A DNA stretch of 35,318 nt from Phascolarctobacterium sp. Its GTDB lineage: Bacteria; Bacillota; Negativicutes; Acidaminococcales; Acidaminococcaceae. The notes beneath the pieces are model-generated. The model ran no database searches, had not been told where the DNA came from, and was given only the letters and a program-made list of their open reading frames with translations. Made by a program: the position numbers and the translations under genes. This document shows, piece by piece, positions 1 through 35,318 of the stretch. Every line of letters starts with the position of its first letter. The stretch's first letter is position 1. The DNA is taken from assembly GCA_017467905.1 (NCBI GenBank), contig JAFUKD010000026.1, positions 1 to 35,318 of the forward strand. The letters run 5' to 3'.

Positions 1-240
1 ATTACCAATTTTTTGAGCAAGACCGGTGTAGAACATGGAAGCACCTACAACGAACATACCACCAAACAGTACTACGGTGGAGTTAGACAAACCACTGAAT
101 ACTTGTTTAGCCGGAATGAAGCCTAACAGGCCGCACGCAATTGCGCCGCCCATTGCAGTAATTGCCAAAGGAATAAGTTCGGTTACGAAGAAAAGCGCAA
201 CTACTGCCAACAGAATTAAACATTTAATTGCCGGGGACAT
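1..240 (-). CDS. SLC13/DASS dicarboxylate transporter, N-terminal part (cut by window edge)
   Basis: Only the first 80 codons are in the window; the rest lies beyond base 1. The start ATG (238-240) follows an AGGAGG ribosome binding site at 247-252. The visible protein begins MSPAIKCLILLAVVALFF and contains the first two or three membrane segments. It is nearly identical to the same part of the two following paralogues at 597-1865 and 2204-3472. By family it should be a Na+-coupled divalent-anion symporter of the inner membrane, probably for succinate, fumarate or malate. Substrate is inferred. It is the fourth member of a tandem transporter array, and its promoter region copies that of the next gene. 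Confidence 0.85.
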   Translation of the reverse strand, partial: MSPAIKCLILLAVVALFFVTELIPLAITAMGGAIACGLLGFIPAKQVFSGLSNSTVVLFGGMFVVGASMFYTGLAQKIGN

Positions 241-263
241 ATTTGTTCCTCCTTTATAAAATT

Positions 264-290
264 TTCGCAAGTCATTTTTTAACTTGCGAA
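264..290 (-). promoter_or_regulatory. 5'-leader stem-loop of the partial DASS gene
   Basis: TTCGCAAGT (264-272) pairs perfectly with ACTTGCGAA (282-290) around a 9-base loop. The hairpin sits 11 bases upstream of the ribosome binding site and within a few bases of the predicted transcript start, so it would form the 5' end of the mRNA. The equivalent hairpin at 1889-1915 carries a compensatory C-G to T-A change, which argues for selection on pairing. Confidence 0.55.
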
Positions 291-293
291 ATT

Positions 294-336
294 ATAATAT
301 CAGCTAATGCACTTTTTATTCTGTTGCTTATGCAAC
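294..336 (-). promoter_or_regulatory. Promoter with Crp/Fnr-type operator, partial DASS gene
   Basis: On the minus strand the palindrome GTTGCTTATGCAAC (323-336) lies upstream of an extended -10, TGATATTAT (294-302). With transcription starting near 287, the palindrome centre falls at about -42.5, the class II activator position of Crp/Fnr proteins. The same arrangement occurs at the other three DASS genes. Assignment to the regulator at 5349-6014 is inference. Confidence 0.6.
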
Positions 337-493
337 AATTATTCTTTCTCCAGTATAACTGCTTTCTTTTAATTTTCTTTTTGGTTCTTTTATTTTATTT
401 AAGTTTTTTTATTAACAATATCTTGTCCTGTTAATAAAACTCTTGTCCCCAACTGCCTTTCTAAGCTTTTCAACCGTTGTCGCAAAACACAAA

Positions 494-520
494 AACGCCA
501 CACTTTTACAGTGTGGCGTT
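494..520 (-). terminator. Intrinsic terminator of the DASS gene at 597-1865
   Basis: A 10-bp perfect stem, AACGCCACAC (494-503) with GTGTGGCGTT (511-520), encloses a 7-base loop. On the minus strand it is followed by a T-rich tract (TTTGTGTTTT). It sits about 75 bases past the stop codon. Confidence 0.75.
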
Positions 521-596
521 TAGCACATTCCTTAATTTTTATAACAATTATGTAATTAAAGAAAGTATTTAGTCCTTCTAAAACCCTAACTATTTA

Positions 597-1865
597 TCAG
601 GGGAAGAACGGCCATACGATAGGAATTACTACCAAGCAAACTGCGAAGGATACTGCTACGAGACCGCAACCACATTTTACATAGTCAGCAAATTTGTAAC
701 CGCCAGGACCAAGAACCAAGGTGTTCGGCGGAGTACCTACCGGGGTTGCGAATGCGCAAGATGCTGCAACTGCGATAGCCATTACTACTGCTTTCGGGTC
801 AGCATTCAAGTTTTGAGCGATGGAGATACCAATCGGGCAAAGCAGTGCTGCGGATGCAGTGTTGGACATAAATTGGGTCAAGGTGCAGGACAGTGCGAAC
901 AGTACTGCAGTTACTACCAACGGAGACGGGGAGCCGCCCATCATACCTACGGTCCATTCAGCAATCATTTTGCCAGCGCCGGTTTTGTCGATAGCGGTGG
1001 ATACAGGCATCATACCTGCGAACAGGAAGATGGTTACCCAGTCGATGGATGCATAAGCTTGTTTTTCAGTCAAGCAGCCGGTCAGTACGCATACCAATGC
1101 GCCGATTACTGCTGCCATTTCCAAGGATACGCCTTTAACGCCGATTGCCATTACCAAAATTACTACGGTAAGAATAGCACCAGAGATAAGTTGTTTAGTT
1201 TTGTTGTCAGAAGAAGCTTCGATTTCTTGTTCAATTTCTTGATCAGCATCGAGTTCTGCTTTCGGAAGCAGGTATTTACCTACGAACATCATGTAGAGCA
1301 TACCAGCGATGGATACAGGAATACCAATCCAAGCAAATTCAAAGAAAGTGAAGGATTCCAAGCCAGCTGCGTTCATAGCGCCTACTGCGATGATGTTAGG
1401 CGGAGTACCTACCATGGTGATGATACCACCCCAACCGCAAGCGAATGCCAAAGGCATCAATTGACGGGAAGCGGGGATTTTAGCTGCGGAGCAGATACCC
1501 AAAGCTACGGGTAACAAGCAAGCGCAGGTACCGGTGTTGGACAAGCAAGAAGACAACAGGGTGCCTACCAACATCAAACCGAACATAAGGCTGTTTTCGC
1601 CAGTGCCGCAAAGACCAACAACGGTGTTACCAATTTTTTGAGCAAGACCGGTGTAGAACATGGAAGCACCTACAACGAACATACCGCCAAACAGTACTAC
1701 GGTGGAGTTAGACAAACCACTGAATACTTGTTTTGCCGGAATGAAGCCGAGCAGGCCGCAAGCAATAGCGCCTGCCATGGAAGTAATTGCCAAGGGAATA
1801 AGTTCGGTTACGAAGAAAAGCGCAACTACTGCCAACAGAATTAAACATTTAATTGCCGGGGACAT
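597..1865 (-). CDS. SLC13/DASS family Na+/dicarboxylate symporter (paralogue 2)
   Basis: This 422-residue inner-membrane protein belongs to the divalent anion:Na+ symporter family. It shows both SNT signatures: SNTGT at about 109-113 and SNTAS at about 334-338. Each is followed by a GTPPN loop (about 153-157 and 377-381), the elements that form the Na+ and carboxylate sites in VcINDY-type carriers. A charged cytoplasmic loop near 204-223 separates the halves. The start is ATG 1863-1865 because AGGAGG lies 8 bases upstream; the reading frame stays open further upstream but has no ribosome site there. C4-dicarboxylate import is the likely role. It is about 90 percent identical by eye to the paralogue at 2204-3472, and it has its own promoter and terminator. 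Confidence 0.9.
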   Translation of the reverse strand: MSPAIKCLILLAVVALFFVTELIPLAITSMAGAIACGLLGFIPAKQVFSGLSNSTVVLFGGMFVVGASMFYTGLAQKIGNTVVGLCGTGENSLMFGLMLVGTLLSSCLSNTGTCACLLPVALGICSAAKIPASRQLMPLAFACGWGGIITMVGTPPNIIAVGAMNAAGLESFTFFEFAWIGIPVSIAGMLYMMFVGKYLLPKAELDADQEIEQEIEASSDNKTKQLISGAILTVVILVMAIGVKGVSLEMAAVIGALVCVLTGCLTEKQAYASIDWVTIFLFAGMMPVSTAIDKTGAGKMIAEWTVGMMGGSPSPLVVTAVLFALSCTLTQFMSNTASAALLCPIGISIAQNLNADPKAVVMAIAVAASCAFATPVGTPPNTLVLGPGGYKFADYVKCGCGLVAVSFAVCLVVIPIVWPFFP

Positions 1866-1888
1866 ATTTGTTCCTCCTTTATAAAATT

Positions 1889-1915
1889 TTTGCAAGTCAT
1901 TTTTTAACTTGCAAG
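1889..1915 (-). promoter_or_regulatory. 5'-leader stem-loop of DASS paralogue 2
   Basis: TTGCAAGT (1890-1897) pairs with ACTTGCAA (1907-1914) across a 9-base loop, and a T-G wobble can extend it by one pair. It is in the same place as the hairpin at 264-290. The T1891-A1913 pair replaces the C266-G288 pair, so both sides changed together. Confidence 0.55.
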
Positions 1916-1918
1916 CAC

Positions 1919-1961
1919 ATAATAACAGCAACAAACGTCTATATTCTGTTGCTTATGCAAC
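1919..1961 (-). promoter_or_regulatory. Promoter with Crp/Fnr-type operator, DASS paralogue 2
   Basis: The minus strand carries GTTGCTTATGCAAC (1948-1961) and an extended -10, TGTTATTAT (1919-1927). The palindrome centre is about -42.5 relative to a start near 1912, exactly as in the copy upstream of the partial gene at 1-240. Confidence 0.6.
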
Positions 1962-2106
1962 GAGAAATCTTTATGCAAATTTTGTAAGTTATTTAACGCT
2001 ATATTTTTTAACTTTTGTAACCTTTATAATCGCCGTAGTAAGTTTAATAATAAAGCTCCCAAACACCGCATATTTCCTAATTTTTTTCACATTTTCATCA
2101 CAAAAC

Positions 2107-2155
2107 AAAAACAGACAAAACACTGCAATCTATGCAAAATGTTTTGTCTGTTTTT
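2107..2155 (-). terminator. Intrinsic terminator of the DASS gene at 2204-3472
   Basis: AAAAACAGACAAAAC (2107-2121) pairs perfectly with GTTTTGTCTGTTTTT (2141-2155) around a 19-base loop. The A/T ends of the stem provide a T-run on either strand, so it may act in both directions. Confidence 0.7.
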
Positions 2156-2203
2156 AAAATGTTATTTAACTAAAGTCAACTAACGACTGTCACCCTATTC
2201 AAA

Positions 2204-3472
2204 TCAAGGGAAGAACGGCCATACGATAGGAATTACTACCAAGCAAACTGCGAAGCATACTACTACCAAGCCAGTGCCGCATTTTACATAGTCAGCAAAT
2301 TTGTAACCGCCAGGGCCAAGAACCAAGGTGTTCGGCGGAGTACCTACCGGAGTTGCGAATGCGCAGGAAGCTGCTACGGTGATTGCCATTACTACTGCTT
2401 TCGGGTCAGCGCCGAGTTGTTGAGCAATGGAGATACCAATCGGGCAGAGTAGAGCTGCGGATGCAGTGTTGGACATGAATTGGGTCAAGCCTGCAGACAG
2501 TACGAAGAGAACTGCAGTTACAACCAACGGAGACGGGGAACCGCCCATCAAACCTACGGTCCATTCAGCGATGAGTTTACCAGCGCCGGTTTTGTCGATT
2601 GCAGTGGATACAGGCATCATACCTGCGAACAGGAAGATGGTTACCCAGTCGATGGATGCATAAGCTTGTTTTTCAGTCAAGCAGCCGGTCAGTACGCATA
2701 CCAATGCGCCAACTACTGCTGCCATTTCCAAGGAAATACCTTTAACGCCGATAGCCATTACGAAAATAACTACTGCCAGGATAACGCCGGAAATGATTTG
2801 TTTGGTGCTGTCTTGAGAAGTTGCTTCAATTTCTTGTTCAATTTCTTGGTCAGCATCAAGTTCTGCTTTCGGAAGCAGGTATTTGCCGATGAACATCATG
2901 TAGAGCATACCAGCTACGGATACAGGAATACCAATCCAAGCAAATTCAAAGAAAGTGAAGGATTCCAAGCCAGCAGCGTTCATTGCGCCTACTGCGATGA
3001 TGTTAGGCGGAGTACCTACCATGGTGATGATACCACCCCAACCGCAAGCCAATGCCAAAGGCATCAATTGACGGGAAGCAGGGATTTTAGCAGCGGAGCA
3101 GATGCCCAGTGCTACAGGCAGCAAGCATGCGCAAGTACCAGTGTTGGACAAGCAGGAAGACAACAGAGTTGCTACTGTCATCAAGCCGAACATCAAGCCG
3201 GTTTCAGAAGTACCACACATTTTTACAACTTGAGTACCAATTTTTTGAGCAAGACCGGTGTAGAACATGGAAGCACCTACAACGAACATACCACCAAACA
3301 GTACTACAGTGGAGTTGGATAAGCCAGTAAATACTTGCTTAGCCGGAATGAAGCCTAACAGACCGCACGCAATTGCGCCGCCCATTGCAGTAATTGCCAA
3401 AGGAATAAGTTCGGTTACGAAGAAAAGCGCAACTACTGCCAACAGAATTAAACATTTAATTGCCGGGGACAT
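2204..3472 (-). CDS. SLC13/DASS family Na+/dicarboxylate symporter (paralogue 3)
   Basis: This 422-residue carrier has the same architecture as its neighbours: paired SNT signatures (SNTGT near 109, SNTAS near 334) and paired GTPPN loops. Most differences from paralogue 2 are conservative changes in membrane helices, plus a variable acidic loop near residue 215-224. ATG 3470-3472 follows an AGGAGG site. Family knowledge places it as a Na+-coupled C4-dicarboxylate importer in the inner membrane; the exact substrate cannot be read from sequence. Long open frames on the opposite strand are codon-bias shadows of this gene. Confidence 0.9.
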   Translation of the reverse strand: MSPAIKCLILLAVVALFFVTELIPLAITAMGGAIACGLLGFIPAKQVFTGLSNSTVVLFGGMFVVGASMFYTGLAQKIGTQVVKMCGTSETGLMFGLMTVATLLSSCLSNTGTCACLLPVALGICSAAKIPASRQLMPLALACGWGGIITMVGTPPNIIAVGAMNAAGLESFTFFEFAWIGIPVSVAGMLYMMFIGKYLLPKAELDADQEIEQEIEATSQDSTKQIISGVILAVVIFVMAIGVKGISLEMAAVVGALVCVLTGCLTEKQAYASIDWVTIFLFAGMMPVSTAIDKTGAGKLIAEWTVGLMGGSPSPLVVTAVLFVLSAGLTQFMSNTASAALLCPIGISIAQQLGADPKAVVMAITVAASCAFATPVGTPPNTLVLGPGGYKFADYVKCGTGLVVVCFAVCLVVIPIVWPFFP

Positions 3473-3494
3473 ATTTGTTCCTCCTTTTATAAAA

Positions 3495-3517
3495 TTTCAT
3501 AAGTAACCTGTATGAAA
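3495..3517 (-). promoter_or_regulatory. Leader stem-loop of DASS paralogue 3
   Basis: TTTCATA (3495-3501) pairs with TATGAAA (3511-3517) across a 9-base loop. The sequence is unlike the hairpins at 264-290 and 1889-1915, but its position just upstream of the ribosome site and its loop length are the same. This suggests structure rather than sequence is kept. Confidence 0.4.
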
Positions 3518-3549
3518 ATTAATTTCACACAACTACTTACGTTATCCAA

Positions 3550-3591
3550 ATTCTAACATGGCAAATATATGTCTTGCGTTGCGTTTGCTAC
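3550..3591 (-). promoter_or_regulatory. Promoter with Crp/Fnr-type operator, DASS paralogue 3
   Basis: On the minus strand an extended -10, TGTTAGAAT (3550-3558), lies below a palindrome with one mismatch, GTAGC-AAAC-GCAAC (3578-3591). The palindrome centre is at about -41.5 from a start near 3543. Confidence 0.55.
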
Positions 3592-3712
3592 AGCCATCCC
3601 TACCAATGCACTTCCAATATTTTGTTTTCTTCTATCCTTTAATTGTTTTTCCGTAAATTAATATCTTTAAGTATCTAAATTTTTAAAAGCATTAGTCTTT
3701 TGTTTATAAACT

Positions 3713-3760
3713 AAAGGCTGTTGCAAATCGGGTTGACCTTCCGATTATACAACAGCCTTT
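3713..3760 (-). terminator. Intrinsic terminator of the DASS gene at 3810-5081
   Basis: AAAGGCTGTTG (3713-3723) pairs perfectly with CAACAGCCTTT (3750-3760). An inner AATCGG/CCGATT stem (3726-3731 with 3741-3746) makes one long hairpin. The tract after it on the minus strand is only moderately T-rich. Confidence 0.65.
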
Positions 3761-3809
3761 ATAAATTATCTGATGGAGTATTCAGAACATATGACATTTA
3801 AAACCCTCA

Positions 3810-5081
3810 TTAGCCCGGGAAGAACGGCCATACCATCGGAATAACGATAATGGACACGATAAAGGAAACAATTACCAACGGGATACCGCATTTTACATAG
3901 TCTACAAATTTGTAGTTAGCAGGACCAAGAACCAAAGTATTAGGCGGAGTGCCTACCGGAGTTGCGAATGCACAGGATGCTGCTACAGCAATCGCCATTA
4001 CTACTGCCTTAGGATCTGCACCAAGTTGTTTAGCAATCGCCAAACCGATGGGGCACAGGAGCGCTGCCGCTGCGGTATTAGACATAAATTGGGTTAAGGT
4101 GCAGGAAAGCAGGAACAGCACAGCAGTAACAACCATCGGAGAAGGAGTACCACCCATCAAGCCAACCGTCCAATCGGCAATGAGAACACCAGCACCGGTC
4201 TTGTCCATAGAAGTTGCAATAGGCATCATTCCAGCAAACAAGAAGATGGTTACCCAGTCAATGGAGCCATACGCTTGCTTTTCGGTCAAGCAACCAGTAA
4301 GTACACAAATAATTGCACCAATTACAGCTGCCATTTCCAAAGAGATACCAGGAATACCAACCGCCATCGTAATTACTACTAATAATAAGATAGCGCCGGA
4401 AATAATCTGTTTAGAAGTAGAAGTAGTCTTTGCTTCAATTTCCTGTTCAATCTCTTGATCTGCGCTAAGTTCTGCTTTAGGAAGCAAGTACTTACCAATA
4501 AACATCATATAAAGCATACCAGCAATAGAAAGAGGAATACCAATCCAGGCAAATTCAAAAAATCCAAAAGTAGGTAAACCAGCGGCCTTCAACGCACCAG
4601 TTGCAATAATATTAGGAGGAGTACCTACCATTGTAATTACGCCACCCCAACCGCAAGCAAATGCTAAAGGCATCAATTGACGGGAAGCGGGGATTTTAGC
4701 AGCGGAGCAGATGCCCAGTGCTACTGGCAGCAAGCACGCGCAAGTACCAGTGTTGGACAAGCAGGACGAAAGCATAGTAGCCACCAACATCAAACCAAAC
4801 ATCAAGCTCAGTTCGCTAGTACCACAAAATCTTACTACGGCGGTACCAACCTTTTGTGCCAACCCTGTGTAAAACATGGAAGCACCAACAACAAACATAC
4901 CGGCAAAGAGTACTACGGTGGAATCACTGAGACCGGAAAACACTGCTTTAGCAGGAATGAACCCCAGTAAACCACAAGCAACTGCTCCACCCATGGCGGT
5001 TATAGCCAAAGGAATAAGTTCAGTAACGAAAAGGAGTGCAACAATTGCTAAAAGAATGAGACATTTTACAGCTTGGGACAT
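3810..5081 (-). CDS. SLC13/DASS family Na+/dicarboxylate symporter (paralogue 4, most diverged)
   Basis: This 423-residue carrier has SNTGT near residue 109, SNTAA in the second half, and both GTPPN loops. It is clearly more diverged from the other three than they are from each other (starts MSQAVKCLIL, ends FFPG, and many helix changes). This suggests it is the older copy, or that it has a different affinity or substrate. ATG 5079-5081 follows GGGAGG. It is the copy closest to the regulator gene at 5349-6014 and is separated from it by a terminator, so it is transcribed from its own promoter at 5164-5205. Confidence 0.9.
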   Translation of the reverse strand: MSQAVKCLILLAIVALLFVTELIPLAITAMGGAVACGLLGFIPAKAVFSGLSDSTVVLFAGMFVVGASMFYTGLAQKVGTAVVRFCGTSELSLMFGLMLVATMLSSCLSNTGTCACLLPVALGICSAAKIPASRQLMPLAFACGWGGVITMVGTPPNIIATGALKAAGLPTFGFFEFAWIGIPLSIAGMLYMMFIGKYLLPKAELSADQEIEQEIEAKTTSTSKQIISGAILLLVVITMAVGIPGISLEMAAVIGAIICVLTGCLTEKQAYGSIDWVTIFLFAGMMPIATSMDKTGAGVLIADWTVGLMGGTPSPMVVTAVLFLLSCTLTQFMSNTAAAALLCPIGLAIAKQLGADPKAVVMAIAVAASCAFATPVGTPPNTLVLGPANYKFVDYVKCGIPLVIVSFIVSIIVIPMVWPFFPG

Positions 5082-5163
5082 AATGATACCTCCCTTATAA
5101 AATCTTTGCGTTATTTAAGCTTCACAAATTTTTCATTTTTTAAGCTTATCTTCCGCTGAGTTT

Positions 5164-5205
5164 ATTTTAGCAAAAGTATTATTATGCATTCGTTGCTAAA
5201 ATCAC
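5164..5205 (-). promoter_or_regulatory. Promoter with variant Crp/Fnr-type operator, DASS paralogue 4
   Basis: The minus strand carries an extended -10, TGCTAAAAT (5164-5172), and, centred about -41.5 from a start near 5157, GTGAT-TTTA-GCAAC (5192-5205). One half-site is perfect; the other is closer to an FNR-type half. A 9-bp inverted repeat (5165-5173 with 5193-5201) overlaps both elements. Confidence 0.45.
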
Positions 5206-5308
5206 ACAAAGTGCAATGTTCACCTACTGTTCAAGCGCCGGCTACACTCCTGACATTCTTCACTTTTGTGTCACTAATTTTGTCACCATCAGAACACAAA
5301 TTTCTGCA

Positions 5309-5335
5309 TAAAAAAAGACCACATTACTGTGGTCT
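5309..5335 (-). terminator. Intrinsic terminator of the Crp/Fnr regulator gene
   Basis: AGACCACA (5316-5323) pairs with TGTGGTCT (5328-5335) around a 4-base loop. On the minus strand it is followed by seven T residues. It sits 14 bases past the stop codon. Confidence 0.85.
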
Positions 5336-5348
5336 CAACTATAATAAA

Positions 5349-6014
5349 CTACTCTAATATTTCAAATGTATTCTTTTCAAAAGCAATCATGCCTTCATCG
5401 CGCATCCTTGCCAATTCTCTCGTAAGAGCACTACGGTCAGCATCAAGATAATTTGCAAGATCAGTACGACTAAAGGGGATAACAAATCTTTTGCTTCCTA
5501 CATTATCCGATTCCTGCTCAAGATAAGCATAAATCTTTCCACGCAAGGTCTTCTTACACAAAATCTCGGTCTTCTCAACGAGTCTAGAATTATTATCAGC
5601 TAAAATAGAAACTATATTGCACACTACCTTAGCATGAGCCTTAGAATTACTTGGATTCTCTAAAATTTTTCCGAAAGGAAGCATCAACACCTCGCTATCG
5701 CTGGCAGCAAAGTAACTTACAATGCTACGATCATGGCGACGTCCCAAACAGCTTTCCGCAAAAACAGCACCTGCACCCAAATTAGAGATAATAGACTTGT
5801 CGCCCCAAATATCTTCCTTTATCATTTGTACAGTTCCACTGATGACAATGCAAAGATTATCTACGCAATCACCTGCCAATAAAATATAGTCAGACTTGCG
5901 GAAACGTTTTACTATCACATTAACTCTGCTTAAAACTTCACCTATTTCTTCGGTATCCAACCCTTCAAACAAAGGCATACCAGTTAAATTTTGCACAGAA
6001 ATCCTTACGTCCAT
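5349..6014 (-). CDS. Crp/Fnr family transcriptional regulator
   Basis: This 221-residue protein has an N-terminal cyclic-nucleotide-binding-type beta-roll (about 10-125), a long dimer helix (about 125-150) and a C-terminal winged helix (about 150-221). The recognition helix region reads DADRSALTRELARMRDEG. There is no N-terminal cysteine cluster, so it is not an Fe-S FNR; its effector cannot be read. I chose ATG 6012-6014 because AGGTG lies 7 bases upstream; an in-frame GTG nine bases earlier has no ribosome site. It lies directly upstream, in transcription direction, of four dicarboxylate transporter genes whose promoters carry a shared Crp/Fnr-like palindrome. Two perfect copies of this palindrome precede the regulator gene itself. 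Local control of dicarboxylate uptake is therefore a reasonable inference. Confidence 0.88.
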   Translation of the reverse strand: MDVRISVQNLTGMPLFEGLDTEEIGEVLSRVNVIVKRFRKSDYILLAGDCVDNLCIVISGTVQMIKEDIWGDKSIISNLGAGAVFAESCLGRRHDRSIVSYFAASDSEVLMLPFGKILENPSNSKAHAKVVCNIVSILADNNSRLVEKTEILCKKTLRGKIYAYLEQESDNVGSKRFVIPFSRTDLANYLDADRSALTRELARMRDEGMIAFEKNTFEILE

Positions 6015-6127
6015 ATAATTCACCTACAATAAAAATTTTCATAGCTTTTCTATCTCTTGCACTTATTATTGCCTATAAAAATTTGCTTGTAAATATTTTG
6101 TAATTAAAGTAACCGTTAAGTAACTTC

Positions 6128-6141
6128 GTTGCGTAAGCAAC
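6128..6141 (-). promoter_or_regulatory. Perfect Crp/Fnr-type palindrome upstream of the regulator gene (proximal)
   Basis: GTTGCGTAAGCAAC has the same arms as the sites before the transporters. It lies 114 bases upstream of the regulator start. I see no extended -10 at the activator spacing used by the transporter genes. It may act as a roadblock or silencer site within the leader. Confidence 0.5.
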
Positions 6142-6250
6142 ATTTTGTTTACCGCTTACAAAACTTTTTTAATTGTTTCTGGTGAATTTTCTTCGTCAAC
6201 CTCACAAATTTGCTAAATTAATTATTTGTGGTATTTTTGTAAATAAAATA

Positions 6251-6285
6251 ATTATATCACTGAATTTTATGGTTGCTTTTGCAAC
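6251..6285 (-). promoter_or_regulatory. Putative regulator promoter overlapped by a second perfect palindrome
   Basis: On the minus strand an extended consensus -10, TGATATAAT (6251-6259), predicts a start near 6244. The palindrome GTTGC-TTTT-GCAAC (plus-strand reading, 6272-6285) is then centred near -34.5, on top of the -35 region. That geometry predicts repression rather than activation, so negative autoregulation. The leader would be about 230 bases. Confidence 0.4.
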
Positions 6286-6377
6286 ACCAAAGCATTTTTA
6301 TACGAGGTAAAATGAATTTTAATAGCAAACGAGACATTTGCTTGGGGCATTAGTTAACCTCTAATGCAAAATTTTAG

Positions 6378-6414
6378 CCGGATATATGAAGTTCAGCATA
6401 TATCCGGTATTTTT
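6378..6414 (+). terminator. Strong terminator-like hairpin with no obvious gene
   Basis: CCGGATATATG (6378-6388) pairs perfectly with CATATATCCGG (6397-6407) around an 8-base loop, followed on the plus strand by TATTTTTTT. No plus-strand gene precedes it. It could end a minus-strand non-coding transcript or an unannotated plus-strand RNA. Confidence 0.55.
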
Positions 6415-6511
6415 TTATAAAATAATCTCTTTCACTTGCCCCTATTTCTCCCCTCCTGTCGCATACTGATTTCACAGTTAAGGCAGGAGGATTTTTTATA
6501 TAGCCACAACC

Positions 6512-6550
6512 AAAAGCAGAGCTCTCAAAACTTGAAAGCTCTGCTTTTTT
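6512..6550 (-). terminator. Terminator of the floA-to-pgeF operon
   Basis: AAAAGCAGAGCT (6512-6523) pairs perfectly with AGCTCTGCTTTT (6537-6548), with a further TCAA/TTGA pairing inside. It begins right at the pgeF stop codon. The T-run is stronger on the plus strand, so it may act in both directions. Confidence 0.7.
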
Positions 6551-7367
6551 ATTCCTCATAATTTTTTCTAGCACTCAGGCACACGCCCATGCGCCCTGTC
6601 TTACCCTGTTCCGCACGATAAGAGCAGAACAGCTGGTGATTATCATTGGTGCAAACACCTGCAACCATTATGTTTTCCTTAGGAACTCCTGCTTCAAGTA
6701 GCTGCTTTGCGTTCACCCCCCACAAATCCAGCTGATACTTGCCCCCGCCTTTGAAGGCAAAAAATTCTTCATAGCCAGAAGCTTGGTCACGAACAAAATC
6801 ATCTACCTCGTAACAGCAAACCCCAATAGAAGGTCCTATCGCCGCCAAAAGCTTGCTTGGTTTCGTTCCAAAGGCTTCTCCCATCGCCGCCACAGTCTTA
6901 GCCCCGATATTAGCTACCGTTCCGCGCCAACCAGCATGTGCTAGCCCCACAGCACCACTTTCCACATCAGCCAGCAGTACAGGTACACAATCAGCGTAGA
7001 AAAGCATTAAGGGTACGTCAGGAAGATTGGTAATCAAGGCGTCCGTATCTTTAATAGTCGTACTAAAGTCTAGCGCGCCACTACCAATAAGCTCTTCCGT
7101 AACACGCACAACCTTACTTCCATGTACCTGCTGACAAGTGGTTATACGCTCCGCATTTACCCCTACAGCCTGCGCAAACGCCCTACGGTTACGCAATACC
7201 AGCTCCGCATCATCGCCCACGTGTAGCGCCAAATTGAGAGTTTCAGGAACGATAGCACTCGCTCCATGCAGGCGACAACTACAGGCGTGCAAAAATCCTG
7301 CCTCATGCAACGTAGGAAACATTCCATACCATATATTATTTTGATTTACGATAACAAATTCTTTCAT
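6549..7367 (-). CDS. pgeF: PgeF-like polyphenol oxidase (laccase-domain) family protein
   Basis: This 272-residue cytoplasmic protein is of the YfiH/PgeF (DUF152) family. Family signatures are visible in order: CQQVHGSKV, ADCVPVLLAD, LAHAGWRGT, AIGPSIGVCCYEV and a C-terminal QLFCSYRAEQ. These supply the Cys and His metal ligands. Characterised members remove wrongly incorporated residues from peptidoglycan precursors; other members have been assigned purine nucleoside or polyphenol activity. Start ATG 7365-7367 has only a weak TAGGT upstream. It is the last gene of a five-gene minus-strand unit, 27 bases after the radical SAM gene, and a terminator hairpin starts at its stop codon. Confidence 0.9.
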   Translation of the reverse strand: MKEFVIVNQNNIWYGMFPTLHEAGFLHACSCRLHGASAIVPETLNLALHVGDDAELVLRNRRAFAQAVGVNAERITTCQQVHGSKVVRVTEELIGSGALDFSTTIKDTDALITNLPDVPLMLFYADCVPVLLADVESGAVGLAHAGWRGTVANIGAKTVAAMGEAFGTKPSKLLAAIGPSIGVCCYEVDDFVRDQASGYEEFFAFKGGGKYQLDLWGVNAKQLLEAGVPKENIMVAGVCTNDNHQLFCSYRAEQGKTGRMGVCLSARKNYEE

Positions 7368-7394
7368 ATGATAACCTACAATTTTGGCTTATTG

Positions 7395-9107
7395 TTATTT
7401 ACACACCCCACAACGCCTGCAACCATCAAAACACATCACAGTGAACTTACCGCTCATACTTTTTTCCAGTTCTGCAGCAAGATACTGTTCCGTAAAGCCC
7501 ATATCAAGATGGTTCCAAGGCAAAGGTTTCCCTACTTCCAATTCACGGCAAGCGTAATCTTCAATATTTACACCACGTTGCTTCAAAACATATTTCAGCG
7601 GGTCGCCGCTGGTATGAGACTCCAAAAGTGCCTCACCAATTTGTCTATCACCGCGGGCAAGCACCGCCTGCACAACGCTTTCCTTTAAAGATTCCGTAAT
7701 CAGCTTGATGCGCTTCTCTTTTTTCAGACCATCGTTAAGCATTTTGAAACGACGCTTCAAAATAGAAGGAGCACATAAAGGAGACCATTGATACGGAGTA
7801 AAAGGCTTTGGTACAAATCCGTTGACAGAAATTACCAGTTCCCCCTTATTGCCGGCTTCGTCCATTTTAGAACGAATACGTTTAATCATGGCAAACATTT
7901 CTTCAATATCAGAGTCCTCTTCGCCAGGCAAACCTATCATATAATAAAGCTTGATATTCTTCATGCCAGCAGCAGCAGCCAGCTCCATAGCGTTGTAAAC
8001 GTGTTCTTCTGTAATACCCTTATTGATACTGTCACGCATACGTTTACTGCCAGCCTCCGGAGCAACAGTCATAGTACGTTGTCCACTTGCCGCGAGAGCT
8101 TCGGTCATTTGCTCGTCCAAAGTGTCTGCTCGTAACGAGGCCACAGAAAAACTTATTCCTTGGCGTACCAGCTCCGCTGTTAGCTCTTTAATTTGCGGAT
8201 GGTCGGACACAGCAGCACCCATTAAACCCACTTTCTTAGTACGCTCAGGACGTTTGGCTATATCCGCTAAAATATTTTCTAAGGAACGAGGACGTGGCTT
8301 TCTAAAACAATAGCCTGCCATACAAAATCTGCAATGACGTCCACAGCCTCGTGCTACCTCCACGATATACATATTCTCAAACTCCGTACCACTGGTAACA
8401 ATGGCAGATGTATGCGGATAAGCATCAATGTCCTTAATCCATTGACGTGTAATTTTAACAGGCACTCGCTCGTCATGTTCCATACCTGCAAATTCATTTT
8501 CTTCATTATACAGAGGTGTGTAATACTTAGGCACATACACTCCGGGAATGTTTGCCAAAGCAAGCAGCTTCTCTTCCTTGGTAATGTCAGTGTAAACAGC
8601 ATCCAAAATTTTCTGTACGGTTTCTTCTCCCTCGCCAATTACGAACGCATCTGCTACCATAGCCAAGGGTTCCGGATTAAAGGTTGCGCAAGGACCACCT
8701 ACAATAACAAGGGGCTCCTTCTCGTTGCGCAAAGCAGCCCGCAATTTAATATTGCCAAGCTCCAGAACTGTCAATAAATTATCATAATCCATCTCAAAAG
8801 ACAGCATCACAAAAATAACGCTAAAATCAGATAGCTGCCGCTGGGTTTCCACACTAAGCAAAGCGGTACGAGTTTTTTGATGCTCCTTAATCAGGCTGCT
8901 TTCAGGCAGAAAGAAGCGCTCGCAGGCACTATCGCCACGGGCGTTTATCATTTGGTACAAAATATGCATTCCTAAATTGGACATTCCTAAATGATAAACA
9001 TTTGGGTATACGAAGGCAACAGGATGACGTAATCCTGGCTGGTACACCTGCGCTCCCCATTCATCAGCAATTTTTTGTTTCAAATCGTCTTTAATTTTCC
9101 AGGACAA
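7395..9107 (-). CDS. Radical SAM protein with N-terminal B12-binding-type domain (TIGR03960-like)
   Basis: This is a 570-residue protein. The N-terminal part (about 25-190) has the fold pattern of B12-binding radical SAM enzymes (NLGMHILYQM, IVGGPCATFNPEP). The radical SAM core follows, with the Cx3Cx2C motif in RGCGRHCRFCMAGY. A SAM-site glutamate-type motif (TVAPEAGSKRMRD) and a C-terminal Cys-rich tail (CFDGCRRCGVCK) complete it. The architecture resembles the TIGR03960 group, whose substrate is unknown. The start is TTG 9105-9107, because GAGGG lies 7 bases before it and the gap to the upstream gene is only 10 bases. It is co-transcribed with the polyphosphate:AMP phosphotransferase gene. 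Confidence 0.82.
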   Translation of the reverse strand: MSWKIKDDLKQKIADEWGAQVYQPGLRHPVAFVYPNVYHLGMSNLGMHILYQMINARGDSACERFFLPESSLIKEHQKTRTALLSVETQRQLSDFSVIFVMLSFEMDYDNLLTVLELGNIKLRAALRNEKEPLVIVGGPCATFNPEPLAMVADAFVIGEGEETVQKILDAVYTDITKEEKLLALANIPGVYVPKYYTPLYNEENEFAGMEHDERVPVKITRQWIKDIDAYPHTSAIVTSGTEFENMYIVEVARGCGRHCRFCMAGYCFRKPRPRSLENILADIAKRPERTKKVGLMGAAVSDHPQIKELTAELVRQGISFSVASLRADTLDEQMTEALAASGQRTMTVAPEAGSKRMRDSINKGITEEHVYNAMELAAAAGMKNIKLYYMIGLPGEEDSDIEEMFAMIKRIRSKMDEAGNKGELVISVNGFVPKPFTPYQWSPLCAPSILKRRFKMLNDGLKKEKRIKLITESLKESVVQAVLARGDRQIGEALLESHTSGDPLKYVLKQRGVNIEDYACRELEVGKPLPWNHLDMGFTEQYLAAELEKSMSGKFTVMCFDGCRRCGVCK

Positions 9108-9117
9108 AGCTTTCCCT

Positions 9118-10590
9118 CTAATCTTTTCCTAATTTTTTCTCAAACAAATCTATAATTGTCTTTAAGACCTTTAAACGTGCGTAATATTTATTATTGCCTT
9201 CTACGATTGTCCAAGGCGCATGTACTGTATCAGTGCGCACCAGCATTTCGTTGATGGCATTGGCATAAGCATCCCACTTGTTCCGATTGCGCCAATCCTC
9301 ATCGGTAATCTTCCAAGTTTTATAAGGATTATCTTCCCGCTCCTTGAATCGTCTGTACTGCTCGTCCTTATCAATTTGCAGCCAGAATTTAGCGGTGGCA
9401 ATACCATGCTCCGCCCACTGCTCTTCCATGTCATTAATCTCTGCGTAGGCACGTTGCCATTCCCTTTCGGTAGCAAAGCCTTCCAAACGCTCCACCATCA
9501 CTCGTCCATACCAAGTTCTATCAAAAATGGCAACAACCCCGGGTTTGGGCAGGCGCACCCAAAAACGCCACAAATAATGGAATTGTTTTTCTACAACATT
9601 AGGAGCAGCAATGGGATTTACATTAAATCCCAAAGGGTCCAACGCCGCCGTCAAGCGACGAATAGCACCGCCCTTTCCCGCTGCATCCCAGCCCTCAAAG
9701 CCAATTACAACAGGAATTTTAGCACGGAAGATTTCAATCTGCAAGGCGGTTAACCGCTCCTGATACTTGTCAAGCAGCTCCTTATACTCTTCCTTCGTAA
9801 TATTCTTATTTAAATCCACATTGCTTAAAACGTCATACTTAGGCTCCGGTCTTGGTGGTATAGCTTCCTCTACAACATTGACCTGTAGAGCGCTTTCAAT
9901 ACCTTCTACAATCGCCGTAAAAATCTCTATTTGAGCCTGACGGCTATCGTTGGCAGCAATCAAATGCCACGGAGCATTAGCCGTATCCGTTGCCGCCAAC
10001 ATTTTTTCATAGCGCTCCACGAACTCTTCATAACGACCGCTTTCATCATAAGCAGGCGAAACATCACGCCACGCCTTTCCCAGTGTCTTGTAATTCTTCG
10101 CTAAATTTTCCTTCTGCTTCTTTTCAGAAACGTGCAGGAAAAATTTTAATAGTATGTAATTGTCATCTGTCAATTCTTTTTCAAAGGTGTTAATGTGCTC
10201 GAAGGTAGTATCATTCCATTTGTGTACCTCATCACTTAATGAAACGTCACACTCGTTCTTTTGGTAATACCAGCTGCGATGGTAAACAGAAATATTACCT
10301 TTAGCAGGCAAATGTTTCCAGAAATAATGGAAGAAAGGCATTTGACGCTCTTCAGCTGTCAGATGTACCACGGAATAAACATTAAAGCCACGAGCATCCA
10401 TCTGCTGCATCATCTTATTGATGATTAAACTGCGACGCGCTCCCCGCCAACCCTCAAAGACCAAGATTACCGGACGCTTCGCTTCTCTCGCTTTGCGTTG
10501 TGCCAAGCCCAATCGTACACCTAATGTGTCCATAATTCTATTATATTCTTCTTTAGGTAATTTACCGCTTAACTTCAAGTTTTCTAACAT
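9118..10590 (-). CDS. pap: Polyphosphate:AMP phosphotransferase (two PPK2 domains)
   Basis: This 490-residue protein consists of two tandem PPK2 domains, the length and layout of polyphosphate:AMP phosphotransferases (TIGR03708), which make ADP from AMP and polyphosphate. The C-terminal domain has an intact P-loop, GFEGWDAAGKGG, near residue 300, with FDRTWYGRV and lid-type FKEREDNPYKTWKI downstream. The N-terminal domain keeps the fold (FEGWRGARRS near 45-54, YHRSWYYQ), but its P-loop has lost the GKG, so it is probably structural. ATG 10588-10590 follows AAGGTG. It is the third gene of the floA operon. Confidence 0.9.
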   Translation of the reverse strand: MLENLKLSGKLPKEEYNRIMDTLGVRLGLAQRKAREAKRPVILVFEGWRGARRSLIINKMMQQMDARGFNVYSVVHLTAEERQMPFFHYFWKHLPAKGNISVYHRSWYYQKNECDVSLSDEVHKWNDTTFEHINTFEKELTDDNYILLKFFLHVSEKKQKENLAKNYKTLGKAWRDVSPAYDESGRYEEFVERYEKMLAATDTANAPWHLIAANDSRQAQIEIFTAIVEGIESALQVNVVEEAIPPRPEPKYDVLSNVDLNKNITKEEYKELLDKYQERLTALQIEIFRAKIPVVIGFEGWDAAGKGGAIRRLTAALDPLGFNVNPIAAPNVVEKQFHYLWRFWVRLPKPGVVAIFDRTWYGRVMVERLEGFATEREWQRAYAEINDMEEQWAEHGIATAKFWLQIDKDEQYRRFKEREDNPYKTWKITDEDWRNRNKWDAYANAINEMLVRTDTVHAPWTIVEGNNKYYARLKVLKTIIDLFEKKLGKD

Positions 10591-10617
10591 ATTTACACCT
10601 TACTTCCTCTGTGTACT

Positions 10618-11055
10618 TTAAAAATCTCCACCATAGGGTTTTAAGCTGCGAGGTTTTTCAAGAATTTGTTCCATGATTAACCCCTGTACCAGCTTAGGAT
10701 GGGTAAACTTCTTTTTGGGAACAGCAACCTGGATAGACAAAGGCTTAGCAGTAACTGCAGCCTCTTCTTCCATAAATTGGGGTTCAGTATAAAGTTTTCC
10801 CCTGTCATGCTTTAAATTACAGTCATCCGTATGGACTTTAGTTTGCTTTTTGCCTAAGACTCGTTCAAATTCTTCTGCCAAATCCCTGTCAGATTTTTCC
10901 TTAGCCGGATAATCGTATTCTTCCGGTTCCTGCTGTTCAGGCATAGGAGCACGGCGCTTACCGCTGCTCATAAAAATCGTCAGCAAAAAATTTATCAGAA
11001 TAAAAGCAAAAAGAATCCAAAAGAAACTGCTATTATCACTTACATAAAAGAACAT
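10618..11055 (-). CDS. Small membrane-anchored protein downstream of floA, unknown function
   Basis: I do not recognise a family in this 145-residue protein. Residues about 9-30 form one hydrophobic membrane segment (WILFAFILINFLLTIF). It is followed by a basic patch and a long hydrophilic tail with an acidic middle (about 38-60) and a basic, conserved-looking C-terminus (KKKFTHPKLVQGLIMEQIL). Topology suggests a short outside end and a cytoplasmic tail. ATG 11053-11055 has a strong AGGAGG 6 bases upstream. It lies 18 bases after floA, where many bacteria carry an NfeD-family gene, so it may be a partner of the flotillin. That role is inference from position only. Confidence 0.75.
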   Translation of the reverse strand: MFFYVSDNSSFFWILFAFILINFLLTIFMSSGKRRAPMPEQQEPEEYDYPAKEKSDRDLAEEFERVLGKKQTKVHTDDCNLKHDRGKLYTEPQFMEEEAAVTAKPLSIQVAVPKKKFTHPKLVQGLIMEQILEKPRSLKPYGGDF

Positions 11056-11073
11056 AGCTGCCTCCTACAAAGC

Positions 11074-12069
11074 TTATTGCTCCTTCTCATTGACAGGGCT
11101 AACCTCTGCAATGGTCTTACGCATTTCAGTATCAGCATTGATGTTATTCATACGGTAGTAGTCCATCACACCCAAGCGGCCATTTTCCAAAGCATCTGCC
11201 AAAGCAGCAGGCACTTTAGCCTGTGCTTCCACAACCTTCGCCTGCATTTCCTGAGTGTAAGCCTTCATCTCTTGTTCTTTCGCCACTGCCATAGCACGAC
11301 GCTCTTCCGCACGAGCCTGGGCAATACGTTTGTCCGCTTCCGCCTGGTCAGTCATCAGGGCAGCGCCAATATTACGACCAACATCCACGTCCGCAATATC
11401 AATGGACAAAATCTCAAAGGCAGTGCCAGCATCCAAGCCTTTTTCCAAAACCGTCTTAGAAATATAATCAGGATTTTCCAAAACATCAGTATGCTCTTTA
11501 GAAGAACCTACATTAGTAACTATGCCTTCGCCAACACGAGCGATGATGGTAGCTTCGCCCGCACCACCAACAAGCCTATCAATATTAGCACGAACGGTTA
11601 CGCGAGCCTTAACCTTCAACTCAATACCATCCTTCGCAACTGCGGAAACCACAGGAGTTTCGATAACTTCCGGATTTACGCTCATTTGCACTGCTTCCAG
11701 CACGTTACGTCCTGCCAAATCAATGGCGCAGCCACGTTCAAAGTTTAAATCAATACCTGCACGGTGAGCAGCAATCAAAGCATCAATAACCCGGTCAACA
11801 TTACCTCCTGCCAGATAGTGAGCTTCCAGCTGATCAACATTCACATCTAAGCCTGCCTTATTAGCTTTAATCAAAGGCAATACGATTTGAGCAGCAGGCA
11901 CGCGGCGCAGGCGCATACCAATCAAATCTACAATGCTTACGCTCACGCCTGCAGCAATAGCAGAAATCCACAAACCCACAGGTACAAAATTCAGGAACAC
12001 CATAACGCCAACAATAGTTGCGATTAAAGTAAAGCCACTCCCGAAAACAAAATTTACTAATTCAAACAT
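11074..12069 (-). CDS. floA: Flotillin-like protein FloA
   Basis: This 331-residue protein of the FloA/YqfA (UPF0365) family has the usual length. Two close hydrophobic segments (about 8-28 and 33-50) form a membrane hairpin. An SPFH/band-7-like region (about 60-230) follows, and then an Ala/Glu-rich helical stretch (about 235-290, [20 protein letters not shown]) typical of flotillin oligomerisation. FloA organises functional membrane microdomains. ATG 12067-12069 follows GGAGTG. A promoter lies just upstream at 12113-12141, so floA starts a five-gene unit. No NfeD-like gene is adjacent. Confidence 0.93.
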
Positions 12070-12112
12070 TTTCTTTCACTCCAATCTGCTTATAAAAAGT
12101 TTTCATAGTAAT

Positions 12113-12141
12113 AGTATATCAAATATTAACCATTGAAACAA
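12113..12141 (-). promoter_or_regulatory. Predicted sigma-A promoter of the floA operon
   Basis: On the minus strand a TTGTTT -35 (12136-12141) is separated by 17 bases from TATACT (12113-12118), which is preceded by TGA, making an extended -10. It lies 44 bases upstream of the floA start and just past the rpsU-yqeY terminator. Confidence 0.5.
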
Positions 12142-12143
12142 AA

Positions 12144-12178
12144 TAAAAATAACCGTGCTGACTTACCAACACGGTTAT
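12144..12178 (-). terminator. Terminator of the rpsU-yqeY unit
   Basis: ATAACCGTG (12149-12157) pairs with CACGGTTAT (12170-12178) around a 12-base loop. On the minus strand it is followed by TTTTATTTTG. It lies 8 bases after the yqeY stop. Confidence 0.8.
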
Positions 12179-12186
12179 CATTAATA

Positions 12187-12639
12187 TTATTTTGCGAGTA
12201 ATTCTCGAACCATGGCATTAATACGTTTGCCATCAGCACGACCTTTAGTCTTTGCCATCACTGCAGGCATTACCTTGCCCATATCTTTAGGACCGGTAGC
12301 GCCAACTTCAGCTACAATCTCGGCAACAATAGCTTTCAGCTCTTCGTCGCCAAGAGCTTCCGGAAGATATTTCTTGAGAATCTCAATCTCTTCCTTAGCT
12401 TGGGCAACCAACTCATCACGTCCGGCCTTTTGGAATTCTTCCAAAGAATCCTGACGCATCTTAACCTCTTTCATCAAGACAGCCAAAACTTCATCGTCGT
12501 TCAGTTCTTTTCTGTCATTGATTTCTACGTTTTTGATATTTGCACGAACCATACGAATTACAGCCAAACGGAGCTTACCGTTTTCTCTGTCCTTCATTGC
12601 TTCTTTCATATCAGCAGTTAATTGGTCTTTTATAGACAT
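12187..12639 (-). CDS. yqeY: GatB/YqeY domain-containing protein
   Basis: This 150-residue protein matches the YqeY family over its whole length: an N-terminal helical domain starting MSIKDQLTADMKEAMK, and a C-terminal GatB-tail-like domain (about 95-150) with GPKDMGKVMPAVM. The tail domain resembles the tRNA-binding end of GatB, but the cellular role is not established. The start is ATG 12637-12639, because GGAGGTGG lies about 8 bases upstream; an in-frame TTG further up overlaps that ribosome site. It follows rpsU directly, a pairing that is very common in Firmicutes. Confidence 0.92.
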   Translation of the reverse strand: MSIKDQLTADMKEAMKDRENGKLRLAVIRMVRANIKNVEINDRKELNDDEVLAVLMKEVKMRQDSLEEFQKAGRDELVAQAKEEIEILKKYLPEALGDEELKAIVAEIVAEVGATGPKDMGKVMPAVMAKTKGRADGKRINAMVRELLAK

Positions 12640-12654
12640 AAAGTCCACCTCCAA

Positions 12655-12831
12655 TTATCTGGTTTTACGTTTTCTAGCTGCTTCGGATTTTTTCTTACGG
12701 GCAACGCTCGGTTTTTCATAATGTTCGCGTTTTCTAACCTCAGAAAGAATACCAGCCTTTTGGGTTGCTCTTTTGAATCTGCGCAGTGCGCTGTCTAAAG
12801 TTTCGTTCTTGCCAACTTTAATTTCTGCCAT
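12655..12831 (-). CDS. rpsU: 30S ribosomal protein S21
   Basis: This 58-residue basic protein begins [20 protein letters not shown] and ends in the Lys/Arg-rich tail typical of S21 ([10 protein letters not shown]). S21 sits near the anti-Shine-Dalgarno end of 16S rRNA on the 30S platform. ATG 12829-12831 has a GGAGGGAG ribosome site. A consensus promoter lies about 90 bases upstream. yqeY follows after 15 bases, and both share the terminator at 12144-12178. Confidence 0.96.
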
Positions 12832-12920
12832 CTGTTCTCCCTCCCTCCACACACTTAGGGAAGTGTATCTGCAATTTATTGTTATTTAGGCGCAATACAC
12901 CTAAAAACACTTACTGAACA

Positions 12921-12949
12921 ATTATACAAGAAATTTCAAGTTATGTCAA
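12921..12949 (-). promoter_or_regulatory. Perfect-consensus sigma-A promoter of rpsU-yqeY
   Basis: On the minus strand TTGACA (12944-12949), a 17-base spacer and TATAAT (12921-12926) match the consensus at all twelve positions. The box begins only a few bases after the stop codon of the HIT gene. The leader would be about 80 bases. Confidence 0.8.
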
Positions 12950-12955
12950 CGAAAT

Positions 12956-13294
12956 TTAGCACGGAGGCCAACCTAAAGCTTTACCGCCAATTACATGAAT
13001 GTGAAGGTGGTTTACGGTTTGTCCACCTTCTTCTCCGGTGTTGATTACAACACGGAAACCTTTTTCCAAGATGCCGGTCTTTTCCGCAATTTCCTTAACT
13101 TTTCCCAGCATATAGGCAACCAATTCAGGATCCGCAGTGGTTACGTTAGCGGTATGTCCCTTGGGAAGCAGCAGTACATGTACGGGCGCAGCAGGAGCCA
13201 CGTCATGAATGGCAATCATTTTATCGTCTTCATATACTTTATTAGAAGGAATGTCGCCTTTAATTATTTTACAGAAGATGCAGTTTTCATCCAT
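12956..13294 (-). CDS. HIT family nucleotide-binding protein (HinT-like)
   Basis: This 112-residue protein has the histidine triad HLHIHV (His96, His98, His100) near the C-terminus and the family N-terminus MDENCIFCKIIKGDIP, with Cys5 and Cys8 as possible zinc ligands. Family members hydrolyse nucleoside phosphoramidates and AMP-lysine adducts in the cytoplasm. I chose ATG 13292-13294, where the protein start matches the family and GGGGGT lies 7 bases before it; the frame stays open upstream. It stands alone between the mtaB unit and rpsU. Confidence 0.93.
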   Translation of the reverse strand: MDENCIFCKIIKGDIPSNKVYEDDKMIAIHDVAPAAPVHVLLLPKGHTANVTTADPELVAYMLGKVKEIAEKTGILEKGFRVVINTGEEGGQTVNHLHIHVIGGKALGWPPC

Positions 13295-13415
13295 CGGTAT
13301 TACCCCCTTAATCAAAATAGTTATAAATACTGTCTTGCTGCATTGAGCTAATATTTCTTTTCAGCCAGCACCACTAACTATTTTCTACTATTTAAATTAA
13401 TTCTACCTAATTGTT

Positions 13416-14729
13416 TTAATTCCTGCTGCTCAATTCGCCTAAAAGAAAGTCATCTTGCACGCCAACAATTTTTACTTTGGCAATCTCTCCGCATAAGCTA
13501 ACAGGTGCCTTTACAATTACACGTTGGTAATTGCCAATCAAGCCTTCAATATGCTCATCGTCCACAGGCTGTTCAAAAAGCACTTCGCTTTCCGTGCCTA
13601 CTGCCCGCTCCAAGCAGGCATGGAACATTTTTTCATCCAGTTCACCTAAAGCTGCAGCGCGCTGTTCCTTTACCGCCTCAATGATTTGTTCAGGCATCTT
13701 CGCCGCCGGAGTTCCCTTACGCTTAGAAAATGGGAAGATATGCATCTTGGCAAAGCCACAGCGTTCAGCAAAGCGCATAGTTTCAGCAAAATCCTCCTCG
13801 CTTTCGCCGGGGAAACCAACAATTACATCAGTGGTGATGGTAATATCAGGAAGCTGCTCCCTGATATTGCGTAACAGCTCTGCGTAACGGGCAGTATCGT
13901 AGGGGCGGTGCATTGCCTTCAAAATTTTATCACAGCCAGACTGCAGGGGTAAATGCAAATGACGGCACAAGCGTTCATCACGCGCCATCAAGTCCAAAAT
14001 CCGGGAATCAACCTCTACGGATTCCAAACTTCCCAAACGTAAACGCTTCAAGCCTTCCACACTCAACGCCGCCTCTACCGCGTCGTACAAGGTTAACTTG
14101 CCACCAAGCTCCTTGCCGTAGCATCCCAAGTGAATGCCTATCAAGACTACTTCCTTGTAGCCCGCTGCCACCAGCTTACCAACCTCTGTCTTAATGCTTT
14201 CAAGGCTTCTGCTACGCAAAGGTCCACGGGCATAGGGAATGATACAATAGGTACAATATTGGTTACAGCCCTCTTGAATTTTCAAGAAGGCCCTGGTTTT
14301 ATCAGTTTCCGTTCCGGCTCCCAGCTCTTCAAACTTAGTATCAACGGTCATCTTTTGCACATTGTCTAAAATTTCCGTACGCTTTTCGTTTAGCGCCAGC
14401 TCTACCAATTCCACAATGCGACCACGCTCTTGATTGCCAATGATTACGTCCACACCATCGATAGCTTTCACTTCTTCCGGCGCAGTTTGCGGGTAACAGC
14501 CTGTAACCACAGTCAAGGACAACGGATTGTGGCGTACTGCACGATTAATGATCTGTCTGGACCTGCGCTGACCATTATTGGTAACGACGCAGGTATTTAT
14601 CAAATATACGTCAGCTGTTTCGTTAAAAGGTACTACCTCATAACCCGCACGGCGAAATATTCCTTCCATGCTGGCGGTGTCTGCCTGATTAACTTTGCAG
14701 CCTAAAGTATAAAACGCAATTTTCTTCAT
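13416..14729 (-). CDS. mtaB: tRNA t6A37 methylthiotransferase MtaB
   Basis: This 437-residue enzyme has three domains: an N-terminal UPF0004 domain with three Fe-S cysteines (Cys11 in TLGCKVNQAD, Cys47, Cys78), a radical SAM core with CNQYCTYC (Cys155, 159, 162), and a C-terminal TRAM RNA-binding domain (about 370-432). It converts t6A to ms2t6A at position 37 of tRNAs reading ANN codons. The TLGCKVNQ start distinguishes MtaB from MiaB and RimO. It lies 6 bases after rsmE and is the last gene of the prmA-rsmE-mtaB unit. Confidence 0.94.
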   Translation of the reverse strand: MKKIAFYTLGCKVNQADTASMEGIFRRAGYEVVPFNETADVYLINTCVVTNNGQRRSRQIINRAVRHNPLSLTVVTGCYPQTAPEEVKAIDGVDVIIGNQERGRIVELVELALNEKRTEILDNVQKMTVDTKFEELGAGTETDKTRAFLKIQEGCNQYCTYCIIPYARGPLRSRSLESIKTEVGKLVAAGYKEVVLIGIHLGCYGKELGGKLTLYDAVEAALSVEGLKRLRLGSLESVEVDSRILDLMARDERLCRHLHLPLQSGCDKILKAMHRPYDTARYAELLRNIREQLPDITITTDVIVGFPGESEEDFAETMRFAERCGFAKMHIFPFSKRKGTPAAKMPEQIIEAVKEQRAAALGELDEKMFHACLERAVGTESEVLFEQPVDDEHIEGLIGNYQRVIVKAPVSLCGEIAKVKIVGVQDDFLLGELSSRN

Positions 14730-14735
14730 ATAGGT

Positions 14736-15470
14736 TTAATCTCCTAAATCCCCTGTTTCATAAAAAATAGCACTCATCGCCACAAGCCCTGCTGTTTCTG
14801 CCCGCAGAATACGTCGTCCAAGACTTACAGGTACTGCGCCTGCCTCGCGAGCCTTTGCCAGCTCAGCTTCACTAATACCACCTTCAGGACCAATGATAAG
14901 CAGTAAATCTTCCAATTGTCCAGAATCTCTCAAGGCAGTTTTCAGACTCGTTCTATCCTCACACTCGTAAGCAATAATCTTCGTCTTACAATTATTGTTA
15001 GCAAGCATTTGGCTCACGCTCTGTACAGCTTGTACTTGTGGAATAATATCCCGTTTGCTTTGCTTAGCCGCGGCTTCCGCAATCTTTTGCCAACGCTCAA
15101 CCTTCTTTTCTGACTTAGCACCATCAAGACGCACAACAGAATGTTCCATGGCAACGGGCACAACGCTGTAAGCCCCAAGCTCCACTGCCTTTTGGATGAT
15201 GAAGTCCATCTTCTCACCCTTAGCCAAGCCCTGGGCAAGAGTAATCCTCACTGCAGGCTCATGGCTTTCAGCTAATTTCTCCAGGCAACGAACCGTAACA
15301 ACACTTTCCGTTATAGAAACAATCTCTGCCAATGCACTTACGCCATCATCACTAACAATCTGCAGCTTATCACCAGCCTGCATCCGCAGCACCCTGCCAA
15401 TATGCTTGGCATCCACTCCGCTAATACTCATTTCTTCATTATATAATTGTGGTATAAAGAACCTGTGCAT
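14736..15470 (-). CDS. rsmE: 16S rRNA (uracil1498-N3)-methyltransferase RsmE
   Basis: This 244-residue SPOUT-class methyltransferase has an N-terminal PUA-like RNA-binding domain (about 1-70, with HIGRVLRMQAGD) and a C-terminal trefoil-knot SAM site (IIGPEGGISEAEL, then SLGRRILRAETAG). It methylates U1498 in the decoding region of 16S rRNA. ATG starts on the base next to the prmA stop codon, with AAGGTG inside the prmA end, so the two are probably translationally coupled. Confidence 0.95.
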   Translation of the reverse strand: MHRFFIPQLYNEEMSISGVDAKHIGRVLRMQAGDKLQIVSDDGVSALAEIVSITESVVTVRCLEKLAESHEPAVRITLAQGLAKGEKMDFIIQKAVELGAYSVVPVAMEHSVVRLDGAKSEKKVERWQKIAEAAAKQSKRDIIPQVQAVQSVSQMLANNNCKTKIIAYECEDRTSLKTALRDSGQLEDLLLIIGPEGGISEAELAKAREAGAVPVSLGRRILRAETAGLVAMSAIFYETGDLGD

Positions 15471-16406
15471 CTACTTCACCTTACTCATTTGCATTACGAC
15501 CCATCCGCCTTTTTCATCAACGTGATCAACCTGCATGCCAACCTTTTGAGCCGCCGCCTCAATATCGTCACGTCTCTCACTGATGATACCGCTTGCAAGG
15601 AAAATGCCATCGTCTTCCAGCTTGCCGGGAATATCCTTCAGCAACATAATGATAATATCTGCAATAATATTAGCAATGATAATATTAGCCTTACCCTCGG
15701 TTCCGCGCAGCAAATCGCCCTCTTTAACGTCAATCATCTGGCTTAAACCATTATCAGCAATATTTTCCTTCGCCACACGCACCGCAACAGCATCAATATC
15801 CACAGCCTTAACTTTCTTAGCACCTAAAAGAGCTGCCGCAATAGCAAGAATACCGCTGCCAGTACCAACGTCAAAAACCATAGCATCCTTGGTCATAATT
15901 TTCTCCAAACGCGCCATACACATATTAGTCGTGTGGTGAGTACCGGTGCCAAATGCCATACCGGGATCAATTTTAATTACATGCTCACCGGATTTAGCTT
16001 CATATTCTTCCCAGCTAGGTTTAATGACCAAGCTTTCCCCAACGTGGGTAACGTGGAAATATTGCTTCCATTCATTTGCCCAATCCACTTCGGAAACAGT
16101 ACGAAAGCGAGTATTGCCAAAGCGGAACTTGCCAATACGTTCTTCAATAATATTCAGCTCGTCTTCAATTTGTGCCAAACGTTCTTGCAGCTTTTCGTCA
16201 TCTGCATAATAGGCACTAACGGTTACAACCTCCGTGTTCTCCTGCTCCGGAATATCACACAGTTCCCAAGTGCCACTGTTACGCAAATCATTAATCAGCT
16301 GGGGGTCCTCAATAGCAACTCCGTGAGCGCCGACACTTACCAAAATATCAGAAACAGCTTCCACCGCCTCGTGGGTTACTTGTACATTTACTTCTATCCA
16401 ATTCAT
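15471..16406 (-). CDS. prmA: Ribosomal protein L11 methyltransferase PrmA
   Basis: This 311-residue class I SAM methyltransferase has an N-terminal substrate-recognition domain (about 1-100) that in the family binds L11. The catalytic domain follows, with the PrmA-specific DPGMAFGTGTHHTT stretch, SAM motif I (FDVGTGSGILAIAA) and an NIIIANIIADII motif in place of NPPY. It trimethylates ribosomal protein L11. ATG 16404-16406 follows AGGAG at 9 bases. It is the first gene of the prmA-rsmE-mtaB unit and is divergent from the threonine dehydratase gene. Confidence 0.95.
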   Translation of the reverse strand: MNWIEVNVQVTHEAVEAVSDILVSVGAHGVAIEDPQLINDLRNSGTWELCDIPEQENTEVVTVSAYYADDEKLQERLAQIEDELNIIEERIGKFRFGNTRFRTVSEVDWANEWKQYFHVTHVGESLVIKPSWEEYEAKSGEHVIKIDPGMAFGTGTHHTTNMCMARLEKIMTKDAMVFDVGTGSGILAIAAALLGAKKVKAVDIDAVAVRVAKENIADNGLSQMIDVKEGDLLRGTEGKANIIIANIIADIIIMLLKDIPGKLEDDGIFLASGIISERRDDIEAAAQKVGMQVDHVDEKGGWVVMQMSKVK

Positions 16407-16435
16407 CTGTTATTACTCCTATTCTACAAAACCGT

Positions 16436-16546
16436 TAGAAGCACTGTCTCACTGCGTTGGAACTTATCTTGCTAGACGTATCACTATTACGTCTTTTCCT
16501 TACAGGCTTGCCCAACCTCGTTCCACAGCACTTCCAATACCTTCAG
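16436..16546 (-). other. Structured leader or intergenic element upstream of prmA
   Basis: Read on the minus strand, GAAGTGCTGT near 16546 can pair with ACAGTGCTTC near 16440 through ten pairs, two of them G-U. Inside these lie GGAAC/GTTCC pairs and a central AGACGTA/TACGTCT hairpin (16474-16480 with 16488-16494). The G-U pairs only work in a minus-strand RNA, which points to the prmA leader. I cannot match it to a known riboswitch. Confidence 0.4.
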
Positions 16547-16564
16547 TCAAATCAATTTACAGTA

Positions 16565-16590
16565 TTTAGTATAGCATACGCTATACTAAA
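16565..16590. promoter_or_regulatory. Perfect 11-bp palindrome between prmA and the threonine dehydratase gene
   Basis: TTTAGTATAGC (16565-16575) and GCTATACTAAA (16580-16590) are exact inverted repeats with a 4-base spacer. The repeat ends 16 bases upstream of the -35 box at 16607. The position suits an operator for the divergent pair. It has no good T-run, so it is not a clear terminator. Confidence 0.5.
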
Positions 16591-16606
16591 ACCGCAAAAT
16601 AATTTA

Positions 16607-16635
16607 TTGACTGCATTCCCATTTTAACATAGAAT
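16607..16635 (+). promoter_or_regulatory. Predicted sigma-A promoter of the threonine dehydratase gene
   Basis: TTGACT (16607-16612), a 17-base spacer and TAGAAT (16630-16635) match the consensus at 10 of 12 positions. The leader would be about 45 bases and carries the AAGGAGG ribosome site. Confidence 0.7.
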
Positions 16636-16686
16636 AATGTTTGTATATATATGAAGCTTTTAAACGAAAAGCTAAGGAGGAAAGTT

Positions 16687-17892
16687 ATGCTTACCTTGGA
16701 TAAGATTTACCATGCAGCCTTCGTTTTGAAGGATATCGCCCGCAAAACAGACTTAATCGCTGCTCCCCAACTTTGTGACGGCACACAATTATATTTGAAG
16801 ACAGAAAACCTGCAAGTAACCGGCAGCTTTAAAGTGCGCGGTGCTTACTATAAAATTAGCCAGCTTACGGAAGAAGAACGTGCTAAAGGCGTAATCGCCT
16901 GCAGTGCGGGTAACCATGCCCAAGGCGTTGCCCTTGCTGCTACAAAGATGGGTATCAAAAGTATTATCTGTATGCCTGATGGCGCACCTATCATGAAAGT
17001 AGAAAACACTAAACGCTTGGGCGCAGAGGTGCGTCTTGCCAAAGGAACATATGACGATGCCCATGACCTTGCTGTACAACTGCAGGAAGAAACCGGCATG
17101 ACCTTTATCCATCCCTACGATGATGACTTGGTAATCGCAGGGCAAGGCAGTATTGGCTTAGAAATTTTGGAACAGCTCCCTGATGTTGAAGCAGTTATTG
17201 TTCCCATTGGTGGTGGCGGTCTTATCTCCGGTGTTGCTCTCGCTATGAAGAGCTTACGCCCCGACATTAAAATTTATGGCGTACAAGCAGCAGGCGCAGC
17301 CAGCATGTTCAACGCTTTCAAGGCAAAATGCTACCAAACCTTAAACTGTGTTAGCACCTTTGCAGATGGCATCGCAGTTAAAACTCCTGGCGAAAACACC
17401 TTCAATATCATTGAAAAATATGTAGATGAAATCATCACTGTCAGCGAGGACGAAATCGCTGCAGCAATCCTCGCACTTATTGAAAAGCAAAAGCTTATCG
17501 CCGAAGGCGCAGGCGCTACTCCAGTAGCAGCAGCTCTCTTCAACAAGCTTCCCCTCCAAGGTAAAAAGGTTGTGTGCCTTGTTTCCGGTGGTAACATTGA
17601 CGTTAACATCCTTTCCCGCGTAATCACCCGCGGTCAAGTAATGAGCGGACGCAAAACCAATCTGATGATTGCCTTAGAAGATAAGCCGGGCCAACTGCTT
17701 CACGTAAGCGATATCGTTTCCAGCTGTGGTGCGAATGTTATTAGCGTACATCATGACCGCAGTGATGCCAACATGGCAATTACCAGCTGCTTCCTGAAAC
17801 TGGGCTTAGAAACCCGTGACCTGGCACAAATCGAACAAATCAAAAAGCGCCTCACAGAAGAAGGCTTTAACCTTGTAAGCGAAAGAGTATAA
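16687..17892 (+). CDS. Threonine ammonia-lyase (threonine dehydratase), medium form with ACT domain
   Basis: This 401-residue PLP enzyme converts threonine to 2-oxobutanoate and ammonia in the cytoplasm. Visible features are the PLP lysine in TGSFKVRG (Lys49), the Gly-rich phosphate loop (IGGGGLISG near 183) and a C-terminal ACT-type domain (about 325-401, starting LMIALEDKPGQLLHV). Length and layout fit the medium form (TIGR01127). The start is ATG 16687, where AAGGAGG lies 6 bases upstream; an in-frame ATG 36 bases earlier has no such site. It could serve isoleucine synthesis or threonine catabolism (ilvA or tdcB type), and the context does not decide. It is transcribed alone from its own promoter and ends at the terminator at 17930-17986. 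Confidence 0.92.
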   Translation: MLTLDKIYHAAFVLKDIARKTDLIAAPQLCDGTQLYLKTENLQVTGSFKVRGAYYKISQLTEEERAKGVIACSAGNHAQGVALAATKMGIKSIICMPDGAPIMKVENTKRLGAEVRLAKGTYDDAHDLAVQLQEETGMTFIHPYDDDLVIAGQGSIGLEILEQLPDVEAVIVPIGGGGLISGVALAMKSLRPDIKIYGVQAAGAASMFNAFKAKCYQTLNCVSTFADGIAVKTPGENTFNIIEKYVDEIITVSEDEIAAAILALIEKQKLIAEGAGATPVAAALFNKLPLQGKKVVCLVSGGNIDVNILSRVITRGQVMSGRKTNLMIALEDKPGQLLHVSDIVSSCGANVISVHHDRSDANMAITSCFLKLGLETRDLAQIEQIKKRLTEEGFNLVSERV

Positions 17893-17929
17893 AACAATAT
17901 TCCTACGCCAAAATAATTTTTAACAACAA

Positions 17930-17986
17930 AGACACACCATATAGCTAATCCTAAAAGGAGATTGCTGTATAGTGTGTCTATTTTTT
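17930..17986 (+). terminator. Terminator between converging threonine dehydratase and phosphatase genes
   Basis: AGACACAC (17930-17937) pairs with GTGTGTCT (17972-17979). An inner extension (ATATAGC with GCTGTAT, one G-U) continues the stem, and TTTTTT follows on the plus strand at 17981-17986. It probably also stops minus-strand transcription of the phosphatase gene. Confidence 0.75.
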
Positions 17987-18016
17987 ATCAAGGACTTCCA
18001 CCTCGTCTTCTAATTT

Positions 18017-18472
18017 TTAGTAGCCTAAATATTCGAGGAAGCCGTCCAAGCCAGCCTTCACATCATCGTAAGTCAGGTCAAAGTCGCCAGTATACCAAGG
18101 GTCAGCAATGCTTTGTCCGTTTCTGCCGGCAAAATCTAAAAGCAAACTAACCTTGTGCAAATCATCACTGCCAATAATGCGGTCAATGTTCCGCAAATTA
18201 TTTCTGTCCATTGCGACAATATAATCATAATTTTCGTAATCACGTCTTGTCATCTGGCGAGCAGTTTTGCCTGCAACGCTAATGCCAAACTGCGCCAGCT
18301 TCTTACGTGTACCATAGTGCACAGGGTTGCCAAGCTCCTCCCTGCTTGTCGCTGCAGAAGCAATATCAAACATAGAAGCAATGCCACGTTTAGCAACCAT
18401 ATCTTTCAGTAAAAACTCTGCCATCGGTGACCTACAAATGTTACCATGGCAAACGAAAAGGATTTTATGCAT
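18017..18472 (-). CDS. Low-molecular-weight protein tyrosine phosphatase
   Basis: This 151-residue cytoplasmic enzyme has the catalytic loop CHGNICRS (Cys8, Arg14, Ser15) at the N-terminus and the general acid in ADPWYTGDF (Asp124), the standard layout of the family. Roles in the family range from control of exopolysaccharide tyrosine kinases to stress response; no kinase gene is nearby. I chose the second of two consecutive ATGs (18470-18472), because it sits 6 bases from AGGAGG while the first is only 3 bases away. It is the last gene before the AT-rich block. Confidence 0.93.
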   Translation of the reverse strand: MHKILFVCHGNICRSPMAEFLLKDMVAKRGIASMFDIASAATSREELGNPVHYGTRKKLAQFGISVAGKTARQMTRRDYENYDYIVAMDRNNLRNIDRIIGSDDLHKVSLLLDFAGRNGQSIADPWYTGDFDLTYDDVKAGLDGFLEYLGY

Positions 18473-18814
18473 CATAAACCTCCTAAATTTTTCGTTCAAT
18501 ACCCCATCACTTTGCTAAATCTACTCCTCACTCTAATAGTTGTCACGAGCAATCAAAAAGTGACGTAAAATTTTTCTGTTTTTGAAAAAAATTTTAACTA
18601 ACTGCTTTTCAAAATTTTTTCTTGAGATTACGTCACTTTTCTCTTTCCGATGTCAACTATAAGGGTGAGATTTCTTTTTTCCTCTCTTCTTTTGTTGGTT
18701 TTCTTCTCTCCTTTGTTTCTTTGCCCTGTTCAAGCAAAGCTGAAAGCTTTGCATCCTTTTTCTAAAGAATGTAGTAACTTAGAGTTATGTGGAGGACAGA
18801 AATTATAATCTTAT
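18473..18814. other. 342-base gene-free stretch with a long inverted repeat at the edge of the AT-rich block
   Basis: No gene is visible. The region contains the inverted repeat at 18536-18660, a T-rich stretch, and a small perfect hairpin, GCAAAGCT/AGCTTTGC (18734-18752). That hairpin may help end transcription of the HTH gene stopping at 18815, though its T-run is weak on that strand. Confidence 0.6.
18536..18660. repeat. Long imperfect inverted repeat
   Basis: Outer arms ATAGTTG (18536-18542) and CAACTAT (18654-18660), and inner arms AAAAGTGACGTAA (18556-18568) and TTACGTCACTTTT (18628-18640), are exact inverse copies, with equal 13-base gaps between outer and inner arms. The symmetric spacing makes it a single 125-base unit. 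The centre is A/T-rich. It resembles the body of a small non-coding element or a boundary structure. Confidence 0.6.
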
Positions 18815-19588
18815 CTACGCTAAATTTTTATATTCTTTCAACCTACGATAAAATGTAGCTCTGCTAACTTCCAAACGTTGTAAAGCTTCCGCTTCAGAAA
18901 TCTTATCATTGGTAAACAAACAGAACACTTCATCTGCCTTAAGAACATCCAACTTTATACGCTGTCTACCTCTTGGAGTAAATTTTTTGTTTTCAAGTTC
19001 TTGCTTACGCGCAGCTTCATACTCACTACGATATAAAGTCATCAGCAAATGATAAAACTCTTTGCGATTACTGTCATCTATCAAATAATTTTCTGTCTGA
19101 ACATCGTGTCCAGCACAAATCACACCAAGAACTAGTTTACAATAACCCAAAGCTCTTTCCTCGTAGGAAGGTTCGTCAATCACAACACAATGCTTCTCGT
19201 CAGCTTCAGTAAAACGCCTTACATAAAATCTATCTCCACTATAACGAGTGGTTGTGCGAATAAGCCATTCTAGTTGATTATGATAATCTAATCCAACTTC
19301 CGAAAGCAGTTCCCATAAATCTTCTCTGTTCTTATTAGGAGAGCGCTCGCTAATAAAAACTGGAACCATATTTTCTCTAACATATTCTTTTTTGCGAAGC
19401 TCCATCTTCAAACCAGGTATCCCTTGATATAATGGAGCTTTCAACAAATCAATAACACTATAGTTTGGAGTGAACACATACTTGTAGCTTTCATCTTCCC
19501 AAACCGTATAACTTATCTTGGAAACCACATATTCAATTCCATATTCATCACACAAGCAAATAAGCCCCGTAGTTGTAAATTCTCTCAT
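18815..19588 (-). CDS. HipA N-terminal-like (HipS-like) domain protein with C-terminal HTH
   Basis: This is a 257-residue protein. Residues about 1-130 resemble the small N-terminal domain of HipA: VPVFISERSPNKNREDL, then LEWLIRTTTRYSGDRFYV, paralleling the pattern around the LLPEG region and the gally strand of HipA. A helical middle follows. Residues about 212-255 form an HTH of the resolvase/HTH_7 type (ISEAEALQRLEVSRATFYRR). Its ATG overlaps the stop of the kinase gene by 4 bases (ATGA), so the two are coupled. In known three-gene HipBST systems, HipS is this N-terminal domain and acts as antitoxin while HipB binds DNA. Here both jobs may be joined in one protein. The domain reading is by eye and uncertain. 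Confidence 0.6.
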   Translation of the reverse strand: MREFTTTGLICLCDEYGIEYVVSKISYTVWEDESYKYVFTPNYSVIDLLKAPLYQGIPGLKMELRKKEYVRENMVPVFISERSPNKNREDLWELLSEVGLDYHNQLEWLIRTTTRYSGDRFYVRRFTEADEKHCVVIDEPSYEERALGYCKLVLGVICAGHDVQTENYLIDDSNRKEFYHLLMTLYRSEYEAARKQELENKKFTPRGRQRIKLDVLKADEVFCLFTNDKISEAEALQRLEVSRATFYRRLKEYKNLA

Positions 19589-20439
19589 TTTGGATTCCTC
19601 AACAAATCGTAAGACGCTTTTAATATTTTCTCATAACGATGCTTCAACATATGCTTATAAAAATCCTTTTGGACATCGCTAAGTTCAACAGTTTCATCTA
19701 TCAAACTAAAAATTCTCTCCAAATCTATCTTTTCAACAATTTTTATTAACGCAACATTACATTCAGGAAAAGCCAGACTATTTATAACTTCGTAATAGGA
19801 ACTCTTCTCTCCATTCAATTTAACTTGGGAAGTTGGAAAAGTATAAATCCGTTTATCGGTTTCAGCTTCTGAATTTATAACTGATAACATTTCATATTCA
19901 TCAACCATTTTCGGATATAAGCAAGAGCCATTATCAAACACCGGAGCCAAACGATACTTATCCTTATTTTTTATAAATCCCCAGTTACCACCATGTCTAT
20001 CAAAATTACCAAGCAACGCATCCACAATAAACATTTCCCAAAACAGAGAAATTGTTTCATCAACATTTGTCAGCTTAGAATTATCTCGTAGCATTTGCAT
20101 AATATCTTCGTAAGTGTACTGATACAAGTCTGTATCTTGGTCTAAAGTACTTTCACCAACATCATTAAAAGGAACAAAGTACTCATCATAACCTATAAAA
20201 TTTTTACAGGCAACAACAGGCTCACCATCATAACTTCCTAAAAAAGTTTCTTGCACTTCAAATCCAAGCAAGCCAAAAATTCTTGAACCTAAGTATTCAG
20301 AAACGTGATTATTTCTTTTACCAAAAGCAGTTGCCTTACGAAACTTAACCATGTATTCATCTTCACCAATGACTATTCCAAGCTTTCGTTCAGAACCACT
20401 GTAATAAACATCACTGCGTTTAAACATTGAAAGGTTCAT
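19585..20439 (-). CDS. HipA/HipT/CtkA-like Ser/Thr kinase (probable toxin)
   Basis: This 284-residue protein lacks the usual N-terminal HipA subdomain, as in HipT and CtkA. Kinase elements are visible: Lys32 in EYMVKFRK (ATP anchor), SEYLGSRIFGLLG (about 47-59), the catalytic loop NFDRHGGNWGF with Asp147 and Asn152, and the metal-binding Asp169 in LAPVFDNGS. All catalytic residues are present, so it is probably active. ATG 20437-20439 follows AGGTG. It is the first gene of a two-gene unit with the HTH/HipS-like protein. Toxin-antitoxin function is inferred from family and from the coupled partner; the target is unknown. Confidence 0.8.
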   Translation of the reverse strand: MNLSMFKRSDVYYSGSERKLGIVIGEDEYMVKFRKATAFGKRNNHVSEYLGSRIFGLLGFEVQETFLGSYDGEPVVACKNFIGYDEYFVPFNDVGESTLDQDTDLYQYTYEDIMQMLRDNSKLTNVDETISLFWEMFIVDALLGNFDRHGGNWGFIKNKDKYRLAPVFDNGSCLYPKMVDEYEMLSVINSEAETDKRIYTFPTSQVKLNGEKSSYYEVINSLAFPECNVALIKIVEKIDLERIFSLIDETVELSDVQKDFYKHMLKHRYEKILKASYDLLRNPK

Positions 20440-20476
20440 AGTTCACCTGCTTTCTTCCTCTTTTAAGAAAAGTTTA

Positions 20477-20530
20477 TCATAAAAAAAGAAGAGTATCAAT
20501 AATCACTATAATTATTGATACTCTTCTTTT
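20477..20530 (-). terminator. Very strong terminator after the 80-residue repeat protein gene
   Basis: A perfect 20-bp stem (20484-20503 with 20511-20530) around a 7-base loop is followed on the minus strand by a run of seven T (with the stem end). It separates the 80-residue gene from the kinase gene. Confidence 0.9.
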
Positions 20531-20589
20531 ATTTGTCTTGGAGTTCAGCATATCATTTACTCGAACTCCTTAAAACGAGAAGTACATAT

Positions 20590-20832
20590 TTATCTATCTT
20601 TTTTAGATTGAGATAAAACACTTCCAGCTAAGCTTTTCGTCACCTTTGAATACTTATCACTATTAAGAACATTAGAAGCCTTGCTTTCCATATCCTTACC
20701 AGTAACTTTATTAGTATTACGTTGGGACAAAACACTTCCAGCTAATTCTTTTTGGATATTAGAGCTATCTTTAGCTCGTAAAATTTTTGCGGCGAAAGAA
20801 GCCATTTCCTTACCACTTTTTTTGTTGCTCAT
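20590..20832 (-). CDS. 80-residue protein made of two tandem repeats, unknown function
   Basis: The protein consists of two similar units of about 33 residues: GKEMASFAAKIL ending ELAGSVLSQ, and GKDMESKASNVL ending SLAGSVLSQ. The shared core is GK-M-(A/S)K-L, then LAGSVLSQ. It is small, polar and without a membrane segment. ATG 20830-20832 follows GAGGTG at 5 bases, and a very strong terminator lies downstream, so it looks like a genuine single-gene unit. I have no function to offer. It sits just upstream of the kinase module but is transcriptionally separate. Confidence 0.75.
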   Translation of the reverse strand: MSNKKSGKEMASFAAKILRAKDSSNIQKELAGSVLSQRNTNKVTGKDMESKASNVLNSDKYSKVTKSLAGSVLSQSKKDR

Positions 20833-20890
20833 AATAACACCTCATTATAACCAGAAAGAGAACACTGTCACCTTGTACTCTCAAAACAAA

Positions 20891-21028
20891 TTAGTCAACG
20901 TTTTCTAATTTTCTTCGTTTAGGAAAGCAAAACGCTTTCTTACCAACCTGATGGGCGTAGAGTCTACGCCCATCTTTAAGAGTTATATAAGCAGTAAAAA
21001 TCAAGTTATTATCCTTGCGTTTTTTCAT
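20891..21028 (-). CDS. 45-residue basic protein, unknown function
   Basis: This is a short open frame with strong coding signs: ATG 21026-21028, a GGGGGTG purine-rich ribosome site about 7-8 bases upstream, and a clean stop at 20891. The product begins MKKRKDNNLIFTAYITLKDG, continues RRLYAHQVGKKAFCFPKRRK and ends LENVD. It is strongly basic and has a beta-strand-like core (LIFTAYIT, RRLYAH). A palindrome at 20950-20974 lies inside the DGRRLYAH codons and is therefore not a terminator. A small RNA- or DNA-binding protein is possible but unproven. Confidence 0.65.
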   Translation of the reverse strand: MKKRKDNNLIFTAYITLKDGRRLYAHQVGKKAFCFPKRRKLENVD

Positions 21029-21060
21029 ACTACGCACCCCCTTTCCAAAAGATTTTTCAC

Positions 21061-21201
21061 AGACGAATTCGTGAATCTATGGAAAAGAGAAGAAACAAAT
21101 GCTACAATCAAAGTGCATACGAGAATAGCAGGTGACAATTCGTCTCTTCTCTTCTCACTAAGCTTATGTGAGTTTCCACCCTCACGTAAGCTTATTTTTT
21201 T
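21061..21201. ncRNA. Candidate structured RNA or antisense transcript between two small genes
   Basis: The stretch contains AGACGAATT (21061-21069) complementary to AATTCGTCT (21137-21145). It ends with a 14-bp hairpin (21159-21172 with 21181-21194, one G-U) followed on the plus strand by TTTTTTT (21195-21201). That is a textbook plus-strand terminator with no plus-strand gene in front. A plus-strand RNA ending at 21201 would be antisense to the leader of the 45-residue gene. No promoter is clear. Confidence 0.35.
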
Positions 21202-21218
21202 GAGAAACAAAGCGAGTT

Positions 21219-21602
21219 TTATGCCATAGTGACTGCTTCATCCAGATTAAACAACATTATGGATGCTTCTGGAATATACACTCCATTAACTCTATAAGAA
21301 AGCTTTTTTAAGTCCCAAGAACAAATTCTCTCAATAGTGTTGATTAAATCCCTTGAGTTCATTCTAACAGATAAAACTCCATTAGCTTTCTCTTTGTAAA
21401 ACGGAGCAGCCTTTGCATCCTCTTCATCACAACGTTGTACAGCTATTAATTTTTCAGTTTCATTAATTAATAATCTAACTCGTTCCGGATAATCCATTTT
21501 CATTATAACAGACTTATTAAAGGTCAATCCGTTATTCGTAATGGAAACATACGGAACCCCCTCATTAAAATCAAAAACCTTAAAATTAGTTAAATCAATC
21601 AC
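21219..21602 (-). CDS. Conserved-looking hypothetical protein, 127 residues
   Basis: I do not recognise a named domain. The protein alternates strands and helices, with the stretches VPYVSITNNGLTFNKS, ERVRLLINETEKLIAVQ and a C-terminal YRVNGVYIPEASIMLFNLDEA. No signal peptide or membrane segment is seen. The start is GTG 21600-21602, supported by GGGAGG about 8 bases upstream. Proteins with this general look are common in accessory regions of gut Firmicutes, but I cannot name a family. Its promoter lies at about 21648-21694 together with three direct repeats. Confidence 0.75.
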   Translation of the reverse strand: MIDLTNFKVFDFNEGVPYVSITNNGLTFNKSVIMKMDYPERVRLLINETEKLIAVQRCDEEDAKAAPFYKEKANGVLSVRMNSRDLINTIERICSWDLKKLSYRVNGVYIPEASIMLFNLDEAVTMA

Positions 21603-21647
21603 TTTGCTCGCCTCCCTTCTCTACGAACAGCATATCATGCTTTACAC

Positions 21648-21694
21648 ATTATATCAACACCATTTCCGTCAGATTTCCGTCAGATTTCCGTCAG
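21648..21694 (-). promoter_or_regulatory. Extended -10 promoter overlapped by three 11-bp direct repeats
   Basis: On the minus strand TGATATAAT (21648-21656) is an extended consensus -10 for the gene starting at 21602. Immediately upstream, ATTTCCGTCAG is repeated three times without gaps (21662-21694, plus-strand reading), covering the -35 region. The 11-base period is one helical turn, so a protein could contact the same face three times. Confidence 0.6.
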
Positions 21695-21808
21695 TATTCC
21701 TGCGCAGTTTTATTCCATCCAACAAGACGCAGTAAATTTGCACATATATATGTCAGAAACTATAAATTTGTATTGATATTTTAGCCACACGTGTATCCGT
21801 TTCCTCTT

Positions 21809-22009
21809 TTAAAATTCAACTGCTTCACTCCACTCACCAGTTTCTTCGTTATAAGCAGTTGCTTTTGTTGAAATTAATTCGCCTGGTTCTAAAACTATCT
21901 CACCACTATCATACGCTCCCTTTATGATTATCAATGCTTCTTCTACACTATCTGCCTCAACCTTAAATGTTTCGCATATAACTTCTTTAATATTAACTGT
22001 AAACTTCAC
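21809..22009 (-). CDS. DpnD/PcfM-like small protein
   Basis: This 66-residue acidic protein begins MKFTVNIKEVICETFKVEA, then DSVEEALIIIKGAYDSGEIV. It matches the DpnD/PcfM pattern: a beta strand with the conserved EA-S-EEAL-IVK helix and an acidic EIVL stretch. Members occur on mobile elements and near restriction systems; the function is not known. I chose GTG 22007-22009, because AGGTGG lies 8 bases upstream; an earlier in-frame GTG overlaps the ribosome site. It follows the restriction-modification genes but lies beyond their terminator. Confidence 0.7.
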   Translation of the reverse strand: MKFTVNIKEVICETFKVEADSVEEALIIIKGAYDSGEIVLEPGELISTKATAYNEETGEWSEAVEF

Positions 22010-22040
22010 ACAACATTCCACCTTTCTTAAAACATTTTAT

Positions 22041-22080
22041 AAAAAAACAGGTAGCAACCAATAATACGTTACTGCCTGTT
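22041..22080 (-). terminator. Terminator of the C5-methyltransferase gene
   Basis: AACAGGTAGCAAC (22046-22058) pairs with GTTACTGCCTGTT (22068-22080) with one mismatch and one G-U. On the minus strand a run of seven T follows. It lies just past the methyltransferase stop at 22087. Confidence 0.8.
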
Positions 22081-22086
22081 AATTCT

Positions 22087-23286
22087 TTATTCATCTTTAA
22101 AAATTTTATCAAGCACTTTACCCATTCTAGTAATCATTGGAACCACCAATGCATTACCCATACAGAAATACCTAAATTTTTCTGGCATCCCCGTATTTGT
22201 CCAATCATCTTCAAAACCTTGTAATCTTTCGGTTTCAACAGGAGTAAGTAATCTTAAACTTTTAGTTTGCGGATCTTCAATAACATGAGTACTTCTATTC
22301 AAACTAGATTCAGAAGTCAACATTGTTCTTGAAGGCATATCTAGTGCATCAGGAAAAGCAATTGCCCCTTCACTAAAAGTATATTGATGCCCATTTTTCG
22401 CTGTACGTAAAATTTTCTTCGCACCCTTTAGGTACTGCCATTTATCAAGATTTTCACCAAGATAATATTTTTCGTCAACGTCTTTTTCTATAATTTCTTG
22501 CAAGGGTATAGCTTGTTCTTCTACAGGGACAACTTTTGTTGTATAAACTACACCATTATGCATATAACCAGCATTAGCAAACTCGAACTTAAAGGTTTCA
22601 GAAACAGAATGTATGTCACGATAATCGATAAGACACTTATCAATATCACCAACAGGTTCTACAATAAATGTTTTTGCAAAAAAACCTTCTGTATCAAAAA
22701 TTTCTCTAGCAGAGTTTTCCCCTTGACAAATTCCCCATCTGGTATTGTTCTTATACGCAAAAATAAAAGTTCTTCTTCTTCGTTGTGCAGCACCATACTC
22801 AGCAGCGTTAACTACCCGCCATTCAACAGAATAATTCAAGTTTGCCAAGCAAGCTAACATTACACCAAAATCTCTGCCTCTTTGTTTTGCAGGAGATTTT
22901 AATAATCTATCTACATTTTCAAGCAATACAAACGGAGTGTTATGGACTTGCAATGTATCTCTAATTTGCCACCAAAGAACACCTTTCTTACCGTCAATAC
23001 CATCTGCACCCGGTAAAGGTCTAGCAACAGAATAATCTTGGCAAGGAAAACCACCAACAAGTAAATTATGTTTAGGAATATCTTTTTTATCAACAAGTGC
23101 AATATCAATTCCCGTATTTGCATCTATATCTTCCCAATGAGCAACGTAGCAGTCGTGTGCCCATTGTTTTGTTTTTCCAGGCTCCCACTGTGAAAACCAA
23201 ACTGTCTTCCAGTCAGATGATGATTTTTCTAATCCAAGTCGAAATCCTCCTACTCCTGCGAACAATTCGCAAACAGTCTGTTCCAT
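22087..23286 (-). CDS. DNA (cytosine-5)-methyltransferase, type II
   Basis: This 399-residue enzyme has the ordered C5-MTase motifs: I (ELFAGVGGFRLGLE, about 7-20), IV with the catalytic cysteine (GGFPCQDYS, Cys82), VI (LLENVDRLL, Glu123), VIII (AAQRRRRTFIFAY), a target-recognition stretch (about 210-320), then IX and X (RLLTPVETERLQGF, FCMGNALVVP). ATG 23284-23286 follows AGGGG at 7 bases; the preceding GTG is closer to the ribosome site. The neighbouring nuclease is Sau3AI-like, so the likely target is GATC (cytosine methylation); that is inference. It has its own promoter, whose -35 box contains GATC. Confidence 0.93.
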   Translation of the reverse strand: MEQTVCELFAGVGGFRLGLEKSSSDWKTVWFSQWEPGKTKQWAHDCYVAHWEDIDANTGIDIALVDKKDIPKHNLLVGGFPCQDYSVARPLPGADGIDGKKGVLWWQIRDTLQVHNTPFVLLENVDRLLKSPAKQRGRDFGVMLACLANLNYSVEWRVVNAAEYGAAQRRRRTFIFAYKNNTRWGICQGENSAREIFDTEGFFAKTFIVEPVGDIDKCLIDYRDIHSVSETFKFEFANAGYMHNGVVYTTKVVPVEEQAIPLQEIIEKDVDEKYYLGENLDKWQYLKGAKKILRTAKNGHQYTFSEGAIAFPDALDMPSRTMLTSESSLNRSTHVIEDPQTKSLRLLTPVETERLQGFEDDWTNTGMPEKFRYFCMGNALVVPMITRMGKVLDKIFKDE

Positions 23287-23316
23287 CACAGCACCCCTTT
23301 CATAAATTACTCTGTT

Positions 23317-23345
23317 ATTATAACAAAAATACCACTGTTGATCAA
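23317..23345 (-). promoter_or_regulatory. Methyltransferase promoter with a GATC inside the -35 box
   Basis: On the minus strand TTGATC (23340-23345), a 17-base spacer and TATAAT (23317-23322, preceded by TGT, an extended -10) form a strong promoter between the nuclease stop and the methyltransferase start. The -35 lies in the palindrome TTGATCAA (23338-23345). If the enzyme modifies GATC, it would methylate its own promoter. Confidence 0.65.
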
Positions 23346-23349
23346 GAGA

Positions 23350-24840
23350 TTATTTTGTCAAACTCTTTTCTAGTATAGAAAGAACATAGTCATTATTTAA
23401 CCAAAAACTTTGCTTTGTCATCCATCTACCGTCTGGTAATTTGCCAGCATCGGAATAAGTACCACTCCCACAAACTTCACCATCTTCTAAAACATAAAAA
23501 GATTTTTGAGAATGAGGTCTTATATGAATTATCTTATTATCCTTTTTCTTGGGTAAATTATTCTCAATTACAAAACCATTTTTCCGTTGTTTCTTACGTA
23601 GTACTAATCCATTAGCAATAGTTTCTTTTATTTTGTTCCAACCTTCTTGGACTTCAACATTCAAATCGTTATAAGGCATATTCCACAATTGGCAACCTTT
23701 CAAAACATAATGACTGACTTCTTGTTGGTAAACGACAAATAAAAATTTTGTTTCAGAAAGATATTCATACAAAGAAGAGTCTTCCCAATCTTCACTAACC
23801 AATTGTTGGAAAGATAAAGGAGGTAATGGACTACTTTCTACCATTTTCCCCGTAGAAGTTAGCCTAATAGCTTTAACGACAATATTTGCCTTTTGGAATT
23901 CTGCCGCTTTAGTTGACTTAATCCCCAACATTCTAAAAACTAAGTCATACCATTGTGCTTTATTGTTGTTATATTCACGTTGGAACAATTCACAAAGTTC
24001 AGCATCGCTTTTTCCAACATAAGCATTAATTTTTTCAGTGATATATTCAGCAAATGTTTTATTTTTAAGAATACTATCATCTTTTATGATAGGCTCGTAT
24101 GTAGTTATATCCTTAACAATATAATCGTTAAGAACGGTTGTCATATAAGAGTTTTTAAAACAAAAAGCTCTCTTTCTTGCTTTAACTTCTGGATTATAAA
24201 ATTGTGGAACAGTACTTTTAGCAGCTGTTGCACCTTTCGTACAAGCCCCCAAGTACATAGTATCACTTTCAGAAAGTTCATGAGCCTTTCCATCTGCAAT
24301 CTTGCTTATTATAGTTTTGTAATCTTCCTCCATAATTTTCAAGTCAGATAAAGGCGGAGTAAATAACTTTACGTAATCAATATGATACAGCAAATTATCA
24401 TCTAAACTCTTATCACGCAAGTAATATACTAATAAAAGAAGTCTACATTTTTCCCAAAGATGAGATTTATAAAACTCTGGTTCCACGGGTTCATTATAAC
24501 TAATCATAGTTAATACCAAACGTTCACCAGCGCGTTTACTACCATCTCTTCTAAGTTCATAAGGAGTTACTTTCAGTTCGACTCCTGCAAACTTAAAATC
24601 CGCAGAAGAATCACTGTTTATATCGTAACCAAAGTAAAGTTGTTCTAAAAGGTTACCTAATCCACCCTTTCGACAAGCATTACCAAATAATTCTACTGCA
24701 TTAGAAGCATCTTGCTTACCAGTTTCAAATGATTCAAAAGCCCAATCAATTACATCCTGAAAAGTGTGTCCTTTTAACCCTTGAGCGTATGCTTCAATAC
24801 TCAAAGGACATTTTTCATCATAATCTCGAAACAATTTCAT
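23350..24840 (-). CDS. Sau3AI/MutH-family type II restriction endonuclease
   Basis: This 496-residue protein is close to the length of Sau3AI. The N-terminal MutH-like domain contains GGLGNLLEQLYFGYDINSDS (about 59-78) and the catalytic triad D-x6-E-x-K in DFKFAGVELKV (Asp81, Glu88, Lys90). The C-terminal half resembles a second, allosteric MutH-like domain in this family, with PLSFQQLVSEDW and a terminal FWLNNDYVL. It should cut unmethylated GATC DNA. ATG 24838-24840 has GGAG about 11 bases upstream, somewhat long. It precedes the methyltransferase gene by 63 bases, and no separate controller-protein gene is visible. Confidence 0.88.
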   Translation of the reverse strand: MKLFRDYDEKCPLSIEAYAQGLKGHTFQDVIDWAFESFETGKQDASNAVELFGNACRKGGLGNLLEQLYFGYDINSDSSADFKFAGVELKVTPYELRRDGSKRAGERLVLTMISYNEPVEPEFYKSHLWEKCRLLLLVYYLRDKSLDDNLLYHIDYVKLFTPPLSDLKIMEEDYKTIISKIADGKAHELSESDTMYLGACTKGATAAKSTVPQFYNPEVKARKRAFCFKNSYMTTVLNDYIVKDITTYEPIIKDDSILKNKTFAEYITEKINAYVGKSDAELCELFQREYNNNKAQWYDLVFRMLGIKSTKAAEFQKANIVVKAIRLTSTGKMVESSPLPPLSFQQLVSEDWEDSSLYEYLSETKFLFVVYQQEVSHYVLKGCQLWNMPYNDLNVEVQEGWNKIKETIANGLVLRKKQRKNGFVIENNLPKKKDNKIIHIRPHSQKSFYVLEDGEVCGSGTYSDAGKLPDGRWMTKQSFWLNNDYVLSILEKSLTK

Positions 24841-24880
24841 TGAAAAACTCACTCCGCTTTCAAACAAGATTTTCCTTTTT

Positions 24881-24889
24881 ATTATACCA
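24881..24889 (-). promoter_or_regulatory. Extended -10 of the restriction nuclease promoter
   Basis: The minus strand reads TGGTATAAT, giving a start near 24874 and a leader of about 34 bases. No good -35 box is visible, so the promoter may depend on an activator or on the palindromes upstream. Confidence 0.5.
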
Positions 24890-24930
24890 TAAATTTTTAT
24901 CACTATATTTATCTAATACAGATAGTTCCT

Positions 24931-25056
24931 CCAAAGTGCAGTTTTTGCACTTTAGAACTTTCTTTTTGCACTTAGATAACCCTAAAGTGCCAATTTGGCA
25001 CTTTGGAACATATTTTTGACACTTTAGAAATCTCAAAGTACCAACTTGATACTTTG
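24931..25056. repeat. 51-bp-period array of AAAGTGC palindromes (about 2.5 units)
   Basis: Three palindromes with 8-base arms and 5-base spacers start at 24933, 24984 and 25035, exactly 51 bases apart: AAAGTGCA/TGCACTTT, AAAGTGCC/GGCACTTT, and AAAGTACC/GATACTTT (one mismatch). After each of the first two, a lone half-site follows, at 24967-24974 and 25018-25025, again 51 bases apart. The array lies about 50-180 bases upstream of the predicted nuclease transcript start. Confidence 0.75.
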
Positions 25057-25141
25057 GAATTAAGTAAAAAACTATTACAACTTTTATCCATTTCACTCTT
25101 ACAAGCGGATAGTTTAGTAATCATTCCTGTACCACTATAAA

Positions 25142-25174
25142 ACAAAAAGCACCAAACCTTTCGGTCTGGCGCTT
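25142..25174 (-). terminator. Terminator of the 128-residue hypothetical gene
   Basis: In the minus-strand RNA AAGCGCCAGACC pairs with GGTTTGGTGCTT through twelve pairs, two of them G-U, closing a GAAA tetraloop (25147-25174), followed by a TTTGTTTT tract. The G-U pairs show that it works in the minus direction. Confidence 0.8.
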
Positions 25175-25192
25175 CAATTTTACCAAATACTT

Positions 25193-25579
25193 TTATGCAC
25201 ATTCACATATCATTTTGTTTACTTCAAGTTCAAACACCTTAGTTACTTGATGCTTTAGCAGTGCAAACAAGGGTAAGTGGTAATAATATAATCTCAACTG
25301 CTCACGTAAAGATGATTTAATACGATTCATTCCTCTTCGGTAATTGAAAATATTAACGATATTTACATACAAAGAATATTTTCCGCTTAATTCATCAAAT
25401 TTAGCCTGCATCAAATCAATCTTATCAACCGGTGCGCTTAACAGCCATTCGATATCGTTCATGTCCTTTAGAAATTCTCTCATGTCATATTCTTCTTTTA
25501 AGACGCACATCCATTCAAAGGCATACTGTAAATTAATGCTGCCATCCTTATTGATTAGTCCGGAATCTGTATAAATCAT
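25193..25579 (-). CDS. Hypothetical protein, 128 residues
   Basis: No family is recognised. The protein is predicted mostly helical, with FEWMCVLKEEYDMREFLKDM in the first third, a middle helix (VDKIDLMQAKFDELSGKY), and an aromatic stretch YYYHLPLFALLKHQVTKVF near the C-terminus. There is no signal peptide. The start is ATG 25577-25579, 7 bases after GGAGG; the in-frame GTG two codons earlier overlaps the ribosome site. A strong terminator follows. It marks the right-hand end of the AT-rich block. Confidence 0.7.
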   Translation of the reverse strand: MIYTDSGLINKDGSINLQYAFEWMCVLKEEYDMREFLKDMNDIEWLLSAPVDKIDLMQAKFDELSGKYSLYVNIVNIFNYRRGMNRIKSSLREQLRLYYYHLPLFALLKHQVTKVFELEVNKMICECA

Positions 25580-25702
25580 GTTCACTCCTCCTTTGCAGAA
25601 TTATGTATGATTGCATCCCATCCCCCAAGATTATAATACCAGTGAACACTATTTTTATTGCAACGTCTCGGTTAAGATTCCTTTAAATTTTTATGACAAA
25701 GA

Positions 25703-25737
25703 AAAAAGCCAGACCTTCCGATCCGGCTTTTTGTTTT
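25703..25737 (-). terminator. Terminator of the 132-residue hypothetical gene
   Basis: AAAAAGCCAGA (25703-25713) pairs with TCCGGCTTTTT (25722-25732); the single non-Watson-Crick pair is G-U in the minus-strand RNA. A T-run follows on the minus strand. It begins a few bases after the stop at 25741. Confidence 0.75.
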
Positions 25738-25740
25738 CGT

Positions 25741-26139
25741 TTAGGATTTAGTATAAATATATTTTTCGATGAACTCAAAAATGTCATCAATAAGTTTCTT
25801 TTGACCTAAAGCGCCAAAGGCCGCAGTAACCATCAGCGGAGCAAAGATTACTGCACCAACAACGCCTGCACCAATTTTGTCAGTCCATTCGCCGCTACCT
25901 ACAGAAACAGTAATGGAATTATCGCCACCAATGATTTGAACTTGGGTTGCCTTGCTCATGCCAGCAAGCTTTTTCCAAGTGCTTTCAGGAGACTTTGCTT
26001 GCAGAAAGTAACCTTCCGGTGTCGGAGTGCCTTCTGCAACCATTTCTTTAACCTCAACCAAATATCTAACAATTGCTTCGCCAACTTGCACAGCATCTAA
26101 ATCCTGGGGAATATGATAAATTTTAGAAGTATCTGCCAT
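25741..26139 (-). CDS. Hypothetical protein with C-terminal hydrophobic segment, 132 residues
   Basis: The N-terminal part (about 1-85) looks like a compact soluble domain (GEAIVRYLVEVKEM, then EGYFLQAKSPESTWKKL and QVQIIGGDNSITVSV). A glycine/alanine-rich hydrophobic stretch follows (GAGVVGAVIFAPLMVTAAFG, about 95-114) that could insert in a membrane, and then a short helix. I do not recognise the family. The second ATG (26137-26139) is 8 bases after AAGGAG and is preferred to the ATG two codons earlier, which is only 2 bases from it. A TATAAT at 26188-26193 (minus) may be its -10. Confidence 0.75.
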   Translation of the reverse strand: MADTSKIYHIPQDLDAVQVGEAIVRYLVEVKEMVAEGTPTPEGYFLQAKSPESTWKKLAGMSKATQVQIIGGDNSITVSVGSGEWTDKIGAGVVGAVIFAPLMVTAAFGALGQKKLIDDIFEFIEKYIYTKS

Positions 26140-26275
26140 AGCCATTTCTCCTTCCATTTATAAAAATCAAAATTACCTACTATATTAATTATATCTGACA
26201 CAGTCCATGGACGCAAGGCAAGCATTGCTAAAAAACAAAATTGCTTCAAGTTTACCGAAATGTCATGTAAATTAT

Positions 26276-26689
26276 CTACACCACCATCATCAGCGTGCCA
26301 ATGCCAATCAATATGCAACCAATAATTGCCTTCATTGTAACAGGTTCGTGCAATACCCAAAAGGCGAGCACGATGGTGAAGATAATGCTTAATTTATCAA
26401 TTGGTACAACCTTAGAAGCCTCGCCAATTTGCAAAGCCTTATAGTAGCACAACCAGGAAGCACCCGTCGCCAAACCTGACAGCACCAAAAAAATCCAGCT
26501 CTTTTGGCTGATGGAGCTAATCCCTCCTTGAGCATTAGTCAGAAAAACCATACCCCAGCTCATGACAACAACAACCATGGTTCTGATAGCAGTTGCCAGA
26601 TTGGAGTTTACTCCTTCAATACCAATCTTTGCCAAAATAGAAGTAAGCGCCGCAAAAATTGCAGATAAGAATGCCAAGACCATCCACAT
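26276..26689 (-). CDS. Single-domain EamA/DMT family transporter
   Basis: This 137-residue membrane protein has four or five hydrophobic helices and the EamA half-domain pattern: N-terminal LAFLSAIFAALTSILAKIG, middle GLATGASWLCYYKALQIGEAS, then VVPIDKLSIIFTIVLAF and a last helix GCILIGIGTLMMV. Typical family members have two such halves; single-domain ones work as dimers. The substrate is unknown, and export of a small metabolite is possible. ATG 26687-26689 follows GGAGG at 9 bases. It is divergent from the potABCD operon. Confidence 0.85.
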   Translation of the reverse strand: MWMVLAFLSAIFAALTSILAKIGIEGVNSNLATAIRTMVVVVMSWGMVFLTNAQGGISSISQKSWIFLVLSGLATGASWLCYYKALQIGEASKVVPIDKLSIIFTIVLAFWVLHEPVTMKAIIGCILIGIGTLMMVV

Positions 26690-26905
26690 AAGACAATTCC
26701 TCCTCCCAAAACAATTATCTTAATACTATAATATTATCTTATATTAAATTTAGCAATTTATTTTTGCAGGTTGGTCTATTTTTTAAGTCGCTTCTTGTTT
26801 TTTCACAAATTCCCTGCAAAAACACGCAAAATCCGTCATATTCTTGCAGATAACGGAAAAAATAGCAAAATCTCTCAAAATACCTCTATTATTTTACTAA
26901 ACTTG

Positions 26906-26933
26906 TTGAATTTTCTTTTGTTTTTGTTATAAT
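26906..26933 (+). promoter_or_regulatory. Predicted sigma-A promoter of potABCD
   Basis: TTGAAT (26906-26911), a 16-base spacer and TATAAT (26928-26933). The leader of about 35 bases can fold two small hairpins (AGTCT/AGACT and GTTG/CAAC), and no strong ribosome site precedes the potA ATG. Confidence 0.6.
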
Positions 26934-26975
26934 TAGTCTATATAAGACTGTAAGAAAGGTTGTGACAACGGTAAG

Positions 26976-27974
26976 ATGAAAGAGATGATCCGTTTACAGG
27001 GAATTTCTAAGAAATTCGGCGATCATATAATTATTCCGTCCATCGATTTAACCATTCACGATGGCGAGTTTATTACGCTGCTGGGGCCTTCCGGTTGCGG
27101 CAAAACTACTCTTTTGCGTATGATAGCAGGTCTGGAACAGCCTACCGATGGCAAAATCTTTTTGGATGATGAGGATGTTACCAAGCTGCCCCCCTATAAA
27201 CGTGACGTAAATATGGTTTTCCAAAATTACGCATTGTTCCCTCACATGACTGTTGAGGAAAATATACATTTCGGTTTAAAAATGAAGAATGTTCCCATGG
27301 ACGAACAAAAGGAACGTGTTGAACAAGTACTCTACCTTACTCAATTAGAAGAGCTACGCAAGCGCCGTCCCCAACAAATGAGTGGCGGTCAGCAGCAACG
27401 TGTTGCCATTGCCCGCGCTTTGGTTAATAATCCTAAAGTTTTGCTGTTGGACGAACCTTTGGGTGCGCTGGACTACCAGCTGCGTAAGAACCTTCAATTA
27501 GAATTAAAGAATCTGCAACGTGGTTTGGGCTTGACCTTTATCTATGTTACTCATGACCAGGAAGAAGCCTTGACTATGAGTGACCGCATTGTCGTTATGA
27601 ATAAGGGTGTTATTGAGCAGGACGATAACCCGGACACCATTTACCACACTCCTAAAACTAAATTCGTTGCCAAATTTATCGGCGAAAGCAATTTCTTTGA
27701 GCATCCTACCGGCGAAACCAGTGTTGTCCGTCCGGAAAAGCTTAACCTTTGCCCCGAAGATGAAGAAAACTTTACTCATCCGGAACCGCAGCTGTATGGT
27801 ACTGTTGTTGATGTTGTTTTCTACGGCACAATCGACAAGGTTTTTGTGCGTTTGGACAATTCTAACCAAACCGTTGTAGCTTACCAATATTTTGACGATG
27901 TTAAACGCTGGCAGCCCGATGAACGCGTTGGCATCTGGTGGCAGCCTCAAGACGAGGTGATTGTACACAAATGA
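26976..27974 (+). CDS. potA: Spermidine/putrescine ABC transporter ATP-binding protein PotA
   Basis: This 332-residue ABC ATPase has Walker A (GPSGCGKTT), Q-loop (QNYALFPHM), signature ([15 protein letters not shown]), Walker B ([11 protein letters not shown]), H-loop (VTHDQEEA) and a C-terminal TOBE-type region (about 235-332). It is the first gene of a classical potABCD order, and together the four genes import polyamines. The ATG at 26976 has only a weak ribosome site; an ATG three codons later is possible. Its TGA overlaps the potB ATG by 4 bases. Confidence 0.95.
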
Positions 27975-28828
27975 GAAACGGAAAATTGATGGTTGCACCA
28001 ACCGTACTCTGGCTTAGCTTCTTCTTTGTTGTACCGCTGCTGATTGTTGTGGCAGTGTCCTTTGCCAGTCGTACACCTTACGGTCAAGTAATTTTTGACT
28101 GGACCTTGGGCAACTATGCTCGCTTTACTGAAACATTATACCTGTCTATTTTTGCGGATACCCTCATCGTGGCACTCATTACCACGGTTTTGACTATCCT
28201 TTTGGGATACCCCTTAGCATACTTCATCGCCCAGCTTCCTCAAAAATGGCAACAGCCCGGTTTAATTTTGGTGATGATTCCCTTTTGGATTAACTTTTTA
28301 ATACGCTCCTATGCGTGGGTAATTATTTTAAGAACCCAGGGCGTGCTCAATACAATCTTGCTTAAGTTTGGTTTGATTGACCAGCCTCTGCAGATGTTAT
28401 ACAACGAAGTTGCCGTTATGCTTGGTATGGTGTACGCTTTGCTGCCTTTCATGGTTCTTCCTATTTATGTATCCATTGAGCAGTTAGACCACCGTTTACT
28501 GGAAGCTGCTTCTGATTTAGGCGCTTCCCCCTTTACTGCGTTCCGCAAAATTACCCTGCCTTTGACTATGCCCGGTATTGCCGCAGGAACAATTTTAGTA
28601 TTTATTTCTTCCTTGGGTATGTTTGTCGTACCCGACGTAATGGGTGGTGCAAAATCTGCGCTGATTGGTAACTTGATTCAAAACCAATTCCTATCAGCCC
28701 GCGATTGGCCTTTTGGCAGCGCCCTTTCCATTGTACTTGCAGTGCTTTCCTTAGTACTAATCGTACTGTACTACAAGGCACTTTCTTCTCAGCAAGGAGG
28801 TGGTAAAAATGCCAAAGACATGGCGTAG
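27971..28828 (+). CDS. potB: Spermidine/putrescine ABC transporter permease PotB
   Basis: This 285-residue inner-membrane permease has six helices. The EAA loop is near the C-terminal third ([22 protein letters not shown], which contacts PotA). The start ATG 27971 overlaps the potA stop as ATGA, so coupling is likely. The order after the ATPase gene and the sequence type (permease with a long second periplasmic segment) distinguish it from PotC. Confidence 0.94.
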
Positions 28829-29603
28829 TCACGTTTTATGCGCGTACGCAATGGCTATCTTGGCCTTTTTGTACCTGCCTCTCTTGATTTTAGCGTTGTA
28901 TTCCTTTAACGAATCTCGCATCAACGCTGTGTGGAGCGGCTTCACCTTTGACTGGTACTTAGCTCTGTTCAAGAACCGTCGCGTGTTGGAAGCTCTTACC
29001 AACAGCTTAATCGTGGCTTTTGCTTCCACTATTGTATCTACCGTACTGGGTACAACCGCGGCAATCGCTCTTAACAAGTATCAATACAAGTATAAATCCG
29101 TAATCAACGGTCTTTTGTACTTGCCCATCCTGATTCCGGAAATTGTTATGGGTCTTTCCTTACTGGTTCTCTTTAGCCAAGCGCATATTCCCCTTGGCAA
29201 AACCTCTTTGATTTTGGCACATATCACTTTCTGCGTATCTTTCGTGGTAATTACGGTTAACGCCCGTCTGGAAGGCATGCGTCCCGAACTGGAACAAGCC
29301 GCAATGGATTTGTACGCTACTCCCTTCCAAACCTTCCGCTATGTTACTCTGCCCTTGGCAATGCCTGGCATAGTTGCCGGCGCGCTAATGGCATTCACCC
29401 TTTCTATTGATGATTTCATCATCAGCTTCTTTGTGGCAGGTCCTAACTCCACAACCCTGCCCCTGTACATTTACGCAATGGTTAAGCGTGGTATTTCCCC
29501 GGAAATCAACGCGCTTTCAACTTTGTTGATGTTGGCAACCATCATCTTGGTTATTATTGCGCAACTGCTCCAACCTCAACATATTTCTAAAAAAGAAGAA
29601 TAA
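28809..29603 (+). CDS. potC: Spermidine/putrescine ABC transporter permease PotC
   Basis: This 264-residue second permease has six helices and its own EAA loop (QAAMDLYATPFQTFRYVTLP). ATG 28809 has AGGAGGTGG upstream and lies 20 bases inside the potB end. The C-terminus carries the typical DDFIISFFVAGP stretch of PotC. It forms the membrane channel with PotB. Confidence 0.94.
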   Translation: MPKTWRSHVLCAYAMAILAFLYLPLLILALYSFNESRINAVWSGFTFDWYLALFKNRRVLEALTNSLIVAFASTIVSTVLGTTAAIALNKYQYKYKSVINGLLYLPILIPEIVMGLSLLVLFSQAHIPLGKTSLILAHITFCVSFVVITVNARLEGMRPELEQAAMDLYATPFQTFRYVTLPLAMPGIVAGALMAFTLSIDDFIISFFVAGPNSTTLPLYIYAMVKRGISPEINALSTLLMLATIILVIIAQLLQPQHISKKEE

Positions 29604-29622
29604 TCTTGAATGGAGGTCTGAA

Positions 29623-30681
29623 ATGAAAAAATTACTCTCTCTTCTCATCGCTTTGGTAGCATTCGCTATCGTTGGCTGTGGTGGCGGCGACAAAAAATCT
29701 GACGGCAAAGGTGAACCGCAGGTTTTAAATTTATTCAGTTGGGCCGACAACATTGACCCCGCAGTTATCGAAAGGTTTGAAAAAGAAAATAACTGCAAGG
29801 TAAACTATGACGTATTCGCTAACAACGAAGAGCTGTTGGCAAAAATACAAGCAGGCGGCGCCCAGTACGATGTTATCCAACCTTCTGACTACATGGTTGC
29901 AACTATGTTGAAGCTTGGTATGCTGGAAGAGCTTAATCTGGCAAATATCCCCAACGCTAAAAACATCGTCAGCAATTTGCAGGCTCCTGCCTATGACCCC
30001 ACCGGCAAGCACAGCGTTGTTTACACTTGGGGTATGACCGGTATCGTTTACAACAAAAAGTACATTAAAGAAGCTCCCACTTCCTGGAACGATTTGTGGA
30101 AGGACGAATACAAGGGTCGCATTATTCTTTTGAACGACAACCGCGAAGTTATCGGTATGGCTCTGAAAAAGAATGGTCATTCCAACAACAGCTTGAACCC
30201 CCAAGAGGTTGAAGCAGCTGTTAAAGATTTGAAACAGCTTGCTCCCAACGTGCTTGCCTTTGACACTGATACCATTAAACAAAAATTCATCGCAGAAGAA
30301 GCTTGGATTGGTACCATGTGGACCGGTGACGCAAGCTACACCTACAAGGATAACAAGGACATTGGCTTTGTAATTCCCAAGGAAGGTGCAACAATTTGGG
30401 CAGACACCTTTGCCATTCCCAAAGGTGCTCCTCATAAAGAGCTGGCTGAGAAATTCATCAACTTTATGTATGACCCGAAGGTTAGCGCACAAAACTACGA
30501 ATACATTGGCTACAATGACCCCAACGAAAAAGCTGCTGAATTCCACAGCGAAGAATTTAAAAATGACCCGATGCTGAAAATTGGTCGCGAGAACATCGAC
30601 AAAGGCGAATGGCTTACCGATATTGGCGAAGCGCTCACCATGTACGACCGTTACTGGACCGAACTGAAAACCGGCAAATAA
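29623..30681 (+). CDS. potD: Spermidine/putrescine-binding lipoprotein PotD
   Basis: This is a 352-residue substrate-binding protein. The lipoprotein signal is clear: MKK, a hydrophobic stretch, then IVGC with the lipidated Cys near residue 19. The mature part begins with a Gly/Lys-rich linker, followed by LNLFSWADNIDPAVIERFE, the hallmark N-terminus of PotD/PotF-type proteins. Aromatic and acidic polyamine-site residues are plausible in TWGMTGIVYN and MWTGDASY. ATG 29623 follows GGAGG at 7 bases. A lipid-anchored binding protein fits a diderm Firmicute. The operon ends at the terminator just after it. Confidence 0.95.
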   Translation: MKKLLSLLIALVAFAIVGCGGGDKKSDGKGEPQVLNLFSWADNIDPAVIERFEKENNCKVNYDVFANNEELLAKIQAGGAQYDVIQPSDYMVATMLKLGMLEELNLANIPNAKNIVSNLQAPAYDPTGKHSVVYTWGMTGIVYNKKYIKEAPTSWNDLWKDEYKGRIILLNDNREVIGMALKKNGHSNNSLNPQEVEAAVKDLKQLAPNVLAFDTDTIKQKFIAEEAWIGTMWTGDASYTYKDNKDIGFVIPKEGATIWADTFAIPKGAPHKELAEKFINFMYDPKVSAQNYEYIGYNDPNEKAAEFHSEEFKNDPMLKIGRENIDKGEWLTDIGEALTMYDRYWTELKTGK

Positions 30682-30690
30682 AAAGCAACT

Positions 30691-30737
30691 AAAGCCTGCA
30701 GCAAGAAGATGTTTCTTCAAGCTTGCAGGCTTTTTTA
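30691..30737 (+). terminator. Terminator of the potABCD operon
   Basis: AAAGCCTGCA (30691-30700) pairs with TGCAGGCTTT (30724-30733), with further GAAG/CTTC-type pairing inside, followed by TTTTTTATT. Confidence 0.85.
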
Positions 30738-30805
30738 TTACTGAAAAAAATTTTATCGGTTTCCCTCAAAAATACTGTATACAATCTGCTTTTTAGACAA
30801 ACCTT

Positions 30806-30814
30806 TGCTATAAT
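30806..30814 (+). promoter_or_regulatory. Extended -10 promoter of the dicarboxylate/amino acid symporter gene
   Basis: TGCTATAAT is an extended consensus -10 about 55 bases before the start codon. No good -35 is visible at normal spacing. Confidence 0.55.
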
Positions 30815-30868
30815 ACTTTTATAAGTAATTATTTTATTTATTAAAACTTTTTTAGGAGGGGTTTGTTT

Positions 30869-32065
30869 ATGAACTTATCAACAAAAATTTTGATTGCTCT
30901 CGGTTTAGGTATCATTGCCGGCTTACAGCTTGGTGCTGAAGGCGCAGGCTTCGCCAAAACTTGGATTGGTCCCTTCGGAACCATCTTCATGAACCTGATT
31001 AAGATGGTTATCGTACCTCTGGTGTTCTCTTCTTTGGTTATGGGTGTTTGCGGTTTGGGTGACGTTAAAAAACTCGGTCGCATTGGCTTCAAAACCATTG
31101 CTCTTTATTTGATTACTACCGCTTTTGCAATCGCTCTTGGTATTGCTTTTGGCGTATTGGTAGAACCCGGCGCTGGCTTGAACATGTCCACTGAAGGCTT
31201 GAAAGTAACTGCGAAAGCAGCTCCGCCCATTATGAAAGTTATTATCGACATCTTCCCCACCAACCCGTTGGGCGCAATGGTTAAAGCTAATATGCTGCAA
31301 ATCATCCTCTTCGCTTTGTTCGTTGGCGTTGGTATCGTAGCTGTTGGTGAAAAGGCAGACGCTTTGAAAAACACTATCGATGGTTTGGCAGAGGTTTGCT
31401 ACAAAATGGTTGGCATCATCATGAGCTTCGCTCCCTTTGGCGTATTCGGTTTGATTACTCCGGTAGTTGCAGCTAATGGTCCTTCCGTTCTTCTTCCCTT
31501 GCTGAAAGTTATCATCTGCGTATATGTAGGCTGCTTGCTCCACGCAGTAATTGTTTACGGCGCAATGGTTGCAACTCTTGGCAGAACTTCCCCGATGGAA
31601 TTCTTCAAAGGCATTGCTCCCGCTTCCATCTTAGCATTCTCCAGCTGCTCTTCTTCCGGTACTCTGCCCCTTACCATGGACTGCATGCGTAAAATGGGTG
31701 TAAGCCAAAACATTTCTTCCTTCGTACTTCCCTTGGGCGCTACCATCAACATGGACGGCACCGCACTGTACCAAGGCGTTTGCGCTCTCTTCGTAGCACA
31801 AATCTACGGCGTTGAATTAACCGGCGCACAATACATGACCATCATGCTTACCGGCACCTTGGCTTCCATTGGTACTGCAGGCGTTCCGGGTGCAGGCTTC
31901 ATTATGCTCACCATGATTTTAACCGCTCTTGGCTTGCCTCTCGAAGGCTCCGCTCTTATCGCAGGTATCGACCGTATTCTCGATATGCCGCGTACTTCCG
32001 TTAACGTAACCGGTGACGCAGCTGTTACCTTAGTCGTTGACAAATCTGAAGCTGGTAATGAGTAA
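30869..32065 (+). CDS. Dicarboxylate/amino acid:cation symporter (GltP/GltT-like)
   Basis: This 398-residue DAACS-family carrier has the serine-rich HP1 motif (FSSCSSSGTLPLT), the NMDGTALY unwound TM7 motif and an HP2 loop (GTAGVPGAGF). TM8, IDRILDMPRTSVNVTGD, retains the Asp, Arg-Thr, Asn and Asp residues that bind the amino and side-chain carboxylate groups in GltPh. An acidic substrate (glutamate, aspartate or a C4-dicarboxylate) is therefore likely. ATG 30869 follows AGGAGGGG at 7 bases. It has its own promoter and terminator. Confidence 0.93.
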   Translation: MNLSTKILIALGLGIIAGLQLGAEGAGFAKTWIGPFGTIFMNLIKMVIVPLVFSSLVMGVCGLGDVKKLGRIGFKTIALYLITTAFAIALGIAFGVLVEPGAGLNMSTEGLKVTAKAAPPIMKVIIDIFPTNPLGAMVKANMLQIILFALFVGVGIVAVGEKADALKNTIDGLAEVCYKMVGIIMSFAPFGVFGLITPVVAANGPSVLLPLLKVIICVYVGCLLHAVIVYGAMVATLGRTSPMEFFKGIAPASILAFSSCSSSGTLPLTMDCMRKMGVSQNISSFVLPLGATINMDGTALYQGVCALFVAQIYGVELTGAQYMTIMLTGTLASIGTAGVPGAGFIMLTMILTALGLPLEGSALIAGIDRILDMPRTSVNVTGDAAVTLVVDKSEAGNE

Positions 32066-32092
32066 ACCTTAAATCTCGTTCACCTCATAAAT

Positions 32093-32128
32093 AAAAAGGC
32101 TCGTTCCTATTTCGGAGCGAGCTTTTTT
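32093..32128 (+). terminator. Terminator of the symporter gene
   Basis: GCTCGTTCC (32099-32107) pairs with GGAGCGAGC (32114-32122), with one G-U, flanked by A-rich and TTTTTT tracts. Confidence 0.85.
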
Positions 32129-32258
32129 ATTTGCCAAAAGTCTTAGAAATAACCTCTAACCCTGTTGTAACAAAATTATTGGCGCAAACCAAGTAGGTCC
32201 TGATTTTTATATCCTTCCCCAAGCACTTCTAAAACATTTTCTTCATTAATATATATGC

Positions 32259-33479
32259 TTACGCAGATCTTACTTTGTTGATATAAGTGTACGCAGACAT
32301 ACCAATAAGGATAACCCCTGCGCTGATAATTACAAACTTCGTTGGCAGCACATGCCCTAAAGCTCCGCCAAGCAGTGGTCCTACAACACCGCCAAACATT
32401 TGCGCTGATGTTATCAAACCGAAGGCCTTACCACGCACGCTCTGGTCTGTAACCTCTACTAGATTAGCGTTGATATTAGGTATTGCTCCCGCAAGGAACA
32501 AGCCGTAAATAAACTGCACTGTTGCAAATTGATACACGTCGCTTGTGAAAAACTGAAATAAATTCACCACGCCAGCACCCAAGGTAATAAAGCAGAATGT
32601 ACGCACATACCCGTAACGCTGTCCTCGCTTACCCCAGAAGGGCGCCGCCAAAATTCCCGCGATTCCAGCCAAGGAAAAAATTACGCCGGACATCTGAATC
32701 GTAGCATCATCAACCCTGCCCATAAGCTGACCTACATACACAGTAATTAAAGGCTGTAAAATCATGACACACACCTGCACCAGGAAGAACATTGTCATAA
32801 TAAACAGCAAGCCTTTATTTTTAAGGGACTCTCGCAAATCACTAAGCAGTTCTATTTTCTGCTTCTGTCGCTCTTCGCTAATGGGTATGTCGTGCACAAA
32901 GAAGATTACCAAAGTGGTTGCCACCAATAAACATGCGCAGCTTACCCAAAAGGACATCCTCATCCCGAACCAGCTGCTAAGGTAACCGCCCATAAGCGGT
33001 CCCAAAATACCACCGCTGGACAAAGCCGTTTGCATCAAGCCCATCCCCCAGCCCATCTTATGTATGGGAAGAGTGGAAGACACCAAGGACATAGAAGCCG
33101 GAACAAAACCGCTGATGATTCCTGTGAAGGCGCGCACCGCCAACAGCTGATACTCATCCTGACTGAGAGCAGTGAACACATAAGAAAGCACCAAGCCAAA
33201 GCCTGCCCGTATCGCCATTTTGCGCTGGCCAACCTTATCAGCCCACGCTCCCCAATAGGGAGCCATAACCGCGGAGCCAAGAAAGGTAATGGAATAGACT
33301 ATGCCACTCCAAAAGCTAAGATGCTCCTCGCTGACGTGCAGCTCCTGTAATAAAAAGACAGGCAGGAAGGGCACGCACATAGTATAGCTGGAAGCGGCGA
33401 AGAAGACGCCAATCCACAGCACCGCCAAATTTACCTTCCAATTTATTTTCTTATCGCCATGTTCATCAAACAAAGCCAT
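32259..33479 (-). CDS. MFS efflux transporter (DHA1/MdtG-like)
   Basis: This 406-residue major facilitator has about 12 membrane helices. Motif A between helices 2 and 3 reads GAWADKVGQRK. The second half repeats it more weakly (GKRGQRYGYVR). LSSGGILGPLMGG is the motif C type found in antiporters. It probably exports a drug or metabolite with proton exchange; the substrate is unknown. The start is ATG 33477-33479, with GGAG 8 bases upstream; the frame is open further upstream but includes the promoter. An extended -10 (TGGTATAAT on the minus strand, 33514-33522) lies 35 bases upstream. Confidence 0.9.
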   Translation of the reverse strand: MALFDEHGDKKINWKVNLAVLWIGVFFAASSYTMCVPFLPVFLLQELHVSEEHLSFWSGIVYSITFLGSAVMAPYWGAWADKVGQRKMAIRAGFGLVLSYVFTALSQDEYQLLAVRAFTGIISGFVPASMSLVSSTLPIHKMGWGMGLMQTALSSGGILGPLMGGYLSSWFGMRMSFWVSCACLLVATTLVIFFVHDIPISEERQKQKIELLSDLRESLKNKGLLFIMTMFFLVQVCVMILQPLITVYVGQLMGRVDDATIQMSGVIFSLAGIAGILAAPFWGKRGQRYGYVRTFCFITLGAGVVNLFQFFTSDVYQFATVQFIYGLFLAGAIPNINANLVEVTDQSVRGKAFGLITSAQMFGGVVGPLLGGALGHVLPTKFVIISAGVILIGMSAYTYINKVRSA

Positions 33480-33513
33480 ATTATCATCTCCGCATAAACG
33501 CTTTAGCAGATAC

Positions 33514-33522
33514 ATTATACCA
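33514..33522 (-). promoter_or_regulatory. Extended -10 of the MFS gene
   Basis: The minus strand reads TGGTATAAT. This predicts a leader of about 28 bases containing GGAG. The -35 region is poor. Confidence 0.5.
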
Positions 33523-33593
33523 CTCCACACAATATAATGTTACCTCTGCAACGAAAAAATTTATATCTCGGAAGAAGTTTTTGCAAGTTTATC

Positions 33594-33622
33594 TTTATAC
33601 AAAGCAAGATTTCCTGTATAAT
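33594..33622 (+). promoter_or_regulatory. Predicted promoter of the PH-like-domain gene
   Basis: TTTATA (33594-33599), a 17-base spacer and TATAAT (33617-33622). Transcription from here would start near 33629, which argues against the ATG at 33632 and for the TTG start at 33656. Confidence 0.55.
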
Positions 33623-33655
33623 ATAAGAAATATGTTTTTTAAAGGATGTGTAATC

Positions 33656-34741
33656 TTGAAGCCATATACCCTGCAAGAATTAGAAGAACGAGGACTCTTT
33701 TCCAGCCTGCTCAGCGGCAAGCCCGTACAAAATGCGTGGGCTGAAATCAACAATATTTTAGTAGAAGCAGAGAAAGCCCAAGACCTGACCGCTGCCCAGG
33801 TAAGCTCTGCCTTAAAAAAATGGGGCGCTAAATTAGATGATACTAGCCTGGAACAACGTAGCGGTATCTATCGCAAGCTGGCAGATGTCATCTACAACGA
33901 AGCTCAAAGCCAAGAAGACGAGCTTTTTGCCCAAGGCAAACACTTGGCAGAAATTTTGCAGCTGCCTCCCCACTTGGTAAAATTAGCAGACAAGGGCGCA
34001 AAGACCGGTGCTTACTACAATCGCTGCGCCGCTCTCCTGTTAGGCGAGGAAAAGCTGGACATCCAAACCCTGAACAAAGTCTTTGGTTACGATTACGAAG
34101 ACGGCTTTGCTATCCGCAGACAAGCCTTCGATGACCACTTCAATAAAATTTTTGACGGCATTAGCGAAAGCAGACGCTTTTCCGTGGAAGTGGAAGATGG
34201 TTTGATTGCTGACTGCAAAACCTTGGACATTCCCTACGAATTTAAGCCCCACATTTCCAGCGCACTGGAAAAATACCGTAGCATCTGGAATGCTGAAAAC
34301 CACGACGTTGCTCCCATGGAAATTAACCTGCCTTTGGAAAAAGGAGAAGCTTGCTACGCTTATGCTAACAGCGGCTTCTGCGAACACAAGGTAGTGGAAC
34401 GCGAGGACAACTATTTCGAGCTTACCCGCAAGTTCAGCATTGACGAAACCGTTTCCTTTAAAGGCGAGCACATTGAACACCCCACTATTAAAGAGGAAAC
34501 CACCGTCTTGGTAGAGTTAGGTTACTTCTTCCTTACCAACCAACGCATTATCTTCTTAGGACAAACAGTTCATAAGGCAGTTGCCTTAAAGGATATTGAA
34601 AGCGCAAGCTTTGACGGCATGAGCATGGTTACCTACCACACTAAAAAAGATGGCAACCTGATTTTCAAATTCAGCGACGAATCCGCCGAAGTTATGTACG
34701 TAATCTTCAACCGTATTTTAAAAGGCGAATACAAAAAATAA
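33656..34741 (+). CDS. Hypothetical protein with C-terminal PH-like domain
   Basis: This is a 361-residue soluble protein. The N-terminal two thirds are helical (about 1-240, with HLAEILQLPPHLVKLADKG), and I do not recognise them. The last third (about 265-360) has a seven-strand-like pattern with VELGYFFLTNQRIIFLG and a final helix, the look of bacterial PH domains that bind membranes or proteins. I chose TTG 33656, since AAAGGA lies about 9 bases upstream and the predicted transcript starts too close to the in-frame ATG at 33632 to give that ATG a ribosome site. It is single, convergent with the beta-barrel gene and divergent from the MFS gene. Confidence 0.75.
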   Translation: MKPYTLQELEERGLFSSLLSGKPVQNAWAEINNILVEAEKAQDLTAAQVSSALKKWGAKLDDTSLEQRSGIYRKLADVIYNEAQSQEDELFAQGKHLAEILQLPPHLVKLADKGAKTGAYYNRCAALLLGEEKLDIQTLNKVFGYDYEDGFAIRRQAFDDHFNKIFDGISESRRFSVEVEDGLIADCKTLDIPYEFKPHISSALEKYRSIWNAENHDVAPMEINLPLEKGEACYAYANSGFCEHKVVEREDNYFELTRKFSIDETVSFKGEHIEHPTIKEETTVLVELGYFFLTNQRIIFLGQTVHKAVALKDIESASFDGMSMVTYHTKKDGNLIFKFSDESAEVMYVIFNRILKGEYKK

Positions 34742-34757
34742 AATACTACACGAAGCA

Positions 34758-34791
34758 AAAGGCTTCCCCCGTTTTTACGAGGGAAGCCTTT
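34758..34791. terminator. Bidirectional terminator between converging genes
   Basis: AAAGGCTTCCC (34758-34768) pairs perfectly with GGGAAGCCTTT (34781-34791) around a 12-base loop. It lies between the stop of the plus-strand PH-like gene and the stop of the minus-strand beta-barrel gene. T-tracts on both sides are short. Confidence 0.7.
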
Positions 34792-34835
34792 GTGGTTATT
34801 GTGTCAGACTTAAATTAACTTGCTATCCTAAACTA

Positions 34836-35318
34836 TTAGAAGCTATAACGCACACCAAGATTCCATTGCCAGTTGGTATCTACTTCGCCGCCAAAGGTTT
34901 TCTCAACATCAGCGTAGATATAGGTTGCTTTGGACAGGTTAATGTTAGCACCTACTCCAACTTCCCACCAGCCGCCACCGAGGTCATTTTTAAGAACTGC
35001 ATCATTGTTCAATGTTGCTTTGGTTTCGCCGTCAAAGTCGTACAAATAGGATGCACGAGCGTAAACGTTACCTTTTTCAATATCTTTGCCAAGGCTAAAG
35101 CCAATGCGACCAACCAAAGAATCCATGCTATCTTGTGCTACGCTAACACCATTTTCACTTACATAGTCTACACTGCCAACTCTACCATAAGTCAATTCAA
35201 CTTGCGGTTCAATCCACAAGCCTTTGCCTTGTTGGATGCGTTTACCAAATTCAGCACTAAGGCTGTACCCATTTGCATCATAATCAGCAGCGCCCATACC
35301 ACTGAAAGTTTCAAAATC
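34836..35318 (-). CDS. Autotransporter-type outer-membrane beta-barrel, C-terminal part (cut by window edge)
   Basis: The last 160 codons are visible; the gene runs off the right edge. The sequence alternates polar and aromatic residues in amphipathic strands: GYSLSAEFGKRI, LWIEPQVELTYGRV, GNVYARASYLYDF, WWEVGVGANINLS and TYIYADVEKTFGG. It ends in WNLGVRYSF with the terminal Phe used by the Bam complex. The pattern matches the autotransporter barrel domain. This is the clearest sign that the organism has an outer membrane. The passenger domain and its function are not in the window. Confidence 0.88.
   Translation of the reverse strand, partial: DFETFSGMGAADYDANGYSLSAEFGKRIQQGKGLWIEPQVELTYGRVGSVDYVSENGVSVAQDSMDSLVGRIGFSLGKDIEKGNVYARASYLYDFDGETKATLNNDAVLKNDLGGGWWEVGVGANINLSKATYIYADVEKTFGGEVDTNWQWNLGVRYSF

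Follow-up and report, generated by a model that had tools for sequence, protein, structure and literature searches.

A palindrome array upstream of a Sau3AI-type restriction operon of Phascolarctobacterium as a candidate operator cluster for Fic/Schlafen-type winged-helix proteins

Described regulators and the restriction operon of the window

Autorepression by FIC-HTH proteins through inverted repeats, and small repressors acting with palindrome arrays before restriction-modification (RM) islands, are already known. Through its C-terminal HTH, the Fic protein CccR of Yersinia pseudotuberculosis binds as a dimer to inverted repeats, repressing the gene that encodes it (PMC9755527). Type I RM islands are repressed by RptR, a 9-kDa alpha-helical protein that recognises 6-bp TAGCTA sites and is encoded beside its operator (PMC12255303). 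In the C-protein type II RM systems an operator array precedes the restriction gene, and C is a small HTH protein encoded in the RM operon (PMC3874152). BrxR and CapW are wHTH-type WYL regulators co-localised with varied defence systems (PMC9122589, PMC9122601). They differ from the proteins described here in their WYL domain and in their operators. To our knowledge, the BrxR/CapW operator is not embedded in the coding sequence of the regulator. The O protein of phage lambda does have its binding sites (iterons) inside its own gene. It thus resembles the proteins described below in that the sites of a DNA-binding protein lie within its own gene, but the iterons belong to a replication origin and not to an operator, and the protein and the sequence are unrelated.

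Here we analysed a 35,318-nucleotide stretch of Phascolarctobacterium sp. DNA (the window), in which an array of palindromes lies upstream of a restriction nuclease gene. The control proposed below shares with CccR a Fic protein with a C-terminal HTH and inverted repeats. However, the CccR sites are located in the promoter (10-bp repeats 26 bp apart) and not in its own coding sequence, restriction genes are not involved and the operator sequence differs. With RptR it has in common a short palindromic-repeat array before RM genes, conserved across bacteria, which in the RptR case controls a defence island. In contrast to RptR, the palindromes here are of 21 bp, the proposed reader is a wHTH borne by Fic or Schlafen (SLFN) proteins, and the array neither contained TAGCTA nor had a small regulator gene recognisable beside it. 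The operon also differs from the C-protein systems in having no C protein, as profile searches found no small HTH family of this kind among the proteins of the block.

On the minus strand, a gene for a 130-aa protein (25193-25585) is followed by its intrinsic terminator (25146-25175, terminator prediction), the array, an extended -10 and the genes for the restriction endonuclease (REase), a C5-methyltransferase (MTase), a DpnD/PcfM-like protein, a 127-aa protein and a HipA-like pair. The restriction nuclease that the original prediction had placed nearby (23350-24840, start codon at 24840) was identified as a Sau3AI-family type II REase with a MutH domain (PF02976), since it scored 547 bits with NCBIfam NF040973, the Sau3AI equivalog, for which the cut-off is 300 bits. 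This match and the C5-cytosine DNA methyltransferase (22087-23289; PF00145, TIGR00675) make the operon a Sau3AI-type RM operon. The DpnD/PcfM-like small protein (PF14207) is encoded at 21809-22021, also on the minus strand. As predicted, the nuclease promoter has an extended -10, TGGTATAAT (24881-24889, minus strand, recognised from the sequence), upstream of which no -35 element was seen. The same -10 is kept in the operon of a congener (G024), homology with which starts here at TATG.TATAATAA.

The array is flanked by the upstream gene's terminator on one side and by the extended -10 on the other, about 45-175 bp ahead of this -10, and is therefore absent from the nuclease mRNA that starts from this promoter. 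RNA hairpins acting in the leader, as attenuator or terminator, are thus hard to credit. Each palindrome is foldable and one is terminator-like on the plus strand, but that prediction is on the strand opposite to the operon, and the conservation at the DNA level and the helically spaced half-sites (see below) suit protein binding better.

The array had also been proposed as the control region of the system, with the methyltransferase or the small proteins of the block as binders. The first part stood, as a dyad-symmetric array of protein-binding type is located at the control region of the operon; the binders did not. The C5-MTase starts directly at its catalytic motif, without an N-terminal HTH extension, and none of the small proteins matches a DNA-binding family. 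Control of the own operon is known for some C5-MTases and C proteins (PMC3874152). Nevertheless, G024 has the same operon without the array and the site family accompanies unrelated RM types, so that regulation by a protein of the block itself (the methyltransferase, the DpnD-like or the 127-aa protein) is very improbable.

Geometry of the array

Three palindromes, each with 8-base arms and a 5-base spacer, are located at 24933-24953, 24984-25004 and 25035-25055, with a start-to-start distance of exactly 51 bp. Two half-sites (CACTT at 24969 and 25020) are likewise separated by 51 bp, with the right arm of a palindrome 21 bp away from each, so both the period and the identical geometry claimed in the original prediction were found. 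When the region 24860-25110 was shuffled 20,000 times with its dinucleotides preserved, three such palindromes appeared in 44 shuffles and three equally spaced ones in none. The array is beyond chance.

The units are of different types. The palindrome nearest the nuclease, P3 (24933-24953, minus strand AAAGTGCAAAAACTGCACTTT), is of the TGCA type with all 8 arm pairs intact, and its translation in the frame used by the Fic linkers described below is KCKNCTL. P2 (24984-25004, minus strand; TGCC/GGCA type, 8/8 pairs) is the most widespread form of the site, its exact form being present in other genomes and phages. The distal P1 (25035-25055, minus strand) is of the TATC/TACC type with 7/8 pairs. 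On the plus strand, the half-site H2 (TGCACTT, 24967-24973) lies 21 bp from the P3 arm, and H1 (GACACTTT, TGTC type, 25018-25025) 21 bp from the P2 arm. Changes between the stems had been described as mostly paired. This held for P2 and P3, but the 'TAC/GAT' change in P1 is not fully compensated, as AAAGTACC/GATACTTT has one unpaired position.

A CRISPR array, which would have near-identical repeats and unique spacers of similar length, was rejected in agreement with the original prediction: the three palindromes are diverged and the repeat search returned a two-copy family only.

The same site in other genomes

P1 and P2 match exactly the family pattern [C/T]AAAGT[A/G][C/T]CANNTTG[A/G][C/T]ACTTT[A/G]. 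A pattern scan of GTDB genomes revealed at least 119 stretches with the site, mostly from gut Clostridia; Bacteroidota, Negativicutes, Lentisphaeria and Chloroflexota were also represented among the matches listed. The palindrome was not found in the other 62 genomes of the window's order. Most copies among the matches listed were intragenic, many in the linker that immediately precedes the C-terminal wHTH in Fic proteins (...QSAKSESPKCQIDTLECTLEELAVL...), and further ones in the linker before the wHTH of SLFN_AlbA_2/HATPase_c_4 proteins (...AKVSDIKIPKYQIDTL...). The usual coding layout is a half-site, 22 bp, the palindrome and often a second half-site. Lone half-sites in the same orientation peaked at 21-22 bp and at 12 bp from the palindrome in coding and noncoding copies alike, and the array has such an extra half-site 21 bp from both P2 and P3. 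TGCA-form half-sites, as in P3, were also present in three Fic genes (L175-L177).

The coding copies are constrained as DNA. One Fic gene translates the half-site AAAGTGCC once as QSA and once more, in another frame, as PKCQ; in SLFN genes it gives KVS. We counted codon bias at the upstream half-site, which is outside the selection of the search pattern. Its Ser codon is AGT in 54/54 genes, against 11% for Ser within the Fic domain, and its Ala codon is GCC in 36/38, as compared to 25% elsewhere. At the downstream half-site, Thr-Leu is written ACT TTR in 39 of 47 cases. Related half-sites are also kept in the linker of Fic homologs that protein similarity, rather than the pattern, had identified. 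With one half-site translated in more than one frame and its codons nearly fixed, selection at the site acts on the DNA.

The type of the operator goes together with the recognition helix of the adjoining wHTH. We compared 49 Fic and SLFN proteins. Arg occupies the second position of the recognition helix in all 31 that bear a TGCC half, and in all 18 with TATC/TGTC only this position is Ala, Ser or Pro. When 351 alignment columns of 49 Fic proteins were compared, only R330 and residue 285 were perfect predictors, residue 285 being encoded by the half-site itself. In a structure model of one Fic protein (L115), linker residues 275-295 had a pLDDT below 50, the wHTH was confidently modelled at 301-358, and R330 was the second residue of the helix 329-341. 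Operator and helix traits switched 8 times on the Fic-domain tree, concordantly in 8/8, and on a wHTH tree built with the helix left out both switched 4 times, together. The well-supported branches hold only 2 independent pairs, so the statistical case from trees alone is modest. One Fic counter-case (L173) has Arg with AAAGTGACA sites. Since the operator changes type in step with a single residue of the recognition helix, it is very probable that the palindrome is read by the wHTH.

Other proteins, too, have a palindrome beside an HTH. ParB-like proteins followed the same rule, pairing TGCC with Arg (L023), TGTC with Ser (L032) and TGTC with Ala (L029 and L033); a ParB_N-MT-A70 protein (L024) and another protein (L059) paired TGCC with Arg; and a phage HTH family had AAAAGTGCCAATTTGGCACTTTT with Arg in seven loci. 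We lean slightly towards the view that these unrelated HTH families (Fic, Schlafen/AlbA_2, ParB_N, one ParB_N-MT-A70 fusion and phage HTH) each encode their own operator beside the HTH and follow a one-residue code at half-site position 7 (Arg for C:G; Ala, Ser or Pro for T:A), and that the operator also circulates as a stand-alone copy before restriction and defence genes, tying them to incoming Fic/SLFN regulators. We found no report of Fic/SLFN linker-encoded operators, or of this operator before RM genes, in the open-access literature, the scope of which leaves out most subscription journals.

The phage-contig HTH family (L014, L015, L017, L019-L022) has no Pfam match, and its perfect in-frame palindrome, translated KSANLALL, is located just after the HTH. 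The window's own genome, G000, has an SLFN/AlbA_2-type wHTH gene beside an HsdS-like gene (L185, G000:C17 about 71,120-71,400), and CCAGAAACTAC recurs there in five near-copies within the linker ahead of the wHTH. The linkers of related SLFN genes contain other short repeats: KTAQ five times in L193, VTDR four times in L194, GENI three times in L195 and DVGK seven times in L149, with a different helix in each. This suggests that linker-encoded sites are a general habit of the SLFN/AlbA_2 wHTH family. In G000, CCAGAAACTAC was found in the SLFN linker only, and thus provides no second case of operator sharing within that genome.

Noncoding copies were found ahead of restriction and defence genes in other bacteria, where the original prediction had suggested looking for them. 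We scanned 31 distinct first genes that start no more than 600 bp from a copy classed as noncoding, and 15 of them, as a raw count, matched defence families. Downstream of the copies were a type II MTase (L048), a IIG/I MTase (L089), a type III Mod (L130), an HsdR-like gene (L081), HsdM (L151), Mrr (L051 and L091), GmrSD with a C5-MTase behind it (L119), Cas4 (L145), a SoFic-like Fic (L136) and the PADLOC candidates S01 (L070, L071), S18 (L049), S20 (L086) and S57 (L110). The L051 copy is actually inside the linker of a cut-off Fic gene. In L025 the site is located upstream of a type III Mod/Res. Blastn found no match of the array in plasmids, and a stricter two-palindrome pattern found nothing in viral contigs. 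The one informative match among phages was MT838221.1, a human gut scaffold, where a TATC palindrome, a TGTC half-site and a TGCC palindrome follow in the window's order (81% over 82 nt), with a type III Mod/Res pair directly downstream. As this order is common to the promoter region of a type III RM system, the array is a unit elsewhere as well.

In L130 (2597-3576), the Fic gene lacks a wHTH, and behind it come the palindrome, a separate wHTH frame of the Fic-linker kind and the type III Mod, possibly a split Fic-wHTH gene. In a Cytophagales contig (L100, 1176-2046), the CAAAGTATCATTTTGACACTTTG palindrome recurs ten times in nearly identical form, at intervals of about 76-80 bp or double this, along a stretch that is mostly noncoding.

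The copies might instead belong to a mobile palindromic element, like the Rickettsia palindromic elements or REP/MITE, that inserts without a regulatory role. In-frame copies do occur in unrelated genes with all reading frames open, and some genomes have several (ten in L100), but insertions are at one site beside the HTH and not random, coupling to the recognition helix would be unexpected for a transposing element, and many noncoding copies precede defence genes. Moreover, we found no copies in G000 beyond the window, and the six other genomes tested had only a single copy apiece. We consider a mobile element improbable, and REP/RPE-like palindromes, which occur as many dispersed copies per genome, were rejected on these copy numbers.

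Origin and proposed role of the array

The Sau3AI-type operon of the congener G024 has an REase 85-86% identical to that of the window and the same -10 but no array, and a putative HNH-nuclease ORF, recognised by eye, takes the place of the array. Absence from homologous restriction loci had been named as one of two grounds against the original prediction, and this half was found, since the palindrome is also missing from the rest of the order. The array is thus no inherent part of Sau3AI-type systems but an added module. A second congener, G023, whose flanks at this chromosomal site are 91-96% identical, carries here a Fic-wHTH gene that has TGTC half-sites and the helix LST and is followed by a 1511-aa protein without a Pfam match and with a weak match to PADLOC PDC-M54A. 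The DNA just upstream of this Fic-wHTH gene is homologous to the terminator region of the window (25067-25177, minus strand; 78% over 111 bp). The array therefore occupies the slot of a putative regulator gene of a sibling.

This site is a defence hotspot between the HipA-like pair and ABC transporter genes (window 18005-26274; L209 4573-10342), the cargo being the Sau3AI RM system in the window versus the Fic-wHTH gene and the 1511-aa protein in G023. Proteins of about 130 aa (window 25193-25585; L209 10521-10907 and 11355-11831; L004) form a family without a Pfam or NCBIfam match, and this family with a similar terminator precedes variable cargo in all three congeners.

Next to P3, a 25-nt tail (24908-24932, minus strand) is homologous to the start of the wHTH coding sequence of Fic genes (EELSVLD). 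Aligned with the homologous position of Fic genes, it agrees in 19/25 bases, a value reached by 0/20,000 shuffles; an ungapped free search of the tail over whole Fic genes was not significant (9/40 shuffles), so that only the fixed homologous position is significant. Past the proximal palindrome the encoded CTLEELSVLD is identical to a Fic fragment in L135. These observations bear on the possibility that the array is an orphaned relic, the remnant of the operator-bearing linker of a former Fic-wHTH gene, without present effect on the nuclease. The Fic-wHTH gene of G023 in the same slot, the CTLEELSVLD still encoded by the proximal unit, the lack of a cognate regulator in G000 (see below) and the one broken pair of P1 favour it. 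On the other hand, a Fic linker has one palindrome of one type and the array has three of different types, the order of TATC palindrome, TGTC half-site and TGCC palindrome also occurs at the type III RM promoter region of MT838221.1, and two of the palindromes are perfect despite their differing arms. Taken together, we regard a relic as a tentative possibility and rather unlikely.

We consider it fairly probable, from sequence comparison, that the array is an operator cluster for a dimeric wHTH of the Fic/Schlafen-AlbA_2 kind, ahead of the nuclease promoter. Fic and Schlafen/AlbA_2 proteins encode the same palindrome and half-site in their own disordered linker before the wHTH, and stand-alone copies would serve as portable control elements of defence operons. 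Such copies, with the same 21-22 bp spacing of half-sites, are found ahead of restriction genes of types I, II, III and IV and ahead of further defence genes, and for this reason the site probably works as a portable switch that controls defence systems. The cluster of the window would have been captured before the nuclease promoter, where a bound protein of the Fic/SLFN type would set nuclease transcription. Repression is the default guess for the direction of control, by analogy with CccR, RptR and BrxR.

G000 (99.7% complete) has six Fic genes and one SLFN/AlbA_2-wHTH gene, none of which has a matching linker or helix, and so no cognate wHTH protein was found in it. For this reason, regulation of the nuclease in the window's genome is only inferred, and the array may be orphaned there. 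The array also mixes the operator types TGCA, TGCC, TATC and TGTC, and no single helix was seen paired with all of them. The mixed types and the missing match in G000 speak against a live switch; it may be orphaned, or active only when a mobile Fic/SLFN gene is present.

If the proposed role is true, it would provide, for the switching on of defence genes, an operator that can be searched for by pattern, a predicted family of readers and a one-residue rule of specificity, and control of many restriction systems and Fic toxins would become directly testable. By encoding the operator in its own linker, the regulator would keep it through horizontal transfer.
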